From Opitutales bacterium (GTDB taxonomy: Bacteria > Verrucomicrobiota > Verrucomicrobiia > Opitutales > Opitutaceae), in NCBI GenBank assembly GCA_018700525.1, contig JABITN010000020.1, positions 1-64,000 of the forward strand: DNA of 64,000 nt, in the 5' to 3' direction. This document shows positions 1 to 64,000 of this stretch, in pieces. Both the position numbers and the translations under genes were made by a program. Below the pieces are notes generated by a model that did no database searches, had not been told where the DNA came from, and saw nothing but the letters and a program-made list of their open reading frames with translations. Position 1 is the stretch's first letter, and each line of letters starts with the position of its first letter.

Positions 1-702
1 CAAATCGTCGTCGTCGGACGCAACCCAGACAGTGCCGCCCAAGCAGGCGAAATACTCGGGGCAGACAACTGCTCGATTTTGACAGGCGACGCCACCGACC
101 CTGAAATTTCCCGAAAGGCGATCGACCTTTGCCTCGAACGCTGGAACGCCTTCGACGGTCTCTATCACGTCGCCGGTGGCAGCGGACGAAAACTCGGCGA
201 TGGCCCCCTTCATGAGGTAACCGATCAAGGTATCCAAGCCACTCTCGAGCTCAATCTCCACTCCATCATCCTTTCCAACCGAGCCGCCATCCAAACGTGG
301 CTCGAACTCGAACAAAGAGGGGTCATCCTCAATATGGCCTCCACCCTGGGCTACTCTCCATCGCCCGCCTTCTTCTCCACCCACGTCTACGCAGCCGCTA
401 AATCTGCCGTATTCGGATTCGCCAGTTCAATAGCCGCGTACTACGCCGCCCAAGACATTCGGGTCAACACCATCGCCCCTGCCCTCGTCGAAACCCCCAT
501 GGCTCAACGCGCAGCGAAGGATCCCGCCATCTCCCAATTCATCAAAACCAAGCAACCGCTCGACGGTGGACGAATCGGCCAACCCCAAGATCTCGACGGA
601 GCAGCCGTTTACTTCATGTCCGACGAGTCCCGATTCGTCACTGGACAAACGCTCGCCGTAGATGGAGGGTGGTCTGTCAGCGAAGGACAAATGACTCAGT
701 AA
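1..702 (+). CDS. Short-chain dehydrogenase/reductase, 5' end outside window
   Basis: The reading frame is open from base 1, so the N-terminal Rossmann glycine motif lies upstream of the window. The visible 233 residues carry the classical SDR core: an AGG-type strand end, the catalytic Ser of the NMASTLG segment, the YAAAK (YxxxK) pair, and the late VNTIAPALVETPM and DGGW segments typical of the family. It should be an NAD(P)-dependent cytoplasmic alcohol/ketone oxidoreductase. The substrate cannot be read from sequence. Its TAA stop overlaps the ATG of the next gene (a sugar kinase) by one base, so the two are almost certainly co-translated and a role in sugar or polyol catabolism is likely. 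Confidence 0.9.
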   Translation, partial: QIVVVGRNPDSAAQAGEILGADNCSILTGDATDPEISRKAIDLCLERWNAFDGLYHVAGGSGRKLGDGPLHEVTDQGIQATLELNLHSIILSNRAAIQTWLELEQRGVILNMASTLGYSPSPAFFSTHVYAAAKSAVFGFASSIAAYYAAQDIRVNTIAPALVETPMAQRAAKDPAISQFIKTKQPLDGGRIGQPQDLDGAAVYFMSDESRFVTGQTLAVDGGWSVSEGQMTQ

Positions 703-1604
703 TGGATAGCTCTCAAATCATCGGCGTCGACCTGGGCGGAACTCAGATTAAATTCGGCCTCTTCGACTCTCAAAGCGGCATCCTGGTAGAGCAACTCCAC
801 ACCCCTACTCTCGACGGCCAAACCATAAACGGTCAACCTGCCTGGCTCGAAACCATCCGCGCCCAACTCGAAAAATGGTCGCCCAAGCGCTCTTCGCCAA
901 TAGGCCTCGCTGCTCCCGGACTAACCTCTCGCGACGGCAGCTCCATCGACTTCATGCCAGGACGCATGATCGGCCTTCAAGGCCTTAACTGGACCAAAGC
1001 CCTCGACTGGCAGACGCCCATCCAAATTATCAACGACGCCCACGCCGCGCTCCTCGGAGAAATCTGGATGGGCTCCGCCAAAGCCTGTAACTACGTCGTC
1101 CTCCTTACTCTTGGAACCGGCGTAGGCGGAGCCGCCTTTATCGACGGCCGACTCATCCGCGGCGCCATCGGCCGCGCTGGACACTTTGGACACCTATCGC
1201 TCGACCCATTCGGCGAAAAGAATTTCACCAACACTCCTGGATCTCTCGACAGCGCGCTCGGTAACGCCACGCTCCCAGAACGAAGCGGCGGTCGGTTCGA
1301 CAATCTTAAAGACCTCATCCAAGCCGCCTCTTCCGGTGATACCGAAGCCCAAAATGTACTTAAAACATCACTACGTAACCTCGCAGCCGGAATGACCTCG
1401 CTCATAAACGCCTTCGACCCCGAGATCTTTCTTCTGGTCGGCGGGCCCACTAACGCCGGCGACCAACTCCTCGCTCCCCTCAAAGCCGAACTCGACACCA
1501 TCGAATGGCGACCAGGCGACCACCGTGTCGACGTCCGAATAGGAAGCCTAGGCAACTGGGCCGGCACCTACGGAGCCGCCTACCAAGCCCACTCCCAAGA
1601 TTAA
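702..1604 (+). CDS. ROK family sugar kinase
   Basis: A 300-residue protein of the ROK (repressor/ORF/kinase) family, kinase type, as no N-terminal helix-turn-helix is present. I see the phosphate-binding DLGGTQ motif (residues 10-15), an NDAHAALLGE segment holding the probable catalytic Asp112, the LTLGTGVGGA glycine loop (136-144) and GRAGHFGHLSLD (158-168). The usual ROK zinc motif with three cysteines after that His is absent; the segment reads FGEKNFTNTPGSLD instead. The start is the ATG at 702, overlapping the SDR stop; a GTG at 669 would add 11 residues without family similarity. It probably phosphorylates a hexose or related sugar for the pathway served by the upstream SDR. Confidence 0.88.
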   Translation: MDSSQIIGVDLGGTQIKFGLFDSQSGILVEQLHTPTLDGQTINGQPAWLETIRAQLEKWSPKRSSPIGLAAPGLTSRDGSSIDFMPGRMIGLQGLNWTKALDWQTPIQIINDAHAALLGEIWMGSAKACNYVVLLTLGTGVGGAAFIDGRLIRGAIGRAGHFGHLSLDPFGEKNFTNTPGSLDSALGNATLPERSGGRFDNLKDLIQAASSGDTEAQNVLKTSLRNLAAGMTSLINAFDPEIFLLVGGPTNAGDQLLAPLKAELDTIEWRPGDHRVDVRIGSLGNWAGTYGAAYQAHSQD

Positions 1605-1808
1605 GCTTCCTGAATCCCAACTCCCGCCCCAAAATACGGTGGAGCAACCACATCCCGCCGCTTAAGACCGTAGGGCCGTCGATCGTTCGCTGCCACCTGT
1701 ACAACGACCCAAGTTTCTCTTCGATCTTGAACTTATCCCAATCGACATTAGATTGATCTACCAATATCTCTTATCCCTAGTTTTCGGCCTTCCACAAACG
1801 TTCCTAAC

Positions 1809-2381
1809 ATGAGCATGATCGGCAATTTCAAAACAACCAACGACTCAGACATTGCAGCGCTTCTAGAGAAACCTAAAAGAATTGAGAAATTCCTATATGG
1901 AGAAACATTCTCAACCGAGCCAGAGAAGAAAAGCTTCTTTGGTTTCTTTAAAGAAAAGGCTTCAAAAGAAGCCGACTACTGGATGCCTAGCGATAGTGGT
2001 GAAGAAATGAATATAGACAAGGCTTGGCAGGGCATCCACTTCTTGCTGTCGGGCAAATCCGAGAATGCTGAAAATCCACTGGGATTCATCCTTTCCGGTG
2101 GGGAGCTGGTTGGCGACGTCGACGTGGGGCACGGTCCAGCGAGAGTCTTCACATCAACTCAAGTTAACGAAATTGCCCAAGCTTTATCGTCGCTGGACGA
2201 AACTGAAATCCAATCCCGGTGCAACGCAGAAGAGTTCAAGAAGAACGATGTCTATCCAGATATATGGGATGAAGATTTCGACGAGTCTTTTGGATACCTT
2301 TTGAGCTATCTCGAAGACCTAAAGCCATTCATCGCGACGGCCTCCGAAAATAATAAGGCACTAATCGTCTACATCAACTAG
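1809..2381 (+). CDS. DUF1877 (YfbM-like) protein
   Basis: A 190-residue soluble protein. The opening MSMIGNF, the DKAWQGIHFLLSG segment, the following GGELVGDVDVGHGPARVFTSTQVNEIA stretch and the C-terminal YLLSYLEDLKPFIATAS are the pattern of the DUF1877/YfbM family. Those proteins are small, widespread and of unknown function. No signal peptide or membrane segment is visible. Between about residues 30 and 60 there is a charged insert rich in Lys/Phe (EKKSFFGFFKEKAS). It stands alone: about 200 bp separate it from the kinase upstream, and the next gene downstream is a broken gene on the other strand. Confidence 0.8.
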   Translation: MSMIGNFKTTNDSDIAALLEKPKRIEKFLYGETFSTEPEKKSFFGFFKEKASKEADYWMPSDSGEEMNIDKAWQGIHFLLSGKSENAENPLGFILSGGELVGDVDVGHGPARVFTSTQVNEIAQALSSLDETEIQSRCNAEEFKKNDVYPDIWDEDFDESFGYLLSYLEDLKPFIATASENNKALIVYIN

Positions 2382-2483
2382 CGGGAAATCGCAAAGTTCC
2401 CAAAACGCTGATAACAAAGAGAAGGGATCTCGCGAACTGATTTCGAACGAACACGACCGCGCTCCCACCTCCAACCATTGAAA

Positions 2484-3909
2484 TTAATTCGGCAACTGCT
2501 CGCAAAGCACCACGTTCATACGATTGCCCGCCTCGCCAATGGCCTCTCGCTGGAGTCTCTCGCCCACAGCCTGAATATTGGGAAACGTTCCCGTAGGGTC
2601 ACCCTGAAGATCGGGACCATGGCAAAACGCGCAACGACCCATATAGAGCGATTCCCCATAGTCTGCTAAACGATTCGCTTCGCCTGCAACCACATCCAAT
2701 CCACCACGGGATTCGACGATGGTCATGACCCAAGCCATTTCATTTCCATTGACGTACATGATTCCGGTCGAAGGATCGATCGAAGCTCCGCCCCACTCAC
2801 CCCCTCCATCAAAACCGGAAAATATAACCGTCCCTTCCAAACTCGGTGGAATAAACTGACCGTCGGATCTCAGATTCTCCAAAATCCCCCTTACATACTT
2901 ATTTGCGACTTCGCTAATATTCGTAGCATCTTCCTTGTCGAACCGCTGACGAGCAAAGGGCTCAGGACGCACAGGAATTGGCTGCGTTGGCCACGCTTCT
3001 TCTCCAACCAAGTCGGAACGAGCAACTAAAGCGAGGATACAATTCGCGAAGAGATTCTCACCATGACGATTGCCTCCGTGAAAATCGAATGATGCTGACC
3101 CTGTCGGCACGAAGACCATTCCTCGCTCCCGATCGATACTCATTCCAGACCAAGAATTAGCTCCACCAGCTTCCTCATGAGAGCCTTCAGGCCAGGTATC
3201 CGCTCCGAACTCGCCAGGCTGAGGAATCGTATAAAAAGTCCACGCCATTTCGCCTGTCCTCACATTAAACGCGCGAATATGACCTGGCGCAGCACCGGCG
3301 TTCTCCGATACTCTCGTGCAAACGATAAGCAAATCTTCGAACAGCACTCCAGGCGTCGTGGAATTAATATGAAGATTTTTCGATCGTTCACCCAACCCTT
3401 CCTTCAATGACGCCCTGCCACTATCGCCAAACGATGAAACCGCTTCTCCTGTTTTCGAGTTGATGCAAATAAGCCAATGACTCAAAGTAACGAATACACG
3501 ATTATCATCATCGTTCTCCCAAAGGACAACCCCTCGATTCTGGTTCATTCCAAACTCGATGTCTTCGCTGGCTAAAAACGCTTTAGGATCGAATTCCCAA
3601 ATCACCGTGCCGGTCGAGGCATTGAGAGCGAATAGTTTCAATTGAGGCGATGTCCCATACAAGACCCCCATTCTCAATGATTGGATTGCACTGAATTTGA
3701 GTTCGTTTATCCACCTCCCCGGCTCGATAAACCCAAGCCACTTCCAGCTCAATTACATTTTCCGGCGTGATTTAGTTACTTTCAGAATATTGATTTCGGT
3801 CATCGCTACCTTGATAAGAAGGCCACTCACGGTCGACAGACGAATTAGGCCTACAAGCTGAAAAAGCGAATACCGACAAGAATAGAAATACAATTACATA
3901 GGTTCTCAT
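2484..3909 (-). pseudogene. Decayed PQQ-dependent quinoprotein dehydrogenase with C-terminal cytochrome c
   Basis: The frame starting at 3909 encodes a lipoprotein leader (LSVFAFSAC), then WPSYQGSDDRNQYSESN, then an in-frame TAA at 3772-3774. After the TAA the same frame goes on with clear family sequence (ITPENVIELEVAWVYRAGEV and so on to NPIIENG). The frame then breaks at a run of five G's (CCCCC on the + strand, 3665-3669); with four G's it reads ENGVLYGTS. The rest is a quinoprotein glucose-dehydrogenase-like propeller with FVPTGSASFDF, NRHGENLFANC and SLEGTVIFSGFDGGGEWGG, plus a CAFCHG heme site. Around 3030, LAL joins VARSDLVGEEAWPTQP directly, whereas the family normally has about 60 more residues there, including PQQ-site sequence. 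The last ~15 codons also look out of frame. Intact relatives are periplasmic quinoproteins. I infer a non-functional gene, unless several are assembly errors. Confidence 0.85.
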
Positions 3910-3961
3910 AAAATGGGCAAACTTGATTCAAGCCCCCAATGCAGGCACTCGAAAATCTAGA

Positions 3962-4750
3962 TCAGAAATCAGTATCAGGCTCCGCTAAATCGAGCTCCTT
4001 GATCCAAATATTACGATAGCGCACATCGTGCCCCTCCGCTTGAAGCTTCAACCCTCCCGGACGATCAGTGATTCCGAAACCATCTTCATTCCCGCCATCA
4101 AGGCCGGAATTCGGCCCACCCCAAACCTTATTGATAGTCTGGTTCACATGGACCTTCTCTCCATTGAAATAAACCGTCGCTAGTGGTTTCTCACTTAGCT
4201 TGCCATCCTTGAACCGAGCCGCCCGAAACTGAATATCGTAAGCATTCCATTTACCAAGGCCATTGTATGCATGGTACGGAGACTCCGTTTCATTGATCAC
4301 CGCAGCCATGCCATGTTTGGTTTCATCTCCATCAAGAATCTGAATCTCGTAGCGATTCTGCAAATACACTCCACTATTTCCACCTTCGGTCGTTATTAGG
4401 AATTCAACATGAACGCGCTGATCGCCAAACTTTTTTCGAGTTACTATATCCGCAGCCCCGTACAACCCGCCGGCCGCGGATGGATCATTAGCGCTGATCG
4501 CCGAACCCCCATCAACCGGATCACTCACAACTTCCCATTTCACCGGCATCGTCGCTTTCAAACGCGGCCCCTCCCAATAAGCCCAATTCCCGTCGAGCTT
4601 CGATTTGGATCCATCGAGGTAGACCACAGCTCCCGTTTCGGGATCGGCTCCAACGCCGATACTGGATTCAGGTGATGAGACCGAGCATCCTGCAAGAAAA
4701 GCAATACTTATTAACATCCATAAGGGTAAAGAAATCGATTGGAGCTTCAT
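3962..4750 (-). CDS. DUF1080 (3-keto-disaccharide hydrolase domain) lipoprotein
   Basis: A 262-residue protein starting MKLQSIS at 4750; the frame extends 31 codons upstream but only this start gives a proper leader. A hydrophobic segment ends in a lipobox (LAGC, Cys22), so it is probably anchored in an outer or periplasmic membrane. The body is a concanavalin-like DUF1080 fold: YLDGSKSKLDGNWAYWEG, then EFLITTEGGNSGVYLQNRYEIQILDG, YNGLGKWNAYDIQFRAARF and a final YRNIWIKEL. Members have been linked to 3-keto-glycoside hydrolysis and are greatly expanded in Verrucomicrobia and Planctomycetes. The actual sugar target is unknown. It lies just downstream of the decayed quinoprotein's start, in the same direction. 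Confidence 0.85.
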   Translation of the reverse strand: MKLQSISLPLWMLISIAFLAGCSVSSPESSIGVGADPETGAVVYLDGSKSKLDGNWAYWEGPRLKATMPVKWEVVSDPVDGGSAISANDPSAAGGLYGAADIVTRKKFGDQRVHVEFLITTEGGNSGVYLQNRYEIQILDGDETKHGMAAVINETESPYHAYNGLGKWNAYDIQFRAARFKDGKLSEKPLATVYFNGEKVHVNQTINKVWGGPNSGLDGGNEDGFGITDRPGGLKLQAEGHDVRYRNIWIKELDLAEPDTDF

Positions 4751-4877
4751 AGAACGAAACTCACTAGGGGAATCACCGCCAAGGCACAAGTCCCGAATAC
4801 GTTCACCGAAACGACCAACCCCGATTAGATACGCCCCAAACAATCCTCTTCACCTACAGCTTCCATTCAATTAGGAC

Positions 4878-4904
4878 GTCTCATATAATCCAATACATTT
4901 CCCG
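4878..4904 (-). repeat. Short duplicate of the ABC-F gene 3' end
   Basis: These 27 bases match 6231-6257 (the C-terminal codons of the ABC-F gene) at 25 positions. Read on the minus strand this copy would encode GNVLDYMR against GNVSDYLR in the real gene. It sits about 37 bp beyond the stop of the MFS gene. The MFS gene therefore lies between the true ABC-F end and this scrap, which suggests a past duplication or insertion. Confidence 0.55.
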
Positions 4905-4940
4905 AAAAGCCAGTAGATGCGTCGCATAGTGACAAAATTC

Positions 4941-6083
4941 CTATTTCCCAGTTCGGCTTTCCGAAAGAAACAAATTTCCGGCAACATAAATCCCTGCACC
5001 GAACAAAGCTGCCCCAGAAAGAACTCGAAACATGAAAACATACCCCATCGTTTCCGCCAAATAGCCACTTATTCCTGCCCCGATAAGCATGCCAAGCATA
5101 CGCGTAGCCGTGTAATAGGATAGTACCGTAGATCGCTGGTCCTCTTTGACCAAACTCGAAAGATACACGATCGCAGAGACTTCGATTCCTCCCCAGCAGA
5201 TCCCATGTAGCAATAGAGGAATCCAAAGGAAATTCGGATCTCCAATACAGGATGTCATGAATACACGCAGCGGCTGAGCAAGAAACGATATCGAGAGAAT
5301 CAATTGGGGACTCGCACGATCAATCGCCTTACCCATTAGCGGGAGAGACACTAAAGCCACCAAACCCATAACGCCCAAGAGCATCCCAATAAAGCGAGTG
5401 CTGCTCCCAAGGTCGCGAGCGTAGGCGGTGAAGAATCCGTGCACTGACGGCTCTGCAAGCGCGATAAAGAAAAACGCGATTAGAAAACGCTTAATAATTG
5501 GATTCAGCTCGCTAACTCGCAACGGCGCTATCGCATCGACTCGCGCGGAAGGATCAGGCAATCCGCGAACCAAAGCAACCGACAACAACATTGTTACGGA
5601 AGCAACACGCGCCACAACACCAATATCGTTGAAAATAAATGGCGACACCATTGTTCCTAAAATGAATCCGAGGGATCCAAATGCTCGGTAAACCCCAAAC
5701 TTACTACCGCGGTTTTTAGGCCCAAATGCATTGACCGCGATCGTCGGCATCATTCCAGCGATCATCGGCATAAACGTCGCGCGCCCCAGTGAATAAAGGA
5801 AAAACTCAGTCGGCGTTTCGCATATCGCGAAATAATGAAGCAAACCCGCAAAAGCGAAAGCTCCGCAAATTACGACTTTCTTATGCCATCGATTCCTATC
5901 GGCAAGTCGTGCCCAGAAAAGGGAACTCACGATAAAAAAGCCACTACCCGACCCGAGAATAACGCCAATCATCGTTTCGCCGACACCCATGTCCTTCATC
6001 CGCACCGATTCGAAAGCGAACAAGACGCCCATAGAAGCGATTTGAAGCATGCAAGACAAACGCAATGTCCATATGGTATTCAT
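4941..6083 (-). CDS. Major facilitator superfamily transporter
   Basis: A 380-residue, highly hydrophobic protein with about twelve predicted membrane helices in two halves and a hydrophilic loop in the middle (PDPSARVDAIAPLRVSELNPIIKR). The first half has the MFS loop-2-like segment FWARLADRNRWHKK and an EGxxG-like ETMIGVILGSGSG helix; the second repeats it as LMGKAIDRASPQ. I start it at the ATG at 6083 (MNTIWTLR); an upstream ATG at 6107 adds eight residues. It resembles the YbfB/PPP-type proton-coupled MFS group, but substrate cannot be read. No sugar-catabolic gene is directly adjacent. It runs with the ABC-F gene upstream. Confidence 0.85.
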   Translation of the reverse strand: MNTIWTLRLSCMLQIASMGVLFAFESVRMKDMGVGETMIGVILGSGSGFFIVSSLFWARLADRNRWHKKVVICGAFAFAGLLHYFAICETPTEFFLYSLGRATFMPMIAGMMPTIAVNAFGPKNRGSKFGVYRAFGSLGFILGTMVSPFIFNDIGVVARVASVTMLLSVALVRGLPDPSARVDAIAPLRVSELNPIIKRFLIAFFFIALAEPSVHGFFTAYARDLGSSTRFIGMLLGVMGLVALVSLPLMGKAIDRASPQLILSISFLAQPLRVFMTSCIGDPNFLWIPLLLHGICWGGIEVSAIVYLSSLVKEDQRSTVLSYYTATRMLGMLIGAGISGYLAETMGYVFMFRVLSGAALFGAGIYVAGNLFLSESRTGK

Positions 6084-6198
6084 CAATCGAACGACGCCGA
6101 AAGACAACTACATCGCGGCATCACGATTACTCGGATCGAAAATCGACTAATTAGCAAAGCAAATACAAACTTGGATCCTAGACGCCATTCGCTCAAAT

Positions 6199-7821
6199 CT
6201 ACTTCCCGGCCGCTTCCACCAATTCCAAATGTCTCAGATAATCCGATACATTTCCCGGGAAAATCGAAAGCCCGTCTTTTCGCACTTCCAACACTTTCTT
6301 CGCCAGCGGATCCACGAAAGCGCGATTATGAGAAACGATCATATACGCCCCCGTGTATTCTTGAAGCGCTCGTTGAAGCGCATCTTGCGAACGCATGTCC
6401 AAGTGATTGGTAGGTTCATCGAGAATAAGAAAGTTCGCCGCCCTAGCCAGCATCTTCGCCAAGGCCAAACGATTGCGCTCTCCACCCGAAAGCACGCTCA
6501 CGCTTTTGAAGACATCGTCGCCGCGAAACAGGAAGGTCCCAAGAATCGAGCGGATATTGGTCGCGTTCTTCCCTTCCGCCGCTTCCTCCATTGTCGCTAG
6601 TACATTGAGGTTCTTGTCTAATTCATCCGCCTGATGCTGACCGAAGTAAGAAATGTGAGTACTGTGACCGATCTCTCGCTCGCCTGACTGAAACGGCTCC
6701 ACCCCTGCTATCACTTTCGCAATCGTTGTCTTGCCCGCTCCATTCACGCCCACGACCACGATTCGGTCGCCGCGTTCAATACGGAGATTCGCATCGCGAA
6801 TAACCTGCAGGTCATCATAGGACTTCGAAAGATCCGTCAGGTTGATCACCGTCTGCCCGCTCCGCGGTGGAGGAGTGAACGAAAAAGAAACACTGTCCTC
6901 TTCCTTCTCAATTTGAATACGCTCAATCTTATCCAACGCCTTGATTCGACTCTGCGCTTGCTTGGCCTTCGATGCCTTAGCCCGAAATCGGTTAATGAAC
7001 TGCTCCGCTTGCTGGATCTCCTTCTGCTGACTTTTATAAGCCTTCATCTGAAGCTCCTTGCGCTCGGCGCTTTGCTTTTCGAATACGCTATAGTTTCCAC
7101 TATAGACATGCAGCGATCCCATCGACAATTCGAACGTCCGATTGGTGATTTCATCCAAAAATCCGCGGTCGTGGGAAATCATCAGCAAGGAACCTTCATA
7201 ACGAAGAAGAAAATCCTCCAACCACTTTTGGGAAGTCACATCAAGGTGATTAGTCGGCTCGTCCAATAACAGCAAAGACGGATTCGCCAACAGCAGTTTC
7301 GCTAAGGCAATACGCATCTGCCACCCGCCGCTAAATTCTTCGGTCTTCCGATCCATGTCGGAACTGGAAAACCCGAGCCCCAACAAAACCGACTCGATCC
7401 GAGACGGCAGTTTACCCGCATCAAGATCTTCCAAGCGATGCTCCCAAGCGCCAATGAGTTCGAGCGTTTCATAAAACTCATCCGATGAAGTATCCATCTC
7501 ATCGAGACGAGCCTCCGCTTCTTCGACCTTCGCCTGAAGGCCCAACACATCGGCAAACGCCGTTTCGGTTTCCTTGAACAAAGTCCGACCATGCATTTCG
7601 ATACCATCCTGAGGCAAGTAGCCGAAAGTAACGTAATTCGCCTTATCGACCTTGCCTCCATCAATTTCCTCGAGGCCGATCAACACCTTTAGCAAAGTAC
7701 TTTTGCCCGCCCCATTACTGCCGACCAATCCAATCCGATCCTTCGCCCCAATCGTAGCGCTAACATCTCTGTAGAGATAGCGTTCTCCGTACTGGAGTTT
7801 AATATTTTGCAAAGCGATCAT
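6199..7821 (-). CDS. ABC-F family ATPase (ribosome-associated type)
   Basis: A 540-residue protein with two ABC ATPase domains in tandem and no membrane segments, the ABC-F arrangement. Domain 1 has Walker A GSNGAGKST, signature FSGGWQMR and Walker B LLLLDEPTNHLD. Domain 2 has GVNGAGKTT, LSGGERNR and FLILDEPTNHLD. Between them is a charged linker with a long helical, Lys/Gln-rich stretch (about residues 240-300), the P-site-tRNA interaction motif of this family. ABC-F proteins bind the ribosomal E site and relieve stalling, and some confer antibiotic protection. This one looks like the housekeeping YheS/Uup kind. I start at MIALQNIKLQYG (7821) since the longer frame adds 17 unconserved residues. 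Confidence 0.93.
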   Translation of the reverse strand: MIALQNIKLQYGERYLYRDVSATIGAKDRIGLVGSNGAGKSTLLKVLIGLEEIDGGKVDKANYVTFGYLPQDGIEMHGRTLFKETETAFADVLGLQAKVEEAEARLDEMDTSSDEFYETLELIGAWEHRLEDLDAGKLPSRIESVLLGLGFSSSDMDRKTEEFSGGWQMRIALAKLLLANPSLLLLDEPTNHLDVTSQKWLEDFLLRYEGSLLMISHDRGFLDEITNRTFELSMGSLHVYSGNYSVFEKQSAERKELQMKAYKSQQKEIQQAEQFINRFRAKASKAKQAQSRIKALDKIERIQIEKEEDSVSFSFTPPPRSGQTVINLTDLSKSYDDLQVIRDANLRIERGDRIVVVGVNGAGKTTIAKVIAGVEPFQSGEREIGHSTHISYFGQHQADELDKNLNVLATMEEAAEGKNATNIRSILGTFLFRGDDVFKSVSVLSGGERNRLALAKMLARAANFLILDEPTNHLDMRSQDALQRALQEYTGAYMIVSHNRAFVDPLAKKVLEVRKDGLSIFPGNVSDYLRHLELVEAAGK

Positions 7822-8185
7822 AGGAAGCGGACAGTTGGCCCCGATAGCGGGCGAATTAAGAAAAACTGCCACTTGTGTTCAGGACCAGGCAACCCGTCAA
7901 TGCCGGAAATAGTTCTTCGCAATTTTAAAGTTCCGCTGAAAAGATGCCTCCCATGCTAATCTCCCTTCGAATTTCGAACTCGAAAAGTCGCGATCACTCT
8001 CGGGCTTCACCCGTTTCTTGAGCAACCAGAGTCCCCCCAAAGCGATACGCCTTCCCCACAGGCATATTTTTTCGGGAATAAACGACCAACCAAAACTTTC
8101 TTCCTTATATCGAACTATCGTTCTGCTTAACTTCCTAAAGAAAAATCAAACACGCTCGCGTTAGATTTTCGGATAATAGACGACG
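7822..8185. other. Intergenic region upstream of the ABC-F gene
   Basis: This 364 bp gap should hold the promoter of the ABC-F gene, read to the left. I see no convincing gene, RNA or long inverted repeat. In its last 30 bases a different frame (LDFRIIDDDV) could be the upstream part of the cupin fragment that follows. Confidence 0.4.
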
Positions 8186-8350
8186 ATGTGGGATGAGGAC
8201 GTTCTTACGGAAGGCGATGTATTCTATCTTCCAGGTGCCCATACGGCGATCGTAGAAGATGACCTTAAATGCATTATGTTCGGCCCCGACGAAATGCACG
8301 AAAAAGAGCTGGATCACGCCATGAAGAAAATGGCTAAAATGAGCGAATAG
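8186..8350 (+). pseudogene. Cupin-domain C-terminal fragment
   Basis: A 54-codon frame that reads as the end of a small cupin: VLTEGDVFYLPGAHTAIVEDDLKCIMFGPDE followed by a charged helix (HEKELDHAMKKMAKM). The EGDVFYLP-x2-H pattern matches cupin motif 2. The metal-binding first motif is missing. A TAG closes the frame just upstream, and the sequence LDFRIIDDDV in another frame directly before it could be the preceding strand, which suggests a frameshift. It could instead be a genuine small protein from the ATG at 8186. I favour a remnant of a cupin gene, with modest confidence. Confidence 0.4.
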
Positions 8351-8617
8351 ATTCTCTTACCAACACTGGGCTCTTTAAACACAGAGTTATTGGAAACAAT
8401 CGCCTAACGCGGCGTGGGTCCTGCCAAACTCAACCCAATCCGTAGGATCGGCACTTGCTCCGAGCCGCAATAGCAGATCAAACAGAAACCAGTCCAACCA
8501 TATTAGTATCGCAGCTACAATAAAACAAAATTCTGGGTCAAGAGACCTCGAACCACAAACGAGGCAGTTCGTAGCTGCGCAATAGACTCGCGGGGACCTC
8601 AACCGAATCGCTCTTCC

Positions 8618-9772
8618 CTACTTCGAGCTTATCAAGTGATTAGGGAAATCTTGCACCTTCGTACAGGCCACCTGCTCCATCACTTGTTGAAGCTGCCGCT
8701 TAATCATCGTGATCGTATGCAAGCCACCTTTCTTGCCCAGTGCGCCCACGCCATACATGAAAGACCGTCCCATGAATGCAAATTGAGCGCCACTCGCCAA
8801 GGCGCATGCGACATCTGGCCCTTCTCGAAGGCCGCTATCAATCATGACCGTTATCTTGTCGCCGAATTTTTCCGCCAAATGCGGCAGCGCCTTGATCGTC
8901 GATTGTCCTGCATCCAACGAACGGCCTCCGTGGTTTGACGAGATAATACCGTCTACTCCGAGGTCCACTACCTTTTGACAGTCTTCCTCGTTCACGATCC
9001 CCTTTACCACAAGCTTGCCCTTCCACTTGTCGCGAATCGCCCTTATCCGACCCTCTGTGAGACGGCCTGAAAATGTTTTATTCATAAAAAGTCCCAGGTG
9101 CTTCATATCAAGCCCCTTGGGGATATAAGGCTTCATCGTTTTAAACTCAGGGGCCCCGGCAGCGAGCTGGGAAAACGACCATGTAGGATGTGTCGTCATC
9201 TGCCCAATATTGCGAAGCGTCATACGGGGAGGAATCGAGAGTCCGTTGCGAATCTCCAACGGTCGATACGCGAACGTTGGCGTATCCGCCAAAATAACCA
9301 AAACGGGCATGCCTGCTTCTTCGGCCCGTTTGAGAAGCTTATCGCGCAATTCCTCCTCAGCTGGATGGTACAGCTGAAACCACGCCTTCCCCTCCGTAAG
9401 TTCCGCCACCTTTTCAATACTCGCCGTACCGACTGTACTCAGAACAAATGGAATATTTTGTGCGTTAGCGGCTGCGGCTAGAATTTCGCACGACTTCGGC
9501 CACATCAGTCCTTGAAGCCCCACCGGAGCAATTCCAAACGGAGCATCGTAGGTATGACCGAAAAGTTCCGTTTTAAGACAGGAGCCTGGATAATCGCGAA
9601 TATAATACGGCTCTAACTTTATCTCACGGATATCTTCGGTATTCCGCCGTTTATTCACGTTCGAATTGCACCCTCCTTCCAGATAGTCGAACGCGAAGCC
9701 CGGCATACGGCGACGCGCTCGTTCTCGAAGGAAATCCATGGATGGAAGGTTTGAATCGAAAAAATCAGTCAT
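8618..9772 (-). CDS. FMN-dependent 2-hydroxyacid oxidase / L-lactate dehydrogenase (LldD-like)
   Basis: A 384-residue alpha-hydroxy-acid oxidoreductase with a TIM-barrel FMN fold. Family residues are in place: Tyr135 in FQLYH, DTP at 163-165, Lys258 in VVKGI, and the catalytic His281/Arg284 in SNHGGRSLD, followed by DSGLREGPDVACALASGA for FMN phosphate. The family oxidises L-lactate, glycolate or mandelate. It is the gene immediately after rhaB in the rhamnose block, so the natural reading is oxidation of the L-lactate made from rhamnose-derived L-lactaldehyde to pyruvate, passing electrons to quinone or oxygen. No membrane anchor is obvious. A 275 bp gap with a palindromic repeat separates it from rhaB, so co-transcription is plausible but unproven. 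Confidence 0.88.
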   Translation of the reverse strand: MTDFFDSNLPSMDFLRERARRRMPGFAFDYLEGGCNSNVNKRRNTEDIREIKLEPYYIRDYPGSCLKTELFGHTYDAPFGIAPVGLQGLMWPKSCEILAAAANAQNIPFVLSTVGTASIEKVAELTEGKAWFQLYHPAEEELRDKLLKRAEEAGMPVLVILADTPTFAYRPLEIRNGLSIPPRMTLRNIGQMTTHPTWSFSQLAAGAPEFKTMKPYIPKGLDMKHLGLFMNKTFSGRLTEGRIRAIRDKWKGKLVVKGIVNEEDCQKVVDLGVDGIISSNHGGRSLDAGQSTIKALPHLAEKFGDKITVMIDSGLREGPDVACALASGAQFAFMGRSFMYGVGALGKKGGLHTITMIKRQLQQVMEQVACTKVQDFPNHLISSK

Positions 9773-9948
9773 TGAAAATTATTAGGTTAAACACAGATAG
9801 TCATCAAAAAATCGATACATGCCAAATAGGGAGACGTACACTGAATTAGAGACCTTCCTGCATAAATATCTCTTTCCATATGCCAATCCTTTTTATTCAT
9901 TACGTCGCCGTATAGTCATCTAGAACCTACTCCAATCGCTTTTAAATC

Positions 9949-10029
9949 TGTAGGAGCGGGTTTATCCCGCGATTTATCTTTCTCTCCTTTGTAAACCGGC
10001 ACGTTCGCGGAGTAAACCTAATCCTACAC
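9949..10029. repeat. REP-like palindromic pair between rhaB and the lactate oxidase gene
   Basis: The left part holds a tight hairpin GCGGGTTTATCCCGC, preceded by TGTAGGA. About 50 bp on, a second unit ends in TCCTACA, the exact complement of that TGTAGGA, and contains GTTCGCGGAGTAAACC. The whole is an inverted pair, as in bacterial interspersed palindromic elements, and could also attenuate or stabilise the transcript. Confidence 0.6.
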
Positions 10030-10047
10030 CGACCTATTTTACAATCT

Positions 10048-11535
10048 CTAAGAACCCAAAAATTTCTCAAATCGAGCCACCGCATCATCGAATCGATCGC
10101 CGTCAGACGGTTTAAACACCTCGGATTCAAATGACTTCTCAACCAACGTTCGCGCCTCACTCAAGCTCTCCAGGGCTCCCGCCGCGATGATCTGGACCGC
10201 TATATTTCCGATCGCCGTAGCTTCAGCGGGCCCAGTCACCACGGGGACCCCCAAAACATCCGCAGTCAATTGATTCAGCAAACGATTCCGCGCACCGCCG
10301 CTCAACATGTACAGACCCCGCAAAGGCTCCGGCGAATAAGCCCCGAGCCTCCGAAATACATAGCGATACTTCAGAGCCAAACTATCGAATATACAGCGAA
10401 CGAATGCTGCATCGCTCTCAGGCTCTGCTTGACCCGTCCGCTGGCAAAACGCGGCGATACTAGCGGGCATATCCTCAGGAGCAGCAAACTCTGGCGAATC
10501 CGGGTCGATCAACGATTGCATTCTCGGCGACGCCTCCGCCATGGCCACTATCTCATCATACTCGTAGAGGCGGCCGATCGCGGCCCAGCGCCGCCGACAT
10601 TCCTCGATCAACCACATCCCACAAATATTTTTTAAAAACCGAACCGTTCCATTGTATCCGATCTCATTCGAAAATCCATCTCCCAAAGCTTCTTTACCCA
10701 GTCGAGGTTCCTTTAACTCCAACCCAATCAGAGACCAAGTCCCGGAACTCATGATTGCATAATCTGATCGATTGCCTGGCAAAGCGACAAACGCGCTCGC
10801 CGTATCATGCCCCGCAACCGCCACTAACGATACCTCGCCGAGCTTCGTTTCCTTTTGAATCTCCGGCTTGATCCCACCCACAACAGTACCAGGCTCTACA
10901 ACCGGCATGAACAATCCCGGCAGCAAATCCAACGATTCAAGCAAAACCTCCGACCATGCCCCTGTCTTAGGATTTAGAAGCTGACTCGTGCTGGCGATCG
11001 TCCGTTCCTGATGTATGCTCCCCGAAAGCCAGTAGCTTATCAGGTCCGGAATAAACAAAATCCGACGAGCCGATCGAATCGCTCCAACATTGCCACTAAT
11101 TTCCGAATACAACTGATAAATCGTGTTAAAAAAAAGAAACTGAATCCCGGTCTCCGCATATATAGCCTCTCGCGAAACGCGCTTCTGAACCTCAGTTTGC
11201 ATTCCGTCAGTTCTCGAATCGCGATAGTGAAACGGATTCCCCAACATCGCTCCATTCGAATCGATCGAAGCATAATCAACTCCCCAAGAATCCACCCCGA
11301 CACTCTCAATCCGATCGCCATACAAACGCGACGCCTCCTTCAGACCTTCCTTTATCGAATTGAAAATACCCAAAATGTCCCAATGCAGACTGCCATTGAT
11401 CCTCGTGGTCGAAGTCGGAAAACGATTAACAACCTCCAAGGTCAGAGATCGAGAATCCGCTTTCAAAATCCCTGCCATCACTCGACCGCTCGTAGCGCCC
11501 AAATCGATAGCCAAATAAACACTGCTTTGCTTCAT
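10048..11535 (-). CDS. rhaB: L-rhamnulokinase
   Basis: A 495-residue FGGY-family kinase. The N-terminus has the sugar-kinase phosphate motif AIDLGATSGR (residues 9-18), then GSLHWDILGIF, SVGVDSWGVDYASID and NPFHYRDSRTDGM, all characteristic of RhaB rather than xylulo- or fuculokinase. The second half has VAGHDTASAFVALP, IMSSGTWSLIG and YMLSGGARNRLLNQLTADVLGVPV. It phosphorylates L-rhamnulose at C1 with ATP in the cytoplasm. It follows the rhamnulose-1-phosphate aldolase fusion by 88 bp, a space occupied by a REP-like repeat, and lies in the same transcription direction as rhaI, so it is the third step gene of the operon. Confidence 0.95.
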   Translation of the reverse strand: MKQSSVYLAIDLGATSGRVMAGILKADSRSLTLEVVNRFPTSTTRINGSLHWDILGIFNSIKEGLKEASRLYGDRIESVGVDSWGVDYASIDSNGAMLGNPFHYRDSRTDGMQTEVQKRVSREAIYAETGIQFLFFNTIYQLYSEISGNVGAIRSARRILFIPDLISYWLSGSIHQERTIASTSQLLNPKTGAWSEVLLESLDLLPGLFMPVVEPGTVVGGIKPEIQKETKLGEVSLVAVAGHDTASAFVALPGNRSDYAIMSSGTWSLIGLELKEPRLGKEALGDGFSNEIGYNGTVRFLKNICGMWLIEECRRRWAAIGRLYEYDEIVAMAEASPRMQSLIDPDSPEFAAPEDMPASIAAFCQRTGQAEPESDAAFVRCIFDSLALKYRYVFRRLGAYSPEPLRGLYMLSGGARNRLLNQLTADVLGVPVVTGPAEATAIGNIAVQIIAAGALESLSEARTLVEKSFESEVFKPSDGDRFDDAVARFEKFLGS

Positions 11536-11570
11536 CCTACTTATTTTAGTCTCAACATTTCAAATGCAGA

Positions 11571-11620
11571 AACCACGCCGCACTGCGACGTAGCTACGCG
11601 AGGGACTCGCGTGGATTCTA
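11571..11620. repeat. REP-like repeat family A, copy 1 (rhaB-rhaE gap)
   Basis: The core is GCTACGCGAGGGACTCGCGT, a palindrome around the CGCGAG/CTCGCG arms. It is preceded by AAACCACGCCGC and CTGCGACGTA, which recur at 42332-42402. Other copies lie near 47.5, 48.6, 56.6 and 62.5 kb. It fills most of the gap between two genes of the rhamnose operon. Confidence 0.85.
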
Positions 11621-11623
11621 CAA

Positions 11624-13849
11624 CTACCTCAAGAACCCTTCATGCAGTCCACCATCGACCGGTATCACATGGCCTGTCGTCTTGCTCAGAGAATTCGTCA
11701 AAAGCAAATAGATCGCTTCCGCTTGATCCAATGGAGTGATCGCCGATTTCGTAAGCGTTCGCTGCGCGTAGAAGTTTGCCAGCTTATCGCGCAATGAATC
11801 ATCGCTCTCTGAATCGCTATATTCGATTTCGTATTTCGCTAGCGAAGCAATCACGCGATCCCGAGGAAACATGGTACTCCCCTTAACTACGGTCGCAGGA
11901 GCAACTGCATTGACACGCGTCAAAGGCGACAACTCGACCGCCAGTTCACGTACCAGGTGATTTGCAGCCGCCTTGCTCGTATCATAAGCGATACTTCCTT
12001 TTTTAGACACCACCGCATTCGCGCTCGTCGTGATCACTACATTGCTTCGCAAACCTTGCTTGGCGAAAATCTTCTCGAAAGCGGTTTTGGCCGACAGGTA
12101 CCCACCCTTGACATTGATGTCGAAGGTCAATGAAAACGCATCGTCAGAAATATCGCCCGTCACGCTCGGCGGCACGAATATTCCCGCAGTCACGACTACT
12201 GAATCGACTCCACCGTAAGCCAGGATCGCCTCATCTAACATCGCTGAAATCGAAGCTCGATCCGTAATATTCGCACTCAAGCCAATCGCCGGACCACAGG
12301 TCGATATCCCCGTACCGGAAATCCCAATACCCTCGCCGACAATGCCAGTAATTTCCTTAGCCGTCGCCAATGCCGCATCTTCCTTAAGATCGACACTAAC
12401 GATGTGAGCCCCTTCGCCGCAGATCCGGTGACACACTTCTTTGCCGATACCATTGCCCGCTCCGATCACCACGACTACCTGCCGGGCCAATGCTTGCTCG
12501 GGAGGCATGCGCTTCAACTTTGCCTCCTCCATCAGCCAATACTCGATATCGAACGCTTCCTGCTCCGGAAGCGCTCGATAACGATCCACCGTCTCCGCTC
12601 CACGCATCACTTCAATCGCGCAATTGTAGAACTCTGCCGTCACTCGCGACTCGCTCTTGCTCTTGCCCCAGGCAATCATCCCGACTCCCGGAATCAAAAC
12701 CACGGTTGGCACAGCTTGTCGCAAAGCAGGCGAAGCCGGACGCTTGCAGCGCTCGTAGTACGCTGCGTAATCCGCAACGTAACGATCCAGCCCATCCGAC
12801 AACAACCCTTTCAAGTCCTCGATCGCATCCGCGAACGAACCGCTACTATCGGGATCCCATTCGACGTACAACGGCTTGATCTTAGTGCGTAAAAAGTGAT
12901 CCGGACAACTCGTACCCAAATCCGAGAGACGCTTCGCATCCAAGCTGTTAACGAACTCAAGAATTCGCTCACCCGACTGAACCGTTCCGATTAAACGCAT
13001 TTCCTCGCTCACCTTTCCGCGCAGCCATGGCAGAATTTCAACTAAAGCTTCGCGTTTCTTCTCCTCCGAAAGCGATTCACTTTTCTGACCGCCAAAGATG
13101 GTCTTGCCCGCTTTCCGCTCCTCAATGAAACGCGCCGCCTTTTCAATCAACGTCAAAGTCAAATCATAGCATTCCTTGTCATCGTCAGCCCAATTGATGA
13201 TTCCATGCTGACCCATCATGATCCCCTTGGCTTGCGGGTTTGCTGCGATGACATCGCGCATGATCAACCCCAGATCGAATCCTGGACGTTGCCACTCGGT
13301 CCAGATCACTTCGTCGCCGTAGATCTGCTTCGTGAGCGCTTCGCCATTCTCAGCTGCAGCAATCGCAATAACCGCATTCGGGTGCATATGATCGACATGA
13401 TTAAACGGCACGTAGGCATGAAGCGGCGTATCGATGGACGAAGGACGTGGATTCAAGTTAAACGTGCAGTGCTTATACATCTGCACCATCGAGTCCTCCA
13501 CTTCCGTCTTAACCCCACTATCCGGAGCCTCACGGTAGAGTTTTTCCAAAGCCAATACTTGATCTTGATAGAGCGAAGAGAAATTCTCGTTCTTCGAAGT
13601 ACGCAAATCTCCGCCAGAGCCCTTCACCCACATCACCTCGACGGACTCGCCGGTCATCGGATCAACCTCGAAACACTTCGAAGACGTATTGCCTCCTCCG
13701 GTATTCGTAATCCGCAAATCGTCTCCCAGGATATTCGAACGGTACACAAGCCGCTTCAAAGGAGACATATCCTTCACCTTCTCATCATCCCAAAGGTAGT
13801 TCACGTGTCGGTAGTCGCTCGGAGCGAAGTTTTTCGTTTCTGTATTCAT
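11624..13849 (-). CDS. Bifunctional rhamnulose-1-phosphate aldolase / short-chain dehydrogenase
   Basis: A 741-residue fusion. The first ~430 residues are a class II (zinc) aldolase/adducin domain: LGDDLRITNTGGGNTSSK, VMWVKGSGGDLRT, SIDTPLHAYVPFNHVDHMHPNAVIAIAAAENG with metal-binding His residues, and GIMMGQHGIINWADDDKECYD. After a linker the rest is an SDR with the NAD motif VVVIGAGNGIGKE, an ITTSAN serine and YDTSKAA (YxxxK). The aldolase splits L-rhamnulose-1-phosphate to DHAP and L-lactaldehyde. From work on this fusion family (RhaE/RhaW type) the SDR half is expected to oxidise L-lactaldehyde to L-lactate, so the toxic aldehyde is consumed on the same protein. It lies between rhaI and rhaB. 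Confidence 0.93.
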   Translation of the reverse strand: MNTETKNFAPSDYRHVNYLWDDEKVKDMSPLKRLVYRSNILGDDLRITNTGGGNTSSKCFEVDPMTGESVEVMWVKGSGGDLRTSKNENFSSLYQDQVLALEKLYREAPDSGVKTEVEDSMVQMYKHCTFNLNPRPSSIDTPLHAYVPFNHVDHMHPNAVIAIAAAENGEALTKQIYGDEVIWTEWQRPGFDLGLIMRDVIAANPQAKGIMMGQHGIINWADDDKECYDLTLTLIEKAARFIEERKAGKTIFGGQKSESLSEEKKREALVEILPWLRGKVSEEMRLIGTVQSGERILEFVNSLDAKRLSDLGTSCPDHFLRTKIKPLYVEWDPDSSGSFADAIEDLKGLLSDGLDRYVADYAAYYERCKRPASPALRQAVPTVVLIPGVGMIAWGKSKSESRVTAEFYNCAIEVMRGAETVDRYRALPEQEAFDIEYWLMEEAKLKRMPPEQALARQVVVVIGAGNGIGKEVCHRICGEGAHIVSVDLKEDAALATAKEITGIVGEGIGISGTGISTCGPAIGLSANITDRASISAMLDEAILAYGGVDSVVVTAGIFVPPSVTGDISDDAFSLTFDINVKGGYLSAKTAFEKIFAKQGLRSNVVITTSANAVVSKKGSIAYDTSKAAANHLVRELAVELSPLTRVNAVAPATVVKGSTMFPRDRVIASLAKYEIEYSDSESDDSLRDKLANFYAQRTLTKSAITPLDQAEAIYLLLTNSLSKTTGHVIPVDGGLHEGFLR

Positions 13850-13900
13850 TATTTTAAGATTATCAAATTTTCGTTTTTTAAAATCGTTTGTCCCAGATCA

Positions 13901-13928
13901 GGTAGCGCCCGATCTCCAAGCGGCCATA
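13901..13928. repeat. REP-like repeat family C, copy 1
   Basis: GGTAGCGCCCGATCTCC followed by AAGCGGCCATA: a short palindrome with GGCC-type arms. It lies 52-79 bp upstream of the aldolase-fusion ATG, between it and the rhaI stop. Close relatives lie at 27009-27036 (inside a coding sequence), 34303-34326 and 50026-50044, each at the 5' end of a gene. Confidence 0.75.
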
Positions 13929-13955
13929 TTCACAACCCATGCATAGTCACTACCT

Positions 13956-15143
13956 CTACGCATAAGCCGCTCCGGATTGAATCCCCAAATCCTTGCGGCG
14001 TTGAGCGCGTTCCGTTGCGATCGATTCACCATACCCCGATGCTCGGTAAGCATTGAGAGGGTTTGCCTCGACGCCATTTTTAGAACGCCAATCACCAAGA
14101 AGTCGGTCCACATTCGTATTGAAAGCTGTCTTCAAAACATTCTCCGCATCGACGATCGCTCCGGAGCGCTGATGTCGTTTGAGCGCATCTCTATCAACCA
14201 ACGCCGCCTTCAACCACAAATCTTGAGCCGTCATAACCGTCTGTAACATCGCCTCGATCTTCGGCTTCAGATTGTGAGACTGATCCACCATGTAAGCGAT
14301 ATCCGGGTACCCCTCTTCCTCTTCCGCGTAACAATGTATCTCATTGAATATTCGAAAAACCTGATACGGATCGATCGAGCCCAATGTCAGATCGTCATCC
14401 GCATACCGGCGATCATTAAAATGAAACCCACCCAACATGCCTTCATCCAAAAGCCAGGCCACGATCTGCTCGATATTCTGAGACGCGTAGTGATGCCCCG
14501 TATCAACCAGTACTTTCGCCTGTGGTCCCGCGTCCTTGCACAGCAAATACGACATACCCCAATCAGCGACATCGGTGTGATAAAACGCCGGTTCGAATGG
14601 CTTGTACTCTACAAGCATTACTTGCGATTCCTCCAAACGCTCGTGACAAGCCCTCAACCCTTCCTGAAAGCGTCGCTTCCGATCGCGAATGCTATCCTGC
14701 CCCGGATAGTTGGTGCCATCTGCAAACCAGAGCGTGAACAAATCGCTGCCTACATCCTTGCCCAGTTGAATGCAATCAAGACTGTGCTTCACCGCTTGTT
14801 GACGAATAGCGCCATCCGGATTGCCAAACGATCCGAGCTTGTACTCCTGATCTTGAAAAAGGTTCGCGTTGATCGATCCAATTTCCACTCCGTGTTTTGT
14901 AGCGATCGACGCGACACTGGCCCCATCCTGGTTTTCACTAAAATCCCAAAGCACATGCACCGCCACTGCCGGACAACAAGCGGTCAATCGATTCACCATT
15001 CCCGCATCCGCAAACTTGTCAGCCGTGTCGATCGCCGAACCGTCCTGCAAGAATTTTCCGAACCGCGTCCCCGTATCCGCGAAACCCCAAGATGGCAGTT
15101 CGATTTTTAAAGAGTCCAACGATGCAATAGCCTGTTCAATCAT
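13956..15143 (-). CDS. rhaI: L-rhamnose isomerase (RhaI type)
   Basis: A 395-residue TIM-barrel isomerase of the RhaI (Pseudomonas stutzeri) type rather than the E. coli RhaA type. The expected metal ligands are all present in order: Glu in VEYKPFEPAFYH, Asp in LVDTGHHY, His in GGFHFNDRRYADDDL and Asp in AYMVDQSHNLKPK. The start is MIEQAIASLDS at 15143. The frame runs 27 codons further upstream, but that stretch would overlap the divergent regulator and has no family similarity. The enzyme converts L-rhamnose to L-rhamnulose, the first step of the pathway completed by the two downstream genes. It is divergent from the AraC-type gene, which starts 73 bp away. Confidence 0.94.
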   Translation of the reverse strand: MIEQAIASLDSLKIELPSWGFADTGTRFGKFLQDGSAIDTADKFADAGMVNRLTACCPAVAVHVLWDFSENQDGASVASIATKHGVEIGSINANLFQDQEYKLGSFGNPDGAIRQQAVKHSLDCIQLGKDVGSDLFTLWFADGTNYPGQDSIRDRKRRFQEGLRACHERLEESQVMLVEYKPFEPAFYHTDVADWGMSYLLCKDAGPQAKVLVDTGHHYASQNIEQIVAWLLDEGMLGGFHFNDRRYADDDLTLGSIDPYQVFRIFNEIHCYAEEEEGYPDIAYMVDQSHNLKPKIEAMLQTVMTAQDLWLKAALVDRDALKRHQRSGAIVDAENVLKTAFNTNVDRLLGDWRSKNGVEANPLNAYRASGYGESIATERAQRRKDLGIQSGAAYA

Positions 15144-15216
15144 GCAAACAACATTAGCATATTTCTTTGGAAAAATCCATCGACAGACTGATTCTTTATA
15201 TACAGATTCTGACACA
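15144..15216. promoter_or_regulatory. Divergent control region between rhaI and the AraC-type regulator
   Basis: This 73 bp AT-rich spacer must carry the promoters of both the rhamnose operon (leftward) and the regulator (rightward). Two similar blocks, ACAGACTGATTCT and ACAGATTCTGACA, lie 6 bp apart at about 15183-15215 and could be regulator half-sites. The assignment rests on position and this weak repeat only. Confidence 0.45.
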
Positions 15217-16095
15217 GTGATCACCGACTCATTTTCCTATCTTCCTCAATCCGAGGACCCGTCTGCCTGGAACGTCCGGGTACTCGGCGCTGGACAGGCG
15301 AACATTGAAGCCAATCAAGACTATCCCGCTAGCGAGCATCCTAGCGACTACGCTCTCGATTGGGAGAAAGGACGCACGCTACCGGCGTTCCAAGTGCTGT
15401 ACATAACACGGGGATCCGGACTGATAGAGACATCTCAAACGCCTGCCACAAAGTTAGAGGCCCCTTTCATTTTCCTCCTATTTCCGGAAACGTGGCACCG
15501 CTACCGTCCCTCGCCCGAAACCGGATGGCAGGAACATTGGATAGGATTCGACGGCCCCATTCCCCAGAACCTTCTCGAAACGGGAGTAATCGACTCCAAG
15601 CGACCTTTTTTCGAAATAGGTCATCACGACGCCATTCTAGCCCTCTTTCAATTGATTCTCGATGAAGTCAAAAACGAGGCCCTCGGGTTTAGGCGAATCG
15701 CGGCCGCCTCTATTTTACAGATTCTGGCGCTAGCGACAAGCCTCCCCCTACGCCAAGAAGAAGAGAATCAACCGATGCGAGCCGTCATTCGCCAAGCTTC
15801 GTTTCTGCTCCGCGAACGAACTGACTCCAACCTATCCGTCCAAACCCTCGCCGACGAACTGAACGTCGGCTACACCTACTTTCGACGCCTATTTAAAAAG
15901 TACACCGGTTTCAGCCCCAAACAATACCATACGCAACTCCGCTTCGAACGGGTAAAGCGCTTGCTCAGCGAAACCGATCTCTCCATCAGCGAAATAGCCA
16001 ACCTTCTCAACTTCGACTCTACATTTCACCTCTCTCAATGGTTCAAAAAACTATCAGGAACCCCACCATCTACCTGGAGACAAGCCAGTCGATAA
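15217..16095 (+). CDS. AraC-family transcriptional regulator, probable rhamnose regulator
   Basis: A 292-residue regulator. The N-terminal half looks like an AraC-type sugar-sensing cupin (VLYITRGSGLIETS, then FLLFPETWHRYRPSPETGWQEHWIGFDG). The last ~100 residues are the double helix-turn-helix (LSVQTLADELNVGYTYFRRLFKKYTGFSPKQYHTQLRFERVKRLL, then SISEIANLLNFDSTFHLSQWFKKLSGTPPSTWR). I take the GTG at 15217 as start because longer frames run into rhaI. It is divergent from rhaI, the usual geometry for a RhaS/RhaR-like activator. Control of the rhamnose operon by L-rhamnose is inferred from position. Confidence 0.88.
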   Translation: MITDSFSYLPQSEDPSAWNVRVLGAGQANIEANQDYPASEHPSDYALDWEKGRTLPAFQVLYITRGSGLIETSQTPATKLEAPFIFLLFPETWHRYRPSPETGWQEHWIGFDGPIPQNLLETGVIDSKRPFFEIGHHDAILALFQLILDEVKNEALGFRRIAAASILQILALATSLPLRQEEENQPMRAVIRQASFLLRERTDSNLSVQTLADELNVGYTYFRRLFKKYTGFSPKQYHTQLRFERVKRLLSETDLSISEIANLLNFDSTFHLSQWFKKLSGTPPSTWRQASR

Positions 16096-16145
16096 GAGCT
16101 CGGCAATGAAACGTTTTTGAAAAGGAGGTAACTGAGCAAACAGAA

Positions 16146-16950
16146 ATGGGATTGGTCCTCCGTTATCTCTGGTTTGTCCTGTTCCATTTCTCAAGATTCC
16201 GACCGACGTTCAGTCCTTTTGAAATAAAGATGTATCGGATCCTTAAAACTTTACCACACTCGAGTGCAGCTGGACGGCCAACCACGTCGGCGGACAAGAC
16301 AAGCTACAAGCTACAAGCTCACTTCGACGACGATATAGGGTTCACTCAAGATGAAATGGAAAAGCCCGAAGCGTTCTTCGCTCGATTCGATGTCGACAAA
16401 GACAATCGGATCACTCGCGAAGAACTACCGCAAAGCCAAGCCCGAGAAGTCTTCAAATGGGTCTATCGCACTAGAGACGACCAATGGGATCCCGATGAAT
16501 TCAAAATCCTACTACGCCCTGCTGGCGACAGTCGCAATATCATGGTCGCTATCAAAACGGGCGGAGATGGTCTACTCAATGAAACTGATTGCCTTGCATG
16601 GGAACGCAGTAACCCCCCATACGTCGCCACGCCTCTCATCAGTCGCGAACGCGTCTACCTCGTAAAATCGCTTGGCGTCATCACTTGCTTGAATTCATCC
16701 ACAGGAGCTCCGTATTTCGAAGGCGAACACACTGGAGTTAAAGGCGAATACTACGCCTCGCCCGTCAAGGTCGGCAACCGAATTTTCATCACCTCCAACC
16801 TCGGAATAGTCATTATCCTGCGCGATATCGAAACCTTCGAGATTCTCGCCAAAAACAACCTTGAAGACTAAATATTCACCACTCCAGCAGTCGCGGGTAA
16901 TACGCTTTACATTCGCTCGACCAGCAACCCTTGGGCCTTTGGGAATTAAT
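16146..16950 (+). pseudogene. Truncated PQQ-like propeller protein with EF-hand, premature stop
   Basis: The first ~60 codons look unrelated to anything. From about residue 85 there is an EF-hand calcium loop (FDVDKDNRITREELP), then a PQQ-like beta-propeller end (PPYVATPLISRERVYLVKSLGVITCLNSSTGAPYFEGE, then GEYYASPVKVGNRIFITSNLGIV). The frame meets TAA at 16869-16871 but continues as convincing family sequence (IFTTPAVAGNTLYIRSTSNPWAFGN) to a second TAA at 16948-16950. A GAA-to-TAA change would explain this. Intact relatives are secreted proteins with a full N-terminal propeller half, absent here. I infer a remnant that has lost its 5' half and gained a nonsense codon. A strong AAGGAGG lies at 16120-16126. 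Confidence 0.8.
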
Positions 16951-16997
16951 TGCACCCGTTCTAAAGACATTCGAAAGGTAGCGAAGCGCATGTCCCT

Positions 16998-17030
16998 CGT
17001 AGCTAAGCGAAGGCCTCGTTGGGATTCTGC
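16998..17030. repeat. Degenerate REP-like family A copy
   Basis: CGTAGCTAAGCGAAGGCCTC and the GGGATTCTGC shortly after it align with the family A copy at 11589-11621 at about two thirds of positions, including the trailing GGATTCT. It lies in the gap between the decayed propeller gene and glcD. Confidence 0.45.
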
Positions 17031-17161
17031 GATAGAAGACATCTACATGCCAGGGGTTTTCACAAAACTTCAAACCGTCCATATCTAAAATTTGATACAT
17101 TATTGAAACTACAGGGTTTACTCTTCCCCCTATCCCTATTTGCCTAGAATAACCCTTTTTT

Positions 17162-18604
17162 ATGACCCCTTTTCTCGAGAAACTCAGACAACTCTACCCC
17201 TCCGATCGCCTTTACGAGGACGAAGCGCGCTTAACTCCCTACGTTTCCGACGGACTGACGGTGTTTCGACAAAAACCCGTCGCGGTGGTCATGCCGCTCG
17301 ACAGCGATGAAATCGTTGCGACCTTGAAACTTTGTCACGAGTTCTCTGTTCCTTTCGTCGCTCGCGGCAGCGGTACGAGCCTCTCCGGCGGATCTTTACC
17401 CATCGATGAAGGAATCGTCATCAGTCTAAACCGACTCAACCAAATCCTCTCGATCGACCCGGACAATCGTACCGCTCGCGTCCAACCAGGCGTAATCAAT
17501 GCCCATGTTAGCTCAGCCGTTGTTCAACACGGACTTTACTTCGCGCCCGATCCCTCAAGCCAGTCCGTCTGCACCATCGGTGGAAATCTCGCCTTCAATT
17601 CCGGCGGAGCCCATTGCCTCAAATACGGAATGACTTCCAATCATGTTCTCGGATTAAAAGTGGCCCTTCCTGACGGCGAAATCGTTCACCTGGGCAATGA
17701 CAGCCTAGAGAACGTAGGTCCGGATTGCGTTGGCCTATTTGTCGGGAGCGAAGGACTTTTTGGAATCGCATTGGAAATCCAATTACGACTCCTACCAATC
17801 CCCGAAAGTTTCCGAACCATCCTCGCCAGCTACGAAAGCCTAGAAGCCGCTGGCGAAGCAGTCGGAACCGTAGTGGCCTCGGGCATACTGCCGGGAGCCA
17901 TGGAGATCATGGACAAACTGGCCATCGAAGCAGCCGAAGCAGCGGTCAATGCGGGTTACCCTCGAAACGCCGAAGCCCTATTGATTATCGAACTCGATGG
18001 CGAAGCAGCCGCGGTCGAAGCTGAATTCACAGCTTTGAGCACTGCCATCGAGCAAACGCAAGCTAAAGAGATTCGCATAGCCCAAGACAACGAGGAACGC
18101 CTACTCATCTGGAAAGGACGTAAAAGCGCCTTCTCCGCAGTCGGGCGCCTTTCCCCAGACTACCTCGTCCAAGACGGCGTCGTGCCACGCTCGAAACTAG
18201 GGGAAGCTCTCAAAGAAATCTCCCGGCTCGGTTCTGAAGCCAATTTGCACGTCGCCAATGTCTTTCACGCGGGCGACGGAAACCTACACCCCCTCATTCT
18301 CTTTGATGGCAAAGAATCAGGAGCCCTCGAACGGGCAGAAAATTTAGCCGGAAAAATCCTTCGCCTATGCCTCAAGCTTGGCGGTTCCATTACGGGTGAA
18401 CACGGCGTAGGCGTGGAAAAGAAATCGTTCATGCCAGAGATGTTTTCCGAAAATGACCTTGAAGCATTCAAACGCATTCGCCAAGCTATCGATCCGCGGG
18501 AGATTTCTAACCGCGGAAAAATGCTTCCAGGAAACGAAGCTCCCGCACTCTCGCATTCAGGCCCCCATCCTCTCGAACAAGCAGGCCTCATCTCGCGCAT
18601 GTAA
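17162..18604 (+). CDS. glcD: Glycolate oxidase subunit GlcD (FAD subunit)
   Basis: A 480-residue FAD-linked oxidase, close to the family's usual length. The PCMH-type FAD domain shows [15 protein letters not shown] (about residues 78-92), [25 protein letters not shown] and [14 protein letters not shown]. The C-terminal oxidase cap has [16 protein letters not shown] and [14 protein letters not shown]. It catalyses flavin-dependent oxidation of glycolate (or D-lactate) to glyoxylate (or pyruvate), with electrons passed through GlcF to the quinone pool. It heads a three-gene operon: glcE begins 4 bp after its stop, and glcF follows. Confidence 0.93.
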
Positions 18605-18608
18605 ACCT

Positions 18609-19703
18609 ATGGGAAACGATTTCAAGCTGCACGTGCCTGATACCATCAGTGTACTAAAATCGCTCGTCCGCGACTCTCCGTCCGTGTCAATCAAAGCTAG
18701 GGATGACTCCCCGAGTCCTCCGAACACAACCGCCATCACCCTCGCCGCTTTCCAGAAAATCGTCGAGTATCAGCCCGAAGAATACACGATCACCGTAGAA
18801 GCCGGAGCCAAGGTTAGCGATGTGATTTCCATCCTCGCCGAACAAGGGCAATACTTTCCCTTTGACCCGCTCTTCATTGACAAAGACTCGACGATCGGCG
18901 GCATAATTGCCAACGGGTACTCTGGTCCCGGAGCCAATCGCTATGGTATCCTTCGAGATTTCATCATTGGGCTATCCTTTATAGACGGCCAGGGAAACCA
19001 CATCAAAACAGGAGGTAAAGTCGTCAAGAATGCCGCCGGTTTCGACATCCCCAAACTCATGGTTGGCAGTCGAGGCAGCTTAGGAATCATCACCGAGTCC
19101 ACATTCAAAGTTTTTCCGTTACCCCAAGCCTACAAGACAATCCTATTCCGATTCGATTCCTTTGAAAAAGGGCACACCGCCCTTCTAGCCTTAGGCCGAT
19201 CGCAATTCACTCTCGATGCCCTGGACCTAGACTCCAAAGGAACGCTGATCATTCGGCTTAGCGGTCAAGCCGCCTCGATCGACACTCGTATCCAAGCGCT
19301 GGAAACAATGCTTGGAAGCACTCATGATCCCCTTTCCAGAGACAAACCTTTCTGGCAAGTCCCTCTTAACCTCCAGTCTTATCCGAAAACCGGTCTGCTC
19401 CTAAAAATCCCTAATTCGCCCACTGCCATAGCGGAAATCGATGCAAAGCTCGCCCCTAATTGCCCGCATCGCCGTTATAGTATCGGTGGATTCGTTTCCT
19501 GGATATATTCTGAAAGCGAGGTAAACGATTTATCACAATCGCTAAAAGAGCTGGATCTATCCGCCCAAATCGCCAGCGGCGACACCCTAGAACAAGTTAT
19601 CGGCACCGATCACCCCAAAGCCTTCTATAACCGCATCAAGCAAGCCCTCGATCCACAGCAAAAGTTCATCGCCCTATACCCCAAAACCCCTAGCTCAACC
19701 TGA
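18609..19703 (+). CDS. glcE: Glycolate oxidase subunit GlcE
   Basis: A 364-residue protein with the shorter FAD-binding domain of GlcE: YTITVEAGAKVSDVISILAEQGQYFPFDP, IGGIIANGYSGPGANRYGILRDFIIGL and GGKVVKNAAGFDIPKLMVGSRGSLGIITE, the usual signature of this subunit. It starts at the ATG at 18609, 4 bp after glcD. It forms the second flavoprotein subunit of the membrane-associated glycolate oxidase. Near the N-terminus, the codons for ARDDSPSPP are a copy of a palindromic repeat that also lies between genes elsewhere in the window, so an extragenic element appears to have been absorbed into the coding sequence. Confidence 0.9.
   Translation: MGNDFKLHVPDTISVLKSLVRDSPSVSIKARDDSPSPPNTTAITLAAFQKIVEYQPEEYTITVEAGAKVSDVISILAEQGQYFPFDPLFIDKDSTIGGIIANGYSGPGANRYGILRDFIIGLSFIDGQGNHIKTGGKVVKNAAGFDIPKLMVGSRGSLGIITESTFKVFPLPQAYKTILFRFDSFEKGHTALLALGRSQFTLDALDLDSKGTLIIRLSGQAASIDTRIQALETMLGSTHDPLSRDKPFWQVPLNLQSYPKTGLLLKIPNSPTAIAEIDAKLAPNCPHRRYSIGGFVSWIYSESEVNDLSQSLKELDLSAQIASGDTLEQVIGTDHPKAFYNRIKQALDPQQKFIALYPKTPSST
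18698..18722. repeat. REP-like repeat family B, copy inside glcE
   Basis: GGATGACTCCCCGAGTCCTC, with GACTC/GAGTC arms, preceded by TAG. It matches 19708-19732 nearly perfectly and 55106-55130 well, but here it is read through in frame within glcE. Confidence 0.7.
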
Positions 19704-19707
19704 AAGG

Positions 19708-19732
19708 TAGGGATGACTCACCGAGCCCTCCG
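19708..19732. repeat. REP-like repeat family B, glcE-glcF gap
   Basis: GGATGACTCACCGAGCCCTC fills most of the 40 bp gap between glcE and glcF. It is nearly identical to the copy 1 kb upstream inside glcE. Confidence 0.7.
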
Positions 19733-19743
19733 CTCTCCACTCC

Positions 19744-21003
19744 ATGCTACACAAGATTCCCGACACCGCGCTTGCCCCCGAATACGCTGGCATGATCAAA
19801 CCGATCGAAGCCTGCGTGCATTGCGGATTCTGCCTTCCCACCTGCCCCACCTATTCCACGATGGGCGATGAAATGAATTCGCCCCGCGGACGTATTTTTC
19901 TCATTAAAGAAACCCTCGAAGGTCGGATAAACTCTTCGGATATCGAGCCCTTCATCGACAATTGCCTCGGATGCCTAGCCTGCGTAACCTCTTGCCCTTC
20001 GGGAGTCGAATACGGCGAACTAATAACCCCCTATCGGGATTGGGCCGAATCGAAACGCAAACGAAGCACTACCGAAAAACTACAGCGATTCGCACTCCTA
20101 AAGACAATCCCATATCCAGCACGCTTTCGAGCCGCTTCGAGGATTGCCCGTATCTTCAAACCTATAGCCCGATATCTTCCCAAAGAATTCGGAGCCATGA
20201 TGGAACTCGCGCCAACTGAACTCCCCCCTAAAATTGACTTCAAAGGCCACTACCCAGCTTTAGGCCAGCAACGTGGACGCGTCGCTCTCCTGATCGGATG
20301 CGCTCAACAAACCCTCGCCCCGCGTATCAACGCGGCAGCCATCCGCGTCCTCACGCGAAACGGCATCGAGGTCGTCGTACCGAAATCGCAAGGCTGCTGC
20401 GGCTCCCTAGCCATGCACATCGGAGAATCTCAGGAAGCCCGACAAGCCGCTCGCAAAAATTTCGACGCATTTCCAACCGATATTGACGCCGTCATTACGA
20501 CCGCTGCTGGATGCGGATCCGGGATGAAAGAATACACTCACCTATTCTCAGGGCAAGACGAAGACCAACGAACCCAAGCGAACGCCTTTTCATCGAAGGT
20601 CATGGACATCTGCGAATACCTCGACAATGTCGGCTTCATTCCTCCAAAGAAAAACGAATCGACAGCGATCAAAGTCGCTTATCACGATGCGTGCCACCTC
20701 GCCCACGCCCAGAAGATCCGCTCGGCCCCACGAAAGCTTCTCACGTCCATACCAGGCATCGAAGTACTCGAACCCGACGAATGGGAAATTTGCTGCGGCT
20801 CAGCTGGTAGTTACAATATAGAACATCCGGATACGGCCAAAATCCTCGGCCAACGAAAAGTATCCAATCTCTACGCCACCGGAGCCGACCTCATCGCCAC
20901 TGGAAATATCGGCTGCCTCGCCCAGATTGAGTTTCATTCGAAGGACAAAAAAGCACCCATTCCATTAGTCCACACGATTGAACTATTGGACGGAGAGATT
21001 TAA
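19744..21003 (+). CDS. glcF: Glycolate oxidase iron-sulfur subunit GlcF
   Basis: A 419-residue protein. Two ferredoxin-type 4Fe-4S motifs lie near the N-terminus (CVHCGFCLPTCP at about 31-42 and CLGCLACVTSCP at about 74-85). Two CCG domains follow (QGCCGSLAMHIGE and WEICCGSAGSYNIEHP), the pattern of GlcF and of heterodisulfide-reductase-like electron carriers. It passes electrons from the GlcDE flavins to membrane quinone. It ends the glcDEF operon. Right after its TAA lies a family D repeat in inverted orientation. Given the rhamnose block just upstream, the substrate in vivo could be glycolate or D-lactate. Confidence 0.93.
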   Translation: MLHKIPDTALAPEYAGMIKPIEACVHCGFCLPTCPTYSTMGDEMNSPRGRIFLIKETLEGRINSSDIEPFIDNCLGCLACVTSCPSGVEYGELITPYRDWAESKRKRSTTEKLQRFALLKTIPYPARFRAASRIARIFKPIARYLPKEFGAMMELAPTELPPKIDFKGHYPALGQQRGRVALLIGCAQQTLAPRINAAAIRVLTRNGIEVVVPKSQGCCGSLAMHIGESQEARQAARKNFDAFPTDIDAVITTAAGCGSGMKEYTHLFSGQDEDQRTQANAFSSKVMDICEYLDNVGFIPPKKNESTAIKVAYHDACHLAHAQKIRSAPRKLLTSIPGIEVLEPDEWEICCGSAGSYNIEHPDTAKILGQRKVSNLYATGADLIATGNIGCLAQIEFHSKDKKAPIPLVHTIELLDGEI

Positions 21004-21004
21004 G

Positions 21005-21069
21005 CAACGCTCGTACCTCGATTGCTGCCTCTATCAATGCAAATAGATGTTTCCACGAGACAATAGGTT
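21005..21069 (-). repeat. Repeat family D, copy 1 (reverse orientation)
   Basis: Read on the minus strand this ~65 bp unit begins AACCTATTGTCTCG, has CATCTATTTG in the middle and ends GAGGTACGAGCGTTG. It aligns along its length with the + strand unit at 38979-39043 and with its neighbour at 21164-21232, with which it forms a convergent pair between glcF and aroE. Confidence 0.7.
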
Positions 21070-21163
21070 TGATCTACTTAGATCCTTTTAAACAGGTCGA
21101 TCCTTGGCGTGGACATCAACCGATATCAATCAGGTTGCTATACTTACCCATTCCAATCGAAAA

Positions 21164-21232
21164 ACACATTGGTTCCGCTTGCGAAAACACCTATTTGTTC
21201 CGCAGGAACAACAAGCGAGGCACGCGCGTTGT
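21164..21232 (+). repeat. Repeat family D, copy 2
   Basis: This unit has ACACCTATTTG, then a small hairpin (TTCCGCAGGAA), then CAACAAGCGAGGCACGCGCG. It lies head-on to copy 1 and directly beyond the 3' end of aroE, so it may act as a transcript boundary between the convergent glcF and aroE genes. Confidence 0.7.
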
Positions 21233-21240
21233 TAAAAAAC

Positions 21241-22110
21241 CTACTCCCCAAAAACCGCTTCAAGCCCGGCACGCATCACCGATGCATCAGGCGTCCGCCC
21301 AGTCCAATAATCGATTCCAATCACACCCTGACCGACCAACATACTCAGTCCATCGATAACGCGACAGCCTTTCGCTGTAGCATCCTGCACAAGACGCGTA
21401 TTAGGCGGATTCGGGATAACATCGGCCACAATCATTTCCGAACTCAAGGAATTCGTATCCAGTGCCAATCGTCCACCCACATCTGGATACAAGCCAATAG
21501 ATGTAGCATTGATAACAATATCCGTCCCAGGCGGGACCGGATAGTCTCCATCCCATTGAACGAATTCCGACTGCAAACTCGGACACCGTTCTTGAACCTT
21601 ACTCTGCAATAAACTCACTAAACCTAGCCCACGCTCTTCACTGCGATTTACGATCGTAATGCGAGTCGCCCCAGCGAGCGCCATTTCCACGCTAATCGCC
21701 CGAGCCGCTCCACCTGCTCCAAAGATGACAACCGACTTGCCCTCCGGGTCATCCAGCTCGCGAAGCGAAGCTACGAACCCCTTGCCATCGGTGTTTTCGC
21801 CAATCAATTTTCCATCGCGATTGACCACGCAATTGACGGCTCCCATAAGCTCCGCCGATTCACCCACCCCATCCAAATACTGAATCACTTCCACCTTATG
21901 GGGAATCGTGCAATTGAAACCCTGAAAACCAAAAGCCCGAGCTCCTTCGACCGCTTCTTTCAAAGACTCCTGACGAACTTCAAGCGTCAGATAACGCCAA
22001 TCCAATCCCATCGCCCGAAACGCCGGCTCGATCATCGCCTGTGTCGGATTTTCCGATACGGGATATCCATAGCATCCAACCAACTCCTGTTTAAAATTTA
22101 ATTCAGCCAT
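21241..22110 (-). CDS. aroE: Shikimate dehydrogenase
   Basis: A 289-residue AroE-family enzyme of typical length. The substrate domain has YPVSENPTQAMIEPAF, the catalytic Lys72 in NCTIPHK and Asp108 in ENTDGKGF. The nucleotide domain has GAGGAARAI (131-139) and VNRSEERG, and ends with DGLSMLVGQGVIGIDYWTG. It reduces 3-dehydroshikimate to shikimate with NADPH in aromatic amino acid synthesis. The NRSEE segment lacks the second arginine of the NRT-xR NADP motif, so cofactor preference (or a quinate/shikimate YdiB-like role) is open. It is the last gene of a minus-strand run that begins with the SGNH hydrolase, though its function is unrelated to those genes. Confidence 0.88.
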   Translation of the reverse strand: MAELNFKQELVGCYGYPVSENPTQAMIEPAFRAMGLDWRYLTLEVRQESLKEAVEGARAFGFQGFNCTIPHKVEVIQYLDGVGESAELMGAVNCVVNRDGKLIGENTDGKGFVASLRELDDPEGKSVVIFGAGGAARAISVEMALAGATRITIVNRSEERGLGLVSLLQSKVQERCPSLQSEFVQWDGDYPVPPGTDIVINATSIGLYPDVGGRLALDTNSLSSEMIVADVIPNPPNTRLVQDATAKGCRVIDGLSMLVGQGVIGIDYWTGRTPDASVMRAGLEAVFGE

Positions 22111-22124
22111 AGTAAACGAATTCT

Positions 22125-22191
22125 TGCCCGCAGATTTCGCAGATCAACTCAGATCAAAGTAACCTTTAGTCATTCTTCAAATCTGCGGGCA
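22125..22191. repeat. Perfect 13 bp inverted repeat between aroE and an FG-GAP gene
   Basis: TGCCCGCAGATTT at 22125-22137 is the exact complement of AAATCTGCGGGCA at 22179-22191. The 41 bp between them also contain direct CAGATC/CAGATC blocks. It fits a palindromic intergenic element, or possibly a terminator for the upstream FG-GAP gene, although no T-run follows. Confidence 0.65.
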
Positions 22192-22198
22192 CGCCCAA

Positions 22199-23419
22199 TC
22201 AACCGTCATTGATAATCACATAAGTCCCACTCTTGCCCGCTACCGCAATATCCAAGCGTCCGTCGCCATTCAAATCGCCCGTAGCGATTTGCAATCCTGT
22301 TCCAGCCGTCCCTTTCGAAATGGTTTTCCGCTCGAATTGCTGCTTACGCTTGTCCCAATTGTAGTAATACAAAACAGGTTCTTCCATGCCACCGGGATCT
22401 CGGCCACCATGAGCGAAAACACGCTTACCAGTGATCAATTCATTTTCCCCGTCACCATCGATATCCGCCATATGCAGCACGTGAGGTTGGGAGAAACTAT
22501 CGTCAATGAGATGCTCTTTCCACTGCAAACTTCCATCCGCTGCAGGCTTCAATTGCTCCCGCCAGAATAACCCGAAGTCATGACCCAATCCGTAGATGAA
22601 ATCATTTCGCCCATCACCGTTGAGATCCTGTACGATCATCGGAATCGACGCGTGCAAGAACCAGTCTTCGTGGAAGGTCCAAGTCTGGTCCATCGCATTA
22701 TTCTTAGGCCGTTCGTACCAACCCGCCTGAAAAAGAACATCCTCTAGCCCATCGCCATTGAGGTCGCCCACTCCGAGGCCGTGACCGTTCTTATTCGAGC
22801 CAATGGTGATCTTCTTCATCGTCGGAACCTCTTGCATTTCCTTAACCTTGCGCCTGCCGCGCATCACCTCGACCTCTCGCATTTCCGTAGCGAATTTCCA
22901 AGCAAGTAGCGAAGTTTCTTTATTCCAAGAATTCACGATGAGCTCGTTCACACCGTCCCCATCCAAGTCATACATGATTTCAGCTTCGTTGCGATCGACT
23001 TTCGTATCCACTAGCAAATGCTTTTCCCAAAGCAGTCCCATTCTCAATGAATCTGCCCCTGGATTTCGATACCAGTTCACTTCAGTCTGGAAAAACGACT
23101 GGGAAATCACATCCACCCATCCATCGCCATCGACGTCGTAAGGAAAATCGCCATTCGAATGAGCATACCCCTTATTATCTTCAATCGCTCTAACCGCACG
23201 CGGAATGTAGTCCGGTCCCGCGAACCAATTGCGACCAGCGATAACATCAAGAACGCCGTCATTATTCACGTCTACGATCGCGCAGCCTTCGTTCGCATCC
23301 ACCGCAAGCAGCTTCTCCGAAAAGGAAAGGTCTTTTTCAGCCGCCAAAGCCAAACTGGTTAACACGAACGCCCCAGTTAATGCAGCACAGGGTAGAGATA
23401 AGGAGTAACGGTATTTCAT
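22199..23419 (-). CDS. Secreted FG-GAP/VCBS-repeat protein
   Basis: A 406-residue protein with a Sec signal peptide (MKYRYSLSLPCAALTGAFVLTSLALA). At least five FG-GAP/VCBS-like repeats follow, each with a calcium-type DxDGDGxxD/E loop: DVNNDGVLDVI, DVDGDGWVDVI, DLDGDGVNELIV, DLNGDGLEDVLF, DLNGDGRNDFI, DIDGDGENELI and DLNGDGRLDIAVAG. This makes a seven-bladed extracellular propeller, a type abundant in Verrucomicrobia and Planctomycetes. Function is unknown; carbohydrate or protein binding is usual for the fold. It follows the large CxxCH heme propeller and may work with it outside the cytoplasmic membrane. Confidence 0.85.
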   Translation of the reverse strand: MKYRYSLSLPCAALTGAFVLTSLALAAEKDLSFSEKLLAVDANEGCAIVDVNNDGVLDVIAGRNWFAGPDYIPRAVRAIEDNKGYAHSNGDFPYDVDGDGWVDVISQSFFQTEVNWYRNPGADSLRMGLLWEKHLLVDTKVDRNEAEIMYDLDGDGVNELIVNSWNKETSLLAWKFATEMREVEVMRGRRKVKEMQEVPTMKKITIGSNKNGHGLGVGDLNGDGLEDVLFQAGWYERPKNNAMDQTWTFHEDWFLHASIPMIVQDLNGDGRNDFIYGLGHDFGLFWREQLKPAADGSLQWKEHLIDDSFSQPHVLHMADIDGDGENELITGKRVFAHGGRDPGGMEEPVLYYYNWDKRKQQFERKTISKGTAGTGLQIATGDLNGDGRLDIAVAGKSGTYVIINDG

Positions 23420-23574
23420 AAATCAATAGGGTAAATCGTGAATTTTTAGGAATATGATGCAGGGCTGGCACTTGCGCCAGCTCTACAATAAAAAAGAATC
23501 AGCGCTAAACTAATTACCAATCTTTTAAGTGAATATCGAATAGTAGATCCAAGCAAACAGTAATTCCCAAAGCC

Positions 23575-26500
23575 TCATTTTCCATTCACCACTTGTACCT
23601 GTGCCGTAGAACCCGGAGCATCAAAAACCTCAATACTCAAATTGCGGTCTTTCTTGTCGTACTCGAAAACCGCCAAAGTGAATATGTGCGTTCCTTCCTC
23701 AAGGTCGACTTGAGTTTCATCATCAACCCCTTCCACTTCAGTCTCGCCATCCCAAAGTCGAAGGCCCCTCGCATTATTGAAACGCAAGCCCACATTTCCA
23801 GCGGATTTCACATCCAGTTCGAAACGGAGATAGCGATACAACTGAAGCCCGGAACGCCTAAGCGTCGAAATCCCATCTAGTGGCAATGCTCCGTCAATCC
23901 GCGTATACGCGGGAAGCCACACGAATCGCGGGTCGCCTGCAGCAATATGCTCGATCGGCTTGTGACGCACAATATCGGCAAACGATCGGCTATTGTCCTG
24001 ATTATCCAAATACTGAAAAGTTCGTACGAAAGGTTTCGAAGACACCTTATAATCGCCTTCCTTGCCGATACTCGAGAGAAACGCCACCAAATCCGCTAGC
24101 TCGTCTTTACGCAGAGGAGCCGTCAACCCAGGCGGCATAAGCGATACCGGACTGATCGTCTGGGATGCGACATCGCTCTTTGCGACCAAAATTTGCCGAT
24201 CCGTCATATCACGCAACACAAAGGACTCTGAGTCCTCTTTTGCTAACGTACCCGCCAACACGCTTCCGTCTTTCTTAGTCAAGCTTACCACATGGTAGCC
24301 TTCCTTGATCTTTTTCTGCGGCTGCAACAATGAGTCGACGATATAATCCATCGGCGCGCTCGCCCCTATACTCGAAAGATCCGGGCCCAGAGATCCACCT
24401 GAACCACCCAACGCATGACACGTCACGCACAGCAAAGAATTCCGACGATATATACCCTCTCCTCTCGCAGCATCACCATTGGCATACGTGTATTCAAGAA
24501 AGTCAGCCATCTGATCGGCATTCAAATTCTGATTAAGCGGCTCTATCCCGCCCGCTTTTTGAACAGCTGCTTGGAGGGATTTCGTATTCGTGGTCACCGA
24601 TCCGAATAGTCGCAGCGCAACCGTCGCAACATCCCCATCGATTTTAACCCCAGAAAGTCCCTTCGCCAATGCATCCGACATTCGAGCATTCGAAAGATAA
24701 GGGCGGATCAACGGACGGGCATCATCTTTTGGCCCCGCATCGGACAATGCGGCCACGACCATCGATATCGCGGCGCCAGGGGACGACTGAGCGTATCCCG
24801 CCGCTGCCCGAAGCCTTGTAGCAAATGGCTGATCAGCCCCGCCGAGACGAGCCAAAACGCTTCGCGACTCGGTCGATTTGAGTGAAACCAATCCTTCGAC
24901 CGCCGCCGAACTCAGTTTCGCATCCGTATTCAGATCTTGAACCAAGGACTCCAAAAACCTCTCCGCATTCTTTACTTTCCAAACTCCAGCCAAACGCGCG
25001 ATCGCTATCCGGCTATCTAGGTCGCCCTTCTTCAATAGGTTCTCAATATCGCGAGCCGTCGCATTTGGAAAAACTTTTCGTTTCGTCGCGGACTGCTCAA
25101 GAGCGTTAAGAACCTTCAAAACTCCAGGCGCCGAACGCTCGGCACGTTTCAACGTTTCCCTAAACACATCATTTACGATCGCCGTATCCCCGAGCTCGCC
25201 CAATAGCTCCAGAGCATCTTGCATGGCCGCTTCCTCGATTTCACCCGATTTCCACAAAACATTCAACGGCTCCAATGCTTCCGGCTGATCAACGCAGCGA
25301 ATCGCAAATAATAGAGCCCGCGTATCCGAGCCAAAAAGACGGGGGTTGGCAACGGCAGCCGATTGCCAATCTGGGGCAAGGGTTTTCATGGTCGTCCAAA
25401 GACCGAATTCAAGCACTTCGTCCATCGATTCACTATAGACCTGAGACGCCAGGCTAGCAGCTCTAACGCCGCCAAGAGCTCTAAGAACATGCAATGCTTC
25501 CAATCGAACGCGCGGGTGCTCATCAGCCAACGCCTGCTCCAAGAATCCGTAAACACCATCAATGCGTTCCGGGTGCTCTTCCAAAGTGCGAACCGCAGCA
25601 GCCCGTGCATGAAAATCGCTCGAACTCATCAACTGATCGATCAGTCCAAGATCGGGCTTTCTCAGCGACAAGGACACCCAAAGCGCCTCCAACCGATAGC
25701 TTTCGATCTGCGAATCGTTCGCATCCAAGGAACGAATCCAGTTCTTAAGCGGACGGGCAACCGCGTCAGCGCCTTTATCCTTTAAGAAAAGCTTCGCTTG
25801 CGTACGCGTCCAAGCCTCAGGAGCTTTAAGATGTTCCAGCAATTCGGATACCGACGCGTCTTTGATCTCAGGCTTTTCTACGAGAGCGCGATCTTTCGCC
25901 GTAATTCTCCAGATTCTTCCATGCGTGCGATCGCGTCGCTCGTCTCGAAAATCAACCTCTCCATGCTGAATAATCGGATTGTACCAATCCGCCACATACA
26001 ATGCTCCATCCGGCCCCATCTGAAGGTCGATTGGACGAAACGAGCCATGCGAGCTCGTGATAAGATCCTCCTGTTGCGGAGCAATGAAACCGCTATTGGA
26101 ATCTACCGGTTTAAAAGAGCTAATTCGATTCCCGCGAAAATCGCAGGTAATCAATCGGCCCTGCCACTCCTCTGGAATATGCCTTCCCGATAGGATTTCC
26201 AAACCGCTCATTTTCGGCTGTCCCGGATTCAGTCCCGGTAACATTCGATCGTAACCAAAAGTCGTTCTGAACGCCGCTCCCGGAAAGCTATAATTTATTC
26301 CTTCGGAACCCGCTCCATCCGATTGAAAAGTCTGTCCCCATTGGTCGAATTGAAGCCCCCAAGTATTTACCAATCCGCGAGAATAAACGTCGAGCTCCAT
26401 CGTCTCCGTACGCAAACGCCAAACGCCGCCCGCCTTCAATTCGCGAATTCCGTGCGGCGTCTCCAGATATGAGTGAATATAGATCGACTGATTGAAATAG

Positions 26501-27057
26501 ATCCGTCCCGCCGGTCCCGCTCGAAGCGTATGCACGATATGATGGGTATCTTCCGTTCCAAAACCCGATAATACCACACGTTTATTGTCCGCGACTCCAT
26601 CGTCGTCTTTGTCCTCGAAGAAAAGTAGCTCTGTCGAGTTACCCACATAAACGCCCTCCGGGGTCGCCAGGATCGCGGTCGGGGTGAGCAAATTATCTAC
26701 AAAAACCGTACGCGTATCTGCCTTGCCGTCACCATCGGTATCTTCGATCCGATAAATCTTGTCCGAAGGCATCTGCCCCGGCATGATTTGCGGATACGTT
26801 TCGGACGTAGCGATCCAAAGCCGCCCTTTCGCATCGAAGCTCATTGCGATGGGCTTGGCGATCATCGGATCCGAAGCGAACAACGATATCTCGAATCCTT
26901 CGGCTGGCTTCAACAAACTCTGTTGGTAGACCGGATCCGGATTAGGAATTTCGGTCAACGCGCGCTGACCCCAAGAAGGGGGTACAAACAACAGAACTGA
27001 AAATAAAAGGTAGCGGCCGATCTCCGTGCGGCCATAATCTAATCTAAAACCCTTCAT
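23575..27057 (-). CDS. PVC-type CxxCH heme-binding propeller/HEAT protein
   Basis: A 1160-residue secreted protein. In order: signal peptide; a sorbosone-dehydrogenase-like beta-propeller (LKPAEGFEISLFASDPMIAKPIAMSFDAKGRLWIATS, IYRIEDTDGDGKADTRTVFVDNL, MGPDGALYVADWYNPIIQHGEVDF); a long alpha-helical HEAT-like region (about 400-830); a c-type heme motif CVTCH within NSLLCVTCHALGGSGGSLGPDLSSIG; and a C-terminal beta-domain. This is the PVC-specific membrane-bound dehydrogenase architecture. A redox role on sugars or sugar acids is assumed for the family but not proven. Its ATG overlaps the stop of the SGNH hydrolase gene (ATGA). Unusually, codons 7-16 are a family C repeat that supplies the basic n-region of the signal peptide. 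Confidence 0.88.
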   Translation of the reverse strand: MKGFRLDYGRTEIGRYLLFSVLLFVPPSWGQRALTEIPNPDPVYQQSLLKPAEGFEISLFASDPMIAKPIAMSFDAKGRLWIATSETYPQIMPGQMPSDKIYRIEDTDGDGKADTRTVFVDNLLTPTAILATPEGVYVGNSTELLFFEDKDDDGVADNKRVVLSGFGTEDTHHIVHTLRAGPAGRIYFNQSIYIHSYLETPHGIRELKAGGVWRLRTETMELDVYSRGLVNTWGLQFDQWGQTFQSDGAGSEGINYSFPGAAFRTTFGYDRMLPGLNPGQPKMSGLEILSGRHIPEEWQGRLITCDFRGNRISSFKPVDSNSGFIAPQQEDLITSSHGSFRPIDLQMGPDGALYVADWYNPIIQHGEVDFRDERRDRTHGRIWRITAKDRALVEKPEIKDASVSELLEHLKAPEAWTRTQAKLFLKDKGADAVARPLKNWIRSLDANDSQIESYRLEALWVSLSLRKPDLGLIDQLMSSSDFHARAAAVRTLEEHPERIDGVYGFLEQALADEHPRVRLEALHVLRALGGVRAASLASQVYSESMDEVLEFGLWTTMKTLAPDWQSAAVANPRLFGSDTRALLFAIRCVDQPEALEPLNVLWKSGEIEEAAMQDALELLGELGDTAIVNDVFRETLKRAERSAPGVLKVLNALEQSATKRKVFPNATARDIENLLKKGDLDSRIAIARLAGVWKVKNAERFLESLVQDLNTDAKLSSAAVEGLVSLKSTESRSVLARLGGADQPFATRLRAAAGYAQSSPGAAISMVVAALSDAGPKDDARPLIRPYLSNARMSDALAKGLSGVKIDGDVATVALRLFGSVTTNTKSLQAAVQKAGGIEPLNQNLNADQMADFLEYTYANGDAARGEGIYRRNSLLCVTCHALGGSGGSLGPDLSSIGASAPMDYIVDSLLQPQKKIKEGYHVVSLTKKDGSVLAGTLAKEDSESFVLRDMTDRQILVAKSDVASQTISPVSLMPPGLTAPLRKDELADLVAFLSSIGKEGDYKVSSKPFVRTFQYLDNQDNSRSFADIVRHKPIEHIAAGDPRFVWLPAYTRIDGALPLDGISTLRRSGLQLYRYLRFELDVKSAGNVGLRFNNARGLRLWDGETEVEGVDDETQVDLEEGTHIFTLAVFEYDKKDRNLSIEVFDAPGSTAQVQVVNGK
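27009..27036. repeat. REP-like repeat family C, copy 2 (inside a signal-peptide coding region)
   Basis: GCGGCCGATCTCCGTGCGGC with GGCCG/CGGCC arms. It differs from the intergenic copy at 13901-13928 at three positions, but here it encodes residues of the DYGRTEIGRY segment at the start of the CxxCH protein. Confidence 0.75.
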
Positions 27058-28304
27058 CCTTCACCTCCCTTTACGCGCTTGAGAGTCAATCTATAGGCTT
27101 GTGGCTTTTTCAGCGTGGATATCTTCATTTCTTCGGCTTCGATAAAAGGATCGAATTTTGGGAGGTCCGCAGCGTTCTGCCCTTGCTCGTGTTTGCGAAA
27201 CCCTCGTATGTAAGTCTCATTCTGCGGTCTCCATTGATGGAAAAAGTGCTCGTTCTTTCGGTTAACTGCCGCCCGCAGCTCTTCCGCCTGTTCGTTGGAA
27301 GGCTCCCAGGCCAATTGAATGCCTCGCTTCCATTTTTGGGCACTCCCTGTCACGATCGCTTTTCCATCGTATTCCAAGCGATAATTGCCGCGTGGTAGAT
27401 TCGTTACAGCGATTTCCAAATTCTGACTATGGTCACCTCCTAGCGGCGACAAGCTCAAGCGCTCGTCCTGCAATTCGAGCCCTAGCCCTCCATCCGAATC
27501 AATCGAAACCGAGGCGCTAATTCCCATTGCTTCTTTCACAGCGCCATCCTTGTCCAGCGACAGTCGCTTGACCGACGAATACTCAGCCAGAGCCTGAACG
27601 ATGCGCTCGGCAGCCAGAGTGTATCCATAATTATTCAAATGAATCCCATTGTCAGTGATCGCCTTCGTCTGGCGACCTGCAGAACTCGTAACTAAGGTAC
27701 TAAATAAATCGACGAACGGAATACCTCGTTTCGAGGCCAGCAAACGAAGCGCTTCCGTATACACCTTCAAATTTTGATTTTGAATCGTAGGATCCGGCAT
27801 CGGATGGCCCAGGGCTTCCCGAGGAGTCGGAGAGAGCATAACCAATCGCCGATCACCAGTGGCGACTGTATCGAGCAATGTATTGTAATTCCTGATAAAC
27901 GCATCCAAGCCAGCCTCCCCTTCGAATGACGCCATCGCTCCATAACAAACAAAGACAACCGACGGATCCGCTAGTTGAACGTGACTCTTCAGGTTCTCGA
28001 ATCCCGCATCAATCGGATCGAAAAACGCCCGCGCTCGGCCTCCCACGCTGTCGCCCGACCAGCCGATGTTGCGAAAGACGATATTCCGATCTGGCCAACG
28101 GGCCGCCAACGCCGTTTCAATATGACCAAAGCGAATCGCTCTCTCAACGAAGGTGTCGCCAAGAAAAGCCACTCGATCGCCGTTTTTCAGCTCGAAGGAC
28201 GTTTGGGCGTGACCGGACTCAATCCCCAACGGGACGAGACAGGACACAATAAAGAAAAAGCGCGCAAAGGGATGGCGTAAACAGGAGCAACAATTTGAGG
28301 GCAT
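27054..28304 (-). CDS. SGNH/GDSL-type hydrolase, secreted
   Basis: A 416-residue protein with a hydrophobic N-terminal leader ending near GHAQ. The SGNH blocks are visible though variant: block I FLGDTFVER (Asp-Thr where classical enzymes have Asp-Ser), GWSGDSVGGRARAFF, the block III region VFVCYGAMASF, and block V DNGIHLNNYGY with the Asp/His pair. After about residue 245 a further domain follows that I cannot name. Because the serine of block I is Thr, catalysis may rely on a different residue, or the protein may bind rather than cleave. Members of this group in Verrucomicrobia are often encoded with CxxCH propellers, as here (4 bp overlap). It is probably a periplasmic carbohydrate esterase-like protein. 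Confidence 0.8.
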   Translation of the reverse strand: MPSNCCSCLRHPFARFFFIVSCLVPLGIESGHAQTSFELKNGDRVAFLGDTFVERAIRFGHIETALAARWPDRNIVFRNIGWSGDSVGGRARAFFDPIDAGFENLKSHVQLADPSVVFVCYGAMASFEGEAGLDAFIRNYNTLLDTVATGDRRLVMLSPTPREALGHPMPDPTIQNQNLKVYTEALRLLASKRGIPFVDLFSTLVTSSAGRQTKAITDNGIHLNNYGYTLAAERIVQALAEYSSVKRLSLDKDGAVKEAMGISASVSIDSDGGLGLELQDERLSLSPLGGDHSQNLEIAVTNLPRGNYRLEYDGKAIVTGSAQKWKRGIQLAWEPSNEQAEELRAAVNRKNEHFFHQWRPQNETYIRGFRKHEQGQNAADLPKFDPFIEAEEMKISTLKKPQAYRLTLKRVKGGEG

Positions 28305-28600
28305 AAGAGGAGAGTAATACGTGGTTTCGATTATCGTATATTTAGATCTAGCGGACTAGGACAATCTCAGCAATGCTTGGTAAAAACTCTATGCCTGGGC
28401 GAAGACTTGCCAAAGGAGCAAAACGAACCCGAAAAGGAGAATAAAAACTCAAACGATGCCCATCGCAGCGACATCGCAAATAAACGCCGATTCTGCCAAC
28501 TATTTTATAAGGTCCTGGAATTGTTGCCAAAAAAACCGAGCATCGCTGCTCGGCTTAGATACAGTATTAAAATCGAACGAAGCAAGCTGCCCCCACTCTT

Positions 28601-29425
28601 CTAATTGCTATCCCCCACGTGCTCGGCGAAAAACGCTTTAGCGCCTTCGACGAGCTCGGTTGGATCTTTCTGAAATTCTTTGCTATCGGTTTCGATAGCC
28701 ATCACGCCCGACCAAGCGACCCGTTTCATCTCATCCATTAACGGAACGAACCCAGACTCCCCTTGACCCACCAAGGTATCGATCGGCACGCGCTTGCCGT
28801 CCTTGTCTTCGACGCGCTTATCTTTCAAGTGCATATCGGCCACGCGTCCGTCATAGCCGTTGAACGTCTCCAAGGCATCATGACCAGCCGCAGCGAGCCA
28901 ACCAATATCCATGCATACGCCAATTCGCGAATCACGCTCGGCCAATACGCCTCGTACTGTCGCAGGGTCGCCATATGCGGTTCCCGTGCCGTGATTGTGA
29001 ATCGCGAGCTTGATGTCGTACTCCTTCACCAACTCCTCGAGGTTGTCCCACTCGTCGAAATTCTTCGGTTCGACCACCACTACCTTCATGTCGAAGAATT
29101 TTGCCAGTTCGAAAAGCTTACGATTCTCTTCTTTTTCCATAGACGTACGGCTCACTCCGATCGAGTACGCAGCAACGCCATGCTTCGCTAGAAACGCCTT
29201 CTGCTTAGCATGGATATCCCTCGAAGCCGCTGGATCAATATGGCCCCGGAAAAATTCGATATACTTGATCTCATGCTTGGCAGCGAAAACGACCGTTTCC
29301 TCGAAAGTCATGTTGCGGCAAGTCCACGACTGAAGCCCAAGCTTAATGTCGGCCTTCTTCGCCGGCTCCATGGAGCAAGCGGTAATCAATAAGAATATGA
29401 GCGAAACGAATACGTATTTTTTCAT
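28601..29425 (-). CDS. Sugar phosphate isomerase/epimerase-like TIM-barrel lipoprotein
   Basis: A 274-residue protein starting MKKYVFVS at 29425, with a lipobox (LITAC, Cys17), so it is exported and lipid-anchored. The body is an AP-endonuclease-2/xylose-isomerase-like TIM barrel: KLGLQSWTCRNMTFEETVVFAAKHEIKYIEFF, then VVVVEPKNFDEWDNLEELVKEYDIKLAIHNHG, IGVCMDIGWLAAAGHDALETFNGYDGRVADMHLKDKR and a final GVMAIETDSKEF. Metal-binding Glu, His, Asp and His positions appear conserved. Exported members of this fold are typical of PVC genomes. They are proposed to epimerise or isomerise sugars, or keto-sugars made by CxxCH-type dehydrogenases. The exact substrate is unknown. Confidence 0.83.
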   Translation of the reverse strand: MKKYVFVSLIFLLITACSMEPAKKADIKLGLQSWTCRNMTFEETVVFAAKHEIKYIEFFRGHIDPAASRDIHAKQKAFLAKHGVAAYSIGVSRTSMEKEENRKLFELAKFFDMKVVVVEPKNFDEWDNLEELVKEYDIKLAIHNHGTGTAYGDPATVRGVLAERDSRIGVCMDIGWLAAAGHDALETFNGYDGRVADMHLKDKRVEDKDGKRVPIDTLVGQGESGFVPLMDEMKRVAWSGVMAIETDSKEFQKDPTELVEGAKAFFAEHVGDSN

Positions 29426-29535
29426 AAATTTAATTAGAGTTAGATTCATTTACTAAACCACTGATCTCACAAAGATCATCAGCAATACATCAAGCCAGTT
29501 AACCAGCAACCGTGAAAGTCCCACCCAACAATCAT

Positions 29536-30987
29536 TCAAAAATCTCGGAATGGTCCGCGTGGCTCGGCGGCATCCATTGTCCTAAGCCAATTTTCGTAGC
29601 GCGACATGAGTTCTGCTAGCACCTCTGGGCGCTTGCTCGATAGATCATTCTTTTCGGCGACATCCTGCTCTAGGTCGAAAAGCCCGCTTCCTTGCTCGCC
29701 CATATCGACCCACTTCCATTTTCCGACTCGTACACCAACCGTATCCTTTCGCTGCCAAAACATTTCTCGTCGCGGCGACTTCCGCTCGCCTCGAATAACG
29801 GGCCACCAATCGAATCCATCGAGCATCAACGTTTTTGGCAGAACCGCCCCGCTCGCCTGAGCAAGACTCGGCAAGATTTCTAAACTGCTCAAAAACTGCT
29901 CGTTAGTCTCCCCTGCGGGGACCTTACCGTTAGGCCAACGAATCAGGCAAGGTACACGAATGCCTCCCTCCCACATTCTGCTCTTGCCTCCTTTCAACGG
30001 ACTATTATCCGAACCGCCACCGCCTCCATTATCCGACAAGAAAATCACGATTGTATCATCTAAAACCATACGCTCCTCCAAGAGGTCTAGCATCTTCCCG
30101 ATCGATGCATCCATACAGCTAACAGCCGCTCGATAGTCCCTTCTTCTCGCTTCACCAGTTACAATTTCAGCAGGCGACCCATAACGATACAGTTCAACCG
30201 TTTTAAACTCAGGATCCACCTCTGGATAGAGTTTCTTGAATTCCTCAGGCGCCTGAACCGATGATCGAATCTCAGGCTCAAGACCCGACGATCCATGTGG
30301 AGCATTGAAAGGGACATAAAGAAAGAACGGCCTTTCTCCTGCATTTTCATCCAGGAATTCGAGCGCTTCCCTTTCAAAAAGATAAGTGCAGTAAATGCCC
30401 TTGTCCTCTTCGGTCTTCTCCAAATTCCGATACATGCTGGGGACGCCATAGCGCTCGTGCGTATAATAATCGACACCTGTATTTACGAAACCATAGAAGT
30501 CGTCAAAACCGCGCGAGGTCGGCAAGTAGCGTTTCAATGTACCCAAGTCCCATTTTCCGTATATAGCGCTCCGATAGCCTGCGAGCCTCAGAAACTGGGG
30601 AATGATCATCTCACGTAAATCCATTCCGCCAATTCTCTCCCACGTCACTTCGTATTCAGCAGCTGTATACTTGTGACCGTAATCAGGCGCTTCGTTCCGA
30701 ATCATATCGTAAATGCCATTGCGCTGCGGATAACGCCCAGTCAACAAACTTGCTCTCGACGGCGTACATGCGCTCCAGGCCACATAGAATTGCGTCAAAT
30801 GCGTACCCTCTTCCGCCAGCCGATCCAAAGCAGGCGTGAGGATCCCATTTCCCAAGAAACCCAAATCATTATACCCTTGGTCATCCGAAACGATCAAAAG
30901 CACATTCGGTCGCTCCGACGCAAAAACGAACGTTACAGCAAAAAAGCAGAACACAAGGAGGTAGACCGGGGCAAGGAAGCGTTTCAT
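29536..30987 (-). CDS. Sulfatase (S1 family), secreted
   Basis: A 483-residue arylsulfatase-type enzyme with a signal peptide ending near VFAS. Metal ligands are in NVLLIVSDDQG, and the formylglycine site is CTPSR (Cys74) followed by ASLLTGRYP. Further core motifs are GKWDLG, FFLYVPFNAPH and VIFLSDNGGG. It removes sulfate esters from a glycan, after conversion of Cys74 to formylglycine by a maturase not encoded in this window. It is the first (rightward edge excluded) of eight sulfatases spread over 22 kb on the minus strand. Its upstream flank, to 31176, contains a perfect 20 bp inverted repeat, so it probably has its own transcription unit. Confidence 0.94.
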   Translation of the reverse strand: MKRFLAPVYLLVFCFFAVTFVFASERPNVLLIVSDDQGYNDLGFLGNGILTPALDRLAEEGTHLTQFYVAWSACTPSRASLLTGRYPQRNGIYDMIRNEAPDYGHKYTAAEYEVTWERIGGMDLREMIIPQFLRLAGYRSAIYGKWDLGTLKRYLPTSRGFDDFYGFVNTGVDYYTHERYGVPSMYRNLEKTEEDKGIYCTYLFEREALEFLDENAGERPFFLYVPFNAPHGSSGLEPEIRSSVQAPEEFKKLYPEVDPEFKTVELYRYGSPAEIVTGEARRRDYRAAVSCMDASIGKMLDLLEERMVLDDTIVIFLSDNGGGGGSDNSPLKGGKSRMWEGGIRVPCLIRWPNGKVPAGETNEQFLSSLEILPSLAQASGAVLPKTLMLDGFDWWPVIRGERKSPRREMFWQRKDTVGVRVGKWKWVDMGEQGSGLFDLEQDVAEKNDLSSKRPEVLAELMSRYENWLRTMDAAEPRGPFRDF

Positions 30988-31040
30988 AATAGTAGCACGA
31001 ATTTTCCAGGGCAGATGGTCTCAACTAAAAACGATTTTGA

Positions 31041-31176
31041 CTCACGCGAAGCCGCTAAGACGCGAAAGAAGAACGTAGCGAAGCGTAGATGGCGTAGCAA
31101 ATAAATTCAATTACCCACAGGCTTTTGCACAATCAACAAATTCAAATTTCTTTACCTCTTAGCGGCTTCGCGTGAG
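31041..31176. repeat. 136 bp element bounded by perfect 20 bp inverted repeats
   Basis: CTCACGCGAAGCCGCTAAGA at 31041-31060 is exactly complementary to 31157-31176. The interior is 96 bp with no coding frame. It occupies the gap between a sulfatase gene and an FG-GAP/cytochrome gene. A half-copy (CTCACTCAAAGCCGCTAAG) lies at 55148-55166. The size and structure recall a miniature inverted-repeat element or a large REP pair. Confidence 0.8.
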
Positions 31177-31205
31177 CTTTATTCCCTCGTCCTCTTGGGC
31201 AGGTG

Positions 31206-32834
31206 CTAAGGTTTTATTCGATTTTCCAAAAACAACAACGGCGGACCTTCACTTGCCATCTTACGAAATTTATCGGCGTGTCGGTCAACAATGCCGACTG
31301 GTAGATAAGCCGCTCCAAGGACGATGTCCTTGTCGCCGTCACCATCCAGGTCGCCCGCATCTATTGTCATCCAACGTCCATTGTATGTCGCAGGATGGGT
31401 CTTCGAGGCAAATTTCAAAAGCTCAGTTTGCTCGAGCATTACGAAGTTTTCCAACTTCTCTCGATCGAAGTCCGGATGGTAGGCGATCGCCGCCACATCC
31501 AAGTCACCATCAAGGTCGAAGTCTTCAACCTTCGTTCCAAAAACTCCGTACATCGGATAAAAATAACTCTCCTCGAATTTAAGATCCCCTCGATTGAGAT
31601 ATATCCGAATACCATGATCGCGCTTCAAAGTATTATAGGGATCCGAATCGCCATTATCTCCGTTTATCGTTAACAGATCCATCAACCCGTCCTCATTAAA
31701 ATCGCGCAATTCAAAACCCGTGTATCCAAATGAAGGATGCTGCTCTACGATAATCTTTCGAGTGAAGGATCCATCTTCTTCGTTTATGAAAATACTCACG
31801 TTCTCGCGAGCATTGCTCATTAAAACAACGATATCCAAGCGTCCATCGCCATTGAAATCGTGGGCTTCGCTTTTTACGATGCCCGGTTGATCGGTGAGAA
31901 TCTGAGGCTCAGGATCAAAAAAAGCCGTACTGCGTTCTCGCCGATAGATCGAAAAATTACCCGTATACTCGCCGAAGTTCGAAACGAGGAGCTCGTCGAC
32001 TCCATCCTGATCGAGGTCGCCAAACGCGAAGTCAGCCGGTCGATGCAGGCCGGCGACTAAAACTTTAAGGCCCATAAGCACGCCCCCAAACGATCTCGCA
32101 TGCTGCAACTCCCCACGAGGCTCTCCAATGTTCGCTGCAAACAAATCCCCGATCGACAAAAGATAAACATCCTCCCCGTTCATTTGCGAATCCACAAGTG
32201 CCACGCCTGGCGCGTCATGACTATCGTAGAAGTTCAATTTCCGATCGAGGATGGTTAGCCGCTGAGCTCCGCTGTCATGAACGTACAATAAACCGTTCTC
32301 TTCGTCGATCCGCGTCATCGACGTAACTGCGCTATCCATTCGATACTGATTCGGCCGAACTCTAAAAGACTCAGTATCCTCAATGATCGCCGCTTTCGAA
32401 ATCTGCGGAATCGCTTGTTCGGGAGCATTAAACACGTAATGGTTCCTCAGCGCTTTCCATTGATCATCGGAAAGCAACGGTTCCTTCGGGATTTTATTAG
32501 CTGCTCGAGTAAACTCTTCACGGGAATGAATGCTACCCATCGTCCTTTCAGAATTTCCTTCGAGATAATCATAATCAACGATCCCCAAATAGAAGCCCAT
32601 GTAAGTCAGTGCGAATTCCCAACTCTGCTTCGGAAGCAAATCCGCTTCGGGCAACTGATGGCAAGCAGCACAATACAGCGAAGCCAGTTCCTCTCCATCG
32701 TTTAGCGAGCTAGGCTCCAACGCAAAATTTTCTTGCCCGCAAAGGTTAACTACCGATCCGAAGAGCATCATAGCTAGAACGCCCCTACAAAGAGAACCGA
32801 ACCGTTTGTCCCTAACCTTACGACTCAAACTCAT
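31206..32834 (-). CDS. FG-GAP/VCBS-repeat protein with N-terminal c-type heme site
   Basis: About 542 residues from the ATG at 32834 (MSLSRKVRD), which gives a signal peptide. Upstream ATGs at 32846 and 32888 are possible. Residues 40-60 contain LYCAACHQLP, a CxxCH heme motif, followed by an unusual helical segment. The rest is FG-GAP/VCBS repeats with DLDQDGVDELLVS, DFNGDGRLDIVVL, DFNEDGLMDLLTI, DFDLDGDLDVAAIA and DLDGDGDKDIVLGAA. It is probably a secreted electron-transfer propeller of the type common in marine Verrucomicrobia. Its start overlaps the end of the upstream sulfatase gene by 17 bp, so the two are co-translated. The redox partner is unknown. Confidence 0.85.
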   Translation of the reverse strand: MSLSRKVRDKRFGSLCRGVLAMMLFGSVVNLCGQENFALEPSSLNDGEELASLYCAACHQLPEADLLPKQSWEFALTYMGFYLGIVDYDYLEGNSERTMGSIHSREEFTRAANKIPKEPLLSDDQWKALRNHYVFNAPEQAIPQISKAAIIEDTESFRVRPNQYRMDSAVTSMTRIDEENGLLYVHDSGAQRLTILDRKLNFYDSHDAPGVALVDSQMNGEDVYLLSIGDLFAANIGEPRGELQHARSFGGVLMGLKVLVAGLHRPADFAFGDLDQDGVDELLVSNFGEYTGNFSIYRRERSTAFFDPEPQILTDQPGIVKSEAHDFNGDGRLDIVVLMSNARENVSIFINEEDGSFTRKIIVEQHPSFGYTGFELRDFNEDGLMDLLTINGDNGDSDPYNTLKRDHGIRIYLNRGDLKFEESYFYPMYGVFGTKVEDFDLDGDLDVAAIAYHPDFDREKLENFVMLEQTELLKFASKTHPATYNGRWMTIDAGDLDGDGDKDIVLGAAYLPVGIVDRHADKFRKMASEGPPLLFLENRIKP

Positions 32835-34293
32835 CCCCGACCTCATGATAGAAACTAAATTCTCCGCTGTACCGCTGACGATCGCCACTCTTCTTACCTA
32901 CCCAATCAAGCTGCCCCTTTCCGGTTACCGGTTCGGTAGATCCATCAACTGAAGGATCAACGTAATTCCGAAACCAATTTTCCAAGTCCAAACGCATTTC
33001 GTCAACCAGTCCTTGATAGTCAGGATCGTCAACCACGTTCGTCACTTCATTCGGATCGACTTGCAAATCGAAAAACTCATGCGGCCCCTCCGGGAAGCGA
33101 TGCACATATTTAAAATTCCGATTCCTGATCATGCGAACCGGTCCGTATTCATCGAATACAACCACGTTCTCACGCCCCGTGAGGGGCTTGCCTTCAAACA
33201 GTGCGGCAAAGCTCCGTCCCGGCAGCTCATTCGCCAAAGGATTCTCCATTCCCAGGTAGTCCAACAACGTTGGGAAAAAATCATAGTGACTAAATAATCC
33301 TGACTCCACCTTCCCCTGCGGAACGCATCCAAGATGCGACACGATAAACGGCACCTTAACCGAGCTATCGTACATATTCTGAGGATACGTTCCATTGCCT
33401 TTCCCCCAAATGCCGTGATGACCCATGTTCATTCCATTATCGCTGGTGAACACAATCAACGTATTGTCCCGCAGGCCCAGAGTATCCAAACGTTCGAGCA
33501 AACGACCTACGCCTGCATCCATCGCAGTTACCGCCGCAAAGTAACCTTGCAAATTCTCTTGGCGCCGCTCTCCAACCCCCACGGGAGCAGAGTTAATCTG
33601 CCAAGGGTGCACTTTTTGATCCGGACAAGAACTAAATGGGCAATCCTCATAGAGCTCCAAGAATGCATCTGGATGGTTGCCCTTGTTCCAAGGAGAATGC
33701 GGTGCCGTATAGTGCACGCTTAGATAAAAAGGATCTTCCGCCTCATCGATTTCTCCCAAAAACTTCAATGCTCCATCGGTTATCACATCCGTTAAGTAAT
33801 CGGATTTCTTCCTTAAGCTCCCATTCTCCACCATCGGGGAATCATAGTAATCCCCACCCCCGAATGCAAACGCATACCAATAATCAAATCCCTTCTGAGG
33901 AGTCTCCTGCGCTCCAAGATGCCACTTCCCGCTCAAGCCGCAGGCATAGCCATTTTGCTTCAAAACATCGGTGTAGCCCAACATCCCCTCCAAATACTCG
34001 ATTGGTCGATCTACACCCCTGTATTCACCATTTGGATCACTGATATTTCCCTTCCGTATCCAATCATGCACCCCGTGCTGCGACGGAATTCGCCCAGTCA
34101 GGAAACTTGCCCGAGCCGGCGAGCAAACCGGTGAAGCGCAGAAAAAATTCTCAAAACGAACACCCCGCTCGGCAAGACCATCCAGATGCGGCGTTCGAAT
34201 CTCCGAATTACCCGCGCACCCCAATGCCCAAGCTCCCTGATCATCCGTCATGACAACCAATACATTGGGTCTGTTTTTATCTCTACTGGCCAT
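32818..34293 (-). CDS. Sulfatase (S1 family), no signal peptide
   Basis: A 491-residue sulfatase with metal site NVLVVMTDDQG, formylglycine motif CSPAR (Cys57), GKWHLGAQ, FYLSVHYTAPHSPW and VFTSDNGMNMGHHG. The CSPAR core fits the C-x-P/A-x-R consensus. The protein begins MASRDKNRPNV directly at the first beta-strand, unlike the other seven sulfatases here, which all have export leaders. The upstream frame closes with a TAA 12 codons before the ATG and has no alternative start. A family C repeat lies 10 bp upstream. Either this enzyme works in the cytoplasm on imported sulfated oligosaccharides or the leader was lost. It overlaps the FG-GAP/cytochrome gene downstream. Confidence 0.92.
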   Translation of the reverse strand: MASRDKNRPNVLVVMTDDQGAWALGCAGNSEIRTPHLDGLAERGVRFENFFCASPVCSPARASFLTGRIPSQHGVHDWIRKGNISDPNGEYRGVDRPIEYLEGMLGYTDVLKQNGYACGLSGKWHLGAQETPQKGFDYWYAFAFGGGDYYDSPMVENGSLRKKSDYLTDVITDGALKFLGEIDEAEDPFYLSVHYTAPHSPWNKGNHPDAFLELYEDCPFSSCPDQKVHPWQINSAPVGVGERRQENLQGYFAAVTAMDAGVGRLLERLDTLGLRDNTLIVFTSDNGMNMGHHGIWGKGNGTYPQNMYDSSVKVPFIVSHLGCVPQGKVESGLFSHYDFFPTLLDYLGMENPLANELPGRSFAALFEGKPLTGRENVVVFDEYGPVRMIRNRNFKYVHRFPEGPHEFFDLQVDPNEVTNVVDDPDYQGLVDEMRLDLENWFRNYVDPSVDGSTEPVTGKGQLDWVGKKSGDRQRYSGEFSFYHEVGDEFES

Positions 34294-34302
34294 GGCTACT
34301 AG

Positions 34303-34326
34303 AAGGTCGCTCTCTAAGTGCGAGCG
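34303..34326. repeat. REP-like repeat family C, copy 3
   Basis: AAGGTCGCTCTCTAAGTGCG followed by AGCG. On the minus strand it resembles the family C arms (a CACTTAGAGAGCG core beside a GACC end). It ends 10 bp upstream of the ATG of the leaderless sulfatase. Confidence 0.5.
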
Positions 34327-34465
34327 TCCAATTTAATCCAACGCTTCTTCGATGGACTTACGAGTATCAATTTCTTCCAGAATCTTACCCTTAGCCAGAA
34401 CAAAAATTCTTTTCTACCTCGCTCGCATTTCTCTCCTTGAAGCCGTGGAACATGCAGCCAGCAAT

Positions 34466-35809
34466 CTACTTAGCCATTTTCTTCAGCACCATTTGCGCGT
34501 AAACAATCGTAACAATTGTCATTGCGATATTGATCGCCACCATGCTGTACCAAAAACCGTTCAAACTGCTTTCCAGCACCGTTACCGCGACGTAAAAAAC
34601 ACCGAGTGGCAATACGATCTTTCGAATGACCGCCTCAAAAAATCCATACATCGGCCTTTTGATCGCCTGAAGAAATCCGGTGTGGATAAATCCCATCACG
34701 TAAGCCCACTGGATAAATGCCATGATCCGCACGTAATTAGCTCCAGCCTTGATAACCTCCTCATCACCGGTGAAGACGCGTACCAACGGAGTTGCGAACA
34801 CGAAGATCAGCACTGAAGCGACCAGGATAAGCATCAGACCGTATTTCACGCATAGCTTCATACACTCTGTAACCCGATCTATTCTCCCCGCGCCATTATT
34901 CTGCCCTACGACGGAAACGATCGCGGTCCCCAACCCAATCGCGGGGAGAAGTGCGATTTGCTCGATCCGAGTCCCAACCCCAAAAGCCGCCACTGACACC
35001 TCTCCATAGAATTTTAGGTAATAGGTCGTTACAAAAAAGCCGAGGGCGATCGACATCATATTGAAGCTCGTGGGAACCCCCTGCTTTAGGATTTCGCCGT
35101 AGATTTCAAACTTTGGCAGTTTCCTGAAAACGGCTTCGATATCGACATAACCCCGCCTCACCACTACGGAAAACAAAAACAGTCCCCCAATCGCCTGAAT
35201 CAAAACCGTGGCCCAGGCAATGCCCGCCACACCCATCGCAGGGAGTCCAAACCCACCATATAAAAACCAGGGATCGAGAATCAGATTTAGCAGAAATCCA
35301 GCGACCAGCACCTTCCCGAAAGTTTTGCTGTCTCCGTGGGCGAGCAGAATCGCATTGCTCATACTGCTGAGGAGAAAAAACACCGCCCCGATGAACAACG
35401 GCGAGATGTAACTCATTGCTACCTCGAAGTAATCCCCCTCAGCCCCCAGGATCCGGAACAAAGGAGGCGCAGCATTGAGGCCGATCACGGTCAGAGCCAG
35501 GGCGCAAATCAACCCTAGCGAAAAAACCTGACTCGAAAGCAGCCGTTCCTTTTCCTCATCCTTCGCCCCGATGGCATTCGCAATCAGTGCTGATGATCCC
35601 CGAGCAATCCCTTGAGCAGTAGCGATGATAATAAAAAAAACCGGGAACGAAAGCGCCAACGCAGCCAATGCCGAAGTCGAAACACGCCCCGCATAAAATG
35701 AGTCTACCACGTTATACATGGTATTGAAAAAGAACCCGATACTCATCGGCAAAGCGATATTGCGGATATGGTTCGGGATCGATCCTTCGGAGAGCGGTTC
35801 GGATTTCAT
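34466..35809 (-). CDS. MATE family efflux transporter
   Basis: A 447-residue polytopic protein with about twelve membrane helices and the MATE signatures: PMSIGFFFNTMYNVVDSFYAGRVSTSALAALALSFPVF near the start, ARGSSALIANAIGAKD, NLILDPWFLYGGFGLPAMGVAGIAWATV in the N-lobe, and a C-lobe repeat with FGVGTRIEQIALLPAIGLGTAIVSVVGQNNGAGR. Members export organic cations, drugs or metabolites in exchange for Na+ or H+. I chose the ATG at 35809 (MKSEPLSEG); the longer frame adds 17 residues without a conserved pattern. It stands between two sulfatases but no functional link is evident. Confidence 0.9.
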   Translation of the reverse strand: MKSEPLSEGSIPNHIRNIALPMSIGFFFNTMYNVVDSFYAGRVSTSALAALALSFPVFFIIIATAQGIARGSSALIANAIGAKDEEKERLLSSQVFSLGLICALALTVIGLNAAPPLFRILGAEGDYFEVAMSYISPLFIGAVFFLLSSMSNAILLAHGDSKTFGKVLVAGFLLNLILDPWFLYGGFGLPAMGVAGIAWATVLIQAIGGLFLFSVVVRRGYVDIEAVFRKLPKFEIYGEILKQGVPTSFNMMSIALGFFVTTYYLKFYGEVSVAAFGVGTRIEQIALLPAIGLGTAIVSVVGQNNGAGRIDRVTECMKLCVKYGLMLILVASVLIFVFATPLVRVFTGDEEVIKAGANYVRIMAFIQWAYVMGFIHTGFLQAIKRPMYGFFEAVIRKIVLPLGVFYVAVTVLESSLNGFWYSMVAINIAMTIVTIVYAQMVLKKMAK

Positions 35810-36217
35810 GGCGAGAGATTCTTTTAATGTGCAGGCAACTTTGCCCACGTAGAAACGCAAACGATGATAGCGTTATTTTTAATGAATGTCTTCTCAGTGC
35901 GGAAAGCGTTTTAAATCAATACCTACACGAATCGCAAGCAAGGGAATCGTCCATTTAAAACGCGAGCCGAGACTTCTCCCCCCCGTTCCTAGCGTCTAAA
36001 AAGATGGATCGAGGCCTCCGGACTCGATTTGAGATTTCCGGGGCGCAAGAGTCGTAAAAAAGAGAGAGCGAGGTCTTTAGAGTTTGTTCAGAAAACCTTA
36101 TTGGCTCGTATCTCGCCAAAAAAAGTTCTTTGGGCTTCGAAGCTAATAAGATTGGTTTCGTTCCTTGAGGGATGACTATCGTTAAGATAGCAATCGAAAC
36201 GCTGAAGTTTACGATAA
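35810..36217. other. Gene-poor region upstream of the MATE gene
   Basis: About 400 bp without a convincing gene on either strand. Base composition shifts here from C-rich towards G-rich on the + strand. Several purine runs (AAAAAAGAGAGAGCGAGG near 36057) occur. The MATE promoter should lie at its left end. Confidence 0.4.
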
Positions 36218-36685
36218 CGTCCAGTCAATTTACCGGAAGAGCATAAGTTCATTGCAGCGGACATCGTATTCGCCGAGTATAAATCACCTATAAAACCGAT
36301 TGCCCAAATCTCTCTCGATCTGGTTGAAATTCCCGAAGCCATTGAGACGGCGGAGATGGCTATGCGAGCAGGGATTGATTGGCTCGAAGCGGGGACGCCG
36401 CTGATTCTAGCTGAAGGGATGCACGGCGTTCGAGCATTGCGCGAGCGATTTCCGGATACACCCATCGTCGCGGATTTGAAGACAATGGATGGCGGTTGGC
36501 TGGAGGCGGAAATCATGGCCAAGGCGGGAGCCACCCATGTTGTGGTGATGTCACAGGCTCACGAGGAAACGATTCGTTGCGTGGTTCAAGCAGGCAAGGA
36601 TCTAGGAATTCAGGTGATGGGCGACAATCTAGCGAGCGACGACATGATGGGCGGAGGCAATAAAAAGGGCGGTGAGCAGAACTAG
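36218..36685 (+). pseudogene. Fragment of a hexulose-6-phosphate-synthase-like (HUMPS family) gene
   Basis: The frame is open from 36218 to a TAG at 36683-36685 but has no normal start before an internal ATG at 36356. It reads KPIAQISLDLVEIPEAIETAEMAMRAGIDWLEAGTP, then VRALRERFPDTPIVADLKTMDGG, EAEIMAKAGATHVVVMSQA and GIQVMGDNL. This is the first two thirds of an orotidine-5'-phosphate-decarboxylase/hexulose-phosphate-synthase barrel, with the DxKTMD metal/substrate motif. It then runs into unrelated GGGNKKGGEQN, so the C-terminal third is missing. Full-length members are about 210 residues. The coding strand is G-rich, unlike every other + strand gene in the window, which points to recent inversion or import. 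Confidence 0.72.
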
Positions 36686-37430
36686 TGGGGCTTTCATTAA
36701 TTTATTCCTGTCGAGGGTTGCTGACAAAGGGAAGGCCTTTTTGAGGGAATAGGCTTTTGTGTGTCTGGGATTCAGTGCGTGTGTGTGTGTCGGTCCCATT
36801 TGCTCCTTCAATCACTCGGAGCCGGTAGAAACGAGAATGCGTGAATCCGTTTGAGTTGGTCTCTCATTCCACTATGCGCCATTGAAAACTAAAAAGGAGT
36901 AGATACTTTCTCAGCACGGAACACATTCTCACCCAATCCCCATACCCTAGGAGTTAGTAATGCGCTGACTAGCTTTTCTAGATCTCGGAGGAACCCCATT
37001 TAGCCCCCAATCTCCATTCCCTATTAGGGGGGTGAATGAGGGTGGAATGGCTTTGTCGATCTCTAGGAGCCCTATGAGTGCTTGTTTTTTTTAGGGGGTG
37101 ATGATCCATAATCATATCCTCTGGCGTCAGCGACTAGACCCCCGACCCCCGACCTTGTATTGCGGCTTATCCCCCCGTCTCAGTAAATCCCATTACCTGC
37201 CAATTTCATGTCATATTCTGTGCAGCTTAGTGCACCCGCCCACCACCTATTGCAACGAATTCAAGGCGTAAGTCATTGCCCCCTAGGGGAAAATGCGAAT
37301 CGCTGATTCGCTGTTCCCAATAAGATGTTGCCTCAGCGAGACGACCTACTATAGCCCCCACGGGATAACCCGCTTTGTGGGTCTGGTTCCGACTTATTAT
37401 ACATTTCTAAGGACGTTTTTTCTCATACAC
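36686..37430. other. 745 bp non-coding region
   Basis: I find no gene. It holds a GTGTGTGTGTGT run at about 36779-36790 and a tandem ACCCCCG pair near 37140. It also has several C/G-run-rich stretches (ATTAGGGGGGTGAATG around 37025) with CCATTCC and GGAATGG facing each other. Its first 100 bp are G-rich on the + strand, continuous with the gene fragment to the left. It looks like debris of a rearrangement. Confidence 0.45.
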
Positions 37431-37458
37431 GCCGTACCGAGACGGTCTCGCCCTACCG
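37431..37458. repeat. Palindromic element overlapping a sulfatase stop codon
   Basis: CCGAGACGGTCTCG is a palindrome apart from its central offset, flanked by GTACGGC/GCCCTAC-type arms. The minus-strand sulfatase gene ends inside it, its TAG stop (37453-37455) being part of the repeat. Confidence 0.5.
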
Positions 37459-38904
37459 GTTTTCCAGTTGCTGAACATGACTGGGCAATGGAAGGAAATC
37501 GCTTTCGCGTATCATCCATTTGTCCATTTCCACTCGAAGCTTCGTTTCAATCGCTTTTGTCGGCTTTCCTCCGGCAAGGTTCTCCAACTGAAACGGATCA
37601 CTTTTCAAATCGTAAAGTTCGAAAATCGGTCTCGGTAAATGGAAGTAGAGCCGCTCATGCAGCGGCGACAACTCCCCCTGCTTATTAAGGGCCTGCATAG
37701 CCAACCAAACAGATTTCTTTCCCATGTCTACTGGGGAATAGCGGCGTTCCGGAATCGCATTGTAAATGTAGTGATACCGGCGAGTAGTTATGGATCGCGA
37801 CAGGTCGAAACCATCCGTTTGTGTTATTGGTCCGAAATGCCAGCCTCGCTCGGAAAAGAGATGATCCCTGCCCTCGAAACGCTCTCCTCTCAATTCATTC
37901 AAAAAACTTACCCCGGTCATTCCAGGAGCCTGTTTCAGACCAGCGACTTCCAAAATAGTAGCCGATAGGTCCACTCCGCTTACCAACGCGTCGCTAACGG
38001 AACCAGCTTCGACCTCCCCTGGCCAACGTACCATCATTGGAACATGTGTACCGCGCGTGGCTAAGGTTCCCTTTCCTCTAAGCAAGGCTTCGCCATTATC
38101 TCCCATAAAGATAACTAAGGTATTTTCTTTTAGTCCCCGTTTTTCCAATACATCATCTACTAATCCAATTCCAGTATCCAAATCACGCACTTCTGCTAAA
38201 TACTTGGCGTAATCCAAACGAACTTCAGGCAAATCCGGCCAATCGGGAGGCAACACCAATTGAGACGGATCTATCTTATCATAATCATCGCCCCATCTGC
38301 GATGCGGTTGGTTGAATCCAAAATAAAGAAAGAACGGTTTACCATCCGGCACCTCGTCAAGGATCGAACCGACGAGATTTCCAACCTTAGGAAGCTCCCC
38401 CCCTTTCGTGCTAGCGCCTCGGACGAAGTGATCGAATCGCTTCTCGAACGCCTCGTCCCGCATGCCCAACTCTACAAGCGCTTCGGTCACATGGTCCAGG
38501 TCCTTACCGCGACCATCTAAATGCTGATGTCGTCCGTCCAAACCAACCCAGTAGCCACCTTCGCTCAATACATCGGTAAACAAAACCGTATCCGCGCGAG
38601 CAGGCTGCGCAAACCGAGTAGCTGATAAGCCCACCGGAGACCGCCCAGCGAAAATCGAAATACGTGATGGCGCGCATTGAGGTGCAGCCGTGTAGGTTCG
38701 GTTGAATAACATGCCCTCCGACGCCATCGCATCCAGGTTCGGCGTAATATTAAAACGCTTACAATTCGCATCCTCATAAGCGCCCAAATGCGGCATACTA
38801 TGATCGTCCGAAAGAATCAGCAAAATATTGGGCCGCGAATCAGCCGCGAGACCGACAAAAGCAAGGAGCACGTAGACGCTAAAGACAAAAGGTAGTTTAT
38901 TCAT
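37453..38904 (-). CDS. Sulfatase (S1 family), heparan N-sulfatase-like
   Basis: A 483-residue exported sulfatase with a leader ending near GLAADS. Metal site NILLILSDDHS, formylglycine motif CAPSR (Cys77) within YTAAPQCAPSRISIFAGRSP, and FFLYFGFNQPHR, VIFMGDNGEALLRGKG are present. The SDDHSMPHLGAYED opening and CAPSRISIF segment recall sulfamidases (N-sulfoglucosamine sulfohydrolase type), which act on N-sulfated glucosamine, but the family assignment is only suggestive. The C-terminus ends QQLENR with its stop inside a palindromic repeat. It is monocistronic: over 480 bp of non-coding DNA lie upstream and over 700 bp downstream. Confidence 0.92.
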   Translation of the reverse strand: MNKLPFVFSVYVLLAFVGLAADSRPNILLILSDDHSMPHLGAYEDANCKRFNITPNLDAMASEGMLFNRTYTAAPQCAPSRISIFAGRSPVGLSATRFAQPARADTVLFTDVLSEGGYWVGLDGRHQHLDGRGKDLDHVTEALVELGMRDEAFEKRFDHFVRGASTKGGELPKVGNLVGSILDEVPDGKPFFLYFGFNQPHRRWGDDYDKIDPSQLVLPPDWPDLPEVRLDYAKYLAEVRDLDTGIGLVDDVLEKRGLKENTLVIFMGDNGEALLRGKGTLATRGTHVPMMVRWPGEVEAGSVSDALVSGVDLSATILEVAGLKQAPGMTGVSFLNELRGERFEGRDHLFSERGWHFGPITQTDGFDLSRSITTRRYHYIYNAIPERRYSPVDMGKKSVWLAMQALNKQGELSPLHERLYFHLPRPIFELYDLKSDPFQLENLAGGKPTKAIETKLRVEMDKWMIRESDFLPLPSHVQQLENR

Positions 38905-39390
38905 TCTTGGGGGATCATCACAAAACTAAAACACGCCCCAACTAGCAATCAAATGTTTCCACCCCACCTCCAAGTAAAAACCTATTGTCTCGACAGAGAC
39001 ACCTATTTGCCTCGCAGAGGCAACAAGCGAGGAACGAGCATTGACCAAAAAGATTATTACCATCGTTCACTCCTTCTTTCATCAAGATTTAGAAATTCTC
39101 AAATCCCACTTTCAACATTGACCCGATCCCCAATCAATTCCCAATCTACTCAAGAATTCGGCTTATCCCAAATCATGTGCCCTCAACGGAAATCAATAAT
39201 CCCCTGCTCCCCTCCCATCCCGGTTGGCTGCATGATTGATGCCAGCGTGATCGCCGAGACTCTCTACCGGAACCGATACAGCGGACTCTAGTAACCCCAA
39301 AGAGCTACTTCCTCGAGATCGAGGTCTCTTTTATAATGCCACGATGCATCGCATCATCGTGCCCCGTTCAAATTTTCCAAGAATACCCAA
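38905..39390. other. 486 bp intergenic region between divergent genes
   Basis: It must contain the promoters of the leftward sulfatase and the rightward GcvT-like gene. It holds a family D repeat at 38979-39043 and, near 39310, a small hairpin (CCTCGAGATCGAGG) followed by TTTTATAAT. An open frame ending GCMIDASVIAETLYRNRYSGL has no visible start or family. Confidence 0.45.
38979..39043 (+). repeat. Repeat family D, copy 3
   Basis: AACCTATTGTCTCG, then ACACCTATTTG, a hairpin CCTCGCAGAGG and CAACAAGCGAGGAACGAGC. It aligns over ~65 bp with the two copies near 21.0-21.2 kb. Confidence 0.7.
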
Positions 39391-40632
39391 ATGCCCAAAA
39401 CAACTCCCTTTCACAACTGCCTGGCTCCCTACAACGAGACAGGAATCTGGAAACACTGGTCCGGCTACCTAGTAGCCCCTCGATACCAATATTCCACTAT
39501 CGCCGAATACTATGCCATTCGTAACTCAGTGGCGATTTTGGATACATCGCCTCTATTCAAATATCGCATAAGCGGACCGGACGCCCTTAGATTTCTACAA
39601 TCCGTTATGATTCGCGACATCGGCCAATGCAAAATCGGCGATGCTCAATACACCTGTTGGTGCAATTCAGATGGGTTCGTTCTGCAAGACGGCGTCATTC
39701 TTCGAATCTCTGACGATAATTTTCGGCTAACTGCAGGAGAACCAAGCCTTCACTATTTCCGGGCCACCGCTTCCACCCTAGATCTTTCAAACCTCGAAAT
39801 CGAAGACCTTACGAACGACTACGGCATTCTCGCCGTGCAAGGGCCGCACGCTTACAGCACGATCTCACAATTGACCGACGCCACAGATTCACTATCCTAC
39901 TTCGAATTAGCTCAAACGGAGATCGAAGGTTCTCCCGTCTTGTTATCACGAACCGGATACACCGGTGATCTTGGCTACGAACTCTGGATTAAGGCCGAAG
40001 ATGCGGACCGGATCTGGCAATGCCTCATCTCGGCTGGGCACGACTACAACGTCATTCCAATTGGTTTGGAAGCTTTGAAAATGGCTCGTGTCGAGGCAGG
40101 GCTTCTATTGCTGGACGTCGACTTCCAATCGGCCCGCTTTGCTTGGGTGGACGAACAGCGCGAGACGCCAATCGAACTAGGTTGGCGCTGGATGCTTCGA
40201 AAGCTCGCGCACGACCCTCGTGATTTCATCGGCCGAGACGCGATCGAGAAACAAATGACCGAAGGGTCCAACCGGTGGACCACGGTGGGTTTGAGCATCG
40301 ATTGGAATGACTACGAACGCGTACACCTAGAAGCAGGCATCATGCCGCCAAAATACGAGCTCTACTGCGAATCGACTCACAATATCTACCGACGCGGAAG
40401 CCACGAATGGGACTACGCGGGTTACGCCACGAGTTTCCTTTTTTCCCCTATCCTCAAAAAGCCGATAGCGATTGCCAAGTTGCCCAACGAACTCGCAAAG
40501 CCCGGAACCGAAGTTGATCTCGAGATACCCATAATAAAAAAGAATCGGAACGTACTCGCACGCGTGCAACGAATGCCATTCTTCAATCCTACACGTAAAA
40601 CCGATCAGCCAGCCAGGAAGGCCGCCCTATGA
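39391..40632 (+). CDS. GcvT-like aminomethyltransferase family protein
   Basis: A 413-residue protein of the glycine-cleavage T/dimethylglycine-oxidase C-terminal family: AIRNSVAILDTSPLFKYRISGPDALRFLQSVMIRDI, then CWCNSDGFVLQDGVILRISDDNFRLTAG, GILAVQGPHAYSTI, LLSRTGYTGDLGYELWIKAEDADRIW and IPIGLEALKMARVEAG. Such proteins bind tetrahydrofolate and move one-carbon units off a demethylated amine or sulfur compound. No H- or P-protein is nearby, so it is not part of the glycine cleavage system. The ATG of the next gene, an FAD oxidoreductase, overlaps its TGA, and I infer a two-component demethylase. It lies within the sulfatase island on the opposite strand. Confidence 0.87.
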   Translation: MPKTTPFHNCLAPYNETGIWKHWSGYLVAPRYQYSTIAEYYAIRNSVAILDTSPLFKYRISGPDALRFLQSVMIRDIGQCKIGDAQYTCWCNSDGFVLQDGVILRISDDNFRLTAGEPSLHYFRATASTLDLSNLEIEDLTNDYGILAVQGPHAYSTISQLTDATDSLSYFELAQTEIEGSPVLLSRTGYTGDLGYELWIKAEDADRIWQCLISAGHDYNVIPIGLEALKMARVEAGLLLLDVDFQSARFAWVDEQRETPIELGWRWMLRKLAHDPRDFIGRDAIEKQMTEGSNRWTTVGLSIDWNDYERVHLEAGIMPPKYELYCESTHNIYRRGSHEWDYAGYATSFLFSPILKKPIAIAKLPNELAKPGTEVDLEIPIIKKNRNVLARVQRMPFFNPTRKTDQPARKAAL

Positions 40633-42236
40633 ACAACGAAACGAATTACGATGCAATTGTCATAGGCGGCGGCCACAATGGATTAGTCAACGCCGCTTAC
40701 TTGGCGAAATCAGGACTGAAAACTCTCGTCCTCGAACAACGTTCGCTTGTAGGCGGAGCCGCGATCACCGAAGAATTGATTCCTGGATACAAGTTCACGA
40801 CATTCTCCTATGCCCTCAGTCTCTTAAGACCGGATATCGTTCAAGACTTGGATCTCGCTTCCCATGGTTTGACGGTCTTGCCAATGACCAACACCTTCCA
40901 ACCAGGTTTCGACGGCGAATACCTGCTTCTAGGCCCTGACAAAGATGCTAATTTTCACGAAATCTCTCGCTACTCCGTTCAGGACGCCGAGGCCTATCGC
41001 GATCTAAATCACCTCATCAATCGCGTGTGTCATGCACTCAAGCCTTTGGTCGACGAAATTCCGCCGAATAGCGCTAGCCAAAATCCAGCCGACCTTGCGG
41101 AGATGGCAGCCTTGAATCAATACATCGAAAAACTGCCCGAGGACATCCGGGCTATGATCGACAAATTTGCTAATTGCAGCGCGGCCGAAATTCTCGACGA
41201 ATACCTGGAGAGCGACCTGCTCAAAGCGCAGATTGTCTCCAGCGGCATTATCGGCACTAAAGCCGGGCCGCGATCCAAGGAATCAGGACTCGTTTGGCTC
41301 TTCCATAGACTTGGCGAGTACGATGGAGTTCAGGGTGACTGGGGCTTCCACAAAGGCGGCAATGGCGGATTCACTCAAGTTCTAGCACGTGCCTTCGAAT
41401 CCTTTGGCGGAACGATTCAAACTGAAGCCGGAGTAGAAACCGTATTATACGAAAACAGTCAAACCACTGGGGTCCGACTCAAAGACCAAACTCAAATCAA
41501 TGCTCCTATCGTGGTCAGCGCCCTCGACCCGCGTCGCACGTTCATGAAGCTCGTAGACCCAGCCGATCTCCCCGGCGATCTCGTCCAAGCTATACAGGAT
41601 TACAAATTTCAAGGTACTGCTTCCAAAGTAAATTTCGCCCTATCCGATATACCGAATTTTCCGGGATTAGATGGACGAGCCGATATCTTCACCGGATTTA
41701 CAAACGTTGGTCCCTCCTTCGACTATCTGGAAGATGCTTTCGCCGATTGCTTAGCCGGACGCTACAGTCGCAGGCCCTTTCTCGATTGCTGCGTTCAATC
41801 CACAGTCGATCCCGACATGTCCCCACCGGGCAAACACATCATGTCATGCTTTGTCATGTACACGCCCTACAAACTGGCGGAAAGCGATTGGGATGCCGAA
41901 CGAGAGAACCTCGGCGATACCGTACAAAACACTCTAGAAGAATTCTTCCCAGGCTTCAGCAAGCTTGTCGAGCACCGCGAAGTCGTAACTCCATTGGATA
42001 TCGAACGCTTCGTAGGCCTTAGCGAAGGAAATATTTTCGCGGGCGAACTCTTCACGCCACAGATGTTTCTAAACCGCCCGGCTCCCGGATGGAACCAATA
42101 CCGTACTCCAATTTCCGGATACTACCAATGCGGTTCCGGAACACACCCTGGCGGTGGAGTCATGGGTGGACCTGGCAAGCTCGCCGCCAGACAGATTCTT
42201 AAGGACCATCACGCAGCGATGAAGACTTCGGATTAA
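40629..42236 (+). CDS. FAD-dependent oxidoreductase, phytoene-desaturase/PYROXD2-like
   Basis: A 535-residue flavoprotein with an N-terminal dinucleotide fold (DAIVIGGGHNGLVNAAYLAKSG, about residues 8-29, then LVLEQRSLVGGAAITEELIPGYKFTTFSYALSLLRP). The C-terminal FAD motif is GYYQCGSGTHPGGGVMGGPGKLAA. This is the PYROXD2-like branch of the phytoene-desaturase superfamily, not a carotenoid gene, as no other carotenoid gene is near. Its coding start overlaps the GcvT-like gene (ATGA). It may oxidise an N-methyl or related substrate and pass the one-carbon unit to the partner, but that is inferred only from pairing. Confidence 0.87.
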   Translation: MNNETNYDAIVIGGGHNGLVNAAYLAKSGLKTLVLEQRSLVGGAAITEELIPGYKFTTFSYALSLLRPDIVQDLDLASHGLTVLPMTNTFQPGFDGEYLLLGPDKDANFHEISRYSVQDAEAYRDLNHLINRVCHALKPLVDEIPPNSASQNPADLAEMAALNQYIEKLPEDIRAMIDKFANCSAAEILDEYLESDLLKAQIVSSGIIGTKAGPRSKESGLVWLFHRLGEYDGVQGDWGFHKGGNGGFTQVLARAFESFGGTIQTEAGVETVLYENSQTTGVRLKDQTQINAPIVVSALDPRRTFMKLVDPADLPGDLVQAIQDYKFQGTASKVNFALSDIPNFPGLDGRADIFTGFTNVGPSFDYLEDAFADCLAGRYSRRPFLDCCVQSTVDPDMSPPGKHIMSCFVMYTPYKLAESDWDAERENLGDTVQNTLEEFFPGFSKLVEHREVVTPLDIERFVGLSEGNIFAGELFTPQMFLNRPAPGWNQYRTPISGYYQCGSGTHPGGGVMGGPGKLAARQILKDHHAAMKTSD

Positions 42237-42331
42237 CGAATAAACGAAAGCTCCCTCCCCCTGGGGTTGATCAAATTCGTTGTCGTCCCTCAACAGAATC
42301 GTCTTACACAATCGTCCGCAGATGGTGAATC

Positions 42332-42402
42332 AAAACCACGCCGCCTTGCGACGTAGCTACGTCGAGACATCGACGTGGAATCTGCAATGACTCCCTCAAA
42401 GC
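42332..42402. repeat. REP-like repeat family A, copy 2
   Basis: It shares the extended form with the copy at 11571-11620: AAACCACGCCGC, TTGCGACGTAGCTACG, then a variant palindrome TCGAGACATCGACGTGGA and a CTGCAATG-like tail. Compensating changes in the palindrome arms (GTCGA/TCGAC) keep the hairpin. Confidence 0.75.
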
Positions 42403-42435
42403 ACTTTTATCTTCGTCAGGAAACAACTATTCGAC

Positions 42436-43827
42436 TCACTCGTTAATCCAAGCGGGCATCCAAATGGGTTTCCCTTCGTATAGTTTACCAATTTCGTAAC
42501 GCTCATCAGGTACTGCAGCCGTGTTCATCATTTCAACAATCCGCTTCACCATATTGGGATTTTGTTTCGCTACATCCCGAAGCTCTCCCGGATCTCGACC
42601 AAGATGGTAAAGCTGAACGGAATTGTCCAATCCCAATCGAATCCCTTTCCATTCACCTAAGCGAACCGCTTGATCATAACGCCTTCGACTGTGACCGTAA
42701 TCCCAATACAGATAGTCACGATCCTCTATGAGTGGTTTTCCCAGAAAAGCATCAAGAACCGATAGTCCATCAGTTTCCGAAACCAAATCCACTCCCGCAA
42801 CTTCTGCCAGGGTTGGCAACATATCCCAAAATGCGATAACGTCATTGTTGGTTTGATTGCCTTTAACCGTTCCTTCCCAACGAACGACAAACGGCACCCG
42901 AATACCACCCTCGTACAAACTTCGCTTAGCTCCTCGCAACGCGCCATTGCTATTCAACTCCTTGCTCGGACCGCCTTCCAGAGGTCCTTGGTCACTCGTA
43001 AAAACGATCAAGGTATTCTCAGACAAACCAAGGCTTTCGACCAAATCGACGATCCGCCCCACATCTCTATCCAAGCGACTGACCATGGATGCGTATTTCT
43101 TAGCGGCTAAGCTCCAAGGTTTATCTCCATAGGCACTCAATGACGGAACGCTTAAACGATCAGGATCTTCGCTTCTGTTTGAAAAATGCGGAACCGTATA
43201 AGCCGCGTAGAGAAAAAAAGGCGATCCAGCTGATTCCTTTACAAAACTCAATGCCCGATTCGTCATAGCATCATGACTATACACGTCCTTCGATCGACTA
43301 TTGCCGTGATATTCAACGCGGCCGCTAGAAGCATCGCTATCATCCAAATACTCAGGAAAGTAGTAGTGAGCATGATCCTGATTCTGATAGCCAAACCACA
43401 TATCGAAACCTTGTTTCGTCGCATCGCCTTCCGTGCCCGGATCTCCCAAACTCCACTTCCCAATACCTCCGCATCGATAGCCCGCCGTTTTGAGAACTTC
43501 AGCAATTGTTACGTCACCACTATTCAGATACGTATTATAGTGCGGCACATTATCCCGCGCCGGAGTATGTCCATTATGCATGCCAGTCATCAACACGCTC
43601 CTTGAAGACGTACACACCGGTCCGCCTGCATACGCTTGCGTAAAACGCATTCCACCGCGAGCCAATGCATCAATATTCGGAGTCTCAATCTTCGTTTGAC
43701 CATAACAACCGAGATCGCCATAACCGAGATCGTCCGCCATTATGAAGATAATGTTTGGTCGAGCACACACAATCGTGCCTACTAAAAGCACCCAAAATAC
43801 AGAAAAAGCTCGCTGTACCCTCTTCAT
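42436..43827 (-). CDS. Sulfatase (S1 family), secreted
   Basis: A 463-residue enzyme starting MKRVQRAFS at 43827, with a leader ending near IVCA. Metal site [19 protein letters not shown], formylglycine motif CTSSR (Cys72), GKWSLGDPG, FFLYAAYTVPH and VFTSDQGPLEGG. The third position of the C-x-P/A-x-R motif is Ser rather than Pro/Ala, a known variant in arylsulfatase-A-like members. Its ATG overlaps the stop of the gene upstream by 4 bp (ATGA), and that gene overlaps the next in the same way, giving a tightly coupled three-sulfatase operon. The C-terminus (GKPIWMPAWINE) is intact. Confidence 0.93.
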   Translation of the reverse strand: MKRVQRAFSVFWVLLVGTIVCARPNIIFIMADDLGYGDLGCYGQTKIETPNIDALARGGMRFTQAYAGGPVCTSSRSVLMTGMHNGHTPARDNVPHYNTYLNSGDVTIAEVLKTAGYRCGGIGKWSLGDPGTEGDATKQGFDMWFGYQNQDHAHYYFPEYLDDSDASSGRVEYHGNSRSKDVYSHDAMTNRALSFVKESAGSPFFLYAAYTVPHFSNRSEDPDRLSVPSLSAYGDKPWSLAAKKYASMVSRLDRDVGRIVDLVESLGLSENTLIVFTSDQGPLEGGPSKELNSNGALRGAKRSLYEGGIRVPFVVRWEGTVKGNQTNNDVIAFWDMLPTLAEVAGVDLVSETDGLSVLDAFLGKPLIEDRDYLYWDYGHSRRRYDQAVRLGEWKGIRLGLDNSVQLYHLGRDPGELRDVAKQNPNMVKRIVEMMNTAAVPDERYEIGKLYEGKPIWMPAWINE

Positions 43828-45173
43828 TGATACGCCTCCGCGCTTTGATCCACTTCCGAATTCCATTGTCTCCAAATCGCTTTCATCAATTCGACCCGTT
43901 CAGGCATCAATTCAGCGAGATCACTACGTTCTCCAATATCTTGATCCAGATTAAACAATTCAAGCCTGCCGCGCTCAAAGGTCAATTTCCACGGACCGCT
44001 TCGAACTGCATAGTCCTCGCGAATTCGCCAATACAAATTCCGTTCAGGTAAATTTTCTTCATGGAAAAACAAAGGCGCCAAATCCACGCCATCTGATCGA
44101 AACTCATTATTCGAGATCCCAGCAAGGGCCAGAAAAGTAGAAAACCAATCAGTCGAATGACCCAGCTCGTCTGTCACTCCAGGGTCGATTTTTTCGGGCC
44201 AAGAAACAATAGCCGGCACGCGATGTCCGCCCTCGTACACATCGGACTTCTGACCCCGCAATGGGCCATTGCTGGATATATTCTCAAACCCACCAGCATA
44301 CCGAATATATCCGCCATTATCCGACGTAAAGATCACCAAAGTATTTTCTCTCAATCCATGAACCTCTAGAGCTGATAGAATCGTTCCTACGCTTCTATCG
44401 AGCGACTCAATCATCGCCTTCACGTGTCCGCTCACATTAGCTCGATTCGGGATAACGCCCCATTTGTCATCCGCGTAATCGACACCCTTGACTCGATGAG
44501 GCGGATCATTTGGTCCCTGCCAAGGAAAATGTATGGCGAGGTGAGGTACATACAGAAAAAACGGTTGCTCAGAATGACGCTTGATAAAATCAACGCTATG
44601 CCTCGTCAACAAATCGGTCGTATACCCCTCTTCGGGAGCCTTCGTTTCGTTCCTCCACCAATCTTCCTTCCCGCTTCGATCTACGTGATTGAAAAAATCG
44701 CCGTCGCCCGAGCCCAAACCGACGAATTCCTCAAATCCCTGTTTCGTCGGAAAAAACGAAGGCGTGTATCCTAAATGCCACTTCCCAAAACATCCCGTAG
44801 CATAACCAGTTTCTTTCAAAACCTCTGCAATCGTGACCGCATCAAGCGGCAACCCGGAATCATGATCACGTACACCTGAGATAGCTGCATCGAATTTCGC
44901 TCCGAAACGCTGTTGATACAAACCCGTCAACGTCGCTACACGAGTCGGCGTACACATCGGTCCCGCAGAATGGAAATCCGTAAACCGCAATCCCGATGCA
45001 GCGAGACCGTCGATATGAGGCGTATCATTCAATCGACTACCATAGCAGCCCAAATCCCCGTACCCCAGATCATCCGCCATAATCAGCACGATATTCGGAC
45101 GCTCTCCAAATCCGAGAGCCATAAACGCCAAGCAAGCGAAAATAGTCCAGGATGCAGGAGCCAAACGCTTCAT
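43824..45173 (-). CDS. Sulfatase (S1 family), secreted
   Basis: A 449-residue arylsulfatase-A-like enzyme with a signal peptide ([23 protein letters not shown]). Metal site [19 protein letters not shown], formylglycine motif CTPTR (Cys74) in [41 protein letters not shown] and [15 protein letters not shown]. It is the middle gene of the three-sulfatase operon, overlapping both neighbours by ATGA. It should cleave a different sulfate position from the other two, as S1 sulfatases are usually position-specific, but position cannot be predicted from this sequence alone. Confidence 0.94.
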
Positions 45174-46603
45174 CGCTTCACCAACTCCTCAAGTTGGGAC
45201 GCCAATTCTGGTAAGAACGCATTGTATCGTTCACCCGCCACAACATTCACTGTCTCCAAGGGATCACTTCCATGATCATACAACTCTTTGTCGAGGACCG
45301 ATCCTGTTTCGAAATCACGCCATTCAGTATAGCGAAAACGATCCGTCCGAACCGAGTACCCCATCACCTCGGGCAGTTTTCCCTTCGGATAGTTTGGTCT
45401 CGGCGTCTGCGTCAAAACCGCCGACTTAAAATCCGATTCAGGATCTTTTAAGAGCGAAACAAGCGATCGCCCCTCCAATCGATGGGACGCTTCTAATCCG
45501 CAAAGCTCCAGCAAGGTAGGATACACGTCCATTAACTCCACGAGAGCTTCGGTTCGTTGACCCCTTCCATGCTCAGGAGTCACCACGATCATCGGTACCG
45601 CCGCATCCAGTTCGAAAGCCGTGGTCTTCCGAGTCAGCCCATGCTCCCCCAAGTGCAATCCATGGTCCGACCAAAACACTATGATCGTATCGTCCCTCAA
45701 ATCTAAGGCCTCCAGTTCAGCTATCACCTTTCCAATCTGCGTATCCAAATAGCTAATTGCTGCGAGGTGACCATGATGCATCTCTCGAAGCTCATCCGGT
45801 TTCGACCGCCCATCATAACGCGAATTCGTCATCGCTATCTCCGGCACATTCAACGGAGGATCCAAATTGTCTGGGACCGGAACCGCATCCCTGTCATACA
45901 TATCCCAATACTTCTTCGGCGCGTTAAACGGAGTATGCGGTTTCCAAAACCCAACTGCCAAGAAAAACGGCTGCTCTCGGTCCTTCAACGTCTTCAACGC
46001 CTCAACCGCCCTATTCGCCACGCGTCCATCGTAATACGCGTCGTCCGGCACATCGCGACACTCGGTCCCTCCCGTGCCCGATGCTAGATTTGGAGGTGCC
46101 TCGCCAACAACTTGTGCATCGTCCTTCCCGTGCGACGCATAATGCAAAAACTCCGGCTCGTTCCACGACACACGGTCGCCCTTCCAATCATCCTGCCGCC
46201 AATTGTGAAATATTTTTCCCACGCACTGGGAGTAATACCCATTCTCCTTAAAGAGCTGCGGCAGCGTCACCAGCTCCGGTCTATTTTCCCTGAAATGAGT
46301 ATACAAATCCCAAACCCTCAAAGCATCCGGGCGTAATCCCGTTAACAATGAAGCCCGCGATGGATTGCATACGGTCTGCTGGCAATACGCTCGCTCGAAC
46401 AAAGTCCCCTGTTCCGCTAGCCGATCGATATTTGGGGACAGAACATGATCGCTACCATAGCAGCCTAGCTCCACTCGCAAGTCATCGACCGCGATAAACA
46501 AGACATTCGGATTCTGTTTCGCTTCTAACCAAGGCATCGCCCAGACGCAAAGCAAAGCTCCGAGGGAAAAGAAGAAACGAATGACGCAATTAACTGATGC
46601 CAT
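45170..46603 (-). CDS. Sulfatase (S1 family), iduronate-2-sulfatase-like
   Basis: A 477-residue exported sulfatase, with a leader [28 protein letters not shown]. Metal site [18 protein letters not shown], formylglycine motif CNPSR (Cys79) in [27 protein letters not shown], then [38 protein letters not shown] and [14 protein letters not shown]. The VDDLR, CNPSRAS, GKIFH, WKPHTPF and HGLHLGEHG segments are those of iduronate-2-sulfatase-type enzymes. It is the first gene of the three-gene sulfatase operon; the divergent SDR begins about 100 bp away. Confidence 0.94.
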
Positions 46604-46704
46604 TAAGTCGCTACAATAGCGTTTATCATCGCTAGGCCAACTCTATTTCTTTCATCAATCGATTGGTGGTTGATACAACACCCAATAGCCTCTAGCAAAG
46701 TGTG

Positions 46705-47460
46705 ATGAGTTCTCGTTTCGAAAATCAAGTTGCGGTTATAACAGGAGGAGCAAACGGCCTCGGAAAAGCTATCGGTATACGTATTGCTAGCGAAGGTGGA
46801 CGAATCGTCATTTTCGATCGAATTGAGGACGACTGTCGTCTAGCCGCCGAGGAACTTATCAGCAAAGGCTATCAGGCTTCATTCGAATGCGTAGACGTAT
46901 CCAAAGAATCGGACATCGAAGCCGCTATCAGCAATACCCTCCAGAAATTCGACAACATTGATGTCGTTGTAAATTGCGCAGGTATCGTGGGACCAACCTC
47001 AATACAAACCGCTGACATCGTTGCCGAAGATTTCGACCAAACAATCGCAGTCAACCTTCGCGGATCCTTCCTGGTCCTCAAACACGCTTTGCAGGCGATG
47101 ACGAAGAGGGACTATGGCCGCATTCTCCTTATCGCCTCAATTGCGGGCAAAGAAGGCAATGCTGGCATGTGCGCCTATTCTACATCAAAAGCCGGTGTTA
47201 TCGGGCTAGTGAAATCAGCCGGCAAAGAATACGCGGAAACGGGCATCACTATAAACGCATTAGCCCCAGCCGTCGTAAAGACCGCCATGGTCGAAAGCAT
47301 GCCTCCAGAGCAAGTTAAATACATGACCGAAAAGATTCCCATGCAACGCCTCTGCACTCTCGAAGAAGTCGCCTCCACTGCCGCCTGGATCGTGTCGCCC
47401 GAAGCCAGTTTCAACACCGCTTCCACCTTCGACCTAAGCGGCGGGCGAGCTACCTACTAA
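46705..47460 (+). CDS. Short-chain dehydrogenase/reductase
   Basis: A 251-residue classical SDR: NAD motif VITGGANGLGKAIG (about 11-24), IFDRIED (acidic residue suggesting NAD over NADP), NCAGIVGPT, the catalytic Ser in LIASIAG, and YSTSKAG with NALAPAVVKTAMVESMP. It most resembles FabG-like sugar and polyol dehydrogenases. I start at the ATG at 46705; a GTG one codon earlier is possible. Divergent from the three-sulfatase operon, it may oxidise a sugar released from the desulfated glycan, but the substrate is unknown. The gene is intact, ending SGGRATY. Confidence 0.87.
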   Translation: MSSRFENQVAVITGGANGLGKAIGIRIASEGGRIVIFDRIEDDCRLAAEELISKGYQASFECVDVSKESDIEAAISNTLQKFDNIDVVVNCAGIVGPTSIQTADIVAEDFDQTIAVNLRGSFLVLKHALQAMTKRDYGRILLIASIAGKEGNAGMCAYSTSKAGVIGLVKSAGKEYAETGITINALAPAVVKTAMVESMPPEQVKYMTEKIPMQRLCTLEEVASTAAWIVSPEASFNTASTFDLSGGRATY

Positions 47461-47482
47461 TAGACCAAAAACCAAAAGCCAT

Positions 47483-47508
47483 GTAGCTACGCGAGGGACT
47501 CGCGTGGA
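47483..47508. repeat. REP-like repeat family A, copy 3
   Basis: GCTACGCGAGGGACTCGCGT with leading GTA and trailing GGA, identical to the core at 11590-11615 and at 62546. It lies 20 bp downstream of the SDR stop. Confidence 0.85.
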
Positions 47509-47567
47509 CCACTTTCAAACAAAACAAGCCCCTCGCGTTAAGCCCCCAAGACATCGCCCTACCCCAC

Positions 47568-47735
47568 ATGAAAATTCGCGCAGTCCAACTTGTAGTTGAG
47601 AAAGACCTGTCATTAAACCGATCGAAGATCCTCGAAGCCCTAGGCGATGCTCAAGCGGGCGAATGGGTCGTCTTTTCCGAAGCGATCGGCAGCGGATACT
47701 TCCCCCACGAAGAAAGGATGAATTATGAAAGTTGA
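47568..47735 (+). pseudogene. N-terminal fragment of a nitrilase-family (carbon-nitrogen hydrolase) gene
   Basis: A 55-codon frame beginning MKIRAVQLVVEKDLSLNRSKILEAL and continuing GEWVVFSEAIGSGYFPHEE. This matches the first beta-alpha-beta of nitrilase-superfamily amidohydrolases, including the first catalytic Glu (here in FSEAIGSGYFP). The lysine and cysteine catalytic residues would lie further on and are absent. The frame dies at TGA (47733-47735) inside a hairpin repeat that abuts the next gene, so the remaining ~200 codons were deleted or replaced. It may still be translated but cannot be an active enzyme. Confidence 0.6.
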
Positions 47736-47762
47736 AGAAGCTTCGACAATCCAGATTCATCC
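47717..47762. repeat. Hairpin repeat at the nitrilase break point
   Basis: GGATGAAT at 47717-47724 faces ATTCATCC at 47755-47762. The interior has further AAGTTGAAGAAGCTTCGAC pairing (GAAGCTTC). It ends 20 bp before the start of the PhyH gene and looks like the scar of the deletion that removed the nitrilase C-terminus. Confidence 0.6.
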
Positions 47763-47782
47763 TTCACAATTCACAATTTCAA

Positions 47783-48559
47783 ATGATCCACCCCATCGAC
47801 GAATTACACGCATGCGATCATCCTTTATCGCAAGATGAAAAAGATTTTCTGGATACGAATGGATACCTTTCGCTGGGACAATTGCTTTCGCCGGAATTGC
47901 TTGACGAGCTAAGAGCCCGCGTCGGAGAACTAGTAGGCGTTGAAGGTGACAATGGAGGCAGCGAAATATTCGGTTCCAAGCACATCCGTCACCCCAAGGA
48001 GGATGGGGTTCATCGACTGGCCAACCTAGCCAACAAAGGTCCCGTTTTCGATTTTCTCTACACCCACCCCAAATTGCTATCCGCAGTAAACCACACGCTC
48101 GGATCTGAATTCAAATTATCCTCTTTGAATTATCGAGCCGCGAAACCGAATCAAGGGCTACAAAAACTCCATGTCGACTGGCGCGAAGCCGTTCCTCCAG
48201 GAGCTTACCGAGTCTGCAATTCAATCTGGCTGCTCGACGATTTCTCGGTTGCCAATGGAGCCACGCGCCTCGTTCCCGGAACCCACCTCTGCGGCAAAAT
48301 GCCTGACGAGGAAATGGATGACCCACTCCTCCCGCATCCTTACGAAATCATACTCGAAGCGCCGGCAGGCACTGTCGTTGTATTCAACTCCCACGTATGG
48401 CATGGTGGAACGACAAACCGAACCGAGCAACCTCGGCGAGCGATTCACAGCTACTATTGTCACCGAGACGAACCCCAACAAACACCCCAGCAAGAACTCA
48501 TTCGTCAAGAAACCCTCGATCGAATCCCAAGTGCCGCACGCTGGCTATTGGATGTATAG
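47783..48559 (+). CDS. Phytanoyl-CoA dioxygenase (PhyH) family protein
   Basis: A 258-residue Fe(II)/2-oxoglutarate dioxygenase of the PhyH type. It shows LDTNGYLSLGQLLSPELLDELRARV, the metal-binding His-x-Asp in LHVDWRE (about residues 131-135), TRLVPGTHLCGKMP and the distal His/Arg in HVWHGGTTNRTEQPRRAIHSYYC. Such enzymes hydroxylate small molecules or natural-product intermediates; many PVC genomes have dozens with unknown substrates. I start at the ATG at 47783; the longer frame begins inside the hairpin repeat. It is intact and probably transcribed from the short region around 47740-47780. Confidence 0.85.
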   Translation: MIHPIDELHACDHPLSQDEKDFLDTNGYLSLGQLLSPELLDELRARVGELVGVEGDNGGSEIFGSKHIRHPKEDGVHRLANLANKGPVFDFLYTHPKLLSAVNHTLGSEFKLSSLNYRAAKPNQGLQKLHVDWREAVPPGAYRVCNSIWLLDDFSVANGATRLVPGTHLCGKMPDEEMDDPLLPHPYEIILEAPAGTVVVFNSHVWHGGTTNRTEQPRRAIHSYYCHRDEPQQTPQQELIRQETLDRIPSAARWLLDV

Positions 48560-48577
48560 CCCAGCAAACACCTCTAG

Positions 48578-48642
48578 TAGCCACGCAAGAAACTCGCGTA
48601 GCCACTTTCGGCGAATCCACGCGAGTTCCTCGCGTAGCTACA
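48578..48642. repeat. REP-like family A inverted pair
   Basis: GTAGCCACGCAAGAAACTCG at 48578 faces GGAACTCGCGTAGCTAC read in reverse from 48642. The two family A units lie head to head 12 bp apart, a BIME-like arrangement. It separates the convergent PhyH and sulfatase genes, so it may act as a bidirectional terminator. Confidence 0.8.
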
Positions 48643-48651
48643 ACGATCCAG

Positions 48652-50001
48652 TCACATTCCTATGATCATGCGCTCGGTGACCGGCCACCACTTAGCGATT
48701 TTCTTGGCAAGTTTCTTTACACGTTCTGGATTCGCAGCCGCTACGTCGTTTTGTTCGTAGGGATCGGCTTTCACGTTAAAGAGGCGCGGACCTGTCTCAT
48801 TCGGCGGGTACTTCATTCGACCCTGACGGCCATCGTAGGTTAGCAGCAATTTCCAATCGCCATCAATAACCCAGCGATAGAGCAAAGAATCCTCAGGCTT
48901 ATGGATATTGGCAATATCATGGGCAAACGATTCGCCGAATATCGTATTGCGACGAATCGCTTTTCCACTCTCCAGAGCAGGCAACAAATTCAAGCCAGGC
49001 AAGCTCTTCGGAATATCAACTCCCGCAGCCGCCAGCATTGTAGGGACTATATCAATACTAGTGCACAACTCTGGACGATTCGCCTCATCGATCACGCCAG
49101 GCCATGAAAATAAAATCGGTGTACGCGTTCCTTTTTCGTAGGGACTACGCTTGGAATGCGCCGCATAACCGTTCCGATCCTCAAGCTGCACCCAGCCATT
49201 GTCGCATACGTAAACAATCAACGTATTGTCGCGAATCCCCTTCTCTTCGAGGCGATCTACCAATTGACCGCAAGTTTCATCGTACCACTCGCACATCGCG
49301 TAATATTTCGCCACGGAATCAGTCAAACCTTCTGCTTTGTATTTTTTGAACAAACGTGCTGGCGGAGTGTGAGGCGTATGCGGCATAAAGGCCGCGTACC
49401 ATAGAAAGAATGGTTTCTCCGCTTCCACGGCTTCATCGATGAAATCGAAAACCGGATCCATTCCTTCACGACCAATTTTCAAACCGTCATCGCCATGGCG
49501 ACCCCTAGGCTTTGGAAAGCCCCTTGTCATGCCATGCGTAAATCCGCCGCGCTGATACGGACCTTCCCACCACTTGCCGCTTTGGTGACTCAAATACCCG
49601 GCTTCCCCCAATAGCTTGGCCACCGTCGGCAATTCGTCTACATGAGAAATTAACAATTCTCTTGGGTCTTCATCTGCCGCATTGGCGTGAGCCGCATTGG
49701 CCTCCGTATCCGCAGGATCGTTACCGGAAGTTCGATGCTGGTGCGCATACAAACCAGTAGCCAAGGTCATCAATGAAGGACGGCACAGGGCGGTCGGCAC
49801 ATACGCTTGAGCAAAAGCAGCGCTTTCTTTAGCCAAGCGATCGATACGAGGCGTCTCAATCTGCTGATGGCCCATAAAACTATAATCCGTCCAACTTTGA
49901 TCATCCGAAAGGATGAGCACGATATTGGGACGATCTTGAGCAGCTTGAGCATAGCCGCAAAAGACGCATAGAAGGCAGAGGAATAATAGGGGTGTTTTCA
50001 T
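48652..50001 (-). CDS. Sulfatase-like protein with variant formylglycine motif (CRPSL)
   Basis: A 449-residue exported protein (leader ending AQAAQ). The sulfatase core is clear: NIVLILSDDQSWTDYSFMG, GKWWEGPYQRGG, FFLWYAAFMPHTPHTPP and VYVCDNGWVQLEDRNG. At the formylglycine position the motif is CRPSL (Cys73), followed by MTLATGLYAHQH. The consensus arginine is replaced by Leu, with an Arg instead directly after the Cys. This variant occurs in a known sulfatase subgroup, so it may still be matured, but modification efficiency is uncertain. Metal ligands look complete. It is separate from the neighbouring sulfatase by 55 bp holding a family C repeat. Confidence 0.9.
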   Translation of the reverse strand: MKTPLLFLCLLCVFCGYAQAAQDRPNIVLILSDDQSWTDYSFMGHQQIETPRIDRLAKESAAFAQAYVPTALCRPSLMTLATGLYAHQHRTSGNDPADTEANAAHANAADEDPRELLISHVDELPTVAKLLGEAGYLSHQSGKWWEGPYQRGGFTHGMTRGFPKPRGRHGDDGLKIGREGMDPVFDFIDEAVEAEKPFFLWYAAFMPHTPHTPPARLFKKYKAEGLTDSVAKYYAMCEWYDETCGQLVDRLEEKGIRDNTLIVYVCDNGWVQLEDRNGYAAHSKRSPYEKGTRTPILFSWPGVIDEANRPELCTSIDIVPTMLAAAGVDIPKSLPGLNLLPALESGKAIRRNTIFGESFAHDIANIHKPEDSLLYRWVIDGDWKLLLTYDGRQGRMKYPPNETGPRLFNVKADPYEQNDVAAANPERVKKLAKKIAKWWPVTERMIIGM

Positions 50002-50025
50002 AATTTGATTTTGTTAAATGGTCAT

Positions 50026-50044
50026 GGCCGCTCTCCAAGTGGCC
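50026..50044. repeat. REP-like repeat family C, copy 4
   Basis: GGCCGCTCTCCAAGTGGCC: on the minus strand GGCCACTTGGAGAGCGGCC, matching the rha-operon copy in its CTTGGAGA centre. It starts 25 bp upstream of the CRPSL sulfatase gene. Confidence 0.55.
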
Positions 50045-50056
50045 CAAAAGGTATAA

Positions 50057-51463
50057 CTATTTTTGTTTCGGCTTCACGTAAGTCACGTACTCGCCGCCGT
50101 ACTCATCCCTCAGTTCATCGCAGCGTGCCCGCATCTTGGCGATCACACGTTGATACTCAGGATTATTCGCATAATTCACCAACTGATCCGGATCAGCCTT
50201 CAGATCATGCAGAAATTCGTAGTCGTTTTCGAAATACCGAGCATACACGTATCGCTCGCCTCGTACGCCTTCATACTTAGGAATCTTCGCGTTTTCCATC
50301 AGGTGCTCGCAAAAGAAATCATCGCGCCAATTCCGGGCTTTCTTTCCCTGAACCATCGACAGCAAACTGCGTCCTTGGTAATGCGGTGGTGTATCGATTC
50401 CCGCGGCATCGAGAAATGTCGGAGCAAGATCGATATTCAAGACAACTTCGGACTCCGTTCTGAATGCCTTCTTTTGCTTCACTCGGGGATCGTAGATAAT
50501 CATCGGCACGCGCAGGCTTTGCTCGAAGTGATTCCACTTTCCCGCCATTCCGCGGTCACCCATCATGTATCCATTATCTCCCGTATAGACTATGATGGTA
50601 TTGTCAGCGATTCCCTTCTTCTCCAAAGCCCGAACCACGCGTCCGATCGTGTTGTCGATTCCGCTTAGCATTCTAAAATACGCTCGAATATTCGCATCGT
50701 ACTTCTCCGGCGTATCCCAACGCCAGTACCAGCGTTGACGATTCATGGATCCTTCAAGAAAGAAATCAGGTAGTCCATCCCTGACGCTCGGGTCGCCCAA
50801 TCGCGGATTGGAAATCTCTACGTCCTCATACATTCCATCCATTGCCTTCGGCCACGGGAAATGCCCTATTCCGGGAATATGATTACCATCGTCGGCGTGC
50901 GATGCATTGAAACTTACCGACAAGCAAAACGGTCCTTCCGACTCTTGAATGAAATTCACCGCAAAATCGCCCGACAACTCAGTCTCATGCCGAACCGAAC
51001 CATCCTCCTGCTTATGCAAGTATGGACTGCCGCGAATTTCCTCGTAAGCATCGAAAAACTGATTCTGCTTAGGCTTAATTCCGTATTTCCCTACGAAGCC
51101 CGTTCGATAACCCGCTCTTTTAAAAAGCGCAGGGTATCCATTTGAAACATACTCATCCGAAACCGGCGGTTTACCGAAAGTATAACCATGAGTTCGCTCA
51201 TGCAGGCCCGTAAAGATCGAAGCTCGACTCGCCGCGCAAATGGCAGTCGTTACGAAAGCGTTTTCGAAGCGAACGCCTTCTTCTGCCAATCGATCGACAT
51301 TTGGCGTTTTAACGATTGGATGCCCTGCGCAGCCCAAGGTATCATTGCGCTGATCGTCGATCAGGAAAAAGAGAACATTGGGACGTTCATCTGCGGCAAA
51401 CGCAGAAGACAGCAGCGCAAAGCAGGCCAGTCCCATGGGCAGGAATCGAGATCGGAGCATCAT
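50057..51463 (-). CDS. Sulfatase (S1 family), secreted
   Basis: A 468-residue enzyme with a leader ending SSAFAADE. Metal site NVLFFLIDDQRNDTLGCAG, formylglycine motif CAASR (Cys76) in VTTAICAASRASIFTGLHERTHGYTFG, VGKYGIKP, FCLSVSFNASHADDG and VYTGDNGYMMGDRGMAGKW. The Ala at motif position 3 fits the C-x-P/A-x-R rule. The NDTLGCAG opening and GMAGKWNHFEQSLRVP segment resemble choline-sulfatase/mucin-desulfating sulfatases. It is upstream of the CRPSL sulfatase in the same direction, so the pair may form a transcription unit. Confidence 0.93.
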   Translation of the reverse strand: MMLRSRFLPMGLACFALLSSAFAADERPNVLFFLIDDQRNDTLGCAGHPIVKTPNVDRLAEEGVRFENAFVTTAICAASRASIFTGLHERTHGYTFGKPPVSDEYVSNGYPALFKRAGYRTGFVGKYGIKPKQNQFFDAYEEIRGSPYLHKQEDGSVRHETELSGDFAVNFIQESEGPFCLSVSFNASHADDGNHIPGIGHFPWPKAMDGMYEDVEISNPRLGDPSVRDGLPDFFLEGSMNRQRWYWRWDTPEKYDANIRAYFRMLSGIDNTIGRVVRALEKKGIADNTIIVYTGDNGYMMGDRGMAGKWNHFEQSLRVPMIIYDPRVKQKKAFRTESEVVLNIDLAPTFLDAAGIDTPPHYQGRSLLSMVQGKKARNWRDDFFCEHLMENAKIPKYEGVRGERYVYARYFENDYEFLHDLKADPDQLVNYANNPEYQRVIAKMRARCDELRDEYGGEYVTYVKPKQK

Positions 51464-51786
51464 AGAGGATATTCATTCAAAATGAACCTCGTTGAGAATA
51501 ACAATTTTAAAACATCCCTATCCGTTTTTGTACAATAGATTATGCAAGAACGTACTAGTATTCTAGGTCCTATTATTGCATCATGCCTCGATTATCTTTT
51601 CTCTGCGCCACCAAATCGACCCAGTCAAATCGCGGAAGCCCAACACAACATTTCAAAAAGATGGCAGAATCGGCAGAGTTCTGCGATATGAGAGAATTAC
51701 GATAGTGTTGCCCGAGATTCCGAGCCTTGTCGTAAAACACTTTAATAGCACCCCCAATCGCTTTTCCATTTCATTTTCAAATCACT
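51464..51786. other. 323 bp divergent intergenic region
   Basis: This gap lies between the leftward sulfatase and the rightward DUF1080 fusion and must hold both promoters. I see no gene or strong repeat. A TGCA pair brackets an AT-rich stretch with ACTAGT near 51543-51582. Confidence 0.4.
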
Positions 51787-54700
51787 ATGAGGACCAATCG
51801 CCCTCGCATTCAACCTTCCCTTAAAATCGCGCTCTTCGCCTTGCTTGCAGCCTGCTTCACACTAAGAGCAACCGCCCAGGCTCAGGATGGATTCAAATCC
51901 ATTTTCAACGGCAAGGACCTCTCTGGATGGGAGGGCCAAGAGGGACTTTGGCGCGTCGAAGACGGTACAATCGTCGGCTCGACTCACGGCGTCACGATCG
52001 AAAACAACACTTTCCTGATCTATCGCAAAGCGGAGGTCGGCAACTTCCACCTGAAACTCGAATTCAAGCTGCAAGGTGACAGCAACTCGGGCATCATGTA
52101 CCGTGCCCAAGACATTGACGGGTTGCCAAACGCACTCTCCGGCCCCCAGCTCGACATTCATCCCAAGCCGGAATACCTTGGCATGTACTACAGCGAAAAA
52201 ACCGGCCGCGGCATTGTAGCCCAACGCGGACAAAAAGTAATGGTACCGGTGGAGCTCAACGCCAAAGGAAAATCCACTCCGAAGGTCACTGGCAAGGTCG
52301 GTAACGATTCCCATTTCAACGTCTTTGATTGGAACACCTACGAAGTCATCGCCGTAGGCAACCGCTCCATCCACAAGATCAATGGCGTGGTCACGGTCGA
52401 CGTGAACGACCGCCATCCCAACACGGCAAAAAAAGGCGTAATCGGTCTTCAATTACACAAAGGCCCCTCCATGCTGGCCTTCGCCAAGGACATCAAACTA
52501 AAACAACTTCGCGGCAAAGAAGCACAGGGGGCCATAAAAGCTGCACTTGCCGATCCTAAAAAGAAGAAGGCCAAAACTGATCCGAACGAAGGCAAGGCGA
52601 TAAACGAAAACCGGGCCACTCCATCGAACCGCATTACAGCTAAACAAGGCTTCCAAGTCGATCTAGTCTACTCCGTCCCCGGCAGCAAACAGGGCTCCTG
52701 GGTCAATCTCTGCCTCGATGGCAAGGGGCGCATTATCGCCAGCGATCAATTCGGCGGTCTCTACCGCTTCCCCGTTCCTGCCGCAGGTGAAACGCTAGAT
52801 CGATCTACGATTGAAAAGGTACCAGTAGATGTCGAAGCGGCCAACGGCATGCTTTGGGCCTTCGATGCGCTTTACCTGGGCGTCAACAATTACAATGACA
52901 ATACCAAGTCCGGCCTTTATCGCCTTACCGATACCAATGGCGACGACCAGCTGGACAAGGTCGAACTCCTCCGCCAAATCTCCGCCCGCGGCGACCACGG
53001 CGTTCATGCGGTTCGCCTTTCCCCTGACGGAAAATCGATCTTCCTCATCACCGGCAACAACACCGAACCCACCGAATTCAGCGACTCGCGCGTCAACACC
53101 AACTGGGGAGAAGACCACCTCCTTCCGCGTATGCCTGACGGACGAGGACACAACCGCGACCGCCTCGCTCCCGCCGGCATCATCTACCAGGTCGATCCCG
53201 ACGGACAAAACTTCGAAGTCTATTCTCACGGCTATCGCAATATTTTCGACGCGGAATTCAACGCCGACGGCGAGCTCTTCACCTACGACGCCGACATGGA
53301 GTACGACTTCAACACTCCCTGGTATCGCCCGACCCGCGTCCTGCACACAGTTAGCGGCTCCGACTACGGCTGGCGCAACGGCACTGGCAAATGGCCCGAA
53401 TGGTATGCTGACACGCTTCCAGCCACAGTTAACATCGGCCCAGGCTCGCCCACCGGAGTCACTTTCGGATACGGAGCCAAGTTCCCAGCCAAATACCAGA
53501 AAGCCCTCTACATCCTCGACTGGAGCTGGGGCAAGATTTACGCAGTTCACCTAAGACCTGACGGCTCTAGCTACACCGGCGAAAAGGAAGACTTCATCAG
53601 CGGAGCGCCCCTTCCCGTAACCGATGCCATCATCAATCCTGCAGATGGCGCCATGTACTTCACCATCGGCGGCCGCAAAGTTCAATCCGGACTCTATCGC
53701 GTCACTTACACCGGCCAAGCGGAAACCGATCCCGTCAAAGCCAAAACCGGCGGACAAAAAGCCCGCAATACTCGCCGTAGTCTTGAAGCGTTTCATGGAA
53801 AAACGGATGCAGACGCCGTTAAGGCAGCTTGGCCGCGCCTCAACCACGAAGACCTCTTCATCCGCTCCGCCGCTCGCGTAGCGATTGAAAGCCAACCCGC
53901 TCGGACATGGATGAATCGCGCCCTCAAGGAAAAGGTCTCCGAACGCCGCATCACCGCTCTGCTGGCCCTCGCTCGAGTCGAAGGCATCGACCCTTTCCAT
54001 CGCGAACGCACAGATCCGCCAGTTAACGACACTCTGCGCGATGACATCCTAACTTCATTGCTGGATATCGACTTCGACGCTCTCGACGAAAACAATCAAC
54101 GCGCCCTGGTCAGAACCTACCAAGTGGTCCTCAACCGCTTTGGCACCCCCAACTCCAGCATCGCCCTACAACTGACCGCCCAACTCGATCAGCAATTCCC
54201 AGCCGCCACAATCGAGCTCAACCAAGTGCTTTGCGAAACCTTGGTCTTTCTCCAATCCCCAACCGTCGCCAAAAAAGCAATCGCCTTGCTGAAGCGAGCG
54301 CCGACTCAAGAAGAGCAACTCGAGTACGCCCGCTCCCTCCGCATGCTCACTGCCGGATGGACCAACCAACTAAGAACCGACTACCTCGAATGGTTTCGCA
54401 ACGCAGCCAACTATCGAGGCGGAGCGTCCTTCGAGATCTTCATCGAAAACATTCGTAATGAAGCCTTGGCTACGCTCACCGCCAAGGAGCGGCACGATCT
54501 CGCCGAAGTGCTGAACCGAAAAGTCGAAAAGAAATCGCCCACCGAAGCGCTCACCGCGAATTTCATGGTGGGCCGAACCTTCCAAAAGAACTGGACGCTC
54601 GACGACCTGGCAGCAGATGCCGAAGCGGGCATGACCGGTCGCAATTTCGAAAACGGCCGAACCATGTTCGCCGGTACCGCTTGCTACGCATGCCATCGCT

Positions 54701-55086
54701 TCCAGAACGCTGGTGGTTCGACTGGACCGGATCTGACTGGATCTGGCGGGCGCTACTCGCCCCGTGACTTCATCGACCAGATCATCAACCCAAGTAAAGA
54801 GGTCAATGAACAGTTCGTACCGATCGTAGTCGAAATGCTCGACGGCCAGACCCACTATGGAGTCGTGGTCAACCTCAACCGAGACTTGGTCACGCTCAAT
54901 ACCGACCTCACCAATCCCAATCAACGCGTCAACGTCGATCGCAAGCAGGTTAAGAGTCTCGAACCATCGAAGGTCTCGCCCATGCCTCCCGCGCTGCTCA
55001 ATATGCTGACCAAAGAGGAGATCCTAGACCTCACAGCCTACGTGCTGAGCGCCGGCAACCCCAACGACGTGCGATTCGCGAATTAA
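51787..55086 (+). CDS. DUF1080-propeller-HEAT-CxxCH fusion protein, secreted
   Basis: A 1099-residue secreted protein (leader MRTNRPRIQPSLKIALFALLAACFTLRATAQAQ). Residues ~34-245 are a DUF1080 (3-keto-disaccharide hydrolase-like) domain (FKSIFNGKDLSGWEG, YRAQDIDGLPNALSGPQLDIH, NVFDWNTYEVIAVGNR). After a Lys-rich linker (about 250-275) comes a glucose/sorbosone-dehydrogenase-like propeller (GSWVNLCLDGKGRIIASDQFGGLYR, SHGYRNIFDAEFNADGELF, YGWRNGTGKWPEWY). A HEAT-like helical region and a c-type heme site CYACH (Cys966, Cys969, His970) follow. Putting the hydrolase-type and dehydrogenase-type domains in one chain suggests sequential oxidation and hydrolysis of glycosides through a 3-keto intermediate. 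That is inference from known family chemistry. Confidence 0.88.
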   Translation: MRTNRPRIQPSLKIALFALLAACFTLRATAQAQDGFKSIFNGKDLSGWEGQEGLWRVEDGTIVGSTHGVTIENNTFLIYRKAEVGNFHLKLEFKLQGDSNSGIMYRAQDIDGLPNALSGPQLDIHPKPEYLGMYYSEKTGRGIVAQRGQKVMVPVELNAKGKSTPKVTGKVGNDSHFNVFDWNTYEVIAVGNRSIHKINGVVTVDVNDRHPNTAKKGVIGLQLHKGPSMLAFAKDIKLKQLRGKEAQGAIKAALADPKKKKAKTDPNEGKAINENRATPSNRITAKQGFQVDLVYSVPGSKQGSWVNLCLDGKGRIIASDQFGGLYRFPVPAAGETLDRSTIEKVPVDVEAANGMLWAFDALYLGVNNYNDNTKSGLYRLTDTNGDDQLDKVELLRQISARGDHGVHAVRLSPDGKSIFLITGNNTEPTEFSDSRVNTNWGEDHLLPRMPDGRGHNRDRLAPAGIIYQVDPDGQNFEVYSHGYRNIFDAEFNADGELFTYDADMEYDFNTPWYRPTRVLHTVSGSDYGWRNGTGKWPEWYADTLPATVNIGPGSPTGVTFGYGAKFPAKYQKALYILDWSWGKIYAVHLRPDGSSYTGEKEDFISGAPLPVTDAIINPADGAMYFTIGGRKVQSGLYRVTYTGQAETDPVKAKTGGQKARNTRRSLEAFHGKTDADAVKAAWPRLNHEDLFIRSAARVAIESQPARTWMNRALKEKVSERRITALLALARVEGIDPFHRERTDPPVNDTLRDDILTSLLDIDFDALDENNQRALVRTYQVVLNRFGTPNSSIALQLTAQLDQQFPAATIELNQVLCETLVFLQSPTVAKKAIALLKRAPTQEEQLEYARSLRMLTAGWTNQLRTDYLEWFRNAANYRGGASFEIFIENIRNEALATLTAKERHDLAEVLNRKVEKKSPTEALTANFMVGRTFQKNWTLDDLAADAEAGMTGRNFENGRTMFAGTACYACHRFQNAGGSTGPDLTGSGGRYSPRDFIDQIINPSKEVNEQFVPIVVEMLDGQTHYGVVVNLNRDLVTLNTDLTNPNQRVNVDRKQVKSLEPSKVSPMPPALLNMLTKEEILDLTAYVLSAGNPNDVRFAN

Positions 55087-55105
55087 AGTCACGCAATCCA
55101 GGTAA

Positions 55106-55130
55106 TAGGGAGGACTCGCCGAGGACTCGG
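55106..55130. repeat. REP-like repeat family B, copy 3
   Basis: GGAGGACTCGCCGAGGACTC preceded by TAG, with GACTC/GAG arms like the copies in and after glcE. It lies 20 bp beyond the stop of the DUF1080 fusion gene. Confidence 0.65.
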
Positions 55131-55147
55131 AATCTTGCAGCGATTTC

Positions 55148-55166
55148 CTCACTCAAAGCCGCTAAG
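55148..55166. repeat. Half-copy of the 20 bp inverted-repeat end
   Basis: CTCACTCAAAGCCGCTAAG differs at a few positions from the arm CTCACGCGAAGCCGCTAAGA of the element at 31041-31176. No partner arm is visible nearby. Confidence 0.45.
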
Positions 55167-55279
55167 TCATTGCAGACACCCTCTCCAAGGAGATGCCCAA
55201 GATCTACTACAAACAAAGATAGCCTAACAATGTCACCACGCCCCGTTGTTGGAGAACCTACGATCCAGAATCACAGCCC

Positions 55280-56560
55280 CTACTCTGCATTCCCAATCTT
55301 CCACAAGTGGTGACGGGTCCGGAGATAAATAAGATCGTCGACAATCGCAGGAGTCGCCAGCGTTTCTTCTTCCATTTCGATTTGGGAAATAATCTCACAT
55401 CCCTCATCACTGACCCGAAGCACATAGAAGAGCCCTTCCTCGCTAACGACGTACAATAGATCGTCTCCCACTAAAACTGGGGAAGCCGAAAACATCCCCT
55501 TCAACGATTCCATCCAACGCTTCTCGCCCGTTTCCGCGTTGAGACTTTGCAACCGCCCAGCATCTTCTAGCGTGAGTATGTTGCCATTAACGAAATTCGG
55601 CGACGGCGATTTCGGCATACTCTTATGATACATCCATTTGACATGCGTATCGGTTAAATCCCCAGTCGCCCCATCGACCCGAATCGCATACACGCTAGGC
55701 CGCGCGAAACCAGTTCCCATATAAATAACGCCGTCCACGAAAATGGGACGAGTCGCCATCGAATAACCCATCTTATACCGAACGATCCACAGTTCTTTGC
55801 CATCCTCAGGACGGTAAGAGCCCACCATGCCGCTGCCAGGGCTAATGATTTCCTTGCGCCCATTATTCTCGATAAGCAATGGCGTGCCATGCGAGAAATT
55901 ATTTTTCACCTGGTGGCTTCTAACCGTTTTCCAGGCCACTTTTCCCGTTTTCTTGTAAAGAGCCATAATCGCAGGCTCATCAAAGCTATCGACCGTGAAA
56001 ACAAGAAGATCATCCACTACGATAGGCGTGCCGCCAGCTCCATTCTTAGACCTATAAGTGGCATCATACTTCCAAAGCGTCTCTCCCGTCTCGAAGTCCA
56101 AAGCCACTGTTCCCATGTGGGCGAAATGAGCGTAAATCACGCCCTCGTCGATAGCGACCGTTGGACTAGCTAAACTGTTTTTCTCGTTCCGATCCTCAGC
56201 TTCCTCAACCGTCGCCTGCAACACGGTCTTGATCCAAATGATCTCTCCCGTCTCGGCATCAACCTGGAGAACCTTCAGATCATGCATCTCATCCACGACC
56301 TCCTCGATTCCCGTCGTCAGTACGATCTTGCCGTCAACCAATATAGGCGAGGACCAACCGCGTCCCGGAATTTCCGCCTTCCAAACGATGTTCTCTTTCG
56401 TCGACCAATCCGTAGGAACATTTCGCGCTTCTGAAACGCCCTGTTCTCCAGGACCTCGGTACTTCGGCCATTCGACATTGCCGTCGGCTATCTTTTCTTT
56501 CGGAGCACATGCTACTAAACACGCAATTACTAAAAGGGATATCAGGGGTAAAAACTTCAT
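55280..56560 (-). CDS. PQQ-like beta-propeller lipoprotein
   Basis: A 426-residue lipoprotein starting MKFLPLIS at 56560, with a lipobox (ACLVAC). The body is PQQ-like WD-type propeller repeats: WPKYRGPGEQGVSE, NIVWKAEIPGRGWSSPILVDGKIVLTTG, TVALDFETGETLWKYDATYRSKNGAGGTPIVVDDLLVFTVD, GKVAWKTVRSHQVKNNFSHGTPLLIENNGRKEIISPGSGMVGSYRPEDGKELW and a final YLRTRHHLWKIG. The family is common in Planctomycetes and Verrucomicrobia (outer-membrane or periplasmic, function unknown). The true dehydrogenase residues for PQQ are not evident, so it is more likely a scaffold or binding protein. Compare the two decayed propeller genes elsewhere in the window; this one is intact. Confidence 0.85.
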   Translation of the reverse strand: MKFLPLISLLVIACLVACAPKEKIADGNVEWPKYRGPGEQGVSEARNVPTDWSTKENIVWKAEIPGRGWSSPILVDGKIVLTTGIEEVVDEMHDLKVLQVDAETGEIIWIKTVLQATVEEAEDRNEKNSLASPTVAIDEGVIYAHFAHMGTVALDFETGETLWKYDATYRSKNGAGGTPIVVDDLLVFTVDSFDEPAIMALYKKTGKVAWKTVRSHQVKNNFSHGTPLLIENNGRKEIISPGSGMVGSYRPEDGKELWIVRYKMGYSMATRPIFVDGVIYMGTGFARPSVYAIRVDGATGDLTDTHVKWMYHKSMPKSPSPNFVNGNILTLEDAGRLQSLNAETGEKRWMESLKGMFSASPVLVGDDLLYVVSEEGLFYVLRVSDEGCEIISQIEMEEETLATPAIVDDLIYLRTRHHLWKIGNAE

Positions 56561-56626
56561 AAGCAAAGAATCCCCACATTGATTCCCCAAACCCCGCCCC
56601 AAGTCAATCTATGACTCTTTCCACAA

Positions 56627-56655
56627 GTAGCTACGCGAGGGACGCGCATGAATCC
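56627..56655. repeat. REP-like repeat family A, copy 5
   Basis: GTAGCTACGCGAGGGACGCG followed by CATGAATCC, a slightly decayed family A unit just downstream of the sigma-54 activator gene. Confidence 0.7.
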
Positions 56656-56664
56656 AATCGCCCA

Positions 56665-58137
56665 TCAACTGCCCTTCAAACCATTTTTAGCCACATATGA
56701 CGCCAAGGTCGTAGGTTTCATCTCCAACAATGCCGCCGCTCCATTCGGACCGTAGATCTTCCAGTCAGCCATTTTCAATGCGCCTCGAACGTTCTCGCTC
56801 ACGCACCGCTTCATCTCCGCATCAGTCAGCACTTCCTGCTCTTCAGAACCATCCACAAACGACCCCTTACCGGAAGGCGTCTCGAACAATTCGAAACGAA
56901 GCGCCTTTCCTGTCGCCGTCATCGTCGCCCGCTCGATCACATTCTGCAACTCACGGGCATTTCCCGGCCAATCGTAGCGCTGAAGCTGCTCCAAGTTCGC
57001 TTTCGTCAATCGAGGCGAAGGTCGATTAAAGTGCTTTTTCGCCGCCAATAAGAACTTCGTTGCCAAGTCCGCTACATCCTCGCGGCGATCCCTCAGCGGA
57101 GCCACCTGAATCGGAAATACATTAATCCGATAATACAAATCTTCGCGAAACCCACCTTCCCGCATCTCTTTTTTCAAATTCCTATTCGTCGCCGCAACGA
57201 TTCGCGTATCCACTTTTATAGATCGGCTCTCTCCCACGCGTTCGAACTCCCGTTCCTGCAACACGCGGAGCAACTTGCTCTGCATCGAAGGCGGCAACTC
57301 TCCTATCTCATCGAGAAAAAGCGTTCCCTTATCCGCCAATTCGAACGATCCTGCCCGATCGCTCGTCGCTCCCTTAAACGCTCCTTTCACATGCCCGAAA
57401 AACTCGCTCTCAAACAAGTCCTTCGGAATCGCCGGACAATTAACTTTTATGAACGGACCCGAACTTCGATCGCTCAAATGATGAATTGCCCGGGCCAAGA
57501 GCTCCTTCCCGGTTCCCGTCTCGCCCGTAATCAAAACACTCGCCGAAGTCGGAGCCACTGTTTCCACCCGCATCAATGCGTTCCCAATGGCCGACGATTG
57601 ACCCACGATGTTCTCGAAATTATTTTGAAGCTTTATCTCCTCCTGCAGGTAGGTGTTCTCCGCGGCTAATCGGTCTTTCAACTTTTGCACCTTCCCCAAC
57701 GCCTTTCGAAGATTTTCCTCCGATTCCTTTAGCGGCGTCAGATTTCGAAAGACCACCACAGCGCCGATCAAATTCCCGCTCTTCCAAATCGGCGTGCTCG
57801 TATATTCGACATTCAAGCTCGTTCCATCCTTACGCCAAAAAACGTCCCCGCACACCGAATGAACCTTCCCGTCGCTAAACGCCGCGTAAATCGGACAGGT
57901 CTTCGCCGAATAACTCGATCCATCCGGATGCGAATGGTGAATCAAATCGTGAGACGATACGCCCAACATCTCTTCCTGACTGTAGCCAATCATCTCGCAT
58001 GCAGCGGGATTCGCGAAGGTCGTTCGACCATTCGCATCCAATCCGAATATCCCATCGCCCGCGGAATTCAAAATCAACTCTCCTAGAAGCGAACCAAAAT
58101 TCGACTCCATCTTCGAACCTTCCGCATAGAAATCCAT
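56665..58137 (-). CDS. PAS-domain sigma-54-dependent transcriptional activator
   Basis: A 490-residue regulator. Residues ~15-135 form a PAS domain (DGIFGLDANGRTTFANPAACEMIGYSQEEMLG), and 136-175 a coiled coil. The AAA+ sigma-54 interaction domain spans 180-415, with Walker A GETGTGKE (205-212), Walker B GTLFLDEIGE (271-280) and FREDLYYRINVFPI. The C-terminus is a Fis-type helix-turn-helix (GAAALLEMKPTTLASYVAKNGL). The sigma-54 contact loop, usually GAFTGA, here reads GAFKGA (252-257). It should activate an RpoN promoter. It is divergent from cysI, and the gap holds two perfect palindromes plus a -24/-12 element, so cysI is the likely target. The PAS ligand is unknown. Confidence 0.93.
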   Translation of the reverse strand: MDFYAEGSKMESNFGSLLGELILNSAGDGIFGLDANGRTTFANPAACEMIGYSQEEMLGVSSHDLIHHSHPDGSSYSAKTCPIYAAFSDGKVHSVCGDVFWRKDGTSLNVEYTSTPIWKSGNLIGAVVVFRNLTPLKESEENLRKALGKVQKLKDRLAAENTYLQEEIKLQNNFENIVGQSSAIGNALMRVETVAPTSASVLITGETGTGKELLARAIHHLSDRSSGPFIKVNCPAIPKDLFESEFFGHVKGAFKGATSDRAGSFELADKGTLFLDEIGELPPSMQSKLLRVLQEREFERVGESRSIKVDTRIVAATNRNLKKEMREGGFREDLYYRINVFPIQVAPLRDRREDVADLATKFLLAAKKHFNRPSPRLTKANLEQLQRYDWPGNARELQNVIERATMTATGKALRFELFETPSGKGSFVDGSEEQEVLTDAEMKRCVSENVRGALKMADWKIYGPNGAAALLEMKPTTLASYVAKNGLKGS

Positions 58138-58149
58138 AAGACGATATGA

Positions 58150-58200
58150 AACGAAATTTCGTTCTTTACAACTACTTTTCGTTATAAACGAAATTTCGTT
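58150..58200. promoter_or_regulatory. Twin 14 bp palindromes, probable activator binding sites
   Basis: AACGAAATTTCGTT occurs exactly at 58150-58163 and again at 58187-58200, centres 37 bp apart. Between them TTTCGTT (58177-58183) pairs with the start of the second site across ATA, giving a further overlapping palindrome. They start 13 bp from the activator's own ATG and about 95-145 bp upstream of the predicted cysI start of transcription. That is the normal distance for an enhancer-binding protein, and it also allows autoregulation. Confidence 0.8.
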
Positions 58201-58268
58201 GTAAATAAAAGCCCTAAAACTCCTCGCAACCCGCTTTTAAATAGGAACCTATAACTATTTCATCAGTC

Positions 58269-58284
58269 TCGCACGTTGATTGCA
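58269..58284 (+). promoter_or_regulatory. Putative sigma-54 (-24/-12) promoter for cysI
   Basis: TCGCACG, four bases, then TTGCA. Against the consensus TGGCACG-N4-TTGCA there is one mismatch (the first G of GG is C), and the GG-to-GC spacing is the required 10 bp. Transcription would start near 58295, about 26 bp before the cysI ATG. Confidence 0.65.
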
Positions 58285-58320
58285 AAGAGCTCTAATAACC
58301 TTTTTGAACCGTCACATTGA

Positions 58321-60030
58321 ATGAAATCTGAAAATCCAGTAGTCACTCCACCCGTTATTTCCCACGAGCCCAAGAAACTGGTGAAAAACGAAGCCCTCAA
58401 AGAATCCAGCGATTATCTTCGCGGCGGATTGCTGGACGGACTTAAAGACACGTCCACTGGCGCCCTGTCCCGTAACGACACCCTGCTTTCTAAATTCCAC
58501 GGAATCTATCAGCAAGACGACCGCGACGTCCGAAAAAAGCTCAGGAGGCAGAAACACGAGCCTGCCTACAGCTTCATGATTCGAGTTCGGGCCCCGGGCG
58601 GAATGTGCTCGACCGATCAATGGCTAGCGATGGACCGGATCGCCGCAACTTACGCCAACCCATCGTTAAAGCTCACGACCAGACAAGCTATTCAATTTCA
58701 TGGCGTTATCAAAACCAATCTCAAAGCGAGCATTCAGAAGATCAATCATGCTTTAATGGATACGCTCGCAGCCTGCGGCGACGTCAATCGCAACGTCATG
58801 TGCTGCCCCAATCCTCACGATCCCGGCATACACGCGGAGGTTCTCCAAGCGACGCGCGACATCAGCGAACGCCTCACACCGAAAACCAATGCCTACCACG
58901 ACATCTGGCTCACGGATCAGTCCGGCGAAAACATAAAAATAACGCACGACGCCGAACCTATCTACGGAAAGACCTACCTACCACGAAAGTTCAAAATCGT
59001 GATCGCCATCCCACCCAGCAATGACGTCGATGTCTATGCTCACGACCTCGGATTCATCGCTATCGTAAAAGAGGGCACCCTCCAAGGCTACAACGTTACC
59101 GCTGGCGGCGGCATGGCCATGTCGCACGGCAACGAGAGAACCTACCCTCGCCTGGCCCGTCTAATTGGATTTTGCAAACCGGATCAAATCGTAGACGTCG
59201 CCGAGGCGGTCGTCACGGTCCAACGCGACTACGGCGACCGAAGCAATCGCAAACACGCCCGCCTAAAGTACACTATAGATGACTATGGCATCGACTGGTT
59301 TCGCGACGAAACAGAATCCCGCCTCGGCTACCAACTTGCTCCGATCCAAGAATTCACCTTCGAAAATAGTCAGGACCGCTACGGTTGGGTCGAAGGCGAA
59401 GACGGCCATCGCCACCTAACCCTCTTCATCCAAAACGGACGCGTCCGCGATGACGGAGGATCCTCTTTGCGTACCGCCCTTCGCGAAATCGCTCGTATCC
59501 ACAAAGGCCATTTTCGCCTGACGCCCAATCAAAACCTCATCGTCGCCAACGTTCGAGAAAACGATCGAATATCCATCGAAAGCATTCTCGAACATCACCG
59601 AGTGGTCGCAGCCCAAAACCACTCAGCCCTTCGGCTCAACTCAATGTCCTGCGTGGCCCTACCGACTTGCAGCCTTGCCCTCGCGGAAAGCGAACGCGTC
59701 ATTCCCCAACTCATTGCCGAACTCGAACGAATTCTCGAGATTCACGATCTCGAAAAAGAAGCCATCACCCTTCGGATGACCGGCTGCCCAAACGGTTGTG
59801 CCCGACCGCATCTTGCCGAAATCGGAATCGTTGGACGAGCCCCCGGCAAATACAACCTATACCTCGGAGGCGGCTTCCACGGCGATCGACTGGGCACCCT
59901 TTTCAAAGAATCGCTCACGCTCGAAGAAATAACAGACCAGCTAGACCCAATCCTAGGCACCTATAAAGACGAGCGACAACCCGACGAACGATTCGGCGAC
60001 TTCTGCCTCCGAACGAAAATCGTAGTCTAG
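58321..60030 (+). CDS. cysI: Assimilatory sulfite reductase hemoprotein subunit
   Basis: A 569-residue protein, the length of E. coli CysI (570), and collinear with it: SDYLRGGLLDGLKD, LLSKFHGIYQQDDRDVRK, KLTTRQAIQFHGVIK, NRNVMCCPNP, PIYGKTYLPRKFKIVIAIPP and HFRLTPNQNLIVANV. The four cysteines that hold the coupled siroheme/4Fe-4S centre are Cys444, Cys450 (CVALPTC), Cys489 and Cys493 (TGCPNGC). It reduces sulfite to sulfide for cysteine synthesis. Nitrite reductases of the same superfamily differ at CVALPTC and are less likely. No cysJ or other cys gene is in the window. The upstream gap carries a sigma-54 promoter and palindromic activator sites. Confidence 0.94.
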   Translation: MKSENPVVTPPVISHEPKKLVKNEALKESSDYLRGGLLDGLKDTSTGALSRNDTLLSKFHGIYQQDDRDVRKKLRRQKHEPAYSFMIRVRAPGGMCSTDQWLAMDRIAATYANPSLKLTTRQAIQFHGVIKTNLKASIQKINHALMDTLAACGDVNRNVMCCPNPHDPGIHAEVLQATRDISERLTPKTNAYHDIWLTDQSGENIKITHDAEPIYGKTYLPRKFKIVIAIPPSNDVDVYAHDLGFIAIVKEGTLQGYNVTAGGGMAMSHGNERTYPRLARLIGFCKPDQIVDVAEAVVTVQRDYGDRSNRKHARLKYTIDDYGIDWFRDETESRLGYQLAPIQEFTFENSQDRYGWVEGEDGHRHLTLFIQNGRVRDDGGSSLRTALREIARIHKGHFRLTPNQNLIVANVRENDRISIESILEHHRVVAAQNHSALRLNSMSCVALPTCSLALAESERVIPQLIAELERILEIHDLEKEAITLRMTGCPNGCARPHLAEIGIVGRAPGKYNLYLGGGFHGDRLGTLFKESLTLEEITDQLDPILGTYKDERQPDERFGDFCLRTKIVV

Positions 60031-60072
60031 CGGTCCGGCGGGCCCAATACTGCCATCTCCCAATTTGCCACA

Positions 60073-60258
60073 ATGAAACCCGAAGAAACCAAACGTAAAA
60101 TCCGTTGGTCGATACTATCGTCCATCATAACCTCAACCATCCTCGCAGCGCTCACCTACTTCGTCCTGCCTGATATGAGGATCGCTTTCTACTTCCTCAT
60201 GTGGTTCGGAACCTTCTTCGTTTGGTGGATGTGGACCATGATGGCCACACACTATTAA
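60073..60258 (+). CDS. Small two-helix membrane protein
   Basis: A 61-residue protein beginning 42 bp after cysI. A basic N-terminus (MKPEETKRKIRW) precedes two membrane segments (about 14-31 and 37-55), the second rich in Trp/Phe/Met (FYFLMWFGTFFVWWMWTMM). I recognise no family. The spacing and direction suggest co-transcription with cysI. It might be an accessory of the reductase or of an electron donor, but nothing in the sequence proves this. Confidence 0.6.
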   Translation: MKPEETKRKIRWSILSSIITSTILAALTYFVLPDMRIAFYFLMWFGTFFVWWMWTMMATHY

Positions 60259-60292
60259 CGGCCTACGCAGGGCAAACGCGCCCATCCGCCTA

Positions 60293-60325
60293 GGAGCTAC
60301 GCAAGAGAATCACCTGGACTCGCGC
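60293..60325. repeat. Degenerate REP-like family A copy
   Basis: GAGCTACGCAAGAGAATCAC followed by CTGGACTCGCGC keeps the outer parts of the family A palindrome with changes in the centre. It lies between the small membrane protein gene and the ECF sigma factor gene. Confidence 0.5.
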
Positions 60326-60407
60326 ATCTTTCTCTGAAAAAACTTTTCCCACAAAAAAACGTTAACCTTTTGCTGAAAAATGGGATTTGCCATGTAACCC
60401 TTACTCC

Positions 60408-60944
60408 ATGGACCCAAAAGAAACAGATGCAGCGATTGTTTCCCTTCTGACTCAGCACCAGCCGGCCCTGCGCCTTTACATCCAATCGCTCATGCCCGGC
60501 GACTCTAGAGCGGAAGACGTCGCCCAAGAAACCAACGCCAAAATTTGGGAAAAGCGCGGCGACTTCGAGATCGGCACCCATTTCAAAGCCTGGGCCTTCA
60601 GCATCGCTCGCTTTCAAGTCCGCAAATACCGATTCAGCCAAGCCAAGGATGCTCGACTCGTATTCTGCGATGAGATCGAAGACGTCATCGCCGACGAGAT
60701 GATGTCCGAGATCGACGACCTATCCGACCACCAAATCGCTCTTCGCAGTTGCTTGCAAATGCTCAAGCCTGCCGATCGCGATCTAATCCATCACCGCTAT
60801 TTTAAGTGCACGCCACTTAAAGAATACTCCATCCAAATCGGACGCAGTATCGGAGGACTGAAAATCACCCTACACCGCCTTCGAAATCGCCTTCAAATCT
60901 GCATCGAAAAACGCATTGCCCTCAACAAGGAGATCCAAGCATGA
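60408..60944 (+). CDS. ECF-type RNA polymerase sigma factor
   Basis: A 178-residue sigma-70-family factor. The sigma2 region reads AAIVSLLTQHQPALRLYIQSLMPGDSRAEDVAQETNAKIWEKRGDFEIGTHFKAWAFSIARFQVRKY. Region sigma4 is ALRSCLQMLKPADRDLIHHRYFKCTPLKEYSIQIGRSIGGLKITLHRLRNRLQICIE. It is of the PVC-specific group usually linked to FecR-domain proteins. The start is the ATG at 60408. The next gene's ATG overlaps its TGA (ATGA), so the two are co-translated. The upstream 100 bp contains TTTTCCCACA and GTTAACC-type blocks that could be an autoregulated promoter, but this is not proven. Confidence 0.9.
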   Translation: MDPKETDAAIVSLLTQHQPALRLYIQSLMPGDSRAEDVAQETNAKIWEKRGDFEIGTHFKAWAFSIARFQVRKYRFSQAKDARLVFCDEIEDVIADEMMSEIDDLSDHQIALRSCLQMLKPADRDLIHHRYFKCTPLKEYSIQIGRSIGGLKITLHRLRNRLQICIEKRIALNKEIQA

Positions 60945-62518
60945 ATATCAACGAACGGAACCCACTGATCGACGAATTGCTCGACGGATCGATTTCCGAA
61001 GCCGATTTCCTCCGACTCGAAGCGGAGCTCCGAGTCAACCCGGAAGCCCGCCAAGCATACTACCGCCGCCTCAAGCTCAATCACGCGCTAGCAACCGAAG
61101 CCGAAGCCCTCGTCGAAACCGTAGAAACTCCCCCCATGCCTTTTTGGGTAGAACATGCCCGTGCCCTCGTGGGAATCGCCGCAATAGCTCTCTTCGTAAT
61201 GATGGGAATCATGGGCTGGCAATTGAACAATTCGAACAGCTCCTCCGAAATCGCAATCGCCGAACCGAGCGCGACCGGATACGCCATTCTTACTGAACAC
61301 TCGGATGCCGTTTGGAAAAACCGCCCTTACCTCAATCGCGGCGACCTAATGCCTCAGGGGAATATCCAAATGAGCTCCGGCATCGCCCAACTCGAATTAT
61401 TTAGCGGCGTTACCGTCATCATCGAAGGTGAAGCTGAATTCGAAATCCACTCGCCCATGGAAATGACGGTCGCCAACGGAAAGATCCGCGCCCTCGTCCC
61501 GACCGCCGCTCAAGGGTTCAAAATATCCACCGCCTCAGGAGACGTGATCGACCTCGGAACCGAATTCGCCTTAGACGTGACTTCCGAACACGCCGACATG
61601 CATGTCCTCCAAGGTGAAATCGAATGGCATCCGACATCCAAAGCTAAACGTCTCCTTACGGACGGCGAGTCCTTGCGCTGGACCGGAACCGGTATTCCTT
61701 CGTCTATCGGCTTCGAAACCGATACGTACCCGGTAATGGAAGATTTCGCCCGCCGCTTTTCCGCCCAGCGTCAAGAACGTCGCAATAGCTGGAATGAACA
61801 CAGCACCCTCCTCCGAACCGATCGGCGCGTCCTCGCTTACTTTCCAATGAACCAAAACGGCGTCTCCGGACGTCAACTAATCGACGTATCCGGATCGAAC
61901 CTACACGGAACAATTGTAAGCGCCCGGAATGCAGCCGACCGCTGGGATCAATCCTCCAGCGCTTTAAACTTCAGCCCGACCGGCAGTCGTGTACGCGTCG
62001 CTATACCGGGCGAGCAAAGTTCCCTAACGCTTCACTGCTGGGCTCGAATCGATAGCCTCGATCGCATGTACAATTCGCTCTTCCTAACCGATGGCCACGA
62101 GCTCAATGAACCTCACTGGCAAATCATGAACGACGGACGACTATTTTTCTCCGTCAAGAAGCAAGACGGAGCGCCAGGAAAAGGCAACGACAAGCACATC
62201 GCCTACTCACCTTCCTTCTGGAATCCGTCGCTCAGCGGTAAATGGTTCCAAATTGCTACAGTTTACAACGTGGACGAGAAGACCACGACTCACTACGTAA
62301 ACGGCGAAGTTGTCAGTAAAGATCGGATACCTGACCAATACGTTGTCGAAACGGTCAAGATCGGCAACGCATCCATCGGCAACTGGAATGAACCCACCAG
62401 AGCCGACCCGAAATTCGCTCTACGCAATCTCAATGGAGCCATCGACGAATTCGCCATTTTCAACCAAGCCCTAAGTTCAAGCGAAATTGCCGACCTCTAT
62501 CAAAAAGGAAGACCCTGA
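60941..62518 (+). CDS. FecR-domain membrane protein with C-terminal LamG domain
   Basis: A 525-residue protein. A cytoplasmic segment (residues 1-73) resembles an anti-sigma/zinc-finger-free N-terminus (DELLDGSISEADFLRLEAELRVNPEARQAYYRRLKLNHAL). One membrane helix follows (about 73-94), then a FecR-like beta domain (about 130-240: GIAQLELFSGVTVIIEGEAEFEIHSPMEMTVANGKIRALVP, GDVIDLGTEFALDVTSEHADMHVLQGEIEW). A LamG/concanavalin-like C-terminal domain (about 310-520) contains SALNFSPTGSRVRVAIPG and LNGAIDEFAIFNQALSSSEIADLY. It is co-translated with the ECF factor and is its likely transmembrane regulator, sensing an external carbohydrate through the LamG domain. Confidence 0.88.
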   Translation: MNINERNPLIDELLDGSISEADFLRLEAELRVNPEARQAYYRRLKLNHALATEAEALVETVETPPMPFWVEHARALVGIAAIALFVMMGIMGWQLNNSNSSSEIAIAEPSATGYAILTEHSDAVWKNRPYLNRGDLMPQGNIQMSSGIAQLELFSGVTVIIEGEAEFEIHSPMEMTVANGKIRALVPTAAQGFKISTASGDVIDLGTEFALDVTSEHADMHVLQGEIEWHPTSKAKRLLTDGESLRWTGTGIPSSIGFETDTYPVMEDFARRFSAQRQERRNSWNEHSTLLRTDRRVLAYFPMNQNGVSGRQLIDVSGSNLHGTIVSARNAADRWDQSSSALNFSPTGSRVRVAIPGEQSSLTLHCWARIDSLDRMYNSLFLTDGHELNEPHWQIMNDGRLFFSVKKQDGAPGKGNDKHIAYSPSFWNPSLSGKWFQIATVYNVDEKTTTHYVNGEVVSKDRIPDQYVVETVKIGNASIGNWNEPTRADPKFALRNLNGAIDEFAIFNQALSSSEIADLYQKGRP

Positions 62519-62545
62519 CGAAACGACTCACCCCACTAACACCAA

Positions 62546-62573
62546 GTAGCTACGCGAGGGACTCGCGTGGACC
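62546..62573. repeat. REP-like repeat family A, copy 7
   Basis: An exact match to the family A core (GCTACGCGAGGGACTCGCGT, plus the flanking GTA and GGACC) at 47483-47510. It lies 28 bp beyond the FecR/LamG gene. Confidence 0.85.
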
Positions 62574-62625
62574 CCATTCCCAAAAAACCAATTTTCATCA
62601 AAATAATCTTAAAGAATTCAATAAC

Positions 62626-62781
62626 CACTGATTACACTGATATGATGAAATCGACCTTGGGAACTACTAAAAAAGAAGGCAATCAACCACCTTCAACGTA
62701 GAGCTATTCTCACTTAGCGTGAACCAAACTTTCAAATCTTCCACGCAATCATCATCAGCCCATTCATCAGTGTGATCAGTG
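62626..62781. repeat. 156 bp element with near-perfect 16 bp inverted ends
   Basis: CACTGATTACACTGAT at 62626-62641 faces ATCAGTGTGATCAGTG at 62766-62781, one mismatch between arms. The interior has no gene. A related single unit (CCACTGATCTCACAAAGATC) lies near 29459. Together with the family A repeat it fills the 318 bp gap before the PSD1 gene. Confidence 0.7.
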
Positions 62782-62836
62782 ATTAAAAAAATCCTAGCCG
62801 AAAATCCCAACGACCCAATTTGCCATTACAAACCGA

Positions 62837-64000
62837 ATGAAACGCTCAAATCTCAAAATGATTTCCGCATCCCCAAAACAACTGACAATAGCTCTCATCG
62901 TGCTCGCAAGTTCGCTTTCCCATTCCTTCGCCGACGAGCAAGCCGACGCCGAGCGACACTTCACCCTTAAAGTACTGCCCACGCTTTCCGAAAAATGCTA
63001 CGGCTGTCACGGAGAACCAGGCAAGGAACTCAAGGGACAGTTCACGATCACATCACGCGAGGATCTACTCAAAGGTGGCGAGAGCTTCGACGACGTTCTC
63101 ATCCCCGGCGATGCCGAATTCAGCTTCATCATGGAAACCGTACGTTGGGATGACCCCGACTACGAAATGCCGCCCAAGGAAAACGATCGGCTTTCCGAAC
63201 AGCAAATCTCCGACCTTGAACAATGGATCACCGCTGGGGCCCCTTGGCCCAATGACGATCGGATGCAGGAAATCCGCCTAGCGGAACGCGATATCGAAAT
63301 AAACGAAGAAGGCATGCTCTTCAAAAACTCGGGTGGGCTAGCAGACGAATGGACCTACCGCCGCTACAAACCCGAAGACATGTGGGCATTCATCCCGGTC
63401 GAAAAACCGACAACGCCTTCACTCAAATCTAAATCCGAAAACCCCATCGACGTATTCGTCGGCACAAAGCTAAAGGAATCGGGATTCAAGCCAGCTCCGC
63501 AAGCGGACTTCAATACATTAATACGTCGCGCGACTTTCGATCTTACCGGGTTGCCCCCGACTCCCGAAGAAGTAAGCGCATTTCAAAAAGCATCCAAGCG
63601 AAACGCCGACAAGGCCTGGGCCGAATTGGTTGATCGCCTTCTTGAAAGTCCTCGATACGGCGAACGCTGGGGCCAACATTGGCTCGACGTCGCTCGCTAC
63701 GCAGACACCGGTGGCATGTCGAACGATTACGAACGCTCCAACGCTTGGCGCTACCGCGACTACGTCATCCGCTCCTTCAACGACGACAAATCCTACAACG
63801 AATTCATCGTAGAACAGGTCGCCGGCGACGAATTGGCCAATGCATCCGTTAGTGATCGACTCAATGGTGACAAAGACGCCATCGACAAAGTACACAACAC
63901 CGGCGACTACACTAACCTGGAAGTCGAATGGATGATCGCTTCGGGTTATTTACGCATGGGACCTTGGGACTCGGTGATGGTGGAAAAGCCAGAAGCTCGC
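62837..64000 (+). CDS. PSD1/DUF1549 cytochrome-domain protein, 3' end outside window
   Basis: The frame runs from the ATG at 62837 to the window edge (388 codons seen; full-length members are 800-1000 or more residues). After a signal peptide (SLSHSFADE) comes a Planctomycete-type cytochrome C domain with CYGCHG (Cys54, Cys57, His58) and the FTITSREDLLKGG and EMPPKENDRLSEQQISDLEQWITAGAPWP segments. Then the DUF1549 (PSD1) domain starts (PIDVFVGTKLKESGFKPAPQADFNTLIRRATFDLTGLPPTPEEVSAF, then RYGERWGQHWLDVARYADT). It is a PVC-specific secreted protein of unknown function, often next to DUF1501 proteins and ECF/FecR pairs, as here. Confidence 0.92.
   Translation, partial: MKRSNLKMISASPKQLTIALIVLASSLSHSFADEQADAERHFTLKVLPTLSEKCYGCHGEPGKELKGQFTITSREDLLKGGESFDDVLIPGDAEFSFIMETVRWDDPDYEMPPKENDRLSEQQISDLEQWITAGAPWPNDDRMQEIRLAERDIEINEEGMLFKNSGGLADEWTYRRYKPEDMWAFIPVEKPTTPSLKSKSENPIDVFVGTKLKESGFKPAPQADFNTLIRRATFDLTGLPPTPEEVSAFQKASKRNADKAWAELVDRLLESPRYGERWGQHWLDVARYADTGGMSNDYERSNAWRYRDYVIRSFNDDKSYNEFIVEQVAGDELANASVSDRLNGDKDAIDKVHNTGDYTNLEVEWMIASGYLRMGPWDSVMVEKPEAR

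Follow-up and report, generated by a model that had tools for sequence, protein, structure and literature searches.

In the stretch of Opitutales DNA analyzed here (64,000 nt in full, referred to below as the window), a gene for an enhancer-binding protein and the gene for assimilatory sulfite reductase, cysI, are divergently arranged around a 183 bp gap, which raises the question of whether sulfite reduction in this organism is switched by sigma-54. An earlier, sequence-only reading had proposed that it is, citing two exact palindromes, an overlapping third half-site and a -24/-12 element with one mismatch, 37–52 bp before the cysI ATG. All are present in the gap (Table 1), far beyond chance expectation: two ACGAN4TCGT sites were found in 0/20,000 dinucleotide shuffles of the gap, and a plus-strand -24/-12 element at one mismatch or fewer likewise in 0/20,000. 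Both copies of the exact palindrome lie in the gap and there are none elsewhere in the 4.8 Mb genome; the paired array likewise occurs only once, before cysI. A simple scan of the gap for a sigma-70 promoter gave no clear candidate. The operators and promoter can be understood as an inherited family module, but the proposed switching of cysI by sigma-54 at the present day is not supported by the features described below. The window also carries members of the PVC-type families TIGR02989 and TIGR02604, which underlie its assignment to the PVC group.

Table 1. Features of the activator–cysI locus (window coordinates).
Feature	Position	Strand	Remarks
PAS-AAA+-HTH enhancer-binding protein gene (P0001), 490 aa, CynF-like clade	56665–58137	-	Pfam PAS, Sigma54_activat, AAA_lid
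Codon of Ser264, in place of a conserved Arg just past the sigma-54-contact loop	57346–57348	-	Alignment with relatives
Codon AAG, Lys255, fourth position of GAFTGA	57373–57375	-	Alignment with relatives
Operator 1 (putative), exact palindrome AACGAAATTTCGTT	58150–58163	.	Conserved in sister species G066
Middle operator (putative), AACTACTTTTCGTT	58170–58183	.	Three mismatches; left half decayed, only the right half intact
Operator 3 (putative), exact palindrome AACGAAATTTCGTT	58187–58200	.	Conserved in sister species G066
Sigma-54-type -24/-12 element TCGCACGTTGATTGCA, G-25 changed to C	58269–58284	+	81 bp from start of operator 3 to start of promoter
cysI, assimilatory sulfite reductase hemoprotein subunit, 569 aa	58321–60030	+	TIGR02041 and NF010029 above cut-off
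61-aa membrane-like protein (P0003)	60073–60258	+	42 bp after cysI; no Pfam match

Operators, promoter and activator relatives

Relatives of the activator numbered 80 in one scan of bacterial genomes; most are full-length, at 44–57% identity to it. The 23.9 kb of sequence upstream of 77 relatives contains 77 ACGAN4TCGT sites, compared with 11 in 777 kb taken from elsewhere in the relatives' DNA as a control, a 228-fold enrichment, and the sites typically form sets of three with intervals of 17 and 22 bp. Because of this enrichment, the palindromes of the window are identified, by sequence, as putative operators of the activator's clade; the link between palindromes and activator drawn in the sequence-only reading is thereby supported, as it is by the footprint in the sister species. 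The window activator combines full-length homology to the clade with an ACGAN4TCGT array upstream. What had been described as a third half-site is the middle operator, and the sister species has AACGATTTTTCGTT in register with it. Only 13 bp separate operator 1 from the activator ATG, and the activator, which would be expected to bind the array, may regulate its own gene through it.

The label CynF-like describes gene neighborhood, not sequence similarity to CynF. Where examined, the relatives adjoin genes for cyanate-type ABC transporters, cyanase, Nit1C nitrilases and a formate/nitrite transporter, while others adjoin clusters of isochorismatase-, pirin-, nitroreductase- and hydrolase-like genes (judged by eye from the sequence). 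Targets thus vary within the clade, and that of the window, cysI, is not a cyanate or nitrile gene. As the usual target of the family cysI was rejected, since it is present at 0/80 of the relatives' loci. The suggestion that the signal is sulfate released by neighboring sulfatases found no support, given that the relatives adjoin cyanate, nitrilase and detoxification-type genes and not those of sulfate assimilation; no copy of the operator was found at the nearby sulfatase gene (50057–51463, PF00884). In CynF/cynABDS of Pseudomonas pseudoalcaligenes CECT5344 (PMC6627978), the activator gene and its target likewise point away from each other, with only 268 bp between them and a predicted sigma-54 promoter at the target, and relatives of the window activator adjoin cyanate-type transporter and cyanase genes. 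The likeness is one of gene context: the window differs in its target, in having GAFKGA and TCG where the CynF system has GAFTGA and TGG, and in a single PAS domain in place of a longer N-terminus. Cyanate induction and ammonium repression are known properties of CynF alone (PMC6627978). The clade has a more distant member in another genome from this phylum (L147, 6978–7113); there, three AACGAANNTTCGTT operators are followed by TGGCACACCCCATGCA 82 bp further on, and the array faces a cluster of carboxymuconolactone-decarboxylase-like, hydrolase, isochorismatase and nitroreductase genes (names judged by eye).

The promoter motif of the window, TCGCACG-N4-TTGCA, is the sole site with one mismatch or fewer to TGGCACGNNNNTTGCW in the 64 kb. 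Scored against TGGCAC-N5-TTGC it matches at 11/12 positions, and the lone mismatch falls on one G of the -24 GG; of the GG at -25/-24 and GC at -13/-12 that mark sigma-54 promoters, the -25 G is therefore lost. The GG is kept in 63/63 relatives with a recognizable sigma-54 site, sites that were selected at up to two mismatches anywhere, with no requirement for the GG, and it is kept in the sister species (TGGCGCG). The weight placed on G-25 rests on this conservation and on what is generally known of sigma-54 promoters. Among the relatives, the array is followed by a divergent sigma-54 promoter at distances that cluster near 58–60, 68–70, 78–83 and 91–96 bp, and at 81 bp the -24/-12 element proposed in the sequence-only reading sits where the sigma-54 promoter of the family is found. 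The clusters (loci L063–L141) step by about one helical turn and form a natural data set for studying enhancer phasing. The genome encodes RpoN (PF00309, 50.8 bits) with a canonical RpoN box, ARRTVAKYRE (read by eye from the sequence), so the absence of this sigma factor, which had been named as a possible objection to the circuit, does not apply.

The activator and its sigma-54-contact loop

In its domains the activator is as first described, with a PF00158 match of 243 bits, AAA_lid, the Walker A and B motifs GETGTGKE and GTLFLDEIGE, and a C-terminal Fis-type HTH, the combination expected of an enhancer-binding protein. What had been overlooked is that the GAFTGA motif, in which Thr or Ser is expected at the fourth position, reads GAFKGA (residues 252–257). 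Position 255 is Thr or Ser in 79/79 aligned relatives and Thr in the sister species, but Lys in the window, and a GAFKGA-type pattern was found in the window gene only among 150 genomes of the family. At position 264, Arg is present in 78 of the 79 relatives (Lys in the other) and in the sister species, and Ser in the window. Across 159 well-conserved columns of the activator there are five window-only deviations versus none in the sister only (sign test p ~0.06). The altered recognition helix was rejected as a case of window-specific erosion, since the sister species shares an aromatic residue at 481 (Phe versus Tyr). The long branch of the activator leaves its placement in the tree uncertain.

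The activator is not a plain pseudogene: overall it is under strong purifying selection, its ATPase motifs are intact and two of its operators are perfect. Its dN/dS relative to the sister species is 0.057, within the 0.046–0.094 of the flanking genes, at a dS near 1.3 that is close to saturation. This value disfavors a pseudogene over the whole divergence, and a recent relaxation is still compatible with it. Most relatives share a conserved HH(S/T)xxDGxxYxxxxCPIY motif in the PAS domain (P0001 residues about 66–85), a possible sensing site.

Substitutions of the GAFTGA Thr mostly abolish sigma-54 activation, Thr or Ser being needed, and natural homologues with an altered loop (TyrR, DhaR and HupR) are sigma-70-dependent (PMC3162934). 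The PspF variant T86A retains ATPase activity and does not engage the sigma-54 closed complex (PMC4132715), and Caulobacter NtrC, which lacks the GAFTGA motif, acts at sigma-70 promoters and also as a repressor (PMC10274813). Within the literature covered, no Lys mutant at the fourth position of GAFTGA was found. The window activator resembles TyrR, DhaR, HupR, VpsR and the NtrC proteins of Caulobacter and Rhodobacter (PMC3162934, PMC10274813) in pairing a conserved AAA+ domain and HTH with a sigma-54-contact loop that is altered, and several of these proteins act on sigma-70 promoters. The NtrC cases are loop deletions, whereas the window protein has a single Thr-to-Lys change in an otherwise full loop, and a sigma-54-like promoter is still there.

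cysI and the sister species

The identity of cysI is well supported (TIGR02041, 778.6 bits, cut-off 756.55; NF010029, 812.9 bits, cut-off 457), and a mis-called nitrite reductase was rejected, nitrite reductase models scoring far below cut-off. A search of the organism's own genome found no other CysI; what else matched were fragments of a single, distantly related NirA-like gene. Genes of the PAPS-reductase family and one for a short CysJ-like protein are present as well, which makes it probable that the organism relies on this sole cysI to assimilate sulfate. The best CysJ-like protein (L182, 1429–2652, contig C213) matches residues 217–597 of CysJ only and is without the N-terminal (FMN) part. 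Downstream, the gene for the 61-aa protein is the probable second gene of the cysI unit. Sites of the ACGAN4TCGT type were found at 0/35 other cysI loci in the order (1/36 with that of the window), so the conservation upstream of orthologous cysI genes that a general circuit would predict is absent, one of the refuting outcomes named in the sequence-only reading. The link between the sigma-54 module and cysI is, across the loci compared, lineage-specific.

A search of 373 genomes of the order had suggested that the activator was acquired by this genome alone, but this was overturned when the genus was searched and G066 was found, the single sister genome on which the species comparison rests (draft assemblies in both cases). 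Its activator is 89% identical, the array there comprises three operators, and the operator-to-promoter distance is again 81 bp. The syntenic contig carries genes for a PQQ propeller protein, the activator, the 61-aa protein, an ECF sigma factor and a FecR protein, the first two of these genes being separated by one for a NUDIX protein. The sister promoter, TGGCGCGGTCCTTGCA, lies at the same distance from the array, and 10/12 specified bases are kept between the species. The operator block is identical at 45/53 positions, compared with only 23/68 in the operator–promoter spacer. Conservation of the operators, the 81 bp spacing and the promoter while the spacer diverged points to a module under selection before this gene position, and the sigma-54 module before cysI is, from this comparison, very probably ancestral.

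The cysI gene itself is deleted in the sister species. About the first 30 codons are left (MKPENPAANLSSNLQELRKLVKNEALKDSP, then a stop), followed directly by the gene for the 61-aa protein (92% identical; L186, 9737–9934), with no intact gene left between it and the sigma-54 promoter. Another CysI, encoded on a different contig of G066, is 58% identical to that of the window.

The fate of the sigma-54 switch

GAFKGA, R264S and the lost G-25 together make sigma-54 activation of cysI at present doubtful, and leave the proposal of a working sigma-54 switch for sulfite reduction without support. Taken with the published Thr substitutions and the altered-loop homologues, they lead us to infer that this activation has been lost or strongly weakened. 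We favor, with a probability of roughly 0.6, an inherited module whose sigma-54 end is lost or altered here, cysI being now mainly sigma-54-independent. Ancestrally, a CynF-like PAS-AAA+-HTH activator would have bound the three-operator array beside its own gene and, through the divergent -24/-12 promoter 81 bp past the array, switched on cysI. In the window lineage, the substitutions T255K and R264S, in and beside the sigma-54-contact loop, together with G to C at -25, would then have removed or altered the sigma-54 end. cysI would now be expressed mainly without sigma-54, and the operator-bound protein may be a sigma-54-independent regulator, a repressor or an eroding relic. The first of these, a GAFKGA protein that remains functional and, through point changes in the loop, has come to regulate sulfite reductase independently of sigma-54 from the old enhancer array, is a tentative proposal that we consider somewhat improbable. 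Some observations count against loss of the sigma-54 end: the activator is under strong purifying selection overall, with intact ATPase motifs and two perfect operators, the promoter has one mismatch only, no clear sigma-70 promoter was seen, and the 5:0 asymmetry reaches only p ~0.06.

The strongest competing explanation is that cysI expression from the -24/-12 promoter continues to be driven by the activator via sigma-54, Lys255 and C-25 being tolerated and perhaps mutually compensating. In PspF, DNA is contacted by basic residues close to the loop (PMC9770992), and by analogy Lys255 might be tolerated. Array, spacing and promoter position all match the clade, rpoN is present, the protein is conserved overall and the promoter is a single base from the motif; against this, both sigma-54-specific features that are invariant in the relatives are changed in the window and not in the sister species, and activation is mostly abolished where this Thr has been replaced in published work (PMC3162934, PMC4132715), so we consider continued activation unlikely. 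It is very unlikely that the array serves the activator gene only, with its closeness to cysI accidental and the cysI promoter elsewhere. The short distance from the nearest operator to the activator ATG would suit such an arrangement, as would the lack of these sites at any other cysI examined (0/35), but the -24/-12 element reads toward cysI at a family-typical distance, and the sister species keeps the promoter, at the same distance, before the surviving first codons of the same gene. Also very unlikely are sequencing or assembly errors in a canonical circuit, which a draft assembly of 268 contigs and changes of one base each might allow, but there are three separate changes (T255K, R264S and G-25C), all at functional positions, and the reading frame stays open over 490 codons with no other frame damage.

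A sigma-54-controlled sulfite reductase is not wholly new as a theme. The sequence-only reading knew of no sigma-54/cysI circuit of this form, but promoter scans in Aquificia (PMC12316311) predict sigma-54 promoters for genes of the sulfite reductase beta subunit (COG0155), and CysI1 and CysI3 of P. pseudoalcaligenes are cyanide-induced, placing sulfite reductase in a response to cyano-compounds (PMC5333837). The Aquificia case concerns another phylum and a promoter scan only, with no activator or operators described, and the cysI3 cluster has GntR-type regulators, with no sigma-54 activator of it described. Within the literature searched, three elements are new: the clade's operator code with its geometry, the decay of one circuit in opposite directions in two sister species, and a regulator that carries GAFKGA while the rest of its enhancer module is complete.

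The comparison supplies an operator code and promoter geometry, defined from sequence, for PAS-type sigma-54 activators of a broad clade. Within one genus, the same circuit has probably decayed in opposite ways: the window lineage keeps the target and has lost sigma-54-specific residues, so that the switch here is probably lost or rewired, while the sister species kept the switch and lost cysI. If the GAFKGA protein does function as a sigma-54-independent regulator, it would represent a recent and still almost complete transitional stage on the way to regulators of the TyrR/VpsR type. With two codons and one promoter base differing, the exit of enhancer-binding proteins from sigma-54 control becomes directly testable.
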